From Bacteroidia bacterium (GTDB lineage: Bacteria; Bacteroidota; Bacteroidia; Bacteroidales; Prolixibacteraceae), in contig JAPLDT010000012.1 in assembly GCA_026391315.1 (NCBI GenBank), positions 1-45,787 on the forward strand: DNA of 45,787 nucleotides, given 5' to 3'. Both the position numbers and the translations under genes were made by a program. The number at the start of each line of letters is the position of its first letter. The stretch's first letter is position 1. Positions 1-45,787 of the stretch are shown in pieces. A model generated the notes under the pieces. The model ran no database searches and was not told where the DNA came from. It was given only the letters and a program-made list of their open reading frames with translations.

Positions 1-318
1 TAAGAACAGCACCACAAATCTTTTGATAAGCCGTTGATAAGCTGCAGCTTTACCGTCTTTCTGTAGTATTTTCTTCAGTGAAAAGAGAACCGACATTCCC
101 ATAACAAATTCAAACAGGGGAAAGATCAGGTCATAAAAAGTGAAACCTATCCAATCGGCATGATCCAATTGGGGCAGGAGAAGATTTTGAACTCCGGTTC
201 CCAATAATCTTACGATGGCCAGCGCGAGTCCGGTACCCCCAATGAGCCAGAACATGTCGAAACCGCGTAATACATCGACGGACAGAATTCGTTTGTCAGC
301 TGATTTAGTTGTTTCCAT
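1..318 (-). CDS. DUF5009/HGSNAT-like membrane acyltransferase, N-terminal part (cut by window edge)
   Basis: Reading right to left from an ATG at 318, the frame stays open for 106 codons to the window edge. The start reads METTKSADKRILSVDVLRGF followed by DMFWLIGG, the R-x-x-S-x-D-x-x-R-G-F-D-M signature at the start of DUF5009 proteins, relatives of heparan-alpha-glucosaminide N-acetyltransferase. Two hydrophobic stretches follow (about residues 20-45 and 60-80, the second with FPLFEFVMGMS). In this family the protein is a multi-pass inner-membrane enzyme thought to move acetyl groups to sugars. The C-terminal two-thirds lies outside the window. Its promoter region contains the palindrome at 361-407, shared with the divergent ferredoxin gene. 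The family call is from recognised motifs; the substrate is unknown. Confidence 0.75.
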   Translation of the reverse strand, partial: METTKSADKRILSVDVLRGFDMFWLIGGTGLALAIVRLLGTGVQNLLLPQLDHADWIGFTFYDLIFPLFEFVMGMSVLFSLKKILQKDGKAAAYQRLIKRFVVLFL

Positions 319-360
319 GATTTGTTAGTAGTTGTAGTGACATACAAATATATGAAAAGC

Positions 361-407
361 AGGGCAAACTCACACTTTTTTTATCATAAAAAGTGTGAGT
401 TTGCCCT
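361..407. repeat. 20-bp perfect inverted repeat with 7-nt loop in a divergent promoter region
   Basis: The arm at 361-380 (AGGGCAAACTCACACTTTTT) is the exact reverse complement of 388-407, separated by TTATCAT. It lies between the divergent acyltransferase and ferredoxin genes. A near copy of the right arm, with one base changed, recurs at about 786-806 beyond the ferredoxin terminator. It may be a bidirectional terminator-like hairpin, an operator, or half of a small mobile palindrome. Confidence 0.85.
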
Positions 408-426
408 GTAAAATTTGCTTAAAAAA

Positions 427-456
427 TTTGTATTTCACACAATCTTTATACCTTTA
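427..456 (+). promoter_or_regulatory. Probable ferredoxin promoter
   Basis: TTTG at 427-430 is followed after 18 bases by TACCTTTA at 449-456. This is one base off the Bacteroidetes -7 consensus TAnnTTTG, with near-normal spacing. The ferredoxin ATG is 49 bases downstream. Confidence 0.5.
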
Positions 457-504
457 CAGTGAGTTTCTTGAAATTAATTTTCAGTAAAACCAATAAATTT
501 AGTT

Positions 505-672
505 ATGGCTTATAAAATTTCTGATGCATGCATCGGTTGTGGTGAATGTATCGATAAGTGTCCTATTGAAGCGATCAGCGAAGGAGAAATCTACAAAATT
601 GATGCTGTACTCTGCACCGATTGTGGATCATGCGTTGAAGTATGTCCTACTGATGCTATTACACCAGCGTAA
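505..672 (+). CDS. Small 2[4Fe-4S] ferredoxin
   Basis: A 55-residue protein beginning MAYKISDACIGCGECIDKC. Two classic clusters of cysteines are visible: C9-x2-C12-x2-C15-x3-C19-P and C37-x2-C40-x2-C43-x3-C47-P. These bind two [4Fe-4S] clusters in the low-potential bacterial (clostridial-type) ferredoxin family. The length is normal for the family. It is a cytoplasmic one-electron carrier for anaerobic redox enzymes; its partner is not shown by the neighbours. It stands alone, with its own promoter candidate at 427-456 and a terminator at 696-723. It is easy to miss because of its size, but every ligand is present. Confidence 0.95.
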   Translation: MAYKISDACIGCGECIDKCPIEAISEGEIYKIDAVLCTDCGSCVEVCPTDAITPA

Positions 673-695
673 CGAGACAAAAAGACTTTAAAACG

Positions 696-723
696 ACCTG
701 CTTGATTCAAACAGGTTTTTTTT
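696..723 (+). terminator. Rho-independent terminator after ferredoxin
   Basis: ACCTG (696-700) pairs with CAGGT (712-716) and runs into eight T residues (716-723), 24 bases after the ferredoxin stop. The stem is short but the T tract is good. Confidence 0.6.
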
Positions 724-724
724 G

Positions 725-1092
725 CTTTTCCTCATATGACTTTTCAGAAACTTTTACCTGCCCCAGTACCAAATTTAGGGTAAAAAAAGTATGAGTTTGC
801 CCTGTATGAAAAAGTGGAAGATGGAAAGAGAAATAGTTTTTTGGCTAAAATGAAGCCACTTAGCGAGCATTGGCTTTCGCCTTTGCTCGTTCTAAGTACT
901 TCACTTAATAGGATAAAGCAATCTCCTATCGTTGGGTGGTTGGGTAAAGCAGAAAGTAACCTGATGTAAACCTCAAACTCAACAGGATTACGGTACAATA
1001 GTATAAAATAACCAAAAACAGGAATTTGAGTTTGAGCCAGTGGAGTGGTTGAATGTAGGAAAGGGGTTCGCTGCTTATTGAACGGCAATCAA
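725..1092. other. Gene-free spacer with degenerate repeats
   Basis: No convincing gene. It holds a variant of the palindrome arm from 388-407 (at about 786-806) and an imperfect hairpin at about 850-902, in which ACTTAGCGAGCA is partly complementary to TGCTCGTTCTAAGT. A 114-codon minus-strand frame crosses it, but it is compositionally odd and overlaps these repeats, so it is not called. Confidence 0.5.
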
Positions 1093-4080
1093 TCAGGAGC
1101 GAACTTCTGATCTTCCATAGAGCAAAGGAACGATGATCTCTACGATCGTACCGGGATTCTGAAGACCTGGTGACCGTTGCCTGTAGTTAACGCTTGTTTC
1201 TATACCGTACTTTTGGCTGAGAAGTACCAACCTTTTTCGGGTAATGGTCATGCCTAAATTCAAATGTTTTTCACTTTGAGAAACATATTTTTCGGCATTT
1301 TGGATACCTATCCCGGAGTCCTCAACGGTTATTTGAAGTGATTTTTCATCTTTTAATCTGAATGTGATGCCAATAATCCCTTTCTCCTCGAGGTTTGCGA
1401 TACCGTGCCAGATCGAGTTTTCGACAAAAGGCTGGATGATCATGGAAGGGATTAAGATGTCATCTGACTCAACGGCTTCATCAATCTCAATGAAATAGGA
1501 GAATTTATTCTCCATCCGCAGTATCTCAAGATCGAGGTAGTTTCTTAGACGATCGACCTCCTCTTCGAGATTGACTGTCGAAGTATCTATGGCATTAAGG
1601 TTTTGCCTGATCAATCTTGCAAATTGCGAGAGGTAAACGCCTGCTTCATTTGGTTTGTTGTGGAGAAGATAGTTTTGAATCGACCCCAGGGAATTAAAAA
1701 TAAAATGAGGGTTCATCATAGCTTGCAGAGACTTTTGCTCCAATAGGATCATTTGATGTTCCATCTGGCGCCTGCCCAGTTCTATGTTTTTTCTTCTCAA
1801 TACGACAAGGAATGCAATTCCTGTAAGAAATAACATGAGAATGAAATAAAACAGCGGATGTTGCCAGATTGTTGCTTTAACAGTAATTCCAAACGCTACA
1901 GGTTCGCTCCACGTGGAGGCAGGTTTTCTGGCGCGAAGCAAAAAGGAGTATTTACCCTTGGGAAGATTTTGCAGCACAACATTATTCCCCTTGACAAAGG
2001 TCCAGTCGCCATCGGCACCCTCTAATTTATAGGAGTAGATATTGGGACTGACAGAATAATTGATGCTACCAAATGAAATGTTGATCCGCTGACCGCTAAC
2101 GGACGATATCACCCCGTTTTTTACCCGGTTCTCTTTTTCGTTGATCTGTAAGGACTGGAAATAAGGAATGGGCGAATAAACGCTTCTGCTGTTCAGATCG
2201 GAATAGGGTATTGAAGTCAAACCGTCTTCACTGGCGATAAATAATTTCTTGTTGCTAAATAGAATACCGTGTATGGAATTGAAGTTGATATCGATCAGGT
2301 TCAGGAGAACACCCTCCTTTTTTAGGATATTTAAAGGATTTTTGCATACGTAAATATTCCTGGAAGTGGCTATATATAAGGTGGAATCATGATAGACGAA
2401 ATGTTTGATCTGCATATCTATCGGTTGTTCAAATGCGGCGGATAGGTTAACTAGTTTTTTATTGGCATATAAAAAGAGACTGTCGCCTTCGATGTTGAAT
2501 AATTCGGTTTTCTCGTTTAAATTAAGGTGTCCCAAAATTTTTTTATAGTTAAAGTAAGATAGTTCTTCGTACTCATTAGTGGTTTGGTTTTGATAGATAT
2601 AGTTCTTCTTCGCATTGACAATTAGGTTGTTATTGGTATTGTAGTAGATGTTGGAAATTTGTTCACCGGGTCCCCCATATTTCATTTTTCTAAAAAACTG
2701 ATCGCTGGAAATTATGAAGTAATAATACCGATTATGTGAAGCGATTTCATTTTTTTCTTTGTTGTAAATAAGGCTATGCAATGCAATCGGAGACTGGCTT
2801 ACTCTCTCGGCGCTAATTTTTTTTTCTGATTGATTGAAATGGATGCCCTCCAGGACAAATGGCCGTTTACTTGTTTCACCTACTAATAAAGTACGGTGGT
2901 CCACTTGCAACAACTGATTGAACGACTTTTCGGTTTTCTGAAAATCCAGCTTAAACAAATTATTGTCTTTCAATAAGTAAACCAATTTGCCATTTGTACA
3001 CCAAAAGGCTGCACTGTCGTATTGACAAATGGCAGAAATTCCGGAATTTTCAAAAATACCACGCTCTAAGTGTTGATGGTGGTCGAAAAAGGGGCTGATT
3101 TTGTAAACACCCTCCTTCAATGAGCTGATCCATATATTTTTTTCATGGTCCTGTATGATCGTTTTTGCATCATTGATATCGAAGTGATAGACTATAATAC
3201 CCTCTTTGAAGCAATAGACCCCTTTATCGTATGTTGAAATCCATAAGAAGCCATTCTCATCCTCAAGAATGGATGAAATCATTTCAGCCCCTGTTCTGCT
3301 TCTAATAGGCGCTATTTTGTCAAATGTTATTTCATCATTAAATCTCTTTATCTCAAATTTTGTCTTTTCGTTTTCCCTGACTACGATGTATTTGCAGTTG
3401 GTTGAGGAAGTAATAACCTCTCTGAATCTGAATGAACTATTCAGTTGAACAATTTTTCCTTTCAAATCTTTGGTTGTGAGACATCCGGCCGGTGTCCAAA
3501 AAAGAAATTCGCCATTCGCATTCTTTTTCATATAAAGAATGGACATTGCTTGCTGTTTGTATGGTTGTACATTGGATTTAAAAAATACTGATGGTAATTT
3601 GTATTTTCTTATATGATTCTGGGGATCGAGCGCATGAATCAGACGATTGGGATTATCATAGAAGTAAAGAGTATGACTCTCATCTTCATAAAGTTGGCGA
3701 AAGTAAAAATCACTTTTCAGTGAATCAAGAAAGGGGGTATTTTTTTCATTGTGTATGAAATTATCCGAATAGAAATTGAGGGAAGCATTGGAGTGGAAGA
3801 GCCATATCCTGCCGTAAGAATCCTCTTTGATATCAGTAATATCGTTGCTGCTAAGTCCATCCTGTTTTCGATAATAGGTAAATTTGGATCCGTCATACCT
3901 TGCTATACCAGAATCCGTTGCAAACCAGATGAATTTTTTGCTGTCCTGAAAAATCTTGTAAACCTCATTTGATGGAAGTCCTTCTGAGGTTGTGAAGTGT
4001 TGAACAAGAGGACTTTGTGCCGATGTATTGGTTAGGGCATATAGGAGAATAAACAGTGATAATAAAATTTTTTCTTTCAA
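1093..4080 (-). CDS. Sensor histidine kinase: secreted beta-propeller, Y_Y_Y domain, LytS-type kinase
   Basis: 995 residues. An N-terminal signal sequence (KEKILLSLFILLYALTNTSA) is followed by about 700 residues of ligand-binding propeller repeats with motifs such as FWFATDSGIARYDG and WISTYDKGVYCF. Next come a Y_Y_Y domain (about 665-745), one transmembrane helix (about 755-775), and a His_kinase domain with the phospho-acceptor His near residue 792 in NPHFIFNSLGSIQNY and an ATPase part with PFVENSIWHG and EDSGIGI. It senses an outside signal and phosphorylates the LytTR regulator encoded immediately upstream. The start is TTG: the upstream regulator stops one base before it and no ATG precedes the signal peptide, which suggests translational coupling. 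The ligand is unknown; no receptor or polysaccharide genes are adjacent. Confidence 0.93.
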   Translation of the reverse strand: MKEKILLSLFILLYALTNTSAQSPLVQHFTTSEGLPSNEVYKIFQDSKKFIWFATDSGIARYDGSKFTYYRKQDGLSSNDITDIKEDSYGRIWLFHSNASLNFYSDNFIHNEKNTPFLDSLKSDFYFRQLYEDESHTLYFYDNPNRLIHALDPQNHIRKYKLPSVFFKSNVQPYKQQAMSILYMKKNANGEFLFWTPAGCLTTKDLKGKIVQLNSSFRFREVITSSTNCKYIVVRENEKTKFEIKRFNDEITFDKIAPIRSRTGAEMISSILEDENGFLWISTYDKGVYCFKEGIIVYHFDINDAKTIIQDHEKNIWISSLKEGVYKISPFFDHHQHLERGIFENSGISAICQYDSAAFWCTNGKLVYLLKDNNLFKLDFQKTEKSFNQLLQVDHRTLLVGETSKRPFVLEGIHFNQSEKKISAERVSQSPIALHSLIYNKEKNEIASHNRYYYFIISSDQFFRKMKYGGPGEQISNIYYNTNNNLIVNAKKNYIYQNQTTNEYEELSYFNYKKILGHLNLNEKTELFNIEGDSLFLYANKKLVNLSAAFEQPIDMQIKHFVYHDSTLYIATSRNIYVCKNPLNILKKEGVLLNLIDINFNSIHGILFSNKKLFIASEDGLTSIPYSDLNSRSVYSPIPYFQSLQINEKENRVKNGVISSVSGQRINISFGSINYSVSPNIYSYKLEGADGDWTFVKGNNVVLQNLPKGKYSFLLRARKPASTWSEPVAFGITVKATIWQHPLFYFILMLFLTGIAFLVVLRRKNIELGRRQMEHQMILLEQKSLQAMMNPHFIFNSLGSIQNYLLHNKPNEAGVYLSQFARLIRQNLNAIDTSTVNLEEEVDRLRNYLDLEILRMENKFSYFIEIDEAVESDDILIPSMIIQPFVENSIWHGIANLEEKGIIGITFRLKDEKSLQITVEDSGIGIQNAEKYVSQSEKHLNLGMTITRKRLVLLSQKYGIETSVNYRQRSPGLQNPGTIVEIIVPLLYGRSEVRS

Positions 4081-4081
4081 G

Positions 4082-4876
4082 TTAGTCTAGTGATTTGGTG
4101 AAATGTTTGATGGCGTCCCTGAAGTCATTCAATCTTCTTCTTGAAATACTCAAAGTAGTCCCTTCGATTAAAGTAACAAAATTGCCCTGGTAACTGGAAT
4201 AAGCCTTCAGGTAATTTAGGTTGATAATGATCGATTTATGTATGCGGAAGAAATCGGGCTGGTCAAGAATTTTCTCAAAATCACCCATGGTCCTGGTTGC
4301 TACAATTTTCTTTAAACCGGACAGGTGTATGATGGTATAGTTACTGTCTGCTTCAAGATAGATGATGTCTGAAGTATTGACAACCTGAAATCCGAACTGC
4401 TCAGAGACAGTTATCCTGGTAAGGTTCTTGAACTCATGGCTGATATTTTCGCTCAGGTTTCTCAGCGAATCCTGATAGGTTTGCTTTTCCTGTTCACGGC
4501 TTTGCAGCATTTCGTAATGGTGTGCTGCCTTGGAAACCGCTTCAATAAGATCAAGTGGTGTAATAGGTTTTAACAGATAGTCGATGGCACTTGCTTTGAG
4601 TGCACGCAGTGCATAATCTTCGAATGCAGTAACAAAAATAATGCAATAATTTTCTTTGGGAATAGTCGTAAGGAAAGTAAATCCATCCTCCTTCGGCATG
4701 GAGATATCCAAAAAAATAAAATCGATGGCATGTAATTTAAGAAGTTCACGAGCCTCTGCAGCAGAGGAGGCTAATGCAACAACTTCCACCTCTTTGCAAT
4801 ACTGAGATAATAGCAATTCCAGTACTTCACGAACATGTCTTTCGTCATCGACGATGAGGGCCCGGTATTTTTTCAT
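4082..4876 (-). CDS. LytTR-family response regulator
   Basis: 264 residues from the ATG at 4876 (MKKYRALIVDDE). A longer frame to 4927 exists but adds 17 unlikely residues before the canonical receiver start. The receiver domain (1-120) has the acidic pair D10/D11, phospho-acceptor D57 in FIFLDISMP, the conserved T in VTAFEDYALRAL and K in YLLKP. A LytTR DNA-binding domain occupies about 165-260 (FGFQVVNTSDIIYLEAD, then FFRIHKSIIINLNYL). LytTR proteins bind DNA by beta strands and control targets near their kinase partners. It is transcribed before the kinase with a one-base gap, so the two form one unit. Confidence 0.95.
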   Translation of the reverse strand: MKKYRALIVDDERHVREVLELLLSQYCKEVEVVALASSAAEARELLKLHAIDFIFLDISMPKEDGFTFLTTIPKENYCIIFVTAFEDYALRALKASAIDYLLKPITPLDLIEAVSKAAHHYEMLQSREQEKQTYQDSLRNLSENISHEFKNLTRITVSEQFGFQVVNTSDIIYLEADSNYTIIHLSGLKKIVATRTMGDFEKILDQPDFFRIHKSIIINLNYLKAYSSYQGNFVTLIEGTTLSISRRRLNDFRDAIKHFTKSLD

Positions 4877-5164
4877 CAGAAAACAACTGTATTTTTTATT
4901 GGCAGGATGGAATTCCCTATCCGCCAACTGACGGATTTGATTGTGTTAAAAAAAATATTCCTGGTCGTTTTATAAAATCAAATATACCTCAAAATTGCAA
5001 GATAATAGGGGAAATTGATTAAAAAGAGCGATCTTTTTCGTGAATGGTCGTTGTCATGATAGAACGGTAGTGAATAACTTTTCAATTCAGTTCCGGATCT
5101 TTTAAATTGGCTATTCCCGGCGGGATAGATCATATTCCAATATTCTGTGGAATCCAGATTCAAA

Positions 5165-6250
5165 TTATCTGAGGTACTCCAGCACAGCTATAACCGGGAA
5201 GTGATCTGACAGTTCGACCGAATCAGATTGGTAATGGACCGCCTTAAATCTCTGACTGTGAAGAATGTAGTCGATTCTAAACAAGGGTAGAAATGCAGTA
5301 TAAGTATTAGATATACCAAAGCCGGCTTCCTGGAATGCGTCTTTCAGTTGTTTGTCCAGTATATGATAGGTATAGGAGAGCGGGGTGTCATTAAAATCAC
5401 CGGAAACGATCACCGGATAAGGGCACTTCCCAATGTGAGCCGCAACAGTTCTTGCTTGCCGGGCCCGGAAAGTAAAGGCCAGGATCATTTTTTTGCTGAT
5501 TAATCGGGCCTCTTTCAGCTGCTGTTCATTGGTTCCGCTTTTTTCGGGATCGGTTAGGGAGTAATCTTCAGGCGTGATTTTGTAGGATTGAAAATGACAG
5601 TTGTAAACCCTGATTGTATCCCCCGGACGAACAACAATATCCGAAAAAAGCACCATGTTGGCACTGCGCTCGAAACGGATCTCACCCAGTCTGACAATTG
5701 GGAATTTGGATAACGTCATCGGTCCTCCAGTGGTGTTCGAATGCGCCAGATGATAATATTTTATTCCGGGAAGAGCATCCCTGATTCCCTCGGGAGATAG
5801 TTTTCCGGTTTTCAGCAAGCGGGTTTCCTGAAGACAAATGATATCGGCATTGACGCTTCGCAGGTAGTCAACCAGTTTGGGATGATCACTCTGTTGTCTG
5901 CCAAGATCCTTTACGAAATAGTGGACATTGTAGCTTAAAATTTTCAATCCACCTCCTCCCAACCCAAAACGTGGAAAGGGTTGAATGAAATTGAACAGAT
6001 GTTGGTAACCTATCAGGATAATAAAAAGCGAAAGGAGGAGTTTTCTGGACTTTAGTAGTGCATAAAAACCAACGAAGAGAAGATTGATCAACAGCAAATA
6101 GGGAAAGAGGAACCCGAAAAACGCGGCCGGCCAAAATATATCTGGAGGGACCAGGACTGATACATAGACCAATAGGAGCAATCCGCCAAAAATCATATTC
6201 GTGACGAACCCGAATTTCGAAAACAGATTTTTGACCTTGCTTTTCTTCAT
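5165..6250 (-). CDS. Endonuclease/exonuclease/phosphatase-fold membrane protein
   Basis: 361 residues. Three hydrophobic helices fill residues about 15-95; the remainder is an EEP domain with its catalytic motifs: SYNVHYF, CLQETR, SGDFNDTP and the closing SDHFPV. Membrane-tethered EEP proteins of this layout are common in Bacteroidetes; the substrate (nucleic acid or phospholipid-type phosphodiester) is not established. The ATG overlaps the rhomboid stop by four bases (ATGA), so it is co-translated with the two rhomboid genes. Confidence 0.9.
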   Translation of the reverse strand: MKKSKVKNLFSKFGFVTNMIFGGLLLLVYVSVLVPPDIFWPAAFFGFLFPYLLLINLLFVGFYALLKSRKLLLSLFIILIGYQHLFNFIQPFPRFGLGGGGLKILSYNVHYFVKDLGRQQSDHPKLVDYLRSVNADIICLQETRLLKTGKLSPEGIRDALPGIKYYHLAHSNTTGGPMTLSKFPIVRLGEIRFERSANMVLFSDIVVRPGDTIRVYNCHFQSYKITPEDYSLTDPEKSGTNEQQLKEARLISKKMILAFTFRARQARTVAAHIGKCPYPVIVSGDFNDTPLSYTYHILDKQLKDAFQEAGFGISNTYTAFLPLFRIDYILHSQRFKAVHYQSDSVELSDHFPVIAVLEYLR

Positions 6251-7128
6251 TTTTTGCCGCTCATTCTGAATAGCATCTCCTTTTCTTCGATTGATAAGGC
6301 GTCGTAACCGGAAGTACTTATCTTGTCAAGAATCCGGTTAACCTCCTCTTGTTGCTGTTTTTTACTTCTGTTGTATCCATATTCCCGGTAGGATCCTGAA
6401 TTGTATTCGACCGTCAATTTCTTTTTGGGTTTCGTCCAGATGAATAGTCTGTCAAAAAATCGCTCTGACCGTGCAGAGAGGTCGATTCCTGATTTTAGGA
6501 GCGACATGTATAAAAATCCCCAGCAGGCGCCTCCAAGATGGGCAAAATTTCCGCCTGCGTTGTCTCCGGTAAGGTTCACAACATACAACACGACCGAGAC
6601 AAGGGCAATCCATTTTATTTTGACAGGTCCTATTAATATCAAATGAAGCACATGGTTGGGAACATAGACGGCGGTAGCGATCACGATGGTTATGACAGCA
6701 GCAGAGGCGCCCAGTAGTCTGGAGAATTCGATAGCATGCCGGAAATAGGGGAAGAAATTGTATGCAGCCATGAAAAAGAGTCCTCCGGATATGCCACCGA
6801 AAATGTAGAGACAAAGCAGCTTTCGGGGCTGGTGGTACTCAAGAAAAATGCGACCGAAGGAGTAAAGCCAAAGCAGATTCATCAGAATATGCAGCAACTC
6901 GTAATGCAGAAACATGTATGTGAAAAGGGTCCAGGGGCGGCTCAGAAATTGCCCGAAAGAGGCCGGCAGGGCCAGCCAATCAATGTAGCTGAGGTCTTCG
7001 TTTCCCCCGAGAACAAGAAATACAGCAGCCAAGCGGACAGCTATCCAGATCGCAATGTTGATGTAGATCAACCTTGTAAGATAGGAGCCATGCTGGTAAG
7101 AGAGCTTTATTTCGTCGGTAAGCGCCAT
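6247..7128 (-). CDS. Rhomboid-family intramembrane serine protease with C-terminal tail
   Basis: 293 residues. Six predicted helices cover residues about 18-215, followed by a soluble tail of about 75 residues ending in RILDKISTSGYDALSIEEKE, a tail seen on many Bacteroidetes rhomboids (DUF6576 type). The nucleophile serine is in LLGASAAV, so the usual G-x-S-G is G-x-S-A here. The catalytic histidine is in NFAHLGGACWGF. Rhomboids cut transmembrane segments of other proteins within the membrane. It sits between a second rhomboid gene (6 bases upstream) and the EEP gene (4-base overlap). The serine-histidine dyad is intact, so activity is plausible but the motif is non-standard. Confidence 0.9.
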   Translation of the reverse strand: MALTDEIKLSYQHGSYLTRLIYINIAIWIAVRLAAVFLVLGGNEDLSYIDWLALPASFGQFLSRPWTLFTYMFLHYELLHILMNLLWLYSFGRIFLEYHQPRKLLCLYIFGGISGGLFFMAAYNFFPYFRHAIEFSRLLGASAAVITIVIATAVYVPNHVLHLILIGPVKIKWIALVSVVLYVVNLTGDNAGGNFAHLGGACWGFLYMSLLKSGIDLSARSERFFDRLFIWTKPKKKLTVEYNSGSYREYGYNRSKKQQQEEVNRILDKISTSGYDALSIEEKEMLFRMSGKK

Positions 7129-7134
7129 GGGTGA

Positions 7135-7953
7135 TCAATAGAAATTCTTTGAACTATAATTCCAGTAACGCAACAGCAGGTACCCGAAGAGCATTCCGCC
7201 AAGATGGGCGAAGTGGGCCACATCGCTGTTGGATTGGGTAAAACCAAGGTAGAGTTCAATGAGTCCGTAAGCTATCACAAAATATTTAGCCTTGATAGGA
7301 ACCGGAGGGAAAAGAAGCATCAGTTCGGTATTTGGGAAAAGCACGCCGAAGGCCAGGAGAATTCCGAATACGGCACCCGAAGCCCCGACAGTCGGGATGT
7401 TGATCTTCTCATTATAAATTTGCTGTACCATATCGATCCCCTGTTGCGCGTATGCAGGATTACCCGGCGTTTCTGACCATTTGTTGATAAAATCGTGTAC
7501 CCATGGAGCCGCCTGGCCACCCAGATTCGCTTTGACAAAAGAAGCGAGCAGTTCGGGCGAAGGTGTGTTGGCAAAGGCATCCACAGTTCTGGCAACATGT
7601 GATAACTCGAGGTAATTCACGAACAGGTGAAGGGTGGCTGCCCCCAAACCGGTGACCAGAAAATAGATTAGGAAACGCTTGGGACCCCATACCATCTCGA
7701 GCACTTTCCCAAACATGTAGAGCGCGAACATGTTGAAAAACAGGTGTCCAAAGCTGGCATGCATGAAGATGTGCGTGACCAGCTGGTAAGGCCTGAAATG
7801 TGGGGATCCCGGAAAGTAAAGACCGAGTTTCTCTGTGAGGTCAATTCCAGTAGATTTCAAAGCCCAGGTCGCGACCAGCATGAGAATGTTGATCATAATC
7901 AGGTTCTTGACGACCGGCGGGATGGAATATGGTGAAGTAGGACGGTATTGCAT
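7135..7953 (-). CDS. Rhomboid-family intramembrane serine protease
   Basis: 272 residues and six helices. The nucleophile motif GASGAVFGILLAFG is canonical, with the catalytic His in HFAHLGGMLFGYLLLRYW and the early HASFGHLFFNMFALYMFG motif (HxxxHxxxN-like). An unusually long loop (about residues 120-180) separates helices 3 and 4. It begins the rhomboid-rhomboid-EEP unit. Paired rhomboids of this kind are standard in Bacteroidetes; substrates are unknown. The protein acts in the inner membrane. Confidence 0.93.
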   Translation of the reverse strand: MQYRPTSPYSIPPVVKNLIMINILMLVATWALKSTGIDLTEKLGLYFPGSPHFRPYQLVTHIFMHASFGHLFFNMFALYMFGKVLEMVWGPKRFLIYFLVTGLGAATLHLFVNYLELSHVARTVDAFANTPSPELLASFVKANLGGQAAPWVHDFINKWSETPGNPAYAQQGIDMVQQIYNEKINIPTVGASGAVFGILLAFGVLFPNTELMLLFPPVPIKAKYFVIAYGLIELYLGFTQSNSDVAHFAHLGGMLFGYLLLRYWNYSSKNFY

Positions 7954-8004
7954 GGTATATTTTCAAATCATTTTATGCAAAAATAAGGATTCGGACGAGA
8001 TACG

Positions 8005-9954
8005 CTAACTCTTCAGCAGATTTTCAATATCTGTCAGGGCAATGATAGAGATGATCTTCCTTCCGGCTGGCGAGAATCCGGGCGATTGACAGGCGAAAAG
8101 TTGGTTGAAAAGCGAGACCATCTCTTCCTGCTTAAGGGGGACGCCGTAATTTATGGCAGAGGATTGTGCCAGCACCAATGCCAGCTGTGCCTTGATCTCC
8201 TCCATCAGATCGACCGGACGATCCTGAAAGGAGGCTATGACTGCCTCTACCAGCTCTTTGGCATCCAGGTGACTCAGTACACCGGGAGTGCCATCAATAT
8301 AAAAATGATGCTCTTCCCCGGGCCTAATATCAAATCCAAGCTGATGCAGTTCTTCCCGGAGTGCATTCAAAATTTCCGCATCAGCCGCATTCAGCTCCAA
8401 AACCGGTGGAAAAAGTTGACGCTGACTGGCAGCAAGATGAGAATTGAAATTCTGCATAAAATTTTCGTACAGAATCCTGGCATGGGCTTCCCGCTGATCG
8501 ATCACCATCAATCCTGATTTGACGGGGGTAAGCAGGTACCTGTTTTTGAGCTGCATAAAATTGGCCGACTGGTACTCCTGCTCACTACCCAGCGAATGAG
8601 TTCCCTGCCAATTCTCCGTCTCCCCATCTCCCCGTCTCCCAGTCCCCCCGTCTCCCCATCTCTCCGTCTCTCCGTCTCTCCGTCTTTCCGTCTCTCCATC
8701 CCTCCGTCTCCCAGTCTCCCAGTCTCCCAGTCCCTCCTTCTCTCCGTCCTTCTGATTCTCCATTCCCTGATAAAGTTTCTCCCAATGGCCGGTTTGGCTG
8801 CTCTCAAGGCCATAATTATTCCGGTTACCCGGATAGCTCTCAGGCTGAAATGGGTTGTAATGACGATTGATCTCTATTTCAGGAGGAGCAAAACTGCTTC
8901 CCCTACCGGGAAGAAGTGGAATTTCGATGGAACCGCGCTGATCGAAATCGATGGTGGGCATGAGGTTGTATTTGCCGATGGCCTCCCTGACGGAGGCGCT
9001 GAGGATGTGCCAGATGGCCTGCTCGTCTTCGAATTTGATCTCGGTCTTGGTGGGGTGGATGTTGATATCAATGGTAGCAGGATCAACTTCTAGGTAGAGA
9101 AAATAGGAAGGGATGGCATCCGATGGCAGGAGGCGCTCATAGGCTTGCATCACCGCCCGGTGAAAGAATGGATGCTTCATGAAACGGCCGTTCACGAAGA
9201 AGAACTGCTCGCCAAAGCTTTTTTTAGCAAACTTCGGCTGACCGATGAATCCGGTCAGTTTGACCAGGGTCGTCTCCGACTCTACTGGGGTCAGACTCTG
9301 GTTAATCGTTTTGCCGAAGAGGCTAACGATCCGTTTCCGGATATTCTCTGAAGGAAGTTCGTAGACCGGCGCCTGGTTGTGAAAGAAGGAGATAGAAAGT
9401 TCAGGATTTGCGAGGGCGATCCGTTGTATTTCGGTGATGATGTTTTTTAATTCGTAGCTATTGGATTTCAGAAATTTACGTCTTGCCGGTACGTTGAAAA
9501 AGAGATTCTTCACCGAGAAATTGGAACCCTCCGGACAGTGGTCGGTCTGCTGCTTTTGCAAAACGGAGCCGAGGATATGCAGAAAAGTGCCAAGCTCCTC
9601 GCCCTGTTGACGGGTGCGCAACTCTACCTCTGCAACCGATGCAACCGACGCCAGCGCCTCCCCCCTGAAACCCATGGTACGGATCGAAAAGAGATCGTTG
9701 GCCTCGTGAATCTTGGAGGTAGCATGACGCTCGAACGACATACGCGCATCGGCCGGCGACATCCCCTTGCCGTTGTCAGTAACCTGGATGAGCGTACGGC
9801 CGGCATCCTTGACATTGACGGTGATCGCATCGCCTCCCGCATCGATGGCATTTTCGACCAGCTCCTTTACCACTGAGGCGGGGCGTTGGATAACCTCGCC
9901 GGCAGCGATCTGGTTGGCAACGGAGTCGGGCAAAAGGCGGATTATATCTGACAC
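8005..9954 (-). CDS. mutL: DNA mismatch repair protein MutL
   Basis: 649 residues from a GTG start (SDIIRLLPDSVANQIAAGEV). The N-terminal GHKL ATPase has VVKELVENAIDAG, DNGKGM and GFRGEALASV. A linker of about residues 335-470 contains an 8-residue-period repeat (see 8613-8752). The C-terminal dimerisation domain follows. MutL couples mismatch recognition by MutS to strand removal. The usual endonuclease motif DQHAxxExxxxE reads DQREAHARILYE here, and the CPHGRP and ACR motifs are also not recognisable (SPAGRK, AQSS), so nicking activity looks lost or altered. It stands alone on the minus strand with a short AT repeat upstream. Confidence 0.97.
   Translation of the reverse strand: MSDIIRLLPDSVANQIAAGEVIQRPASVVKELVENAIDAGGDAITVNVKDAGRTLIQVTDNGKGMSPADARMSFERHATSKIHEANDLFSIRTMGFRGEALASVASVAEVELRTRQQGEELGTFLHILGSVLQKQQTDHCPEGSNFSVKNLFFNVPARRKFLKSNSYELKNIITEIQRIALANPELSISFFHNQAPVYELPSENIRKRIVSLFGKTINQSLTPVESETTLVKLTGFIGQPKFAKKSFGEQFFFVNGRFMKHPFFHRAVMQAYERLLPSDAIPSYFLYLEVDPATIDINIHPTKTEIKFEDEQAIWHILSASVREAIGKYNLMPTIDFDQRGSIEIPLLPGRGSSFAPPEIEINRHYNPFQPESYPGNRNNYGLESSQTGHWEKLYQGMENQKDGEKEGLGDWETGRRRDGETERRRDGETERWGDGGTGRRGDGETENWQGTHSLGSEQEYQSANFMQLKNRYLLTPVKSGLMVIDQREAHARILYENFMQNFNSHLAASQRQLFPPVLELNAADAEILNALREELHQLGFDIRPGEEHHFYIDGTPGVLSHLDAKELVEAVIASFQDRPVDLMEEIKAQLALVLAQSSAINYGVPLKQEEMVSLFNQLFACQSPGFSPAGRKIISIIALTDIENLLKS
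8613..8752. repeat. Octanucleotide-type repeat inside mutL
   Basis: About 140 bases built from variants of GTCTCTCC / GTCTCCCA / ATCTCCCC. Three octamers equal 24 bases, so the MutL product gains an 8-residue period (WETGRRRD, GETERRRD, GETERWGD, GGTGRRGD) at about residues 400-447. The same phrase type occurs outside genes at about 24191-24310. Confidence 0.9.
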
Positions 9955-10313
9955 TGGGGGAATGAATTAAAAATTAAAAATTAAAAATTAAAAATTACGA
10001 ATTAAGGATTATTTTACCTTGAAGGACTCAAAGTCAACACACAAAGGTTACAAATATCCAATAAATCAGGACTTTACTTTGTGCCCTTTGAGCATCCTTT
10101 GTTTCCTTTGTGGTAAAATTTCTTATGATACACAATTGCGAAAACGCAACAACCATCTCACAAATATAAGGGATATTTTGATGGCTCCTAGTTATCAGTT
10201 GAGGTATAAAATCATTCCAGCTAACTGCAATTAGCCGCCTTCAAATTTCATTTTCTCCTCAAAATTCGGTATATTTAAGGATATCACAGCAAATAGAGTA
10301 AAACTGAATAGTC
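9955..10313. other. Intergenic spacer between mutL and comM with simple repeats
   Basis: 9966-9997 is a run of the 7-mer AAAAATT (four to five units). About 10025-10120 holds phrases such as TTTGTGCCCTTTGAG and CCTTTGTTTCCTTTGTGG, the same kind as at 18180-18262. No gene is supported, although short frames exist. The comM promoter must lie near 10230-10300 but no clean consensus is visible. Confidence 0.6.
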
Positions 10314-11849
10314 ATGCTGATAAAAACTTATGGCAGTGCGGTGCACGGAATCGATGCAACCACAATTACGATCGAGGTGGATGTGTCGAGGGGCATCCGC
10401 TTCAACATGGTCGGATTGGCCGACCTGGCAGTACGTGAAAGCCAGCAACGAATTGACGCTGCGCTGCGCTTCAACGGGTTTAAGCTGCCCGGAAAAAAGA
10501 CGGTGATCAACATGGCTCCTGCCGACATTCACAAGGAGGGCTCCTGTTACGATCTGCCCATTGCCATGGGAATCCTCTCGGCATCCGAACAGATCTATGC
10601 CCCCGAGATTGGCCGCTATGTGATGATGGGCGAGCTCTCCCTGGATGGAGGATTGCAGACGGTTAAAGGAGTTCTCCCCATTGCCATCCGGGCCAGGGAG
10701 GAGGGATTTGAGGGATTGATCGTGCCACTTCAGAACGCCCGGGAGGCGGCCGTGGTCGACAAACTGAAAATCTACGGGGTCGAAAATATCCGCGAAGTAA
10801 TCGACTATTTCAACAGCGCTATTCCGCTCAAACAGACGGTGATTGATACCCGGGAGGAGTTCAATGCAAACAAAAGCAAGTTTGAAGTCGACTTCTCAGA
10901 GGTCAAAGGACAAGAAAATGTGAAAAGAGCGCTTGAAATAGCAGCCGGGGGCGGTCACAATTTAATCATGATCGGCCCTCCTGGGGCAGGTAAGACGATG
11001 CTGGCCAAACGAATAGCCACAATACTTCCCCCTTTTACACTGAAAGAAGCCCTTGAGACAACAAAGATCCATTCCGTAGCCGGGAAGATTGAAAATCAGT
11101 CCTCTCTGATGATCTGCCGGCCCTTTCGAAGCCCGCACCACACCATCTCTGATGCCGCTTTGGTCGGCGGGGGCACCATTCCCCAACCGGGGGAAATCTC
11201 CCTGGCGCACAATGGGGTGCTGTTTCTGGATGAACTTCCCGAGTTCAAAAGGTCGGTGCTCGAGGTGATGAGGCAGCCTCTGGAAGACCGTACGATCACT
11301 GTTTCGAGGGCCAAATGCTCGGTTGAGTTCCCTGCCTCCTTTATGCTGGTAGCCTCCATGAACCCTTGTCCGTGCGGGTTCTACAACCACCCCACCAAAC
11401 AGTGTGTCTGCGGACCGGGCATCGTGCAAAAATACCTGAACCGGATATCGGGACCCTTGCTCGACCGCATCGACATCCACCTGGAGGTGGTGCCGGTCCC
11501 CTTCAACAAGCTTTCGGCCATGAGTTCGGGCGAATCGAGCGACACCATCCGTGCCAGGGTGATTGCGGCCAGGGAGATTCAGCGGCTTAGGTTTGAGGAG
11601 GCCGGAATCTATTGCAATGCCCAGATGAGCACCAAACTGCTGCATTTGTATTGCACCCCCGACCGCGCCGGTGAAGCCATCCTCAAAAATGCCATGGAAA
11701 AGCTGGGACTGTCGGCCCGGGCCTACGACCGCATCCTCAAAGTGGCACGGACCATCGCCGACCTGGAGGGAGTCGAGAACATCCAGGCCGATCACCTGGG
11801 CGAAGCCATTCAATACCGGAGCCTGGACCGGGAGGGGTGGGGGACGTAA
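10314..11849 (+). CDS. comM: ComM/YifB-family AAA+ ATPase (Mg-chelatase-like)
   Basis: 511 residues. The N-terminal S5-fold Lon-like domain (MLIKTYGSAVHGIDA, about 1-165) is followed by an AAA+ domain with Walker A GPPGAGKTMLAK (about 221-232) and Walker B GVLFLDELPEF. A cysteine-rich insert, PCPCGFYNHPTKQCVC, follows the sensor SMN motif. The C-terminal helical domain contains SARAYDRILKVARTIADL. Known members are hexameric branch-migration helicases that extend heteroduplex during natural transformation. Length and domain order are normal. It is alone on the plus strand, directly before hicAB. Confidence 0.96.
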   Translation: MLIKTYGSAVHGIDATTITIEVDVSRGIRFNMVGLADLAVRESQQRIDAALRFNGFKLPGKKTVINMAPADIHKEGSCYDLPIAMGILSASEQIYAPEIGRYVMMGELSLDGGLQTVKGVLPIAIRAREEGFEGLIVPLQNAREAAVVDKLKIYGVENIREVIDYFNSAIPLKQTVIDTREEFNANKSKFEVDFSEVKGQENVKRALEIAAGGGHNLIMIGPPGAGKTMLAKRIATILPPFTLKEALETTKIHSVAGKIENQSSLMICRPFRSPHHTISDAALVGGGTIPQPGEISLAHNGVLFLDELPEFKRSVLEVMRQPLEDRTITVSRAKCSVEFPASFMLVASMNPCPCGFYNHPTKQCVCGPGIVQKYLNRISGPLLDRIDIHLEVVPVPFNKLSAMSSGESSDTIRARVIAAREIQRLRFEEAGIYCNAQMSTKLLHLYCTPDRAGEAILKNAMEKLGLSARAYDRILKVARTIADLEGVENIQADHLGEAIQYRSLDREGWGT

Positions 11850-11898
11850 AAGTTAGTTGAGGCCCATGCAAAAGAAGCTTGTTGAAAACCAATTTATT

Positions 11899-11930
11899 TT
11901 TGGAATAAAGTAAATAATTATTTACCTTTG
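11899..11930 (+). promoter_or_regulatory. hicAB promoter with overlapping palindromic operator
   Basis: TTTG (11899-11902), a 20-base gap, then TACCTTTG (11923-11930) matches the Bacteroidetes promoter exactly. The perfect 16-base palindrome GTAAATAATTATTTAC (11910-11925) occupies the spacer and enters the -7 box. A repressor bound there would block RNA polymerase, as expected for autoregulation by the DNA-binding HicB antitoxin. Confidence 0.8.
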
Positions 11931-11946
11931 TCTTGAGCAAATCTTA

Positions 11947-12135
11947 ATGAAATGTTCTGAATTATATCGAATCCTGGTTAATGATGGATGGTTTCCGGTT
12001 TCTCAGAGTGGATCTCATGTAAAAATGAAGCATAATTCAAAACCGGGAATGATTATTTTTCCAAATCATGGGAGTCAGGAGCTTGGAAAGGGAGTTGAAC
12101 TTAAAATTCGGAAGGACGCAGGGTTAAGAAAATAG
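11947..12135 (+). CDS. hicA: HicA-family mRNA interferase toxin
   Basis: 62 residues with a double-stranded-RNA-binding-like fold. The start MKCSELYRILVNDGWFPVSQ and the segment SGSHVKMKHNSKPGMIIFPNH carry the family signature, including the presumed catalytic His24 after SGS. HicA toxins cleave mRNA in the cytoplasm and are neutralised by HicB. The gene lies 8 bases upstream of hicB and behind the promoter-operator at 11899-11930. Toxin-first order is typical for this family. Length is normal and no motif is broken, so the toxin is probably functional. Confidence 0.93.
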   Translation: MKCSELYRILVNDGWFPVSQSGSHVKMKHNSKPGMIIFPNHGSQELGKGVELKIRKDAGLRK

Positions 12136-12143
12136 AGAGGCAT

Positions 12144-12539
12144 ATGAAGACGATCAGGGAAAAGATTAGAATGATAGTAGAAAAAACAGATACAGGGTTT
12201 TCTGCCTATTCTGTTGATTACCCAATTTATACGACAGGAAAGAGTGTTACAGATTTGATTAATAATGCTTATGAAGCAGCCAATCTTTATTACGAAGATC
12301 AAGAGATAAAAATCACTCGCGATAATATTAAGTTTGAGCTCGATTTTAGACAATTTTTCCAATATTATAAGGTCATCAACTCAAAATTACTTGCTGATAG
12401 AATTGGAATGAATGCTACCTTGTTGTCACAATATGTAACCGGACATAAAAAACCATCTGAAACGCAGACAGAAAAGATATTGATGGGAATTCATCAAATT
12501 GGTCAGGAGCTGGCAGAAATTAATCTGATTTATAAGTAG
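12144..12539 (+). CDS. hicB: HicB-family antitoxin with HTH domain
   Basis: 131 residues. The N-terminal half (about 1-65) is a partially degraded RNase H-like HicB fold with GFSAYSVDYPIYTTGKSVTDLINNAYEAA. The C-terminal half is a helix-turn-helix (LLADRIGMNATLLSQYVTGHKKP, about 90-112) that should bind the palindrome in front of hicA. It neutralises HicA by direct binding and represses the operon. The 8-base gap to hicA indicates co-transcription. Confidence 0.93.
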   Translation: MKTIREKIRMIVEKTDTGFSAYSVDYPIYTTGKSVTDLINNAYEAANLYYEDQEIKITRDNIKFELDFRQFFQYYKVINSKLLADRIGMNATLLSQYVTGHKKPSETQTEKILMGIHQIGQELAEINLIYK

Positions 12540-12619
12540 TTGGCACTGGTTTCAACAACACTCAAACGAGGGGGAGCTTGGTTGCAAATCCGCGCCAGCG
12601 GAGTGGGGGATACAAAAAG

Positions 12620-12667
12620 CCGGAAGCTCTAATTCTAAACTGTACAGTTTTGAATTAGAGTATCCGG
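12620..12667. repeat. 48-nt interrupted palindrome after hicB
   Basis: Nested arms: CCGGA...TCCGG outside, CTCTAATTC...GAATTAGAG inside, and AAACTGTACAGTTT at the centre, with one mismatch in the 34-base core. It lies 80 bases after the hicB stop and has no T tract. It could be a processing hairpin, a regulator site or a relic of a palindromic mobile element. Confidence 0.8.
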
Positions 12668-12743
12668 TAGTTAATCCTGTCCTGGGAAAGCAAACAACTA
12701 ATAGCCAATAGCTAATAGAGATTACTGACAGACCATTCCAGTT

Positions 12744-13076
12744 TTAAACGATGAGTATGACTATCAGTACGACCAGCAAAACGCCTCCAGCTCCGTAGAA
12801 AATTGCATGATGATGATGGGTAACATAAATTTCATCCTGGGTACTTCTAATCGCTTTAACTTCACTTCGCAACTCTTTCTTTTCAGATCTGCTTAGCGTA
12901 GACATATCCATCGCTTTGATCTCATCCAGTCTGGCAGCTAGCGCAGCCTCTGTTGGTACATCGGATTTAGTGGTTACCGTTGTAACTGATTTAGTGTTAT
13001 CAGCCGCTTTCAATTGTGAGGGAATAGAAGACAACATCATAAATGCTATCACCGCACAAAACATTAATTTTTTCAT
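12744..13076 (-). CDS. Small exported membrane-anchored protein, function unknown
   Basis: 110 residues. Signal peptide MKKLMFCAVIAFMMLSSIPS, probably cut after LKAA; a charged helical middle (LDEIKAMDMSTLSRSEKKEL, about 50-75); and a C-terminal hydrophobic helix GGVLLVVLIVILIV. I recognise this only as a type common in Bacteroidetes, where similar small proteins have a predicted heptad-like helix and a C-terminal anchor. A run of four histidines precedes the anchor. No function is known to me. It is monocistronic and flanked by repeats on both sides. Confidence 0.8.
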   Translation of the reverse strand: MKKLMFCAVIAFMMLSSIPSQLKAADNTKSVTTVTTKSDVPTEAALAARLDEIKAMDMSTLSRSEKKELRSEVKAIRSTQDEIYVTHHHHAIFYGAGGVLLVVLIVILIV

Positions 13077-13216
13077 TTTATTAATTTTTTGTTTGAATAA
13101 ATTTCATTTCAAAGGTCAGCCACATCAGTCTCAAAAATGTTACAGAATTCCACTAATTAGTTACATCATTCACACCTTAAAAACAGGTCTTATATCTTCA
13201 GATTGAAAGAACTGCT

Positions 13217-13432
13217 CCCCCTCGTTTGAGCGCAGCGGTAACAAGGGGGCTGCAGCTACTCGTTTGTAATTAGAAAACAAATACCTGATGGACAATCCAA
13301 TCCATCTGGTTTGGCAGACTGCGGAAACTTCCTTTGGTTCAATTTTGCGTTAAATTTAAATATGGGTGCGTGGTATTTCGTCTCAGACAAATGGTGATAA
13401 TCCCCTCGTTACCGCTGCGCTCAAACGAGGGG
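13217..13432. repeat. 31-nt inverted repeat pair (CCCCTCGTT...AACGAGGGG)
   Basis: 13217-13247 and 13402-13432 are reverse complements with one mismatch, 154 bases apart. Each arm also has self-complementary ends (CCCCTCGTT / AACGAGGGG) around GAGCGCAGCGG. A partial third copy (TCAAACGAGGGGGAGCTTGG) is at about 12563-12582. Confidence 0.85.
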
Positions 13433-13532
13433 AAGCTTGATTTTATTGCAGGTTATTTCAGATAACAAAATGTGGATCAGATTCAATTTCAATCCCCTGT
13501 TTTTTAAGCGGGTAACATGAAATTTCCTTAAA

Positions 13533-13563
13533 TATTTGCTAATATTGAATAAGATTAGCAAAT
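13533..13563 (+). promoter_or_regulatory. Possible operator upstream of the oxidoreductase gene
   Basis: ATTTGCTAAT (13533-13542) and ATTAGCAAAT (13554-13563) are perfect inverted repeats with a 10-base centre, 66 bases before the ATG at 13629. Size and position fit a dimeric regulator site. No regulator gene is adjacent. Confidence 0.45.
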
Positions 13564-13628
13564 AAATTATTCTCTTGCATTCTTGTGTTTTTTCAAACAC
13601 GTAAAAACCAGACTATTAAGATATTTTT

Positions 13629-14975
13629 ATGAACAACAGACGTGATTTTATCAAAAAGACGGCGGCCTCTTCAGTAGGTATTGCCATTGGTACCGCAGCC
13701 TTTGGGTTTAGTGCAAAAAGTTACAGCAACATCATCGGAGCCAACGACCGGATTCATCTTGCTGCCATTGGTTTGAACGGACGTGGAAATAGTATGGTCG
13801 CCACCATCGCCAAACAGAAAAATGCCGAGGTATCCATCGTATGCGATGTCGATTCCAGAACGATGCCCAAGGCGATTGAGACGGTTAGGAAGGCGGGACA
13901 AACCAATCCTCCAAGGGCCGAAAAGGATTGTCGCAAAGTTTTGGAAGACAAATCTATCGACGCTATCTACATTGCAACTCCGGACCATTGGCATGCTCCT
14001 CTTACCATCATGGGCTGTCAGGCAGGGAAGCATGTTTATGTTGAAAAGCCATTGAGCCACAATCCGAGAGAGGGCGAACTGGCCATCGAAGCCGCACGAA
14101 AATATGACCGTGTTGTCCAGATGGGTGCGCAACGTCGTTCGGCACCAGTGCTGACGCAGGGGATCAATAAGTTGAAAGAGGGCATTATTGGACGTGTTTA
14201 CCTGGCCAAAACATGGTATACGAATACCCGTAAGGCCAATTTTTTCAAACCGGCGGAAATTCCGGAATGGCTCGATTATGACCTTTGGCAGGGACCGGCC
14301 CCCCGGATGCCTTACAGGGATGGTCTGATCCATTACAACTGGCACTGGACCTGGCATTGGGGAACAGGCGAGGCGCTGAACAATGGGACCCATGAGGTGG
14401 ACGTTGCCCGCTGGGGCCTTGGTGTTGACTTTCCTACCCGAGTTACTTCAGTTGGCGGACGTTACAATTACAAGGATGACTGGGAAACACCTGATACACA
14501 AATTATCACGATGGATTATCCCGGCAGGATTTCGTTGATGTGGGAGAACAGAAGTTCCAATGGCCGCAAAATTGAGGGGATGGATCGCGGTATCATTTTC
14601 TATGGAGAGAACGGCAGTCTTGATACGGGGGGCGATAGTTACAAAGTTTTTGACCTTGCCGGGAAGATGGTGGAGGAGGTAAAATCCCTTGTCACTGAAA
14701 GCGATGTGCAGGGCCGGAATACGGCAAGCCCAAGCCTGGGGCTGGACAGCCTTCACATGGCAGACTTTCTGGATGCCATCCGCAACAACCGGCGTCCCAA
14801 TTGTGATGTTGAGACCGGATTCAAGAGTGTGGTGGCCATGCAATTGGGGAATATCTCATGGCGTGTTGGTCGTGACATCCATGTTGATCCTAAAAATGGT
14901 CACATTATCGGTGACAAAGAGGCACAGAAACTTTGGAGCAGGTCTTACGAAAAAGGTTGGGAGCCGAAGGTTTAA
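13629..14975 (+). CDS. Gfo/Idh/MocA-family oxidoreductase with Tat-type signal
   Basis: 448 residues. The twin-arginine leader MNNRRDFIKKTAASSVGIAI marks export across the inner membrane with the cofactor already bound. The Rossmann motif is degenerate (LAAIGLNGRGNSMVATIA, about 43-60). The catalytic-region motif is VEKPLSHNPREGE, and an active-site segment NWHWTWHWGTGEALNNGTHE contains candidate catalytic histidines. The C-terminal substrate domain is intact. Secreted relatives act on sugars or glycosides and are often NAD(H)-dependent, including some glycosidase-like hydride-transfer enzymes. The neighbours give no substrate. Confidence 0.93.
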   Translation: MNNRRDFIKKTAASSVGIAIGTAAFGFSAKSYSNIIGANDRIHLAAIGLNGRGNSMVATIAKQKNAEVSIVCDVDSRTMPKAIETVRKAGQTNPPRAEKDCRKVLEDKSIDAIYIATPDHWHAPLTIMGCQAGKHVYVEKPLSHNPREGELAIEAARKYDRVVQMGAQRRSAPVLTQGINKLKEGIIGRVYLAKTWYTNTRKANFFKPAEIPEWLDYDLWQGPAPRMPYRDGLIHYNWHWTWHWGTGEALNNGTHEVDVARWGLGVDFPTRVTSVGGRYNYKDDWETPDTQIITMDYPGRISLMWENRSSNGRKIEGMDRGIIFYGENGSLDTGGDSYKVFDLAGKMVEEVKSLVTESDVQGRNTASPSLGLDSLHMADFLDAIRNNRRPNCDVETGFKSVVAMQLGNISWRVGRDIHVDPKNGHIIGDKEAQKLWSRSYEKGWEPKV

Positions 14976-15046
14976 GTTGAAACGGTGCTCCCTGTCGTTT
15001 GCAATTGAACCGAAATAAGCTTATAATTGTAATAAGTTTAAAAAGT

Positions 15047-15727
15047 ATGGCTATGGCAGACAAATTTTCAGATCCGATCGGACGATTGATGGGGTTGCGT
15101 TACAAGTCGCACCCCTGGCACGGGATACACATTGGTGATCATGCACCTGATAAGGTGACAGCTTTTATAGAAGTGGTGCCGACTGATACTGTGAAATATG
15201 AAGTTGACAAAGACTCCGGTTATCTCAAAATAGACCGCCCACAGCAATATTCCAATGTTTGTCCGGCGTTGTACGGATTTATCCCTCAAACCTATTGCGG
15301 CAAATTGGTAGGCGATCTTTGCTCCAAAAAGACAGGTAAAAAGGGAGTTAAGGGTGATGGCGATCCGATCGACATCGTGGTTCTTACCGAAAAATCAATT
15401 CACCACGGCGATATTCTGGTTACTGCCAAACCCATCGGAGGCCTTCGGATGATCGATGGGGATGAAGCCGATGATAAAATTATCGCCGTCCTGAACAACG
15501 ACTTTGTTTATGGCCGTTTTACTTCCCTGAAAGATGTTCCGGAGGGCATTATTACCCGCTTACGCCACTACTTCTTGACCTACAAGGACATCCCCGGTGA
15601 AGAGGGGAATACCATCATCGAAGCAATCTACGACCGTGAAGAGGCGCTGGAGGTCATCAAGACCTCTATTCAGGATTACAGCAATCGCTTTGACAACCTG
15701 GGTAAAATGCTGGTTTTGGATGATTGA
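15047..15727 (+). CDS. ppa: Inorganic pyrophosphatase (family I)
   Basis: 226 residues from the ATG at 15047 (MAMADKFSDPIGRLMGL); an in-frame ATG at 15053 is equally possible. A longer frame from 14999 is unlikely, because its first 16 residues lack family similarity. The metal-binding motif GDGDPIDIVVL, with the conserved aspartates, is present, as are the YGFIPQTYCG substrate-site motif and ADDKIIAVL. The enzyme hydrolyses pyrophosphate to two phosphates in the cytoplasm, pulling biosynthetic reactions forward. It is slightly longer than the E. coli form (about 175 residues), as in many Bacteroidetes. Confidence 0.95.
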   Translation: MAMADKFSDPIGRLMGLRYKSHPWHGIHIGDHAPDKVTAFIEVVPTDTVKYEVDKDSGYLKIDRPQQYSNVCPALYGFIPQTYCGKLVGDLCSKKTGKKGVKGDGDPIDIVVLTEKSIHHGDILVTAKPIGGLRMIDGDEADDKIIAVLNNDFVYGRFTSLKDVPEGIITRLRHYFLTYKDIPGEEGNTIIEAIYDREEALEVIKTSIQDYSNRFDNLGKMLVLDD

Positions 15728-16087
15728 GACAAATGTGAAAATGTGAAAATTGGACAAGAGTCGTTCGGCAAGAAAGTATGGCCTAAATTTCCACAATTAT
15801 CAATATTTTCTCCTTCCGTCCGAAACAATCAGTCTCTATTTTTTCAATATGGTTTCACGGACGGCTATCTTATGTCCTTCTTCAACCCGGGGTATCGCTC
15901 CTTCGTCGCTTAACCCCGGGCTATTAACATTAAACCCCTCTGGGGTAGAATTCGACAGGGATCAACATTTTGGTCGGGAAATTTAGGATTGTGCAACTGC
16001 CAATTTTCACATTTTCACATTTCCCAATTTTCACATTATTTCACTTTTCGTCCTAGTCATCCCCTTCATCCTAGTCGTCCTCTCGTT
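15728..16087. repeat. Convergent spacer filled by a ~245-nt dispersed element (inverted copy)
   Basis: Between ppa and folA, which point at each other. 15731-15753 and 16000-16022 are perfect 23-nt inverted repeats based on AAATGTGAAAATGTG. Read on the minus strand from about 16044 to 15811, the sequence matches 31079-31310 closely (about five differences in the first 64 bases), including CCCGGGGT...ACCCCGGG and GAAGGAGCGA. CCGTCCG (15816-15822) pairs with CGGACGG (15858-15864). Octamer-type phrases (CCTAGTCATCC, CCTAGTCGTCC) follow at 16051-16085. Confidence 0.85.
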
Positions 16088-16582
16088 TTATTTCCTCACC
16101 AGATCCAGATAAGAGTAATCAAATCCGTTTTTCTCATCATAAAAGTCTTCCCGGGCAGTCTCGCGCCACTCTTCGAAATCTATTGATGGGAAGTAGGTAT
16201 CTGCCTCCAGATCCTTGTGCACCAGGGTCAGGTAGAGCTTTCCTGCTAAGGGATAGAACTGACGGTAAATCATACCGCCTCCGATGATAAATGCCTCGGG
16301 TTCGTTCTGAACCAGGGCAACAGCTTCTTCGATCGAATTGACAGATTCGCATCCCGCGAATGTTTCTCCGGGGATATCCGTAATCACAATGTTCCGGCGG
16401 TTGGGAAGCGGGGCTTTGGGCAGGGAGTAAAAGGTCCGTTTGCCCATGATGAGCGCCTTCCCGGTAGTGATTTTTTTAAACCGTTTCAGATCATCGGGCA
16501 GATGAAACAGCAGATCGTTGTTTAGGCCGATGGCAAAATTCTGCGCTATGGCAACGATAATGGAGATATTTGGATGAACCAT
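16088..16582 (-). CDS. folA: Dihydrofolate reductase
   Basis: 164 residues. The N-terminal sheet and loop ISIIVAIAQNFAIGLNNDLL, the catalytic-site motif FHLPDDLKRFKKIT (conserved Asp), the NADPH-binding MGKRTFYSLP and the IIGGGMIYRQF glycine pair are all present. It reduces dihydrofolate to tetrahydrofolate with NADPH in the cytoplasm. The next gene upstream on the same strand is thyA, which produces dihydrofolate, so the pair recycles folate for dTMP synthesis. The 139-base gap between them holds repeat phrases (AAATGTTT / AAACATTTC), so co-transcription is likely but not certain. Confidence 0.97.
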   Translation of the reverse strand: MVHPNISIIVAIAQNFAIGLNNDLLFHLPDDLKRFKKITTGKALIMGKRTFYSLPKAPLPNRRNIVITDIPGETFAGCESVNSIEEAVALVQNEPEAFIIGGGMIYRQFYPLAGKLYLTLVHKDLEADTYFPSIDFEEWRETAREDFYDEKNGFDYSYLDLVRK

Positions 16583-16639
16583 GTTTTCGGTTTATTGGTT
16601 TTTAGTGTAATTATACAGATTTCTTATAGGAACCATTTA

Positions 16640-16725
16640 AGTTTGAAGGGTTTAAAATGTTTATAATGTTTGAAGGGTTATCAACTTCAACATTTCAAAC
16701 AATAAAAACATTTCAAACTTTCTAA
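16640..16725. repeat. TTTGAAGGG / AAATGTTT phrase pair between thyA and folA
   Basis: TTTGAAGGGTTTAAAATGTT and TAATGTTTGAAGGG are followed by the inverted phrases ACATTTCAAACAAT and ACATTTCAAAC. The two orientations can fold on each other. The same phrase family recurs at 43293-43515. Confidence 0.7.
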
Positions 16726-17516
16726 ACTGACACATCCCCCTTTATGTGCGAATGTGACAGGTAGTTAACCAGTTCAAAATCCTCAAATTTGAAATCAAAG
16801 ATACTTTTCACCTCCGGATTGATCTTCATCTGTGGGAGCGGATAGGGTTCGCGGGAGAGCTGAAGCCTGACCTGGTCCAAATGGTTGTTGTAGATATGTG
16901 CATCCCCAAAAGTATGGACAAAATCTCCGGGCTGGAGTCCGGTTACCTGGGCCACCATCAAGGTGAGCAGGGCATAGGAAGCAATGTTGAAGGGAACTCC
17001 TAAAAAAACATCCGCACTTCGCTGGTACAACTGGCACGACAGCTTTCCGTCGTTGACGTAAAACTGGAAAAGCAGGTGGCAGGGAGGTAGTTTCATCTTG
17101 TCAATGTCTCCCACATTCCAGGCGCTCACAATCAGACGGCGCGAAGAGGGATTGCTTTTGATCTGTCCGATCAGTTGCGAGATCTGGTCAATCTCCCTGC
17201 CATCCGGGGCAGACCACGAACGCCATTGGTGGCCGTAAACAGGCCCCAGTTCTCCGTCTTCACCGGCCCATTCGTTCCATATTTTTACGCCGTTGTCCTG
17301 CAAATATTTGACATTGGTATCCCCGTTCAGGAACCACAACAACTCGTAAATGATCGATTTAAGGTGAAGTTTTTTTGTCGTTACTACCGGAAAGCCCTCT
17401 GCAAGGTTGAACCGCATCTGGTAGCCAAACCGGCTGATGGTGCCGGTTCCGGTACGGTCTGACCGCTCATTTCCGGTTTCCAGCAGGTGAGTTAAAAGGT
17501 CGAGATATTGTCGCAT
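16722..17516 (-). CDS. thyA: Thymidylate synthase (ThyA type)
   Basis: 264 residues, the E. coli length. It begins [20 protein letters not shown] with RTGTGT, the phosphate-binding region. The nucleophile cysteine lies in [13 protein letters not shown], and [20 protein letters not shown] supplies the dUMP-site residues. Methylene-tetrahydrofolate plus dUMP gives dTMP and dihydrofolate, which folA then reduces. The stop of the upstream bifunctional-nuclease-family gene is 6 bases before its start, indicating one operon: nuclease-family gene, thyA, folA. Confidence 0.98.
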
Positions 17517-17522
17517 GTGGTT

Positions 17523-18125
17523 TTATTCTTCGGTTATTTCCTTATCAGGATCGCCTCTTTTGCTGATTTCATCCCTGATGACTGAGGCTTTTTCGTACTC
17601 TTCGTCTTGAACGGCTTTTTCGAGCATCTCATTCAATTCTTCAAGAGTAAATTCATCGTAAACGGAATGCTCGTCCAAATCATCTTCAATAGTTTCCCCC
17701 TCCGCTGTATCTTCAAAATCGATGAGAATACCTGTCTGGCTCATTACCTCTTCGGTGGTGTAAATGGGACAGTTGCAGCGCAAGGCAAGTGCAATGGCAT
17801 CGGAAGTTCTGGAGTCGATGTTGAAATTTCCCTTCTCTCCTGCAAGTTTCATTTCGGCATAAAAAATACCCTCTTCAAAAGCATGGATAAAGACCTCAGT
17901 GATCTGGATGCCGAAGGTAGAGAGGACGGTGGTAAAAAGGTCGTGCGTCAACGGACGCGGGGGTTTCAATCCCTCCAGATTGATGGCAATAGCCTGAGCT
18001 TCTACGGCTCCAATGATGATGGGAATGCGTCTGTTCCCATCTGTTTCTGCCAGAACCAGGGCATAAGCACCCGACTGATCCTGACTGTAGGAGAGCCCTA
18101 GAATTTTCAATCTGATTTTTTTCAC
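17523..18125 (-). CDS. Bifunctional nuclease family protein (DUF151) with UVR motif
   Basis: 200 residues from a GTG start (KKIRLKILGLSYSQDQSGAY). The DUF151/BFN domain covers about 1-130 (RRIPIIIGAVEAQAIAINLE, DSRTSDAIALALRCNCPIY). The C-terminus carries a UvrB/UvrC-like helical pair (LEELNEMLEKAVQDEEYEKA, then SVIRDEISKR). The two domains are joined by an acidic linker. Family members studied elsewhere include nucleases and thermally stable small proteins; the role in Bacteroidetes is unclear. It begins the operon with thyA and folA. Confidence 0.93.
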   Translation of the reverse strand: MKKIRLKILGLSYSQDQSGAYALVLAETDGNRRIPIIIGAVEAQAIAINLEGLKPPRPLTHDLFTTVLSTFGIQITEVFIHAFEEGIFYAEMKLAGEKGNFNIDSRTSDAIALALRCNCPIYTTEEVMSQTGILIDFEDTAEGETIEDDLDEHSVYDEFTLEELNEMLEKAVQDEEYEKASVIRDEISKRGDPDKEITEE

Positions 18126-18328
18126 ACGAACAGTTGAATTAAGTACAATACAATATTGCCATATTTAGGCGATGAAACTCCTTCCAGCTTTGTGACTCCT
18201 TTGTGCCTTGGTGGCTATATTTTTTCCAGCCACTAAGTCCCCAAGGCACTAAGGTTCACAAAGAATTGGGATCAAGAGGCGACAAATGATGATCATTCAT
18301 CTCCTTTACAAAGATAAAAACTTTTGTA
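18126..18328. other. Spacer with inverted CTTTGTGCCTTGG phrases
   Basis: The phrases TTTGTGCCTTGGTGGC and GCCACTAAGTCCCCAAGGCA, followed by CACTAAGGTTCACAAAG (18190-18262), are partly reverse complementary and form an imperfect hairpin of about 70 nt between convergent-free minus-strand genes. Related phrases occur at 10065-10115. Confidence 0.6.
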
Positions 18329-20443
18329 CTACAGAAGTCCGCGTTTTTTCAACAAAGGAGTGATATCCGGATCCTTTCCCCTGAATTTTTGGTAGATGGC
18401 CATTCCTTCATCTGTACCGCATTTGGTAAGCAGTTCGCGGAATTTTGCTGCCAAAACAGGATTAAAAATATCGCCGGAGGATTTGAATGCATCAAATGCA
18501 TCCGCATCAAGCACTGCAGCCCAAGTGTAAACGTAGTAACCCGCTGTGTAACCGCCGCTGAAAGAGTGTTGAAAATAGGTGCTTCTGTATCGCGGAAGAA
18601 TTTCGTCGATCAAACCGATTTTCTCCATCGATTGTTTCTCGAAAGCCCTGATATCGCTGATAGCAGGGTCGGCGGCAGTATTGTAGTCCAAATCAAGAAT
18701 GGAAGCTGCCAGTAGTTCTGTCGTTATAAATCCCTGGTTGAACTGAGCGCTTTTCTCAAGTTTGTCGATCAGTGCATCCGGAATGACTTTGCCAGTTTTG
18801 TAATGTTTGGCGTAGGCTTTTAAAACTTGTGGCTCTGCAGCCCAGTTTTCATCGACCTGTGATGGCAGCTCAACGAAATCGCGCGGAACATCTCTGGAGG
18901 TGCGGTCATAAGGACCGTCGGCAAAAACGCTATGCAGCGCATGACCAAATTCGTGAAAGGCAGTGGTTACCTCCTCGAAACTCAGCAAAGCCGGAGCATT
19001 TCCGTTAGGACGCGTGAAGTTCATCACCATGGAAATGATTGGGTCAATCTTCTGTCCGTTACGGTACTGTCGACTTCCATAACCGGTACACCAAGCGCCA
19101 ACTCTTTTGCCGTCTCTTGGATGAAAGTCCATATAAAGCACTGCCAGATGGGATTTATCCTTGTCCTTCACTTCATACGCAACGACTTCGGGGTGGTATA
19201 CCGGAAGATCGCTCCTTTTTTCAAAGGTGATGCCATAGAGTTTATTGGCGACATAGAACATCCCCTTCTGAACATTATCCAGTGAGAAATAGGGTTTCAA
19301 CTCAGCCTCATCGAGGTTGTATCTGGCTTTTCTGACCTTTTCTGAATAATACCACCAATCCCACGATTGCAGATTGAATTTGCCACCCTCCTTGTCGATG
19401 ATTGCCTGCAGGTCGGCCCGCTCTTTTTTCGCCCTTTCAAGGGCAGGTACCCACAATTTATTCAGAAACTGGTAGACGATTTCAGGTGTCTTGGCCATAT
19501 TGTCGGCGATGACATAAGAGGCGAAATTTTTAAAGCCCAATAACTTGGCCCTTTCATCACGCAGCAAGACCATTTTTTTGATCAGTTCCTTGTTATCGAA
19601 CTTATTGTCATAGTCACCGCGCATAAAATAGCCACGGTACAATTTCTCACGAAGTTGGCGGTTATTGGCATAGGTAAGAAACGGCAGCATGCTTGGTTTG
19701 GCAAGGGTGAACTCCCATTTGCCTGGCAGGCTGTCTTTCTTCGCTTCAATGGCGGCTGCATCAATTACATCTTCGGGTAGCCCGGAAAGATCCTCCTTTT
19801 TATCCACCACCATTTTGAAGTTTTTGTTTGTCTCGGCCAGAAGGTTTTCGCCAAATTGAAGAACTGTTTTGGATAACTCTTCATTGATCTGACGAAGTCT
19901 GGTTTGATTTTCGGGCGACAGATTGGCTCCGTTACGTTCAAAATCCTTGTAGTATTTTTCTGTAACCCTAATTTGCTGGGCATCCAAACCCATTTCGTTT
20001 CTCTTTTCGTAAACGGCTTTCACCCGTTGGAAAAGTTTGGGGTTCAATGATATATTGTCGCGGTGTCGGGTCATTTTAGGCGTAATTTCACGCGCCAGCT
20101 TCTGCATTGCAGGATTGGTATTGGCACCATTCAGATTGGAGAATATGCGTGTAGCCACGGAAAGCTGATCTCCAGCAATGTCATAGGCCAAAATGGTATT
20201 TTTGAAATCGGGAGCCGCAGGATTGTTGACAATGGCATCAATTTCGGACAGGTTGGCTTTGATCCCCGCATCTATGGCTGGTACATAATGTTCAAGCAAA
20301 ATTTCTCCGAAGGGAGGAACCTGGAAAGGCGTTGTAAATGGTTTCATCAGCGGATTATCGGCTGCTGGTATCTTCATTTCTACAGGATAGAAAGAGGTGA
20401 AAATAAAGGGCATAACAAGCATCAGCAATGCAATTTTTTTCAT
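18329..20443 (-). CDS. dcp: M3-family metallopeptidase (peptidyl-dipeptidase Dcp type)
   Basis: 704 residues. N-terminal signal (MKKIALLMLVMPFIFTSFYP), then a helical clamp and the thimet-oligopeptidase fold. The zinc site HEFGHALHSVFADGPYDRT carries HExGH, with the downstream helix ELPSQVDENWA supplying the third ligand. The final HSFSGGYTAGYYVYTWAAVL is the conserved substrate loop. M3 enzymes cut short peptides and, in Dcp, remove C-terminal dipeptides. The signal peptide suggests action in the periplasm. Length matches the family. Monocistronic. Confidence 0.96.
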   Translation of the reverse strand: MKKIALLMLVMPFIFTSFYPVEMKIPAADNPLMKPFTTPFQVPPFGEILLEHYVPAIDAGIKANLSEIDAIVNNPAAPDFKNTILAYDIAGDQLSVATRIFSNLNGANTNPAMQKLAREITPKMTRHRDNISLNPKLFQRVKAVYEKRNEMGLDAQQIRVTEKYYKDFERNGANLSPENQTRLRQINEELSKTVLQFGENLLAETNKNFKMVVDKKEDLSGLPEDVIDAAAIEAKKDSLPGKWEFTLAKPSMLPFLTYANNRQLREKLYRGYFMRGDYDNKFDNKELIKKMVLLRDERAKLLGFKNFASYVIADNMAKTPEIVYQFLNKLWVPALERAKKERADLQAIIDKEGGKFNLQSWDWWYYSEKVRKARYNLDEAELKPYFSLDNVQKGMFYVANKLYGITFEKRSDLPVYHPEVVAYEVKDKDKSHLAVLYMDFHPRDGKRVGAWCTGYGSRQYRNGQKIDPIISMVMNFTRPNGNAPALLSFEEVTTAFHEFGHALHSVFADGPYDRTSRDVPRDFVELPSQVDENWAAEPQVLKAYAKHYKTGKVIPDALIDKLEKSAQFNQGFITTELLAASILDLDYNTAADPAISDIRAFEKQSMEKIGLIDEILPRYRSTYFQHSFSGGYTAGYYVYTWAAVLDADAFDAFKSSGDIFNPVLAAKFRELLTKCGTDEGMAIYQKFRGKDPDITPLLKKRGLL

Positions 20444-21008
20444 TTTGAATGGGTTTGTTGTTCAGATGGAAAAGGTACAATATTTTTGGAGCAGAAAAAA
20501 GAATATTAGACAGAGAAAAGTATAGTTTGTGAAGTTTCCAATGGGTGAGACAGATTGTTTCCCGCTCGTACCTCTCGGTCGCAATGACGGATCATTTTTT
20601 TGGAGGTGAGGGTGGAGAGAAGGAGGCGGGTCATCAGTTTTCGGTAATAACAGAATCGCCACCCGCCTCCTTCTCTCCACCCTCACAAAATCAACAGCAT
20701 AACGTCATTGCGAGTCACCACCCAAATTTTTTGGGCACAATGTGAAGATGACAGAAAATATTTGTGCATAATGAAGCTGTTAAATACATTTTTGCACCTA
20801 TTTGATATTCAGTATATTACAAAATCTGTCATTGGTAGGAGGTGATATACAGTTAAATATAATGCAAACCTGTTGTGACAATATTTGATAATAGATCGTC
20901 GTACAATGCCTGCTCAGATTAGAACATTTTCAATTTTTTAAATTTTCTCTGTGAAACTCTCCCGACATGTCGGGACAAGTTGTGCTTCTCCGTGCTTCTC
21001 TGTGTAAC
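20444..21008. other. 565-nt spacer holding nested palindromic elements
   Basis: Contains the 26-bp perfect hairpin at 20606-20686, an outer pair (GCAATGACG 20581-20589 with CGTCATTGC 20703-20711), and the 16-base palindrome TCCCGACATGTCGGGA at 20960-20975, flanked by CTCTGTGAAACTCT and CTTCTCTGTGTAACC. No gene is supported. Confidence 0.7.
20581..20711. repeat. Nested hairpin element, 26-bp perfect stem
   Basis: Arm 20606-20631 (starting GTGAGGGTGGAGAGAAGGAG) is the exact reverse complement of 20661-20686, with a 29-base loop. The outer CGTCATTGCGAG-type ends resemble a palindromic repeat phrase widespread in bacterial genomes. Size and structure fit a REP/MITE-like non-autonomous element. 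Confidence 0.85.
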
Positions 21009-21770
21009 CTATTCCAAAGTATAAATCTCGCCAGCGGCAAACCTGTCAGTCAGTTTGATCAGGTATTTATCTGCTAGGGATTTGAACTCGTTGAGTGCCA
21101 GCTCCGGTTTGTTGTTTTCGGCCGATAGGTGGCTGAGAAAGACACATTGCAATTCGGGGTGGGCATGTTCGTTCAGCAATTCAAAGGCCTGAAGGTTGGA
21201 GAGATGGCCAACAGTGGAATCGATCCTAACTTTGAGGTGGTAGGGATAGGGTCCCTCTTTCAACATTTGGTAGTCGTAATTCGTCTCCAAAAAGAGCGCA
21301 TGACATTGCTTCAGGTGATTTTTAACGTTGTCGCACGGCGAGCCAATATCCGTGAAAACGCCTATGTTCAGGCCATTGGATTCAATTCTGAAGGAGGTTG
21401 GTTCTGCAGCATCGTGGTTTTTTGAGATGGGGAAAATGGTAAGCGAACCAATTTTCACCGGATCATTATCCCGAACTGCAAGAAAAGAGATAGGCTTCCA
21501 GGTACGGAAGGCGGCATTAAAAGTTCCCACTGACATGTAAACCGGAACGCCCAATTTTTTCCCTGTAACCCTGGCCCCGCGTACATGGTCGCCATGCTCG
21601 TGGGTAATGAAAAGCGCTTTGATTTTCTTTGGGTCCAGCACTTTGGCCTCCAATCGTTTGAGAATCTGCTTGAAGGAGAGGCCCGCATCTATTAGCACAG
21701 CCTCCTCGCTATTCCCTATGTAGTAGCAATTTCCATTGCTGCCAGAAGCCAAAGCACAAATTTCGATCAT
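21009..21770 (-). CDS. MBL-fold metallo-hydrolase, YycJ/WalJ type
   Basis: 253 residues. The start MIEICALASGSNGNCYYIGN is the YycJ signature, and the metal motif THEHGDHVRG (HxHxDH) follows at about 60. Downstream metal ligands include KNHDA, FTDIGSP and FLSHLSAENN. YycJ-type proteins are di-metal exonucleases or phosphodiesterases tied to DNA repair in Bacillus; the role here is inferred only by family. The 50-base gap to the GH95 gene upstream permits co-transcription, although the functions are unrelated. Confidence 0.93.
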   Translation of the reverse strand: MIEICALASGSNGNCYYIGNSEEAVLIDAGLSFKQILKRLEAKVLDPKKIKALFITHEHGDHVRGARVTGKKLGVPVYMSVGTFNAAFRTWKPISFLAVRDNDPVKIGSLTIFPISKNHDAAEPTSFRIESNGLNIGVFTDIGSPCDNVKNHLKQCHALFLETNYDYQMLKEGPYPYHLKVRIDSTVGHLSNLQAFELLNEHAHPELQCVFLSHLSAENNKPELALNEFKSLADKYLIKLTDRFAAGEIYTLE

Positions 21771-21820
21771 TCTTTTAAATTAAGTGGGCGAATTTAGCTC
21801 TTTTTTAACCGATCAAGGTG

Positions 21821-24040
21821 TCAAAGGTGCGAATCGACCGTTGTATCTATCTCTTTTACCTCCCCGGTTACCCTTACTTTCACTTTTTTTGGAGCAACTG
21901 AGCTTATTCTATAGCTGGTTACAACACCTTCACTCCAGCTGCAATCTACCACGTATCCACCTCTGGCTCGAAGACCGGTAAAGGAACCTTTGGCAGCCCA
22001 GTTTTTGGGAATGGCAGGCAACAGCTGAATTTCGCCTGCGTGGCTTTGCATCAACATTTCTGCCATGGCGGCAGGTATCCCGAAATTTCCGTCGAGTTGA
22101 AAGGGTGGATGATTGCAGAATAAGTTGGGTAAAGTGTTGTAGGTTAGTAATCCACGGACCATGATACCAGCCCGTTCTCCTTCCCCGAGGCGGGCCCACA
22201 GTGCACATCGCCAGGGCCATGTCCAGGACCGGCGACTGTCGCCAACGGTCGATTCGACCGTAAATGGGGTATTTTCGTTAATGCCATAATTTCCGGAGCG
22301 GCTTCGGAGCGAGAGGATGGCCGCCTTGGCCAGGTCTGGGGAATTGGTCATGCTGATTTGGCGGCCTGGATAGACAGCGAACAGATGCGATGTGTGGCGG
22401 TGTTGGTCGTTTGGATCGTCACGGTCTGCCTGCCACTCCTGCAACTGTCCCCATTTTCCTATTTTGTTAGGAGCCAGATGACGCTTCATGTCAGCAACCT
22501 TTTCCCGATATTCGGGGTCAATGCCGAGTGCTCCGGCTGCCTCCAGATAGTTTTGAAACAGATCCCAGATCAACTGTTGGTCGTGCATGATTCCATCTTC
22601 CCGGGGTCCATGTTCAGGCGACCATCCCATTGGAACCATCAGGGAGCCGTCAGTCATTTTTTTCAGGCGGTCTTCCCAGAATTCGCAGATCTCTTTGATG
22701 GCCGGATAGGCGGTGTTGCGCAGATAGTCATTGTCCTGTGTAAAAGCCCAATGTTCGTACAGATGTTGTGCATACCAGGCACTGGCGGGAATATTCCACT
22801 CCCAACCATTGCCACCAAAAATATTCTGACTGGTGCGGGCCGTCCAGCCGCGGGTGTTTTTGCCGAAGGCTTTTCTGGAGGCTATTCTGCAGGGCTCCTG
22901 CTGTGCGATGATGTAATCGATGAGCGGTAACTGACATGGTGAAAGATTGGTCGATTCGGCTGCCCAGTAGTTCATCTGGATGTTGATATTGTTGTGGTAA
23001 TCACTGGCCCATGCAGGATTGTTGCTATCGTTCCACAATCCCTGAAGGTTGGCGGGTAATCCACCGGGGCGGGATGAACTGACCAGCAGATAGCGTCCAT
23101 ATTGAAACATGGTCTCCTCCAGATCGGGGTCAGCACCCCCTGCAGCATAACTTTTCAATCGCTGATTGGTCGGAAGTAAAAGCGTAGTCGCATCGGTGGT
23201 CCCGATCTCAATATCTGCCGCTTTGGTCAGATTTGTAATATCCTTAATGTGCCGGTTAAGCAGTTTTTTATAATTAAGGCTGGAGGCTATTTTCAGCTCT
23301 TTTTCCACTCCCGGCAAAGGATCCTGACCTCTCCATCCGGTATTGTAATCGGGTTTGTAATTGGTTCGGGCATCAAGTAGTAACGTAAAGACGTTGCAGT
23401 TTTCGAAAATCAGGGTGTTTCCTTCCATCCTCGTTTTACCACCCTGGTAGATAACCCGAACCATCGCAGCGTATTTTAATTTGTTTGGCATTTCTCCCGA
23501 AATGACCAGGCTGTTTTCGGTCGCAGAGCAGGTGGCACCTTGTGCTGAGGTCAATGAAATCTTTCCTGATAAGGCATTTTTCTTTTTTGATGTATAATTG
23601 AAAACCATCACCTGATCGGGATAACTGGCAAAAGCCTCCCGTTTAAACGTAGCCCCGTTCAAAGTGAAATTTATGGTGTGTATACCGGTTGTAATGTCGA
23701 GAGAACGGCGGTATCCAACCGGGTCTCCGGTAAAATTGAAATCTACAACCAACTCTCCAAAGTTACGGTAGGAGCCAAATCCATGATCGCCGGTTTCATA
23801 TTTGCCATCCCAATTGTTATCGCCCGACCAAAGAGATTGTTCATTGAACTGGATACGGTCCTGTTTAATTCCACCAAAAAACATAGCGCCCATCCTTCCA
23901 TTGCCTATGGGCAGGGCTTCGGCCGACCATTTTTCGGCTGGCTGATTGTACCAAAGCTTGTAGTCCAGGTTATTTTGGGCAAAAGCGCCGGTAACCATCA
24001 TCATGCAGATGGCAAGGATGAGTAATTTGGATTTATTCAT
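21821..24040 (-). CDS. GH95 alpha-L-fucosidase, secreted
   Basis: 739 residues with a signal peptide (MNKSKLLILAICMMMVTGAFA). The N-terminal beta-sandwich has LWYNQPAEKWSAEALPIGNG and FNEQSLWSGDNN. The (alpha/alpha)6 barrel carries the catalytic features of the family: NNINIQMNYWAAE (paired Asn), MGWSPEHGPRE (general acid Glu) and FQLDGNFGIPAAMAEML (Asp). It releases fucose from glycans such as plant xyloglucan or host mucin-type chains in the periplasm. No SusC/SusD pair is nearby, so it is not in an obvious polysaccharide-utilisation locus. It is a little shorter than many GH95 enzymes (about 780 residues). Confidence 0.95.
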   Translation of the reverse strand: MNKSKLLILAICMMMVTGAFAQNNLDYKLWYNQPAEKWSAEALPIGNGRMGAMFFGGIKQDRIQFNEQSLWSGDNNWDGKYETGDHGFGSYRNFGELVVDFNFTGDPVGYRRSLDITTGIHTINFTLNGATFKREAFASYPDQVMVFNYTSKKKNALSGKISLTSAQGATCSATENSLVISGEMPNKLKYAAMVRVIYQGGKTRMEGNTLIFENCNVFTLLLDARTNYKPDYNTGWRGQDPLPGVEKELKIASSLNYKKLLNRHIKDITNLTKAADIEIGTTDATTLLLPTNQRLKSYAAGGADPDLEETMFQYGRYLLVSSSRPGGLPANLQGLWNDSNNPAWASDYHNNINIQMNYWAAESTNLSPCQLPLIDYIIAQQEPCRIASRKAFGKNTRGWTARTSQNIFGGNGWEWNIPASAWYAQHLYEHWAFTQDNDYLRNTAYPAIKEICEFWEDRLKKMTDGSLMVPMGWSPEHGPREDGIMHDQQLIWDLFQNYLEAAGALGIDPEYREKVADMKRHLAPNKIGKWGQLQEWQADRDDPNDQHRHTSHLFAVYPGRQISMTNSPDLAKAAILSLRSRSGNYGINENTPFTVESTVGDSRRSWTWPWRCALWARLGEGERAGIMVRGLLTYNTLPNLFCNHPPFQLDGNFGIPAAMAEMLMQSHAGEIQLLPAIPKNWAAKGSFTGLRARGGYVVDCSWSEGVVTSYRISSVAPKKVKVRVTGEVKEIDTTVDSHL

Positions 24041-24190
24041 TTGCGTGTAGTTTGGATCAATTTTACATTTTCAGATTCACTTTGTTGCCAGGTTTCAAAT
24101 TGAATATCAGGATGCTACATTCTTGTTAATACTTAATGTCAGATTTCTAGCCGGATGAAACAAATGGTTTTTATCTTCTACACGGGCTGC

Positions 24191-24310
24191 CCCGACACGC
24201 TCTCTGTTTCCCCGTTTCATTTCTTCCTTCAGTCTCTCCGTCTCTCCGTCATTCTGTCGTCCCCTGGTCCCCTGGTCCCCTGGTCCTTTAGTCCCCCAGT
24301 CTCCCCCTCT
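24191..24310. repeat. Octanucleotide-type simple repeats upstream of GH95
   Basis: Variants of CCCGTTTC, GTCTCTCC and three exact CCCCTGGT units (24261-24284), ending GTCCCCCAGTCTCCCCCTC. These are the same class of repeats as in mutL (8613-8752), here between genes (spacer 24041-24335). Confidence 0.8.
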
Positions 24311-24335
24311 TCTGGCAGATAGTTATACTTTTTAT

Positions 24336-26921
24336 TTACTTAAACACCAGATGATTATTCTCCGTATCAATCACGATCTCCCCTTCTTTCTTTATGTTCC
24401 CGGCAAGAATCTCTTTGGACAAGTCGTTGAGCAAATATTTCTGCATCATCCTTTTCACCGGTCGTGCTCCGAATTGCGGATCAAAACCAGTCTCAGCCAT
24501 CCAGTCGATGGCAGCTTCCGTCATTCTTGCACGGTATCCACTTTTAGCGAGACGTAATACAACCAATTCGAATTGTAATTTGACAATCTGACGAATCTCA
24601 TCCCGGTTCAATGGTGCAAATACAATCACTTCATCAATCCGGTTGAGGAACTCAGGCCGTATGGTCTGTTTCAAGAGATCCATCAGTTCTCCCTGAAGAT
24701 CTTCCATAGCTTCTATCCTGTTTGTATCTGTCATCTGTTCAGTCCGCTCGCGGATCAGGTGAGATCCCAGGTTGGAAGTCATGATGATAATGGTGTTTTT
24801 GAAGTTGACTGTCCTCCCTTTGTTATCGGTGAGCCTGCCGTCATCCAGTACCTGTAGCAACACATTGAAAACATCGGGATGAGCCTTCTCTATTTCGTCA
24901 AAAAGCAGCACTGAATAGGGTTTTCTGCGTACCGCTTCGGTCAATTGACCCCCTTCGTCGTAACCGACATATCCCGGAGGAGAGCCAATCAGTCTGGTCA
25001 CTGAAAATTTCTCCTGGTATTCAGACATATCGATCCTGGTAAGCATGTTCTCGTCGTCGAAGAGGTATTCCGCCAATGCTTTGGCTAGTTCTGTCTTGCC
25101 CACACCGGTGGTTCCCAGAAAGATGAACGAACCGATCGGCCGTTTCTCATCCTGCAGACCGGCTCTCGAACGCCGGACGGCATCCGAAACAGCAGCGATC
25201 GCCTCATTCTGGCCGATCACTCTTTTGTGCAACTCATCTTCGAGATGGATCAGTTTTTCCCGCTCGCTTTGCAACATTCTGGAGACAGGAATACCGGTCC
25301 AGCGAGCCACAACAACAGCAATATCTTCCGCGTCTACCTCCTCTTTGATGAGCGATTGGGTACTTTGTTTCACCTTCAGCTGCTCTTGCAGGGTGGCTAT
25401 GGCAGCCTCTGCTTCTTTGATCTTGCCATAGCGGATCTCTGCAACAACGCCGTAATTGCCTTGCCTTTCGGCCTGTTCGGCCTGAACTTTCAGCGCCTCA
25501 ATCTCCTGTCTCCCCGACTGAATCGCTTCGATAAGCTCTTTTTCGGCCTGCCAGGTAGCCCTGAATTTTTTCTGATCCTCCTTGAGGTTGGCAATCTCCT
25601 CCTCCAAACGGGAGAGTTTGCTCTTGTCATTTTCGCGTTGAATCGCGGCCCGCTCAATCTCGAGCTGCGTCAGCTTGCGTTCAATTTCATCGAGCTCTTC
25701 GGGCAGTGAGTTCATCTCCATCCTCAGTTTGGCTGCGGCTTCATCCATCAGGTCGATGGCTTTGTCGGGCAGAAAACGGTCGGTGATGTATCGCTGCGAT
25801 AACTCTACGGCTGCTATGATGGCATCGTCTTTGATCCGCACCTTGTGGTGATTTTCATACCGTTCTTTCAATCCGCGAAGGATGGAAATAGCCGATTGAG
25901 TATCCGGTTCATCCACCATCACCAGCTGAAAGCGACGCTCCAGCGCTTTGTCTTTTTCGAAATATTTTTGGTATTCCCCCAGGGTGGTGGCTCCAACAGC
26001 ACGCAAGTCACCCCGTGCCAGGGCGGGTTTGAGAATATTGGCCGCGTCCATGGCGCCTTCGCTTTTGCCTGCACCAACCAGTGTGTGAATCTCGTCGATA
26101 AAGAGAATCACTTCACCTTCGGCCTGTACAACCTCTTGAATAACAGATTTGAGACGTTCTTCAAATTCCCCTTTGTATTTGGCGCCTGCAATCAGCGCCC
26201 CCATGTCGAGGGAGAAAATCTGCTTGCTTTGCAGGTTTTCGGGCACATCGCCACGGACAATTCTTTGGGCAAGGCCTTCCGCGATTGCGGTCTTGCCGGT
26301 GCCCGGTTCCCCTACCAGGATTGGATTATTTTTGGTTCTGCGTGAAAGGATCTGCAAGACCCTCCGAATCTCTTCGTCACGGCCAATTACAGGATCGAGT
26401 TTGCCTGAGCGGGCCTCGTCGTTGAGGTTGACGGCAAAACGGTTGAGGGAGTTGAAGGTATCTTCCGCGGTTTGACTCTCTACTTTTGAGCCTTTTCTCA
26501 ATTCACGGATGGCATCCTCCAGTCCTTTTCGGTCGACACCCTGTTCTTTCATCAATTTGCTTACGACATCACCGGTTTCCAGCAATGCCATAAGCAGATG
26601 TTCGACGGAAACAAACTTATCCCCCATCTTTTGGGAGAGGGCAATCGCTTTTTGAACAGTCGTATTGGCAGCCGTTGAAAGAAAAGGTTCACCCCCGGTT
26701 ACTTTTGGAAAACCGTTAATGATTCGATCGAGTTCTTTGGTGAAATAGACAACATTGACCCCGGTTTTTTGTAGTAGAAAAGCGGTGATGCTTTCTGCTT
26801 CAGATAGCAAACCCTTCATCAGGTGCGCCGTCTCGACCGACTGCTGGTTGTTGCCTGTGGTAATCTGGATGGCTTGTTGAACAGCCTCCTGTGCCTTGAT
26901 GGTAAAATTGTTGAAGTTCAT
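24336..26921 (-). CDS. clpB: ClpB disaggregase
   Basis: 861 residues, full length. The N domain ([19 protein letters not shown]) is followed by AAA-1 with Walker [15 protein letters not shown] and [20 protein letters not shown], the coiled-coil M domain (about 405-525, [17 protein letters not shown]), then AAA-2 with Walker [15 protein letters not shown] and Walker [17 protein letters not shown]. It threads aggregated proteins through a hexameric pore, working with DnaK, in the cytoplasm. Monocistronic; no HrcA/CIRCE-like element is visible upstream. Confidence 0.98.
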
Positions 26922-27073
26922 ATCTTGTTTTTTGAAGTTTTCTATCGATTATTACTGGGATAATCAAATCATCGACCAAACAAGAAATCAGGACAATTTG
27001 ACAACAATATACTGATAAAGAGGCAACAATGTCAGATTTTGATGAAGTGGGAACAGTCAAAATGGCAATGGTT

Positions 27074-27316
27074 TCAACTTACCCACAAGTCAGAACCGGG
27101 AGTCGATTTGGTTACGCCCTTGTATCGGTATCCGGCTTTTTCAACAGCCAATTTGATCATCTCATCACTGACCTTGTCACCTTTCACACTTACATGACCG
27201 GTTGTGAAGTCGGCTACGGCATCCTGTATACCTTGAATTTGTTTGATCTCTTTTTCGACATGGGTGGTGCAATTTTTGCACTTCATTCCTTCGACCAAAA
27301 ATATTTTTGCAGACAT
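27074..27316 (-). CDS. Heavy-metal-associated (HMA) domain protein
   Basis: 80 residues from the ATG at 27316 (MSAKIFLVEGMKCKNCTTHV); an ATG three codons earlier is less likely. One HMA ferredoxin-like fold with the metal-binding GMKCKNC (C-x-x-C) loop. Stand-alone HMA proteins are copper chaperones or metal sensors that pass Cu(I)/Zn to P-type ATPases. No transporter is adjacent. A short C-terminal tail (GVTKSTPGSDLWVS) extends past the fold. Confidence 0.9.
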   Translation of the reverse strand: MSAKIFLVEGMKCKNCTTHVEKEIKQIQGIQDAVADFTTGHVSVKGDKVSDEMIKLAVEKAGYRYKGVTKSTPGSDLWVS

Positions 27317-27456
27317 AACTTTCAAATTTAAAATGTAAAAAAATGAATTTTGAACTCAATCCAATTTATAAACAAAGATGAGGATTTATCCCATCAAAAA
27401 CTGCGAATTTCAGTTAAAAGATGTATTTAAAAAGCTAAAATTTTCTTGGAAAATCA

Positions 27457-28200
27457 CTATTGGGCGACAAACAGATAGGTAATGGTGCCTCGCTCTTTCT
27501 CAGGAGCGCTGTTGTCGGGATTAAAAAGTGTCTTTTCAGCCGCTTGTTTGGCATAGGCCAAAATAGTGGGATCATTGAGGTTGGCTGGTTCGCGCGGAGA
27601 AGCCGACAGGACATCCCCATTTCTGTTTACCACGATATCTACAACCACCTCGCCGCCACCCTGAGCCAGGTAAACCGGAATCGGCAGTTGAAGATGATAG
27701 CGGTTTCCCAGCAAATAGTGAATATTTGATTTCCCCTTGAAGGAGGAGCGTTTGGCCTCCTCACGTGTCATCCCTTCGGTGCTGGCTACCGGCATGGGGA
27801 TATCCCCAATGACGGGAATTTTCTTTGCCAGGTTCTTGCTTACATCACTTTCCAGCTTTTTTGCTTCTGCCACCTCTTTGGCATAGGTTCTGTCGAAAAA
27901 TGGATCGCTGGAGGTTCGTCCGGATTGATCACCCAAATTGACGGCCCTGTTGGAGTTATTTGTTCCCGATTTTCCTCTGTTCAAGGCGAGGGACTGATTG
28001 CCGGCATCCATTTTTTCCTTCTCCGGGTTCGGTAATTTAACCTCTTCAGAAACCAGGTCCACGAATAGGGCATCTGAGGGTAGATCGAGGTTGTTCCTCA
28101 ATTCGGCAAACAAAAGGGATACAAGCACCACCAGGTGTATGACCAGTGTGGCTATGATTCCATTGATGTTGTCGCGGTAGAGTCTGAACAAATTTTTCAT
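27457..28200 (-). CDS. TonB-family energy-transduction protein
   Basis: 247 residues. N-terminal transmembrane helix (NGIIATLVIHLVVLVSLLFA, about 13-32), a charged Pro/Glu-rich linker, and a C-terminal TonB-like domain containing GGGEVVVDIVVNRNGDVLSA and LAYAKQAAEKTLFNPDNSAP. TonB proteins pass proton-motive energy to outer-membrane receptors. ExbB/ExbD are not adjacent. The family is assigned from layout and the domain pattern. Confidence 0.85.
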   Translation of the reverse strand: MKNLFRLYRDNINGIIATLVIHLVVLVSLLFAELRNNLDLPSDALFVDLVSEEVKLPNPEKEKMDAGNQSLALNRGKSGTNNSNRAVNLGDQSGRTSSDPFFDRTYAKEVAEAKKLESDVSKNLAKKIPVIGDIPMPVASTEGMTREEAKRSSFKGKSNIHYLLGNRYHLQLPIPVYLAQGGGEVVVDIVVNRNGDVLSASPREPANLNDPTILAYAKQAAEKTLFNPDNSAPEKERGTITYLFVAQ

Positions 28201-28286
28201 TCACGATTAAGGTTTCCTCGCCGTAAAATTACGTCAAAGAAATCAGATTTGAACAAAGCATCATATTTTTGGGAATGGGGAGGATG

Positions 28287-29117
28287 TTACTCCACGAACC
28301 AGTCGGGTCGGAGAGGAGGAAAGAGCTGTTTCTGGATGCCCTTTTCATAAAGGGAAGTGATGGCATCTCTCCCTATTGTTCCAAGATCTACCGAGAAATC
28401 ATTCACATACAACTGAATATGGTTTCTCATCACCTCTTCATCCATGGATTGCGCATGCTTCCTGACGAAAGGGAGCGAATCGTTTGGATTTTGAAGCGCG
28501 TATTCTACACTGCGCCGCAGGACCCTGTTCACTTTCAATCGGATCTCCTGAGGCAGATTCCTCTGGATGATGATGCCTCCAAGCGGAATGGGCAATCCGT
28601 TTTGCTTTTCCCAAAGTTCCCCGAGATCAACAATCTTTTTGAGTCCTTTGGTCTGGTAGGTAAACCTGTTTTCGTGGATGATTACTCCGGCATCAACTTC
28701 CCCCGATAGGATGACCTCTTCAATGTCTGAAAAAAGGTATTCCGTTTTCTGTTTCAGGTGCGGATAGGCCAACGAAAGAAGCAGATTGGCGGTGGTATAT
28801 TTTCCGGGAATAGCAATTTTCAGATCCCGCAATTCATCGGGATAGATTTTGTGTTTGCTGATGAGCAACGGACCGTTGCCAAAACCCAGGGCACTTCCGG
28901 AGGTCAATAGTTGGTAGGCTTCTGAAAGATAGGCAAAAGCATGGTAGCTCACTTTGGTGACTTCGATCGCTGCCGCGAAGGCCATTCGGTTCAACTCCTC
29001 CACATCGGCCAGATGAAGATCAAATCGCAACCCTTCGGTGTCGATTCTCCCGTTGACCATGGCATCAAAGATAAAGGTGTCGTTGGGGCAAGTAGAGAAT
29101 CCGAGCGTAAGCTTCAT
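28287..29117 (-). CDS. mqnD: 1,4-dihydroxy-6-naphthoate synthase
   Basis: 276 residues from the ATG at 29117, which overlaps the mqnB stop by one base (TGATG); an upstream extension in the same frame lacks family similarity. The periplasmic-binding-like fold begins MKLTLGFSTCPNDTFIFDAM, and includes AIEVTKVSYHAFAYL, GSALGFGNGPLLIS and GVIIHENRFTY. The enzyme converts cyclic de-hypoxanthine futalosine to 1,4-dihydroxy-6-naphthoate in the futalosine route to menaquinone. The catalytic His in HENR is retained. Confidence 0.95.
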   Translation of the reverse strand: MKLTLGFSTCPNDTFIFDAMVNGRIDTEGLRFDLHLADVEELNRMAFAAAIEVTKVSYHAFAYLSEAYQLLTSGSALGFGNGPLLISKHKIYPDELRDLKIAIPGKYTTANLLLSLAYPHLKQKTEYLFSDIEEVILSGEVDAGVIIHENRFTYQTKGLKKIVDLGELWEKQNGLPIPLGGIIIQRNLPQEIRLKVNRVLRRSVEYALQNPNDSLPFVRKHAQSMDEEVMRNHIQLYVNDFSVDLGTIGRDAITSLYEKGIQKQLFPPLRPDWFVE

Positions 29118-29809
29118 CAGGAGAGCTGTTTGATTTTTGCAAATTTGCGGAGGAAACGGAAAAGCTCGTCGGTGAGGTTTTCGATGGCAAGCGGGATGTC
29201 CCATTTGGTTGTATCCCTCGATTCAACATAATTGGAGATGGCACGAATCTCAAGGAAAGGAATTTTCTCATGCATACAAACATAAAAGACTGCTGCACCT
29301 TCCATTGATTCGACATCAGGGTCAAACTTTCCGGATATTTTCGTAATACTTTCAGAAGTCCCGTGACTGATATTTCCTGTCACCCCGTTGACCGAGGCTA
29401 GTTCCAATTCCTTGAAATGGTTAGGGTTCACCATTCTTTCATTTTCGAACGGGAATTGATCGCACTCCATAAATCCGGCATCAAAAAGAGACAGCACCCC
29501 ATTGATCCCTTCTATACCAAGGTCACATATTTGTTCGCTTTTTACATTGACAACGGTCCCAATAGAGAGTTCATCGCGGTAGGTTCCGGCTATTCCGGCA
29601 TTGATAACCAGATCATATTTTGTGGAATAAAGCGCTCTTGTTAGGTGATAGGCTGTAAAAGTCATGCCGATACCGGGAATAAGCAGATCGATTTCGAGAT
29701 CATACCATTTGTAGCGGAAGATATTCTTCCCTTCTCCCTCTATCTCAACAAGGTTCTCGAAAAACTGATAGAGTTCAAAACAGGTAGCTCCAACAAACAA
29801 AATTCTCAT
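29117..29809 (-). CDS. mqnB: Futalosine hydrolase
   Basis: 230 residues, nucleoside-phosphorylase fold. Motifs: VINAGIAGTYRDELSIGTVV, and VESMEGAAVFYVC (substrate-binding Glu-Met-Glu pair). It removes hypoxanthine from futalosine, the step before MqnC, in cytoplasmic menaquinone synthesis. It is translationally coupled to mqnD (TGATG). The rest of the pathway (mqnA, mqnC) is not in the window. A TACATTTG -7 box reads toward it on the minus strand (29850 to 29843), but no good -33 box is seen. Confidence 0.93.
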   Translation of the reverse strand: MRILFVGATCFELYQFFENLVEIEGEGKNIFRYKWYDLEIDLLIPGIGMTFTAYHLTRALYSTKYDLVINAGIAGTYRDELSIGTVVNVKSEQICDLGIEGINGVLSLFDAGFMECDQFPFENERMVNPNHFKELELASVNGVTGNISHGTSESITKISGKFDPDVESMEGAAVFYVCMHEKIPFLEIRAISNYVESRDTTKWDIPLAIENLTDELFRFLRKFAKIKQLS

Positions 29810-29985
29810 TCGGCTAAAACAGGTCTAATTAATTTAGCGGAGCAAATGTAAAATTTCCTTGATGCAAATTGAACCGCTAACTAACATTAATACTAGTTTT
29901 GGCGAAAAAAGTTAATAAAAGTTGTTTATTTGTATCCAGTTTAATTAAAAATTCCTATAACCATCAGCCTGAGACCTCTTCTGCG

Positions 29986-29993
29986 TATTTTTG
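29986..29993 (+). promoter_or_regulatory. folE -7 promoter box
   Basis: TATTTTTG fits TAnnTTTG, 37 bases before the folE ATG. The -33 region is not clear. Confidence 0.45.
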
Positions 29994-30029
29994 CAGAAAT
30001 CAGGAGTGGTTCACTTTAAATAGTTCAAC

Positions 30030-30656
30030 ATGCAATTCTCTTTACACAGAAAGAAGGCAGACGGTTACCAGAAAATAGAGCGATACCCCGAAGAAACCGT
30101 CACCAAAATGGCCGAACATTATCGTCAGATTCTTGAGCTGATTGGTGAAGATACTACCAGGGATGGGCTGGACAAATCACCCCTTCGAATTGCGAAAGCC
30201 ATGCAGTTCATGACACAGGGATACAGCATGGATCCCGAAGAGATGCTCCGTTCGGCGATGTTTAAAGAGGATTACCGCCAAATGGTGATTGTGAAGGACA
30301 TCGAGATCTACTCCTTGTGCGAGCACCACATGCTTCCTTTCTTCGGTAAAGCCCATGTGGCCTACATTCCCAATGGATACATCACAGGACTTAGCAAGAT
30401 TGCCCGTGTAGTGGAGGCTTACTCACGTCGGCTTCAGGTCCAGGAAAGGCTCACATTGCAGATCAAAGAGTGCATACAGAATACCCTCTCACCGCTGGGA
30501 GTAGCCGTAGTCATTGAGGCCAAGCACATGTGCATGTGCATGCGGGGTATCGAAAAACAGAACTCCGTAACCACCACCTCCGATTTTACCGGCGCCTTCG
30601 AAAAAGTGGCTACACGGGAGGAGTTTATCAGGCTGATCAGTTCGAAGCTGTCGTAG
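30030..30656 (+). CDS. folE: GTP cyclohydrolase I
   Basis: 208 residues. The zinc ligands lie in [20 protein letters not shown] and [15 protein letters not shown]; the GTP-site [20 protein letters not shown] is complete. It opens GTP to dihydroneopterin triphosphate, the first step of folate synthesis, as a cytoplasmic toroid. With folA and thyA elsewhere in this window it belongs to the folate/dTMP supply, but it is a separate transcript. It has its own promoter candidate at 29986. Confidence 0.98.
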
Positions 30657-31078
30657 AGATGACGGAGTGACGGAAAGACTAGGACGACTGGGATGACTAG
30701 GAAGAAGGGGACGGTGATGAGATCAAGCGCCGGTCTCAGAGCAGGCCCCTGAGCGTAGCCGAAGGGCAATAGGAGATGAGGAGCCCGGGTCCCCGAGCGA
30801 AGTGGCATCCTGAGCAAAGCCGAAGGGACGAGGGGGAGAACGGAGCTGAGAACTGGGGAAATGAGAAGATGAGACCGGTCCCTGAGCGTAGCCGAAGGAC
30901 AAATTTTCTGACCACCATGTAACACCTGATCAAATCCAATCCCGCAGGTGCGGGACGAAATATTGGTAGCCCGGGGTGATCGCAACATTGAAGAATTGAA
31001 ACGGAGAAGCAAGGAAACGGAGCGCTGAGAACTGGGAAAGAGAGAAGATGAGACCAGTCCCTGAGCACAGCCGAAGGG

Positions 31079-31322
31079 TGAAAATAATGTGAAAATTGGG
31101 AAATATGAAAATGTGAAAATGGGCAGTCGCACAATACTAAATTTTCTGACCACCATCTGGATCCTTCTCAAATCCTACCCCGCAGGGGTTAAATGTGAAT
31201 AGCCCGGGGTAAAGCGACGAAGGAGCGACACCCCGGGTTAGGAAGGTTGCACCTTGAACCGTCTGCGAGCCCATTTTCAAAAATGAGTTGTTTCCCATGT
31301 CAGACGGAAGGGTGCAATTTTT
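31079..31322. repeat. ~245-nt dispersed element, direct copy, ending in a hairpin
   Basis: Matches the minus-strand reading of 16044-15811 across its length, including GTGAAAATAATGTG, AGCCCGGGGTAAAGCGACGA and AGCGACACCCCGGGTTA. The 3' part folds: TTGCACC (31247-31253) with GGTGCAA (31311-31317), and CCGTCTG (31259-31265) with CAGACGG (31301-31307), followed by five T residues. Confidence 0.85.
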
Positions 31323-31365
31323 CGAATTGAAGGAAAGTCCCGCAATGTAGAATTGAGGAGTTTTT

Positions 31366-31373
31366 TATCTTTG
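31366..31373 (+). promoter_or_regulatory. fabD -7 promoter box
   Basis: TATCTTTG matches TAnnTTTG exactly, 28 bases before the fabD ATG. A TTTG -33 box is not evident at the right distance. Confidence 0.55.
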
Positions 31374-31401
31374 CAGCCAAATAACCAGAAAATAGTTAAG
31401 A

Positions 31402-32292
31402 ATGAAAGCATACGTTTTCCCCGGTCAGGGAGCCCAGTTTGTCGGAATGGGAAAAGATCTTTACGACAACTCTCCCGAAGCCAAAACCCTCTTCGAAAAG
31501 GCCAACGAAATTTTGGGTTTCAACATCACCGACATCATGTTTGGCGGAACCGATGAAGAGCTCAAGCAAACGAAAGTCACTCAGCCCGCCATATTTTTGC
31601 ACTCCGTTCTGCTGGCAAAAACAATGGGTGCAGCATTTCAACCCGATATGGTAGCCGGACATTCACTCGGCGAATTTTCCGCTTTGGTAGCTGCAAATGC
31701 TCTCTCCTTCGAAGACGGACTGCTGCTTGTTTCCAAGAGAGCTTTGGCCATGCAGAAAGCCTGCGAGGTCGAACCCTCCACCATGGCAGCCATCCTGGGT
31801 GTGGACGATGCGATCGTTGAACAGGTTTGTGCCGAAATTGATGAGGTCGTTGTTCCTGCCAATTACAACTGCCCCGGACAGCTGGTGATCTCCGGATCCA
31901 TTGAAGGGGTTGACAAAGCTTGCGTTCGTCTGACCGAACTGGGAGCCAAGCGCGCGCTCCGGCTCAATGTAGGAGGCGCTTTTCACTCACCACTGATGGA
32001 ACCCGCCCGCACCGAACTGGCAGAGGCAATCAATTCCACAGAATTCAAAGCACCTGTTTGCCCTGTTTACCAGAATGTCAATGCCTCACCGGTTTCTGAC
32101 CCTGCCGAAATCAGAGCCAACCTGATTGCCCAACTGACGGCGCCCGTTCGCTGGACACAGACTGTTGTCAACATGCTGGCCGATGGGGCAGATTCTTTCA
32201 CAGAAGTTGGTCCCGGAAGCGCACTGCAAGGGATGATCAAGAAAGTGGACCGGGCTGTACAGACGAGCGGGATAAGCGCCTTTCAGGCTTGA
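31402..32292 (+). CDS. fabD: Malonyl-CoA:ACP transacylase
   Basis: 296 residues, alpha/beta-hydrolase-like fold. The start MKAYVFPGQGAQFVGMGKDL has the GQGxQ motif. The nucleophile serine is in VAGHSLGEFSAL and the catalytic His in VGGAFHSPLM. It loads malonate onto acyl carrier protein for fatty-acid chain extension in the cytoplasm. It is separate from other fab genes. The -7 box is at 31366, and a repeat-derived hairpin with a T tract (31247-31322) lies just before it. Confidence 0.97.
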   Translation: MKAYVFPGQGAQFVGMGKDLYDNSPEAKTLFEKANEILGFNITDIMFGGTDEELKQTKVTQPAIFLHSVLLAKTMGAAFQPDMVAGHSLGEFSALVAANALSFEDGLLLVSKRALAMQKACEVEPSTMAAILGVDDAIVEQVCAEIDEVVVPANYNCPGQLVISGSIEGVDKACVRLTELGAKRALRLNVGGAFHSPLMEPARTELAEAINSTEFKAPVCPVYQNVNASPVSDPAEIRANLIAQLTAPVRWTQTVVNMLADGADSFTEVGPGSALQGMIKKVDRAVQTSGISAFQA

Positions 32293-32390
32293 TTACAAAT
32301 TAAAGATTACAAATTACAAATTGTGGGGAGTTGTGCAACACGTGCATTGCTCCCTTGATTTTTAATCTTTAATTTGTAATTTGTAATTTT
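32292..32390. repeat. AAATTACAAATT inverted repeat between fabD and cas6
   Basis: ATTACAAATTAAAGATTACA (from 32294), then AATTACAAATT, faces the reverse-complement series TTTTTAATCTTTAATTTG and TAATTTGTAATTTT, ending at 32390. A long AT-rich hairpin is possible. The same 7-mer phrase occurs at 44188-44211. Confidence 0.75.
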
Positions 32391-32396
32391 ACCTTG

Positions 32397-33167
32397 ATGC
32401 GCTACAAATTCACATTGAAGCTGGTTGATCCCCGCCGCAATATTCTGCCGGTGAACTATCAGTTTGAGTTGGGTTCATGGTTTTATCGCATGGTCAACCA
32501 GCCGGATACCGCTCTCCATGCTTATCTCGTTGCTTCCGGGTACGTTATGAAGGAAGTGCCCTTTCGCAATTTTGTCTTTTCTCATCTGATGGTTCCCGAT
32601 CGGAAAATCGAAGGCGACCGGCTTTTGATTCAAAGCGAAAGAGTAGGGCTCATTTTCTCTACCATTCCGGATGAATCTTTGGCTCCTTTGGTCATGGAAT
32701 GTTTTCAAAAGAGACACTTCCTGTTGGGGGACCGCATCTCACAAGTCTCCTTTCTGGTCGAAGCGGTTGAACGGTTACCGGAACCGGAGTTTACCGACAA
32801 AATGACTTTCAAAACACTTTCGCCGCTTCACCTCACAATGAAGATACATGGTCGGAAGAATGAGCTTTTCCTCTCTCCCGAAACTTCCGGTTACGCCCGC
32901 TTTTTTTACGAGAACCTTCACCAGAAATTCAGGCTGCTGAACGGCTTCGACCATCCGCACGACCCGCTGGCCGGGAAATTCAAGCTAAGATCGCCCGTTA
33001 CCCAGAAGGGAATTACTGTGCAATCGGGCAATCCAGGCCAAAATAAACTCATAGGTTATCAGTTGCGATTCAGATTACAGGCCGATCCTTCCTTGTTAAA
33101 AGTCGGTTATTACCTCGGTTTTGGCGAGAAAAACCATTTGGGGTTTGGGTGCTGCGAAATTCTTTAA
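32397..33167 (+). CDS. cas6: Cas6-like CRISPR RNA endoribonuclease, orphan
   Basis: 256 residues from the ATG at 32397 (MRYKFTLKLVDPRRNILPVN). Two RAMP (ferredoxin-like) halves. The glycine-rich C-terminal loop GYYLGFGEKNHLGFGCCEIL is the Cas6 signature, and His41 in ALHAYLVASGY lies where the catalytic His usually sits. Cas6 cuts precursor CRISPR RNA within repeats in type I and III systems. No array and no other cas gene is in the window; the flanks are fabD and a truncated exported protein. It may process an array elsewhere on the chromosome, or be a leftover. Confidence 0.88.
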   Translation: MRYKFTLKLVDPRRNILPVNYQFELGSWFYRMVNQPDTALHAYLVASGYVMKEVPFRNFVFSHLMVPDRKIEGDRLLIQSERVGLIFSTIPDESLAPLVMECFQKRHFLLGDRISQVSFLVEAVERLPEPEFTDKMTFKTLSPLHLTMKIHGRKNELFLSPETSGYARFFYENLHQKFRLLNGFDHPHDPLAGKFKLRSPVTQKGITVQSGNPGQNKLIGYQLRFRLQADPSLLKVGYYLGFGEKNHLGFGCCEIL

Positions 33168-33487
33168 ATTCCCTTGGCAATTTATCGGGAAGCCTATCAT
33201 TCCTGCTTTACATCGCAAAAACACATGTTTAACATTATTTAACATACGTGGGGGTAACCTTTTTACTCTTTTGGGTATTAAACATAAATGCGAGTCAGAT
33301 TTTCAACCAAATGAAATACCCATATGGCAATATCCACATCAACCGGAAATGATTATATGGGTATTAGCTTCGCTGATCTTCGATTCCATCTGGCAATTAA
33401 AAAATAAATTTTTAGCAGATGGAAGTTCAATCCGTTTTCTGAACCTTATAACAATGTTTTTTTATAAACATTTTAATACCCCTGAAA
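33168..33487. other. AT-rich spacer with two hairpins after cas6
   Basis: AATACCCATAT (33315-33325) pairs with ATATGGGTATT (33355-33365); TTCCATCTG (33384-33392) pairs with CAGATGGAA (33416-33424). No direct repeats spaced as in a CRISPR array were found. A 159-codon plus-strand frame crosses it but has no recognisable family. Confidence 0.6.
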
Positions 33488-33718
33488 ATGAAGGATCGCA
33501 ACAACCTGAAATTGTTTTTTGTATCCGTATTGTTGTTGATTCCCGTTTACAAGAAGCATTTTACCCAGGAAGAGGTGAAGGCCATTGTCGCTTTTTATGA
33601 AACCCCTGCCGGGAAAAAATTGGCGGAAAAGACCCCGATGGTCACCATGGAATCGATGCAACTCTCCCAGACATGGGCCATGTCACTGATGGGAAAAATA
33701 CAGGCCTATCTTAACTGA
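33488..33718 (+). pseudogene. Truncated DUF2059-type exported protein
   Basis: 76 residues. A signal-like start (MKDRNNLKLFFVSVLLLIPV) runs directly into the C-terminal half of DUF2059: KKHFTQEEVKAIVAFYETPA, GKKLAEKTP, ESMQLSQTWA. Full DUF2059 proteins have roughly 80 more residues between signal and this block. The frame is open, so it could still make a short exported protein, but an internal deletion is the simpler reading. It sits at the left edge of the peptide island. Confidence 0.6.
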
Positions 33719-33796
33719 TTGGGGCAGAGTAACTACATAGTTTGTCTTTTCAACACTAAACCAACTTAATATGAGCCACAACAAATTCGTTTGAAA

Positions 33797-33868
33797 GGCC
33801 GCACCGGATCCCAACACCCTGCTGCGTCGCGAAAACTTGCCGGGTATATGCTGCTCACCGGTGCGGCC
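33797..33868. repeat. GC-rich 11-bp inverted repeat before the peptide gene
   Basis: GGCCGCACCGG (33797-33807) and CCGGTGCGGCC (33858-33868) are perfect reverse complements with 50 bases between. The surrounding 33780-33915 block is GC-rich within AT-rich sequence. It contains broken reading frames, one ending in LELSIFQEQTLGG then stop (33875-33916). Confidence 0.7.
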
Positions 33869-33981
33869 AAGAAGTTGGAACTTTCCATCTTTCAGGAGCA
33901 GACCTTAGGCGGTTAATCCAAGCCTGCTTGAGGTAAATATTTTGGGACGAAAATAGTGTTAAAATTTTAAAATGAACTGTG

Positions 33982-34164
33982 ATGAAAGAATTAAGTTTTG
34001 AGAAGATGGGAAACGTAAGTGGAGGAGAAGTATCTGGTGTTTGGTATTTAATATGTGAAAGTAATATGTATTGGTTTTATTCTTATGCTAGTTGCCTAAA
34101 TGATTACGAATATTTACGTATGAGGGGCGAAGCCTGTTATATTTCATATGGCTCGTATTGGTAA
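33982..34164 (+). CDS. Double-glycine leader peptide precursor (bacteriocin/RiPP-like)
   Basis: 60 residues from the ATG at 33982; a GTG one codon earlier is possible. Leader MKELSFEKMGNVSGG has the pattern hydrophobic-x3-hydrophobic-x2-hydrophobic-x-GG recognised by C39 peptidases. The predicted core is 45 residues with three cysteines (core positions 10, 23, 37) and 13 aromatic residues (3 Trp, 9 Tyr, 1 Phe), ending SYGSYW. An odd cysteine count means one may be free, dimerised or modified. The cognate C39 exporter lies 3.4 kb downstream on the same strand. The role (toxin or signal) is inferred; the core matches no family I can name. Bacteroidetocin-type and GG-Bacteroidales precursors have similar leaders, but similarity of the core is not claimed. 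Confidence 0.8.
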   Translation: MKELSFEKMGNVSGGEVSGVWYLICESNMYWFYSYASCLNDYEYLRMRGEACYISYGSYW

Positions 34165-34186
34165 TAATGAGCAAGGGAGCAAAAAT

Positions 34187-34263
34187 GGAAGGTTTTAAGA
34201 ATTTTAATTTGTAAAAAATTATGACAGTATTTTAATACAAATAAACAATGCTTAGAACCTTCC
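34187..34263 (+). terminator. Intercistronic hairpin (attenuator or RNA stabiliser)
   Basis: GGAAGGTTTTAAG (34187-34199) pairs with CTTAGAACCTTCC (34251-34263), 12 Watson-Crick pairs plus one G-U, with a 51-base loop and a T tract (TTTTT) shortly after. It stands between the peptide gene and the transporter genes, where peptide operons often have partial terminators that keep precursor mRNA abundant. Confidence 0.65.
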
Positions 34264-34298
34264 CTAACTTTTTGTATTACAAAAAAACAAATTATTAA

Positions 34299-35045
34299 AT
34301 GATTTTAAGCGATTTTATGGAGCTTAAGGTAAGAAATATTACTGTTTGCAATAATAAGATTAATATAGTCGAGAATTTGTCATTCAGCATAAAAACTGGA
34401 GATGTGTTAGGGCTAATTGGACCAAATGGATGCGGCAAAAGCACGCTGATGAAAGCAATGATTGGTTCATTATCAAAATCTGGGGATTCTAATTTGGTGG
34501 TTCTAAATAGTGAAATTGTTAAAGATAAGGATGATTTAACTTTTGGCTTTGTCCCTGAAGATCCGATTCTGTATGACTATATGACAATTGTTAAGAATTT
34601 TCTTGTTACTTCAGTTTCAAAGGGGATTTATGATAATCTTGACGAGATTTATAAAATTATTAGTATTTTAAAACTGGATCATCTCTCAACTAGAAAAGCT
34701 AGGAGTCTATCTCAAGGAGAGAAGAAACGATTATCAATTGGGTTAGCGTTAATTGGCAATCCCGATGTCTTAATTCTTGATGAGCCGCATAATGGGTTAG
34801 ATAATGATGGCATTTCCATTTTGAGAACGATTATTAAGGCTAAGTCCAAAGATCATATAATAATTTTGTGCAGTCATTATTTCAGCGAGATCGAAGCTCA
34901 TTGTAATCAAATTTTAGCGCTAAATAAAGGTGAAATATTCATCAACGATACAATGAGTTCTGTACTTATGCAATATCATTCAATTGAAAAGCTGTTTAAT
35001 AGTTTGATAAGAAATCCGAATAATGAAAAGAATCTTAAGTTTTGA
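34299..35045 (+). CDS. ABC transporter ATP-binding protein
   Basis: 248 residues from 34299; an ATG at 34317 (MELKVRNITVCNN) is an equally good start. Walker A GPNGCGKST (41-49), signature LSQGE (137-141), Walker B VLILDEP (157-163) and H-loop His193 are intact; the Q-loop position has Glu (FVPEDP), common in efflux-type ATPases. It powers the ABC-2 permease encoded next, whose start overlaps its stop by 23 bases. Such pairs give self-immunity or efflux beside bacteriocin genes. DNA is clearly AT-rich (for example 22 of 60 bases G+C at 34681-34740). Confidence 0.92.
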   Translation: MILSDFMELKVRNITVCNNKINIVENLSFSIKTGDVLGLIGPNGCGKSTLMKAMIGSLSKSGDSNLVVLNSEIVKDKDDLTFGFVPEDPILYDYMTIVKNFLVTSVSKGIYDNLDEIYKIISILKLDHLSTRKARSLSQGEKKRLSIGLALIGNPDVLILDEPHNGLDNDGISILRTIIKAKSKDHIIILCSHYFSEIEAHCNQILALNKGEIFINDTMSSVLMQYHSIEKLFNSLIRNPNNEKNLKF

Positions 35046-35778
35046 GTTGATAAAAATACTAAACCCATTATCGCTGATTTATTGGGTTATTTTTTCAGTT
35101 ATATTTACGATCACTAGTTGTCATGAGCCACAATTATTTAACATGATGTTTGGTTCAAGTTTCAGGTTCGATGAAGACCTAATTCTAAGTACCATTTTTA
35201 CTACGTCTTATTATAAATATGGGCTTGTAATATTTGTTGTATTTATTACTTCGCGTGAATTTGGAAATAATACCATCATTAGGGCAATCTACGAAGGTTT
35301 CTCCCGAAAGGATTTATTTATTGGGAAAGTCACTCTGCTCTTTATCCTTATTTTATTTGTGTTTATTCTCACAAGGATTATTCTCGCTATTGTATTCTAT
35401 ACTAAGGGTTATGGTTCTCAATCTATTATTTTCGTACTTTTCAATTACCATTTTATTATAACAGAACTTTTTTCATGTTTTTTTCTAGGGATGCTTGGAC
35501 TAATGCTTAGTTTGTTAACAAAAAATCCGTATTGGGCTATCGGACTATTTATTATATTAGCATTTCTTGAACGTTTGGCAACCTTATTCCTTCTTTTTAC
35601 CCCTTATGAGGGAATAATAGGTTATATGCCAATTAGCGGAATGATTTATTTTCATAAATTTCTTAGGTTTGGTGATTTAGGATTACTCTATCTTATTTAT
35701 ACATATTTTCTTCAGATAATTTTCATGGCTATAATTTACATGCAATATATGAACATAACATGGTTAAGAAAGCGATAA
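35023..35778 (+). CDS. ABC-2-type permease, six helices
   Basis: 251 residues with six hydrophobic helices (about 13-31, 64-80, 98-125, 137-168, 172-195, 222-245) and no large soluble domain. The opening MKRILSFELIKILNPLSLIY and the helix-loop REFGNNTIIRAIYEGFSRKD (the coupling region) fit the ABC-2 fold. It overlaps the ATPase gene by 23 bases and the next gene by 19, so the three are translated together. Substrate unknown; immunity against the neighbouring peptide is the leading inference. Very AT-rich (15 of 60 bases G+C at 35401-35460). Confidence 0.85.
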   Translation: MKRILSFELIKILNPLSLIYWVIFSVIFTITSCHEPQLFNMMFGSSFRFDEDLILSTIFTTSYYKYGLVIFVVFITSREFGNNTIIRAIYEGFSRKDLFIGKVTLLFILILFVFILTRIILAIVFYTKGYGSQSIIFVLFNYHFIITELFSCFFLGMLGLMLSLLTKNPYWAIGLFIILAFLERLATLFLLFTPYEGIIGYMPISGMIYFHKFLRFGDLGLLYLIYTYFLQIIFMAIIYMQYMNITWLRKR

Positions 35779-36323
35779 TTATTCAGGTCATAATATTAGG
35801 GCTGCTGGCAATAAAAACAGTCAATCATGATTTTTTTGATGTTCGACTAAAAAATGCACAAAAAGAACTTGATTTTTGGCAGCATGTTAGAAAAGTTGCT
35901 GTGGATACTGCTTTCTTTAATAACATTGATCTTTCAAGTGGAAGATTCATAATTATTGGATGGGGATCAGATAGCAGTGAAGCCTTTCCATTATTTAGCG
36001 AAATAGTAAAAAACCAACAAATATTTGGTTCGTATAAAATTTTAGCAATAAGTCCGTTCGAACAGAGGAAAAGTGATGCAAAGCGTGTGGCTCCTTTTTC
36101 TGGTGCCATAACTTTTAAATACAATGAGATTGATATAGATAAACTGATAAGAGGTATTCCATTTACTACGATTCAGGAACACAACGAAAAGGCAATAAAA
36201 GCTAAAGCTGGTAAGTTTGATATGACACTTGATTATCCTGTCGTTATTATACTGAATAGAAACATAATAATTGTGGCAGATAAAAAAGTCATTGATTTGA
36301 CAAGGATTGCTTTGCCTTTATAG
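35760..36323 (+). CDS. Single-pass exported protein of unknown family
   Basis: 187 residues. N-terminal hydrophobic helix (KKAIIIQVIILGLLAIKTV) and a predicted extracytoplasmic domain of about 160 residues. A strand-loop FIIIGWGSDSSEAFPLF (about 63-79) is placed like the active-site loop of thioredoxin-fold proteins, and DYPVVIILNRNIIIVA resembles a cis-Pro strand, but the protein has no cysteine at all. A cysteine-free thioredoxin-like fold, an immunity protein or an accessory subunit of the ABC-2 pump are all possible. It overlaps the permease gene by 19 bases. Confidence 0.75.
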   Translation: MVKKAIIIQVIILGLLAIKTVNHDFFDVRLKNAQKELDFWQHVRKVAVDTAFFNNIDLSSGRFIIIGWGSDSSEAFPLFSEIVKNQQIFGSYKILAISPFEQRKSDAKRVAPFSGAITFKYNEIDIDKLIRGIPFTTIQEHNEKAIKAKAGKFDMTLDYPVVIILNRNIIIVADKKVIDLTRIALPL

Positions 36324-36385
36324 TCAAAATAAACATTAAATATTATAAAATTAAAAACAGAAATTTAGATACCTAAAAGTTCATT

Positions 36386-37042
36386 ATGCATGTTCAGATA
36401 CAAGTTGAGATTAATAATTTTAAAGTCTGGAAATTATTTTTGCTTATCACTGGTTTCACATTCTTATTAGCTTTTTCGATTAACACTCTCTTTTTAACCG
36501 AAGGATTGTATTACCAGACCTTCGGTGAGAAGTTGGCTGTAGATAGGATTACTAAAATGATTGAAATATCTCAGAAATGGCAATGGATTGGTTATGTATT
36601 CATTACCATCATTCTTTTGATACGTGTAGGTTTTACTGCAATTTGCCTGTACATCGGATGTCTTTTGGCTAATATTCAGGTCAAGTTCAAAGAGCTGTTT
36701 AAAGTCGCATTGTTGGCAGATTTTGTTTTTCTATTGGCCGGGATCACAAAACTTGTAATATTGGTTTTTTTCAAGAATGTAAGCAAGCTGGTTGATTTGC
36801 AGTTCCAACCGCTATCGCTTATGGAATTGTTTAACCGAAACTCTGTCGACACTTTATTTATTTACCCCTTTTCGCTGATAAGTGTTTTCGAATTGCTGTA
36901 TTGGCTGGTGCTTGCCTGGTTGCTGGCCCGGGTACTTGAAAAGCCGTTGGGCTATTCACTTAAAAGGGTAGCTTCCTCTTATGGCACAGGCCTGTTGCTG
37001 TGGGTCTTGTTCATGATGTTTTTAACTGTAAACCTGACTTGA
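36386..37042 (+). CDS. Five-helix membrane protein, function unknown
   Basis: 218 residues with hydrophobic helices at about 16-38, 66-90, 105-128, 155-183 and 199-216. I do not recognise the family. It is 62 bases after the previous gene, and its TGA overlaps the next ATG by one base (TGATG), so it is coupled to the thioredoxin-like gene and the exporter. It may be a membrane partner of the exporter or a receptor for immunity. Base composition is intermediate between the AT-rich front and the exporter. Confidence 0.8.
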   Translation: MHVQIQVEINNFKVWKLFLLITGFTFLLAFSINTLFLTEGLYYQTFGEKLAVDRITKMIEISQKWQWIGYVFITIILLIRVGFTAICLYIGCLLANIQVKFKELFKVALLADFVFLLAGITKLVILVFFKNVSKLVDLQFQPLSLMELFNRNSVDTLFIYPFSLISVFELLYWLVLAWLLARVLEKPLGYSLKRVASSYGTGLLLWVLFMMFLTVNLT

Positions 37043-37575
37043 TGCGAAATTTTGTAAAGTATCTGGTTGGGTTTGTTTTGCTTGCAATAGCAGGCTGGCT
37101 GATTAAACATACATTCCATAGCTACCGGGTGAAGAAGGAGGCGACAGAAAAGATTCAAACGTTGCAGCATTGCTGTTTCGAATCGCTGCACGGGGGACAA
37201 ACCTGCCTGGATGGTTTCAATCCCAACCAGCCAACGGTAATTATTTATTTTAGCCCTGAATGCGAACATTGCCAATACGAAGCTACAGAAATTGGAAGGC
37301 AACCCGAAAGGTTCGCGAAAGCCAATATGATCCTGATCACCCCTGATGATTCTGCAAAAAGGATTGAAGCTTTTGCCGATAAGTACAAGCTCTGGCAGGT
37401 CGATAACATGGTCATACTTTATGATAGAAAGTCACAATTCAGAAAATATTTTGGCACGTCCGTTTTTCCTTCTGTTTTCATATATGGTACTGACAAGCGG
37501 TTGCTGAAACAATTTATTGGGGAGGTAAAAATGGAGACAGTGCTAAAGATTATTGATGGTAATGAGAAATTATGA
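37042..37575 (+). CDS. Membrane-anchored thioredoxin-like protein (CEHC)
   Basis: 177 residues from the ATG at 37042; a longer frame from 37000 overlaps the preceding gene and is rejected. N-terminal anchor (KYLVGFVLLAIAGWL). The active site is in IYFSPECEHCQYEATEIG (C74-x-x-C77), and the cis-proline region is FPSVFIYG. Three further cysteines (44, 45, 55) lie in the linker. TlpA/thioredoxin relatives work in the periplasm on disulfides. Beside a three-cysteine peptide and a C39 exporter, making or proofreading the peptide's disulfide is the natural inference. It overlaps the exporter start by 4 bases (ATGA). Confidence 0.88.
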   Translation: MRNFVKYLVGFVLLAIAGWLIKHTFHSYRVKKEATEKIQTLQHCCFESLHGGQTCLDGFNPNQPTVIIYFSPECEHCQYEATEIGRQPERFAKANMILITPDDSAKRIEAFADKYKLWQVDNMVILYDRKSQFRKYFGTSVFPSVFIYGTDKRLLKQFIGEVKMETVLKIIDGNEKL

Positions 37576-39740
37576 AAGAACATAACCTAATCAAAAAGAC
37601 CTTCACCAAGCAGTACAGCCAGTTCTATTGTGGGTTGGCATGCCTTACCTCCATTGTCAAGTACCATGGCGGGGAGATTACCCAGGAGAAGCTCAGGGAG
37701 ACCAGCGGCACCACGCTGCAAGGAACCAGCCTCCTTGGACTTTACCAGTCGGCCCAAAAGCTGGGATTCGAAGTTAAGGGTTACGAAGCCGATTTCGGAA
37801 ACCTAAAAAAGATGGAGGCGCCTGTAATCCTCCATATCCTCAAGGATGGGAATCTAGAGCATTATGTCGTCTGCTATGGATACAATGCGGACAGGTTTAC
37901 CATAGGGGATCCGGGTATCGGAATTTTGGAATACACCGAAGAGGAGCTGGAAGCCGTTTGGAAATCGAAAGCGATGCTTGTACTCACTCCTGGCGAAGGG
38001 TTCAAAAGAAAAAAAACGGAGTCGAAAAACCAGTGGAGCTGGATCAAGGGGTTAATCAAAGAGGATGTTCCAGTACTCTCTGTGGCCGCTTTGATGGGGG
38101 TCGTATTGTCGGTCCTTGGGTTTGCAGTGGCCATCTACACCCAGAAACTGATCGATAAAATCCTGCCTTCCGGCGATCGCAAACTCCTGTTCACAAGCCT
38201 GGGGATTTTTGTCGCTATTTTGCTGGCCAGGGCTTTTATCGGGTATATCAGGGGCATCATGCTAATCAGACAAAGTAAGGATATGAACATCCGGGTAGTA
38301 TCCTCCTTCTTTGGAAAATTACTGCTCCTGCCTGAGAGTTTTTTCGATAGTACCTCCACGGGCGACATGATAGGCCGGCTGAACGATTCCCAGCGGATCC
38401 AGCGGGTGGTGATCAGTTTGAGCAGCAATATCCTGATCGATGTATTGGTGATCATTTCTTCCCTGTCCTATATTTTTATGCTCTCCCTGTCCACAGGAAT
38501 GATCACTCTGTTGGCAATTCCTGTTTTTGGGTTGCAGGCCTGGAGATACAACAAAAGGATCATCAACAAGCAGCGGGAGGTGATGCAAACCTATGCCCTG
38601 ACGGAGAGCAAATACATCGATACCATCCAGGGAATCCGGGTCATCAAATCCGGGAACAAGGAGTCCCTGCTGGCTAAATCGGTACAGGCTGTCTACAATT
38701 TCTTCCAGGAGAAGTCCTTAGAGCTTGGCCTTCTTGGTAACAAAATCAACCTGTGGGCACAAGCTGGAAGCGTGGTAATTCTTTCGGGGGTGATCGCCTG
38801 GAGCTCCTTTCTGGTTTTGGGAAAAGAGCTGCTTTTGGGCCAAATGATGGCCATTGTCTCCATAGCCGGAAGCCTGGTCACCTCCGTAATCAACACTGCC
38901 ATGGCCAACATCCAGTTTCAGGAGGCAAAAATAGCCTTCGAACGTATGTACGAATTTTCCGCCGCAGAACCAGAGTATGCATTAGAAGAGCAGACGCCGC
39001 AGGCCAAAGTGGATATCCAAACCCTTGAGCTGAAAGAGCTGAACTTCAGGTTTCCTGGTAAGGGCCTTTTGCTGAAGGGGATCAGCATGAAATTCGAAAG
39101 GGGGAAGAGTGTCACCATCTTTGGCGAGATTGGATGCGGTAAGAGTACCCTGATGGCAGTTCTCCAAAGATTTTATCCCTTCGAGTCGGGCGAGATCTGC
39201 ATCAATGGTTCCGATTGGTCCAAAATGCCAGTCCCCGAATGGCGGAACCACATCGCGGTGGTTTCGCAGCACGTCAAACTTTTTAACGGTACCATTCTGG
39301 AGAACATCTGCCTGGAGGAGAAACCCGATGTGCAGCAAGTGGTCGATTTTTGCATCGAAACGGGCCTCGATCCGTTTATCAGGGAGTTTCAGCAGGGGTA
39401 TGCCACCATCATCCACGAGAACAGCGCCAACCTCTCGGGCGGGCAGCAGCAACTGATCGCCCTGGCCCGCGCCCTCTACCGGAAACCACAGGTACTGTTG
39501 CTGGATGAAGCCACGGCCGCCATGGACCGCCGTTCGGAACAGTTCGTACTGAAACTCCTGCAGCAGAAAAAAAAGGAGATGATGGTGGTTTTTGTGACGC
39601 ACAGGGTTCAGTTGGCACGACATACGGACTATATTTACGTTATTGAAAACAAGCAAATAGCTGCTTCCGGAACCCATGAGGAGATTGTCCTTTGCAATAG
39701 TTTGTATCGTGAAGCTTTTGAAGAGATCGTATTGGCCTGA
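37572..39740 (+). CDS. Peptidase-containing ABC exporter (C39 PCAT)
   Basis: 722 residues. The N-terminal C39 peptidase has Gln14, the nucleophile Cys20 (QYSQFYCGLACL), His97 (LEHYVVCYG) and Asp113 (IGDPGIG). A six-helix ABC exporter domain spans about 165-455. The ATPase has Walker A FGEIGCGKST (about 519-527), signature NLSGGQQQ (about 620) and Walker B LLLDEATAAMD. PCATs cut double-glycine leaders and export the core. All catalytic residues are present. No HlyD-like adaptor or outer-membrane channel gene is beside it. The gene is GC-rich in places (43 of 60 bases at 39421-39480), unlike the start of the island. Confidence 0.96.
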   Translation: MKEHNLIKKTFTKQYSQFYCGLACLTSIVKYHGGEITQEKLRETSGTTLQGTSLLGLYQSAQKLGFEVKGYEADFGNLKKMEAPVILHILKDGNLEHYVVCYGYNADRFTIGDPGIGILEYTEEELEAVWKSKAMLVLTPGEGFKRKKTESKNQWSWIKGLIKEDVPVLSVAALMGVVLSVLGFAVAIYTQKLIDKILPSGDRKLLFTSLGIFVAILLARAFIGYIRGIMLIRQSKDMNIRVVSSFFGKLLLLPESFFDSTSTGDMIGRLNDSQRIQRVVISLSSNILIDVLVIISSLSYIFMLSLSTGMITLLAIPVFGLQAWRYNKRIINKQREVMQTYALTESKYIDTIQGIRVIKSGNKESLLAKSVQAVYNFFQEKSLELGLLGNKINLWAQAGSVVILSGVIAWSSFLVLGKELLLGQMMAIVSIAGSLVTSVINTAMANIQFQEAKIAFERMYEFSAAEPEYALEEQTPQAKVDIQTLELKELNFRFPGKGLLLKGISMKFERGKSVTIFGEIGCGKSTLMAVLQRFYPFESGEICINGSDWSKMPVPEWRNHIAVVSQHVKLFNGTILENICLEEKPDVQQVVDFCIETGLDPFIREFQQGYATIIHENSANLSGGQQQLIALARALYRKPQVLLLDEATAAMDRRSEQFVLKLLQQKKKEMMVVFVTHRVQLARHTDYIYVIENKQIAASGTHEEIVLCNSLYREAFEEIVLA

Positions 39741-39916
39741 AATTTGGAGCATTGAATATTTTTACTCTTTTCCGAAAAAGGAAGGTAACCTTTTGGCATT
39801 TTGCAGTATTAAGGTTTAGAACGATTTCGGTCGACATTTATCTCTTCGTTGGCCTAACCTATATGCAGGATTGATGTAATTTAAACCAAATTTGCTTACT
39901 TATCAGGAAGCGCACT

Positions 39917-39947
39917 TTTGTTATTGACATAATAAAGTATAAATTTG
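39917..39947 (+). promoter_or_regulatory. Consensus promoter of the M16 peptidase gene
   Basis: TTTG (39917-39920), 19 bases, TAAATTTG (39940-39947): an exact match to the Bacteroidetes consensus, 53 bases before the ATG. It separates this gene's transcription from the peptide island. Confidence 0.8.
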
Positions 39948-40000
39948 ATTATAATTTGAAATCACCGATATCCTAAATAGTTAAACTTAATTTTTATTCA

Positions 40001-42817
40001 ATGAGACACAAGAATTATTTTTTGGTTGTTGTTTGTTCTTTTGTAATACTCTTTACTACTGGGTCTTACATGGCAAAGGCTCAGCCTATTGCTCCTGACC
40101 CGGCTTTCCGGATTGGGAAACTGCCTAACGGGATGACCTATTACATCCGTCACAACGAAGAGCCCAAAGAGCGGGCCAGTTTTTACATTATTCAAAATGT
40201 TGGGGCGCTGCTGGAAGATGACAGTCAGAATGGACTTGCGCACTTTCTGGAGCACATGGCCTTCAACGGCACCAAAAATTTCCCCGACAAGGGGATTATC
40301 AACACCCTCGAAAAGCATGGGGTTCAGTTTGGCCGGAACATCAATGCCTACACCGCTTTCACCGAAACAGTCTACAACATGAGCGATGTGCCGGTAACCA
40401 AACCAGGTCTGGTCGACACCTGCCTGTTGGTATTGCACGACTGGTCGCATTTCCTGCTGCTCACCGAAAAGGAGATCGACCTCGAGCGCGGTGTCATTAC
40501 GGAGGAGTGGAGAACCCGCCGGACAGCCGGATTCAGAATGCAACGCGCCATGTTTCCGGTGTTGTTCAAAGGTTCCAAATACGCAGTTCGTGATGTGATC
40601 GGCGATTCAGCCATCATCAAACATTTCAAATATGACACATTGCGTAAATTTTACCACGATTGGTATCGCACAGATCTTCAGTGTATTGCGATTGTTGGTG
40701 ATATCAATGTGGATGATGTGGAGAAATCCATCAAGGCGCAGTTTTCTTCCATCCCTGCTGTTGAAAATGCCCAGCCCCGCGGAGAGTTTCTTGTTCCCGA
40801 TCACAAAGAGACCTATTTTGTTCAGGTCAAGGACAAAGAGTCGATGCAATACGCCATCAACATATACATCAAGCACAGAGCGCCAAAACCAGAGTTGAAA
40901 GATGCGGCATACTACCGTGATCAGTATGCGAATCAGTTGTTTAACGCGATGATGGGAGACCGTATTGCCGAAATGCTACAAAAGGGGGTTCCTCCTTTTG
41001 TAAGCGGAAGTGTCAATTATGGAGGATTTGTCAGAGGATATGAGGCAATGGGCATCTCTGCTACTGCTAAACCTGATCAGGAGGATGTGGCTCTTCGGGC
41101 AATCTATACGGAAGCTATGCGCCTCTTAAGATATGGTTTCACCCAGGGCGAGGTGGATCGTGCCAAAAGCAACATGCTGACTCGTATCGAAAACCAATAT
41201 AAACAACGCGACAAGATACGTAACGATACTTACGTCAGTGATGCCCAGTCTAATTTCTTAACCAACGAACCGCTCACCTCCATCGATTTCGACTGGATGG
41301 CAGTTCAGAAGTTGCTTCCGACCATTACCACCGAAGAGCTTTCGGCCAAAGCAAAAAAATGGATAGTACCTGAAAACAGGGTCATCATTGTGATGGGGCC
41401 TGATAAGGAAGGCGCGAAACTTCTGACTGAACAAGAGTCTCTGGCGATTCTCAAAGAGGTTGAAGCCTCAGATATCAAACCTTACGAAGATACCAAGGTA
41501 AGTACCAGTCTCATTGACAAACCGCTCAAAGGTTCTTTGGTGGTTAAGACGACTCCGCTGCCTCAGTTCAAAGCAGTTGAATGGACATTGGCCAACCATG
41601 CAAAAGTGGTCTACCGTTGGGCAGATTATGAAAAGGACAACGTCGCTGTTCGTGGTATCAGTCCCGGAGGAAGCTCCCTACTACCGGTCGACCAATTGGC
41701 CTCTGCCATGATGATGCCTCAATTTGTCGGGATGTTTGGCGTTGACACGTTTGATGCAACCACCCTGAAGAAAATGCTGACAGGTAAAAATGTTAACGTT
41801 GGTGTTGGCCTTTCAGAACTGAACGAAACAATCTCTGGATCCTCAGCTCCAAAGGACTTCGAAACAATGATGCAGTTGCTCTATTTGAAGTTTGAGAAGC
41901 CCCGTTTCGACAAGGAGGCATTTCTGGCGCTGAAAGGCAGGTATGCAGGTATGGTGGCAGGTCTTGCCAACAATCCGCAAAAAATAGTGAGCGATTCTCT
42001 TATGCTGATATTGACAAGCAACAGCAAACGTACCAAACTGGTCGTTCCTGCAATGATTGATGAACTCTCCATTGAACAGATGGAAAAGATCTACCGTGAC
42101 AGGATTTCAGATGCCGGCGACTTCACCTTCTTTATCGTAGGTAACCTTGATGAGGCCACTGTAAAACCATTGGTCGAAAAATACATTGGCTCGCTGACAG
42201 ATTTGCCCAGAACAGAAAAGTGGAAAGACAACAATGTTAATGGTCCGAAAGGCAAGACAGTGAGGGAAATAGCTATTCCGATGCAGGTCAACAAGGCTAC
42301 AGTCATTGTAAATTACAACAAACAGGCCGCATACGATGCCAAATCCAATCTTATCCTTGACATCATCAAAGGAGTGCTCACCCTTCGTTATACCGAGGAG
42401 ATCCGCGAAAAAGAGGGTGGTACTTATGGTGTAAGTGTGATGGGAAGCAGTCAGCATTATCCCAAGGCAGAGAAGGGTTTGCAGATGATGTTTGATGCCG
42501 AGCCGGAAAGGTCTGCTCACCTGAAATCGATCATCTTCAGTGAAATAGATAAGATCGTCGCAAACGGACCAACAGCAGAGGATTTGGACAAAGTCGTGAA
42601 AAATCTCCTGAAGAACCGCGAGCAGAATAAACTTCACAACGCTTATTGGATGGGTGCTTTGTCAGATTATTATCAGCACAACATCAATACTGATGCACCC
42701 GAGAACATCGAAAAAATTCTTGGCAGCGTAACCAGGGAAGATGTGAAAAAGTATGCAGCAGGGTACTTTAAAGGTGCTGATCTGGTCGATCTAATCTTTT
42801 TGCCACCCAAAAAATAG
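40001..42817 (+). CDS. M16-family zinc metallopeptidase (insulinase/PqqL type), secreted
   Basis: 938 residues. Signal peptide MRHKNYFLVVVCSFVILFTT...AKA. Two homologous halves: the first carries the inverted zinc motif HFLEHMAF (HxxEH) with the distal Glu near GVITEEWRTRR; the second is the inactive half with the R/Y pair region TLRYTEEIREKEGGTYGVSV. PqqL-like enzymes degrade peptides in the periplasm. It is preceded by its own promoter and followed by a bidirectional terminator. Lying next to a peptide exporter it could process or clear peptides, but housekeeping peptidases of this type are common, so no link is claimed. Confidence 0.95.
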   Translation: MRHKNYFLVVVCSFVILFTTGSYMAKAQPIAPDPAFRIGKLPNGMTYYIRHNEEPKERASFYIIQNVGALLEDDSQNGLAHFLEHMAFNGTKNFPDKGIINTLEKHGVQFGRNINAYTAFTETVYNMSDVPVTKPGLVDTCLLVLHDWSHFLLLTEKEIDLERGVITEEWRTRRTAGFRMQRAMFPVLFKGSKYAVRDVIGDSAIIKHFKYDTLRKFYHDWYRTDLQCIAIVGDINVDDVEKSIKAQFSSIPAVENAQPRGEFLVPDHKETYFVQVKDKESMQYAINIYIKHRAPKPELKDAAYYRDQYANQLFNAMMGDRIAEMLQKGVPPFVSGSVNYGGFVRGYEAMGISATAKPDQEDVALRAIYTEAMRLLRYGFTQGEVDRAKSNMLTRIENQYKQRDKIRNDTYVSDAQSNFLTNEPLTSIDFDWMAVQKLLPTITTEELSAKAKKWIVPENRVIIVMGPDKEGAKLLTEQESLAILKEVEASDIKPYEDTKVSTSLIDKPLKGSLVVKTTPLPQFKAVEWTLANHAKVVYRWADYEKDNVAVRGISPGGSSLLPVDQLASAMMMPQFVGMFGVDTFDATTLKKMLTGKNVNVGVGLSELNETISGSSAPKDFETMMQLLYLKFEKPRFDKEAFLALKGRYAGMVAGLANNPQKIVSDSLMLILTSNSKRTKLVVPAMIDELSIEQMEKIYRDRISDAGDFTFFIVGNLDEATVKPLVEKYIGSLTDLPRTEKWKDNNVNGPKGKTVREIAIPMQVNKATVIVNYNKQAAYDAKSNLILDIIKGVLTLRYTEEIREKEGGTYGVSVMGSSQHYPKAEKGLQMMFDAEPERSAHLKSIIFSEIDKIVANGPTAEDLDKVVKNLLKNREQNKLHNAYWMGALSDYYQHNINTDAPENIEKILGSVTREDVKKYAAGYFKGADLVDLIFLPPKK

Positions 42818-42840
42818 TTCCACTACCGTGGATCAAAAGC

Positions 42841-42876
42841 AAAAAAAATACCTGGTGAAAACCAGGTATTTTTTTT
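42841..42876. terminator. Bidirectional terminator between M16 gene and tmRNA
   Basis: TACCTGGT-GAAA-ACCAGGTA (42849-42868), flanked by eight A and eight T residues. It works in both directions for the convergent peptidase and tmRNA transcripts. Confidence 0.92.
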
Positions 42877-42877
42877 G

Positions 42878-43218
42878 TGGAGCTGGCGGGAGTCGAACCC
42901 GCGTCCAAACGAGGAAGCAATACGCTTTCTCCATGCTTAGCCTTGATTTGGTTTTCGAACGACAGCTGGCTCAGGGCCACCGACTGGCATCTTAACTCCG
43001 GTTATTTCATCAGAGAAGCGGAGTAATCCTCTGACTATTCCCGATTTATCTGCACCTCCGGGTCGGGCCGCTTCAGGACATGGCACCCGGGAGATGTCTC
43101 ACTCCAGTATCTAATACCGGATTAGCTGATCAACGTTACGTCGATTAAGCGGCAAGAGCGAAGTTATCTGCGCATGCTTACATACCTCTTCTGCCCGCTG
43201 TCAAAACCGGTCAGCCCC
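42878..43218 (-). ncRNA. ssrA: tmRNA (SsrA)
   Basis: About 341 nt. The 3' end reads (minus strand) TTCGACTCCCGCCAGCTCCA with encoded CCA; the 5' end GGGGCTG pairs with CAGCTCC to form the tRNA-like acceptor stem. The tag reading frame (43171 to 43145) encodes ADNFALAA before a TAA, a typical proteolysis tag ending in ALAA; the exact resume codon is not fixed by eye. tmRNA rescues stalled ribosomes with SmpB. A -7 box TAACTTTG reads toward it (43236 to 43229), 10 bases before the 5' end. Confidence 0.96.
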
Positions 43219-43228
43219 AATGGGGATG

Positions 43229-43236
43229 CAAAGTTA
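43229..43236 (-). promoter_or_regulatory. tmRNA -7 promoter box
   Basis: TAACTTTG on the minus strand fits TAnnTTTG at the right distance from the tmRNA 5' end. No clear -33 box. Confidence 0.55.
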
Positions 43237-43292
43237 ACACAAATTTTGGATTTTGGATTTTGGATTTTCGATTTTGGAGTGACGGAAGGTCA

Positions 43293-43355
43293 GAAATGTT
43301 TGAAATGTTTGAAATGTTTGAAATGTTTGAAATGTTTGAAATGTTTGAAATGTTT
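43293..43355. repeat. Seven tandem copies of GAAATGTTT
   Basis: Seven exact 9-nt units. The inverted phrase (ACATTTCAAACAAC, AACATTTCAAACCCTTC) lies at 43387-43400 and 43494-43512, so the tract can fold on the right flank. CTTCGACTTCGCTCAGGGACC-type phrases sit between (about 43408-43463). The tract is unit-multiple and may be length-variable. Confidence 0.95.
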
Positions 43356-43517
43356 GAACCCTATAAACAATTTTTAAATCTCATTAACATTTCAAACAAC
43401 TCCGTAGCCCCTTCGACCCTTCGACCCTTCGACTTCGCTCAGGGACCACTTCGCTCAGGGACCGGTAACTTTTTAAACCCTTCAAACAATATAAACATTT
43501 CAAACCCTTCAAACTAA

Positions 43518-44168
43518 CTAACAGTTCTTCAGCGCAGCAATGGTTCCCTTCGGATCAGCAGAACTGAACACAAAGTTTCCTGCCACAAGCACATCGGCTC
43601 CGGCCATAAACAGTTGCCTGCCTGTATCCAGGTTCACCCCTCCGTCGACCTCAATAAGGGCGTTGGGTGCAAGGGTATTCACCATCTGCCGCAGGGTTAC
43701 AAGCCTTTTGTAACTTCCGGGGATGAATTTTTGTCCGCCGAAACCGGGATTAACCGTCATCAGCAGAATCAGATCCAGGTCGTGCATGATGTCAATCAGC
43801 ATTTGTACAGGGGTATGCGGATTGATGGCAACCCCTGCCTTCATGCCCATTTCGCGGATGGCACCAATCGTGCGGTGAAGGTGAGGGCATGTTTCATAAT
43901 GCACCGTCAGAATATCGGCGCCGGCCTCCTTGAACTGTTCGAGGTAACGATCAGGATCAGAGATCATCAAGTGAACATCCAGCGGCTTCTCTGCAACCTT
44001 TTTGATCTGTTCGATCACAGGAAGTCCGAATGAGATGTTGGGCACAAAATGTCCGTCCATCACATCACAGTGAATCCAGTCGGCCACGCTCTGGTTAACC
44101 ATTTGGATATCATCTCCAAGCCGCGTAAAATCGGCTGCCAGTAGGGAAGGTGCAATCAAATGCTTCAC
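43518..44168 (-). CDS. rpe: Ribulose-phosphate 3-epimerase
   Basis: 216 residues from a GTG start (KHLIAPSLLAADFTRLGDDI). TIM barrel with metal-site motifs WIHCDVMDGHFVPNISFG, LDVHLMI, TVNPGFGGQKF and LIEVDGGVN. It interconverts ribulose-5-phosphate and xylulose-5-phosphate in the pentose-phosphate pathway. Normal length, all ligands present. Monocistronic. Confidence 0.97.
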   Translation of the reverse strand: MKHLIAPSLLAADFTRLGDDIQMVNQSVADWIHCDVMDGHFVPNISFGLPVIEQIKKVAEKPLDVHLMISDPDRYLEQFKEAGADILTVHYETCPHLHRTIGAIREMGMKAGVAINPHTPVQMLIDIMHDLDLILLMTVNPGFGGQKFIPGSYKRLVTLRQMVNTLAPNALIEVDGGVNLDTGRQLFMAGADVLVAGNFVFSSADPKGTIAALKNC

Positions 44169-44187
44169 AACAGGTTATATAAGGTAA

Positions 44188-44211
44188 TTACAAATTACAA
44201 ATTACAAATTG
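44188..44211. repeat. AATTACA tandem phrase upstream of rpe
   Basis: Three to four units of the 7-mer AATTACA (AATTACAAATTACAAATTAC and onward), the same phrase as at 32292-32390. It is the main content of the 138-base spacer 44169-44306. Confidence 0.8.
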
Positions 44212-44306
44212 GAATGCATTGATTATGAGAGGCTAGGTATTCTACCTGCAACAATCTATGTTTCCGGTAATTTGTTGAAACAAATATAACCTGTTTTGGT
44301 TAGATG

Positions 44307-45176
44307 TCAGCCTAGGAAAGGTTTTAAAATTGATCGAAATTGAACGTTCTTTAATTTTCTGATGCTATTATCCTTGATCTGTCTAATCCGTTCGCGGGTT
44401 AAGCCAAACCTGAGGCTCATATCATCAAGAGCCAAAGCCTGATTACCGTTTAAGCCGTAATAGGAAGAGAGGATGGCGGCTTCACGGCCATCCAGTTTAC
44501 TCAACAGTCGTTTAATCTCAATTTTTAGGGAGGTTTCTAGCAAGCCATTGTCGGGGCTAGGTGAGAAATCATTTTTATATAAATCATACTGACTGTTTTC
44601 ATTTTCTTCATCATCATAAAGCGGAGCATCCAGGGAGAGGTGATATCCGCTGGTCTGAAGTGTCTGATCGACTGTCAGAACATTCAGCTCAAGAATAGCT
44701 GCAATTTCCTCTGCGGTTGGATCTCTTTGAAATTCCTGCTCCAATTGTGCAAAGGTACGGTTGATCTTATTCAGATTGTCAACTTGGTTTTGAGGTAATT
44801 TTACTAGTCTTGCCTGTTCTGCAATGGCTTGAAGGATGGCCTGCCGAATCCACCAAACTGCATAGGAGATAAATTTAAATCCTTTTGTCTCATCAAACCT
44901 TTGTGCGGCTTTGATCAATCCGAGGTTTCCTTCATTGATGAGGTCTGACAACTGAAGGCCCTGATTTTGATACTGTTTTGCCACGGAAATAACAAACCTA
45001 AGGTTACATTTGATCAGTGCATTAAGAGCGGTGTAGTTTCCGGCCTTTACCTGCTGTGACAAAAAAATCTCTTCGTCACTGCTGAGCAATCTCATCTTCC
45101 CGATTTCGAGAAGATACTTGTCCAGAGAGGGCGCCTCCCTGTTGGTGACCTGTTTAATTATCCTGAGCTGTCTCAT
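44307..45176 (-). CDS. rpoD: Primary RNA polymerase sigma factor
   Basis: 289 residues from the ATG at 45176 (MRQLRIIKQVTNREAPSLDK); an in-frame extension to 45275 is AT-rich and unlike the family. Region 1.2 (YLLEIGKMRLLSSDEE), region 2 (LRFVISVAKQYQNQGLQLSD, then FKFISYAVWWIRQAI) and region 4 helix-turn-helix (RFGLTRERIRQIKDNSIRKL) are complete. Bacteroidetes SigA proteins are of this short type, lacking region 1.1, and recognise TTTG/TAnnTTTG promoters, which are seen in this window. Confidence 0.97.
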   Translation of the reverse strand: MRQLRIIKQVTNREAPSLDKYLLEIGKMRLLSSDEEIFLSQQVKAGNYTALNALIKCNLRFVISVAKQYQNQGLQLSDLINEGNLGLIKAAQRFDETKGFKFISYAVWWIRQAILQAIAEQARLVKLPQNQVDNLNKINRTFAQLEQEFQRDPTAEEIAAILELNVLTVDQTLQTSGYHLSLDAPLYDDEENENSQYDLYKNDFSPSPDNGLLETSLKIEIKRLLSKLDGREAAILSSYYGLNGNQALALDDMSLRFGLTRERIRQIKDNSIRKLKNVQFRSILKPFLG

Positions 45177-45787
45177 AAATTTCTTTAGATGTGCTCCGAC
45201 AATGAAAATTGAAGCCTCATTGAAAGCATTAATGCCTCCAATTTTAAAAACCAAGATTATAACAATATTAACCAAAAAAAAGGAGTTTCGGAAAAAATAA
45301 GCATGTTTTTTTCATCCAGATTTCAATTAAATTCGCTTTTTCATCAATTAAATTCGCTTTTCAAAAAAATTATGATAATCGGATATATATTGTCTCAAAA
45401 GAATGCAACCCAATATTTCAATATTTATGTTTTGTTACTTTTTTTTGTGATTTATGAATTTTTAGGAATTTGTAGCAATTTCAGCCTTAAAAATTTCTGT
45501 TTTTTCTTAATTTCTGTTGTATGATGTCAATTTTCATTAAAATAATCAGAGAAATTTTGAATCCGAAATGCTTTTTTTTCATTTTCGGAACGCAACTGGC
45601 TGAATTTAACATTTTAGCAGATACATTTTTTGTGAATTAAAATCATTTAGCTACATTTGCTGCGGATTTAGATCAGCGATCTGACACATAATCTTCAATT
45701 ATCCCTGTTATCTCTTCCTAAGTTATTTTTTTATAGTACTAAAATCTTCAACATTTTGTTGCTCTTTGCAGCATCTGTTTCGATTAC
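45177..45787. other. Long AT-rich region between rpoD and the right edge
   Basis: No gene is supported; a 73-codon plus-strand frame (45303-45524) is Phe/Ile-rich with no family and is not called. It contains a 21-base-period duplication of CAATTAAATTCGCTTTT (45324-45340 and 45345-45361) and the promoter at 45629-45659. The rpoD promoter must lie here, on the minus strand, but no consensus match was found. Confidence 0.6.
45629..45659 (+). promoter_or_regulatory. Consensus promoter reading out of the right edge
   Basis: TTTG (45629-45632), 19 bases, TACATTTG (45652-45659): exact consensus. No start codon with a convincing frame follows before the edge, so the transcript would have a leader of at least about 120 nt. 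Confidence 0.7.

Follow-up and report, generated by a model that had tools for sequence, protein, structure and literature searches.

A probable bacteroidetocin-type bacteriocin locus in Prolixibacteraceae and the probable exchange of its core cassette

Introduction

According to the accessible part of the report on the bacteroidetocins (Coyne 2019, PMC6671954), the accessory set of these bacteriocins consists of a five-TM protein, a thiol oxidoreductase and a C39 exporter, which accompany a peptide with a double-glycine (GG) leader. The peptide, the TM protein and the oxidoreductase are each required for full activity, the exporter gene is among the transposon-interrupted genes with which activity was abolished, and the four genes are enough for active toxin to be obtained from E. 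coli. Bacteroidetocin C has an odd number of Cys residues and modest activity, and a figure legend indicates extra genes in some of the published regions. The authors left undecided whether the peptide is secreted across the outer membrane or freed by cell lysis and, as far as the accessible part goes, the published loci have yielded no immunity gene. Published bacteroidetocins kill Bacteroidota and target BamA (PMC8546649, likewise accessible in part). Our search of the literature on bacteriocins of class IIf, Prolixibacteraceae, DUF2059, C39 or thioredoxin gave nothing nearer than Coyne 2019.

The Gram-positive class IIa/IIb bacteriocins with C39 exporters resemble the locus described below in their GG leader, C39 exporter and disulfide-capable core. 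Unlike them, the locus lies in a Gram-negative host and has an envelope oxidoreductase and a TM protein, and the YGNGVxC motif of class IIa is absent from its core, as read by eye.

Here we describe this locus, which lies in a 45,787-nt stretch of DNA (the window: contig JAPLDT010000012.1, positions 1 to 45,787, assembly GCA_026391315.1) from a Bacteroidia bacterium of the family Prolixibacteraceae. The locus probably serves the production and export of a small antibacterial peptide like those known from gut Bacteroides.

Results and discussion

Gene content of the locus

The following features were located in the window.

33488–33718, + strand: DUF2059-type secreted protein remnant, 76 aa (from alignment to the relative L021)
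33776–33938, + strand: conserved structured leader RNA element (P1, 33797–33807 with 33858–33868; P3 hairpin, 33902–33934)
33982–34164, + strand: GG-leader precursor peptide (leader 33982–34026; core 34027–34161)
34187–34263, + strand: intercistronic hairpin between the peptide and ABC genes (fold of 34164–34298)
34299–35045, + strand: ABC transporter ATPase (PF00005, 4.3e-26)
35023–35778, + strand: ABC-2-like membrane permease (no family match)
35760–36323, + strand: 187-aa protein with a hydrophobic N-terminus (no family above cut-off)
36386–37042, + strand: MEM218, a conserved 218-aa membrane protein (about five long helices; no family match)
37042–37575, + strand: thioredoxin-like thiol oxidoreductase with an N-terminal hydrophobic anchor (AhpC-TSA, 1.5e-7; CEHC)
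37572–39740, + strand: C39 peptidase/ABC exporter (Peptidase_C39, 1.2e-33; ABC_membrane, 2e-23; ABC_tran, 2.2e-30)

The peptide ORF starts at ATG 33982 and encodes 60 residues (GTG 33979 is a possible alternative start), namely a 15-residue GG-type leader, MKELSFEKMGNVSGG, and a 45-residue core with three Cys. The stretch between the peptide and the ATPase gene (34164–34298) folds at −27.3 kcal/mol (z −3.80), though a simple terminator scan gives no call for it; one possible interpretation is that the hairpin acts as an attenuator. Six genes follow the peptide, with four of their five junctions overlapping and the sole gap at 36324–36385. The C39 exporter that ends the series is complete, and its Cys, His and Asp-Pro peptidase motifs, which we take to be those of a C39 peptidase's function, were all seen. 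HlyD_3 matches 17 places in the genome, none of them on the window contig, and no adaptor thus adjoins the exporter. In these respects the locus is as the first-pass annotation had described it: a 60-residue GG peptide, a hairpin, mostly overlapping genes with the exporter last, no modification enzyme in between and no adjoining HlyD, with the consequence that the peptide would have to cross the outer membrane by way of a partner encoded elsewhere. That annotation had counted two proteins without a recognised family; we found three, of which the 218-aa one is widespread in the phylum.

By gene content, the genes at 36386–39740 match the published bacteroidetocin accessory set, with a membrane protein of about five modelled helices as the putative TM protein, a thiol oxidoreductase and a C39-ABC exporter. 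The leader lies within the 15–16 aa of the class, and the core within its range of 35–50 aa with at least two Cys. Because these three genes and a GG peptide make up the bacteroidetocin set in the accessible part of PMC6671954, the locus is less uncharacterised than had been claimed; the other half of that claim, a bacteriocin-like system in which C39 cleaves the peptide, the ABC-2 pair gives immunity and the thioredoxin acts on disulfides, has the best support of the readings considered. The AlphaFold2 model of MEM218 (pLDDT 91.4) has about five long helices and no PDB match at E ≤ 0.001, and MEM218 probably corresponds to the TM protein of the bacteroidetocins, the two having been set side by side by description rather than by sequence. 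The MEM218 profile reaches a locus in the same taxonomic order (L263, E 5.8e-16), where the order is TM protein, four-Cys GG peptide, oxidoreductase and C39 exporter.

The window also differs from the published loci. The bacteroidetocin order is TM protein, peptide, oxidoreductase and C39 exporter, whereas the window runs peptide, ABC ATPase, ABC-2 permease, 187-aa protein, TM protein, oxidoreductase and C39 exporter, so that an ABC-2 pair and the 187-aa protein stand between the peptide and the TM protein. The position of the peptide 5′ of this inserted cassette, and not between the TM protein and the oxidoreductase, counts against a bacteroidetocin-type assignment. An acidic, aromatic core with three Cys is a further difference, and a structured RNA ahead of the peptide may be another.

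The module and GG peptides in relatives

MEM218 homologues were found in 34 of 140 genomes of the family and in 28 of 395 genomes of the phylum, the source genome included in both. In 48 of the 65 MEM218 loci, some of which come from identical or closely related genomes, MEM218, thioredoxin and C39 homologues occur together, and in 36 of the 65 they are joined by a GG-type ORF, as recognised by a pattern of our own composed after peptides had been seen. These co-occurrences indicate that the grouping of the module with a GG peptide is more than chance, and they provide the conserved neighbourhood whose absence from relatives would, by the terms of the first-pass annotation, have refuted its reading. 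With the same filter, GG-type ORFs within 6 kb of MEM218 number 60 on its strand and 1 on the opposite strand. Loci with the module range from Prolixibacteraceae to Aquimarina, Kordia, Capnocytophaga and Flavobacterium. The CxxC motif is present in all 38 oxidoreductase homologues examined, which come from loci selected for having one.

Not all loci are alike. The filter finds no GG peptide in 25 of the 65, the thioredoxin is missing in 13 and the C39 domain in 15 (several contigs end early), and some consist of MEM218 by itself; such loci count against the bacteroidetocin-type assignment. Of the 56 different Cys-containing peptides (output of the GG filter at MEM218 loci, with one Cys-free peptide dropped), 43 have two Cys; for 42 of these 43, one Cys is in the first third of the core and the other in the last. 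In one relative outside this set (G005), the GG-type ORF at the same site is free of Cys and is not accompanied by the module, again a point against the assignment.

Different cores at one site

Across three species of the genus, DNA identity is 84–87% from the leader RNA up to the start codon of the peptide and 71–81% over the peptide leader, and in the core it drops to ~50%, the level of shuffled sequence. Between the window and G004, the only relative whose locus is contiguous, identity is 84% from the RNA element to the ATG, 81% over the leader and 52% over the core (shuffled, 52 ± 2%), and it is back at 76% in MEM218, 83% in the thioredoxin-like gene and 87% in the C39 gene. A third, different core occupies the same site in G003. 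Behind the core of G004 the genes also differ until the exporter module is reached, and comprise another ABC with an ATPase 31% identical to that of the window and a DUF5687 permease. At the level of these DNA comparisons, the three species thus have different cores at one site and two of them have different downstream genes. Our best explanation, which we hold to be probable as a whole, includes that the core and the genes following it form a cassette swapped between strains, presumably by recombination, and bounded at one end by the leader and at the other by the MEM218 start or a point close to it, the latter boundary being drawn from G004 only as the G003 contig stops shortly after the core. 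The accessible part of Coyne 2019 (PMC6671954) does not describe such a cassette.

Genes behind the core

The ABC ATPase is a candidate immunity gene and the 187-aa protein a candidate accessory or immunity protein. The ATPase scores 139 bits with the lantibiotic protection family TIGR03740, which likewise has a separate membrane subunit next to a bacteriocin-like gene, but the curated cut-off of that family is 309.75 and the permease has no family. GldA and this lantibiotic-protection ABC are the top NCBIfam scores of the ATPase, both far under cut-off; its PADLOC matches look like those of a generic ATPase, and the four other proteins scanned with PADLOC gave no match. The permease is present in the source genome only among the 140 family genomes searched, as is the 187-aa protein in the 395-genome phylum sample. 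The single-sequence fold of the latter is poor (pLDDT 38), and a thioredoxin fold for it (profile comparison probability 1.35%, P 0.038) was kept as a lead only.

The distance of the ATPase from its nearest families and the failure to find an immunity gene in the published loci (accessible part of PMC6671954) both agree with another interpretation, in which the ABC-2 pair and the 187-aa protein do not confer immunity and form an export system, second or unrelated, that came to lie in the locus. The published loci also count against a bacteroidetocin-type locus with immunity. We find this interpretation doubtful, since other ABCs occupy a comparable position in G004 and L123, after cores that differ (in L123 together with a 475-aa protein), and some loci with like cores share a small gene downstream of them (L110/L115, L114/L138 and L120/L128, the last two being close orthologues).

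The composition of the core

The window core is acidic (pI 4.3) and hydrophilic (GRAVY −0.16) with 12 Tyr/Trp, whereas the cores of most relatives are hydrophobic. Together with the three Cys, this composition is a point against the bacteroidetocin-type assignment; the odd Cys number of Bacteroidetocin C is a point for a three-Cys core. The same composition would suit a secreted signalling peptide that is released by the C39 exporter, sensed by kin, and exported or imported by the ABC-2 pair. GG leaders and C39 exporters are also used by signalling systems, and the ORFs at 1093–4927 look by eye like a sensor kinase and a LytTR-type regulator, though they are ~29 kb off. We nevertheless consider signalling unlikely, because the cores are no more alike than shuffled sequence although the leader was kept, the downstream genes in G004 change too, as in toxin/immunity pairs, and no sensor was recognised among the seven island proteins. 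A RiPP with its modification enzyme elsewhere in the genome is highly improbable: the GG leader and the weak scores of rSAM- or lantibiotic-type precursor models for some relatives would fit, but no match to a modification enzyme was obtained for the seven island proteins (outside the island, the window was inspected by eye) and every family score of the peptides scanned, from the window and seven relatives, is under its curated cut-off.

A model of the locus

Gene content, the conservation of module and leader, and the cysteine pattern of the relatives, all of them sequence observations, are probably best explained by a bacteroidetocin-type (class IIf-like) bacteriocin locus in which the export and oxidation module stays fixed while the core is exchanged together with the probable ABC immunity genes. 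In such a locus the C39 domain would cut the precursor after GG and the ABC part would export the 45-residue core, whose cysteines would be oxidised in the envelope by the membrane-anchored CxxC protein and MEM218. The released core would act on other Bacteroidota, and the ABC-2 pair and the 187-aa protein would be peptide-specific protection genes. Killing, its target, immunity and disulfide formation are what we infer for the window peptide. If the model is true, bacteroidetocin-type loci are more than broad gut toxins without immunity, as the loci of environmental Bacteroidota would differ in the cassette carried at one fixed position. The core would be linked to a candidate immunity pump, through which the missing immunity of the class could be tested directly, and many new disulfide-type cores would be at hand, along with an RNA leader unmatched in Rfam that is common to this peptide and to other, mostly exported-looking genes.

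The structured RNA leader

The leader RNA element scores 145.7 bits with the model R1, for which it is itself a training sequence. P3 shows covariation, as counted on the same alignment on which this helix was picked, and no Rfam match was obtained at E up to 1. The element precedes the GG-peptide gene here and also other, mostly exported-looking genes. Because only 19 of 43 copies, from genome searches that scored 21 or 10 candidates per genome, precede a GG-peptide gene, the idea that it is specific to GG peptides was rejected. A tentative extension of the model is that the RNA, together with the leader peptide, acts as a fixed docking block before the fixed export and oxidation module, and that new cores with their protection genes are inserted by recombination in the conserved block; Bacteroidota would then have a platform for polymorphic small bacteriocins, and a new switch-like RNA would time the release of exported proteins.

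The remnant upstream of the RNA element lacks 71 internal residues that are present in the L021 copy, which belongs to PF09832 (4e-22). DUF2059-like genes were found repeatedly next to many of these GG peptides.

Gene content of the island

The first-pass annotation had described a double-glycine (GG) leader peptide, a hairpin and six mostly overlapping genes with a complete C39 exporter at 33979-39740, and all of this was confirmed. The precursor peptide, which starts at 33982, has 60 residues, 15 of which form the GG leader; the hairpin directly after its gene has a fold z of -3.80, and the six genes behind it overlap at four of their five junctions. The last three genes form what we call the module:

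36386-37042, membrane protein of 218 aa (MEM218)
37042-37575, thioredoxin-like CxxC oxidoreductase (TRX)
37572-39740, C39 peptidase/ABC exporter (C39)

Pfam and NCBIfam recognised the ATPase, TRX and C39, and neither gave a family above cut-off for the permease (251 aa), the 187-aa protein or MEM218. The GC content is 0.30-0.33 in the peptide core, the ABC genes and the 187-aa gene, 0.38 in MEM218, 0.41 in TRX and 0.50 in C39.

Upstream lies the gene of a DUF2059-type secreted protein (33488-33718, + strand), which has an in-frame loss of 71 residues relative to a related locus, L021. DUF2059-like genes were found repeatedly beside such GG peptides, where they could serve as one more accessory component.

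Relatives of the module

Counting the window's own genome, MEM218 was matched in 10 of 61 genomes in the first search, 34 of 140 genomes of the family and 28 of 395 of the phylum; named loci include Prolixibacteraceae MAGs, Draconibacterium aestuarii, Maribellus maritimus, Aquimarina, Kordia, Capnocytophaga catalasegens and Flavobacterium circumlabens. Given these relatives, the window most likely belongs to the Prolixibacteraceae. We examined 66 loci, and the 65 with a MEM218 match are the denominator for co-occurrence; several of the contigs end early, and genes are broken in L025 and L128. A thioredoxin was present in 52, a C39 peptidase in 50 and both in 48. At least one same-strand GG-type ORF accompanied 40 of the 65 (including L259, a doubtful match without Cys), and all three occurred together in 36. 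The ORF filter, made after peptides had been seen and applied within 6 kb of the membrane protein gene, returned 60 ORFs on the MEM218 strand versus 1 on the opposite strand. All 38 oxidoreductases examined carry the CxxC motif. Some loci, such as L256, have the membrane protein without the rest of the module.

Two near-identical loci in the window's own assembly (L031 and L032, contigs C92 and C81) encode a further C39-ABC protein of 729 aa together with a 168-169 aa protein; the pair may reflect a duplication or a strain mixture. In Aquimarina (L152:4081-7803), extra GG peptides stand in a row beside the module; they have several Cys and longer leaders rich in lysine, and apparently form a second precursor family.

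Leaders, cores and cysteines

Among 34 peptides of the family, mean identity was 0.59 for leaders and 0.31 for cores. The 56 distinct peptides containing Cys have two in 43 cases, four in 9, three in 3 and one in 1, and the pair flanks the core in 42 of the 43 two-Cys peptides. The window core is an outlier, with three Cys, a pI of 4.3 and twelve Tyr or Trp; by hydropathy and charge it lies close to L126, L127, L129 and L131. These four loci form a subtype (L126:7624-8964 for the first) whose cores contain Tyr and Cys and whose cassettes encode a diverged membrane protein as well as a second protein, about 440-450 aa long, which a family scan covering L126 showed to be CarboxypepD_reg-like in that locus.

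A conserved leader RNA element

A model, R1, describes a structured RNA element, one copy of which precedes the peptide gene:

33776-33938, + strand, conserved leader RNA element (R1, 145.7 bits; one of the model's 19 training sequences)
contig C39, 61169-61331, further copy in the own genome
contig C99, 125075-125235, further copy in the own genome

Rfam returned nothing for the element at E up to 1. The family search gave 43 copies, spread over 23 of 140 genomes and 4 of 23 genera; among 295 genomes of the order sample, at least three others of which are family members, it was found in the own genome only. GG peptide genes follow 19 of the 43 copies, and in the 14 measured the start codon lies 205-213 nt from the element start. 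Of the remaining 24, 13 have a start codon 179-245 nt from the element start and, in the frame it opens, an N-terminus that looks signal-peptide-like by eye, and in 11 the start codon is more distant or ambiguous.

Helix P1 (33797-33807 with 33858-33868) cannot show covariation because it is nearly invariant. The downstream hairpin P3 (33902-33934) covaries: 7 of its 8 pairs show at least one change that affects both sides, in an alignment with 22.5% of cells unpaired from which the helix itself was chosen. Its covariation score was 0.352 versus 0.208 +/- 0.020 after shuffling (0 of 500 shuffles as high) and exceeded those of all slid versions of the helix. The mean fold z of the segment was no lower than -0.95 across 42 copies, of which 20 fall below -1. 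In several copies the P3 loop is, by eye, complementary to short stretches before and after P3, as a putative RNA switch would need.

Probable cassette exchange within the genus

The module is present in three of eight genomes of the genus, the own genome, G003 and G004. At the same site G005 carries a DUF2059 gene together with a Cys-free GG-type ORF, with no MEM218 match and no exporter of the C39 island type. In G001, G006 and G007 a Cas6-like gene directly adjoins an M16 gene with no island between, and G002 has the same adjacency in a shorter stretch.

The window, G004 and G003 share 84-87% DNA identity over the RNA element and onward up to the start codon; this becomes 71-81% in the 45-nt leader and 49-52% in the core, where a shuffled window core matches that of G004 at 52 +/- 2%. 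For the genes that follow we compared the window with G004, as the G003 peptide contig stops shortly after the core. G004 has a different ABC gene and a DUF5687 permease in place of the window's ABC pair and 187-aa gene, and identity is back at 76% in MEM218, 83% in TRX and 87% in C39. Thus each of the three species has a core of its own, and at least two of them also differ in the genes that follow. The permease was found in the own genome only among 140 family genomes, as was the 187-aa protein among 395 phylum genomes. Three copies within locus L111 show the same pattern (upstream 92-98%, leader 74-82%, core 48-56% identity), and two peptide pairs with near-identical cores (0.98-0.99) represent the same allele in different loci. 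Recombination would be the obvious means of exchange.

Likeness to bacteroidetocins and proposed mechanism

Bacteroidetocin regions encode a C39 transporter together with a five-TM protein, a GG peptide and a thiol oxidoreductase, and each of the latter three is required for full activity; the account of these regions in Coyne et al. 2019 (PMC6671954) reports no immunity gene. The further members it describes come from four classes and carry at least two Cys, and a member with an uneven Cys number had modest activity. The structure model of MEM218 has about five long helices (pLDDT 91.4) and no PDB match at E <= 0.001, and the MEM218 profile matches L263, from a genome of the same order, where the genes stand in the published order (TM protein, four-Cys peptide, oxidoreductase, C39). 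Because the gene set is shared, MEM218 is modelled with about five helices and its profile reaches this locus, we class the island as a bacteroidetocin variant; from the modelled helices and the L263 gene order, MEM218 is a putative counterpart of the five-TM protein.

Beyond gene content, we infer the mechanism as a whole. C39 would cleave the precursor at GG and the exporter deliver the core into the periplasm, where the anchored oxidoreductase, together with MEM218, would oxidise its cysteines; the core would then exit the cell and act on other Bacteroidota. Published bacteroidetocins act via BamA (PMC8546649). Producer protection is most likely the role of the ABC-2 pair, and the odd Cys of the window core may leave one free thiol or form a dimer.

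Elsewhere in the window, a tandem repeat at 8616-8748 with a period of 32 (alternatively 8) lies in the coding frame of a mutL-like ORF (8005-9954, - strand), and a similar GDWETGR-type repeat is present in locus L265.
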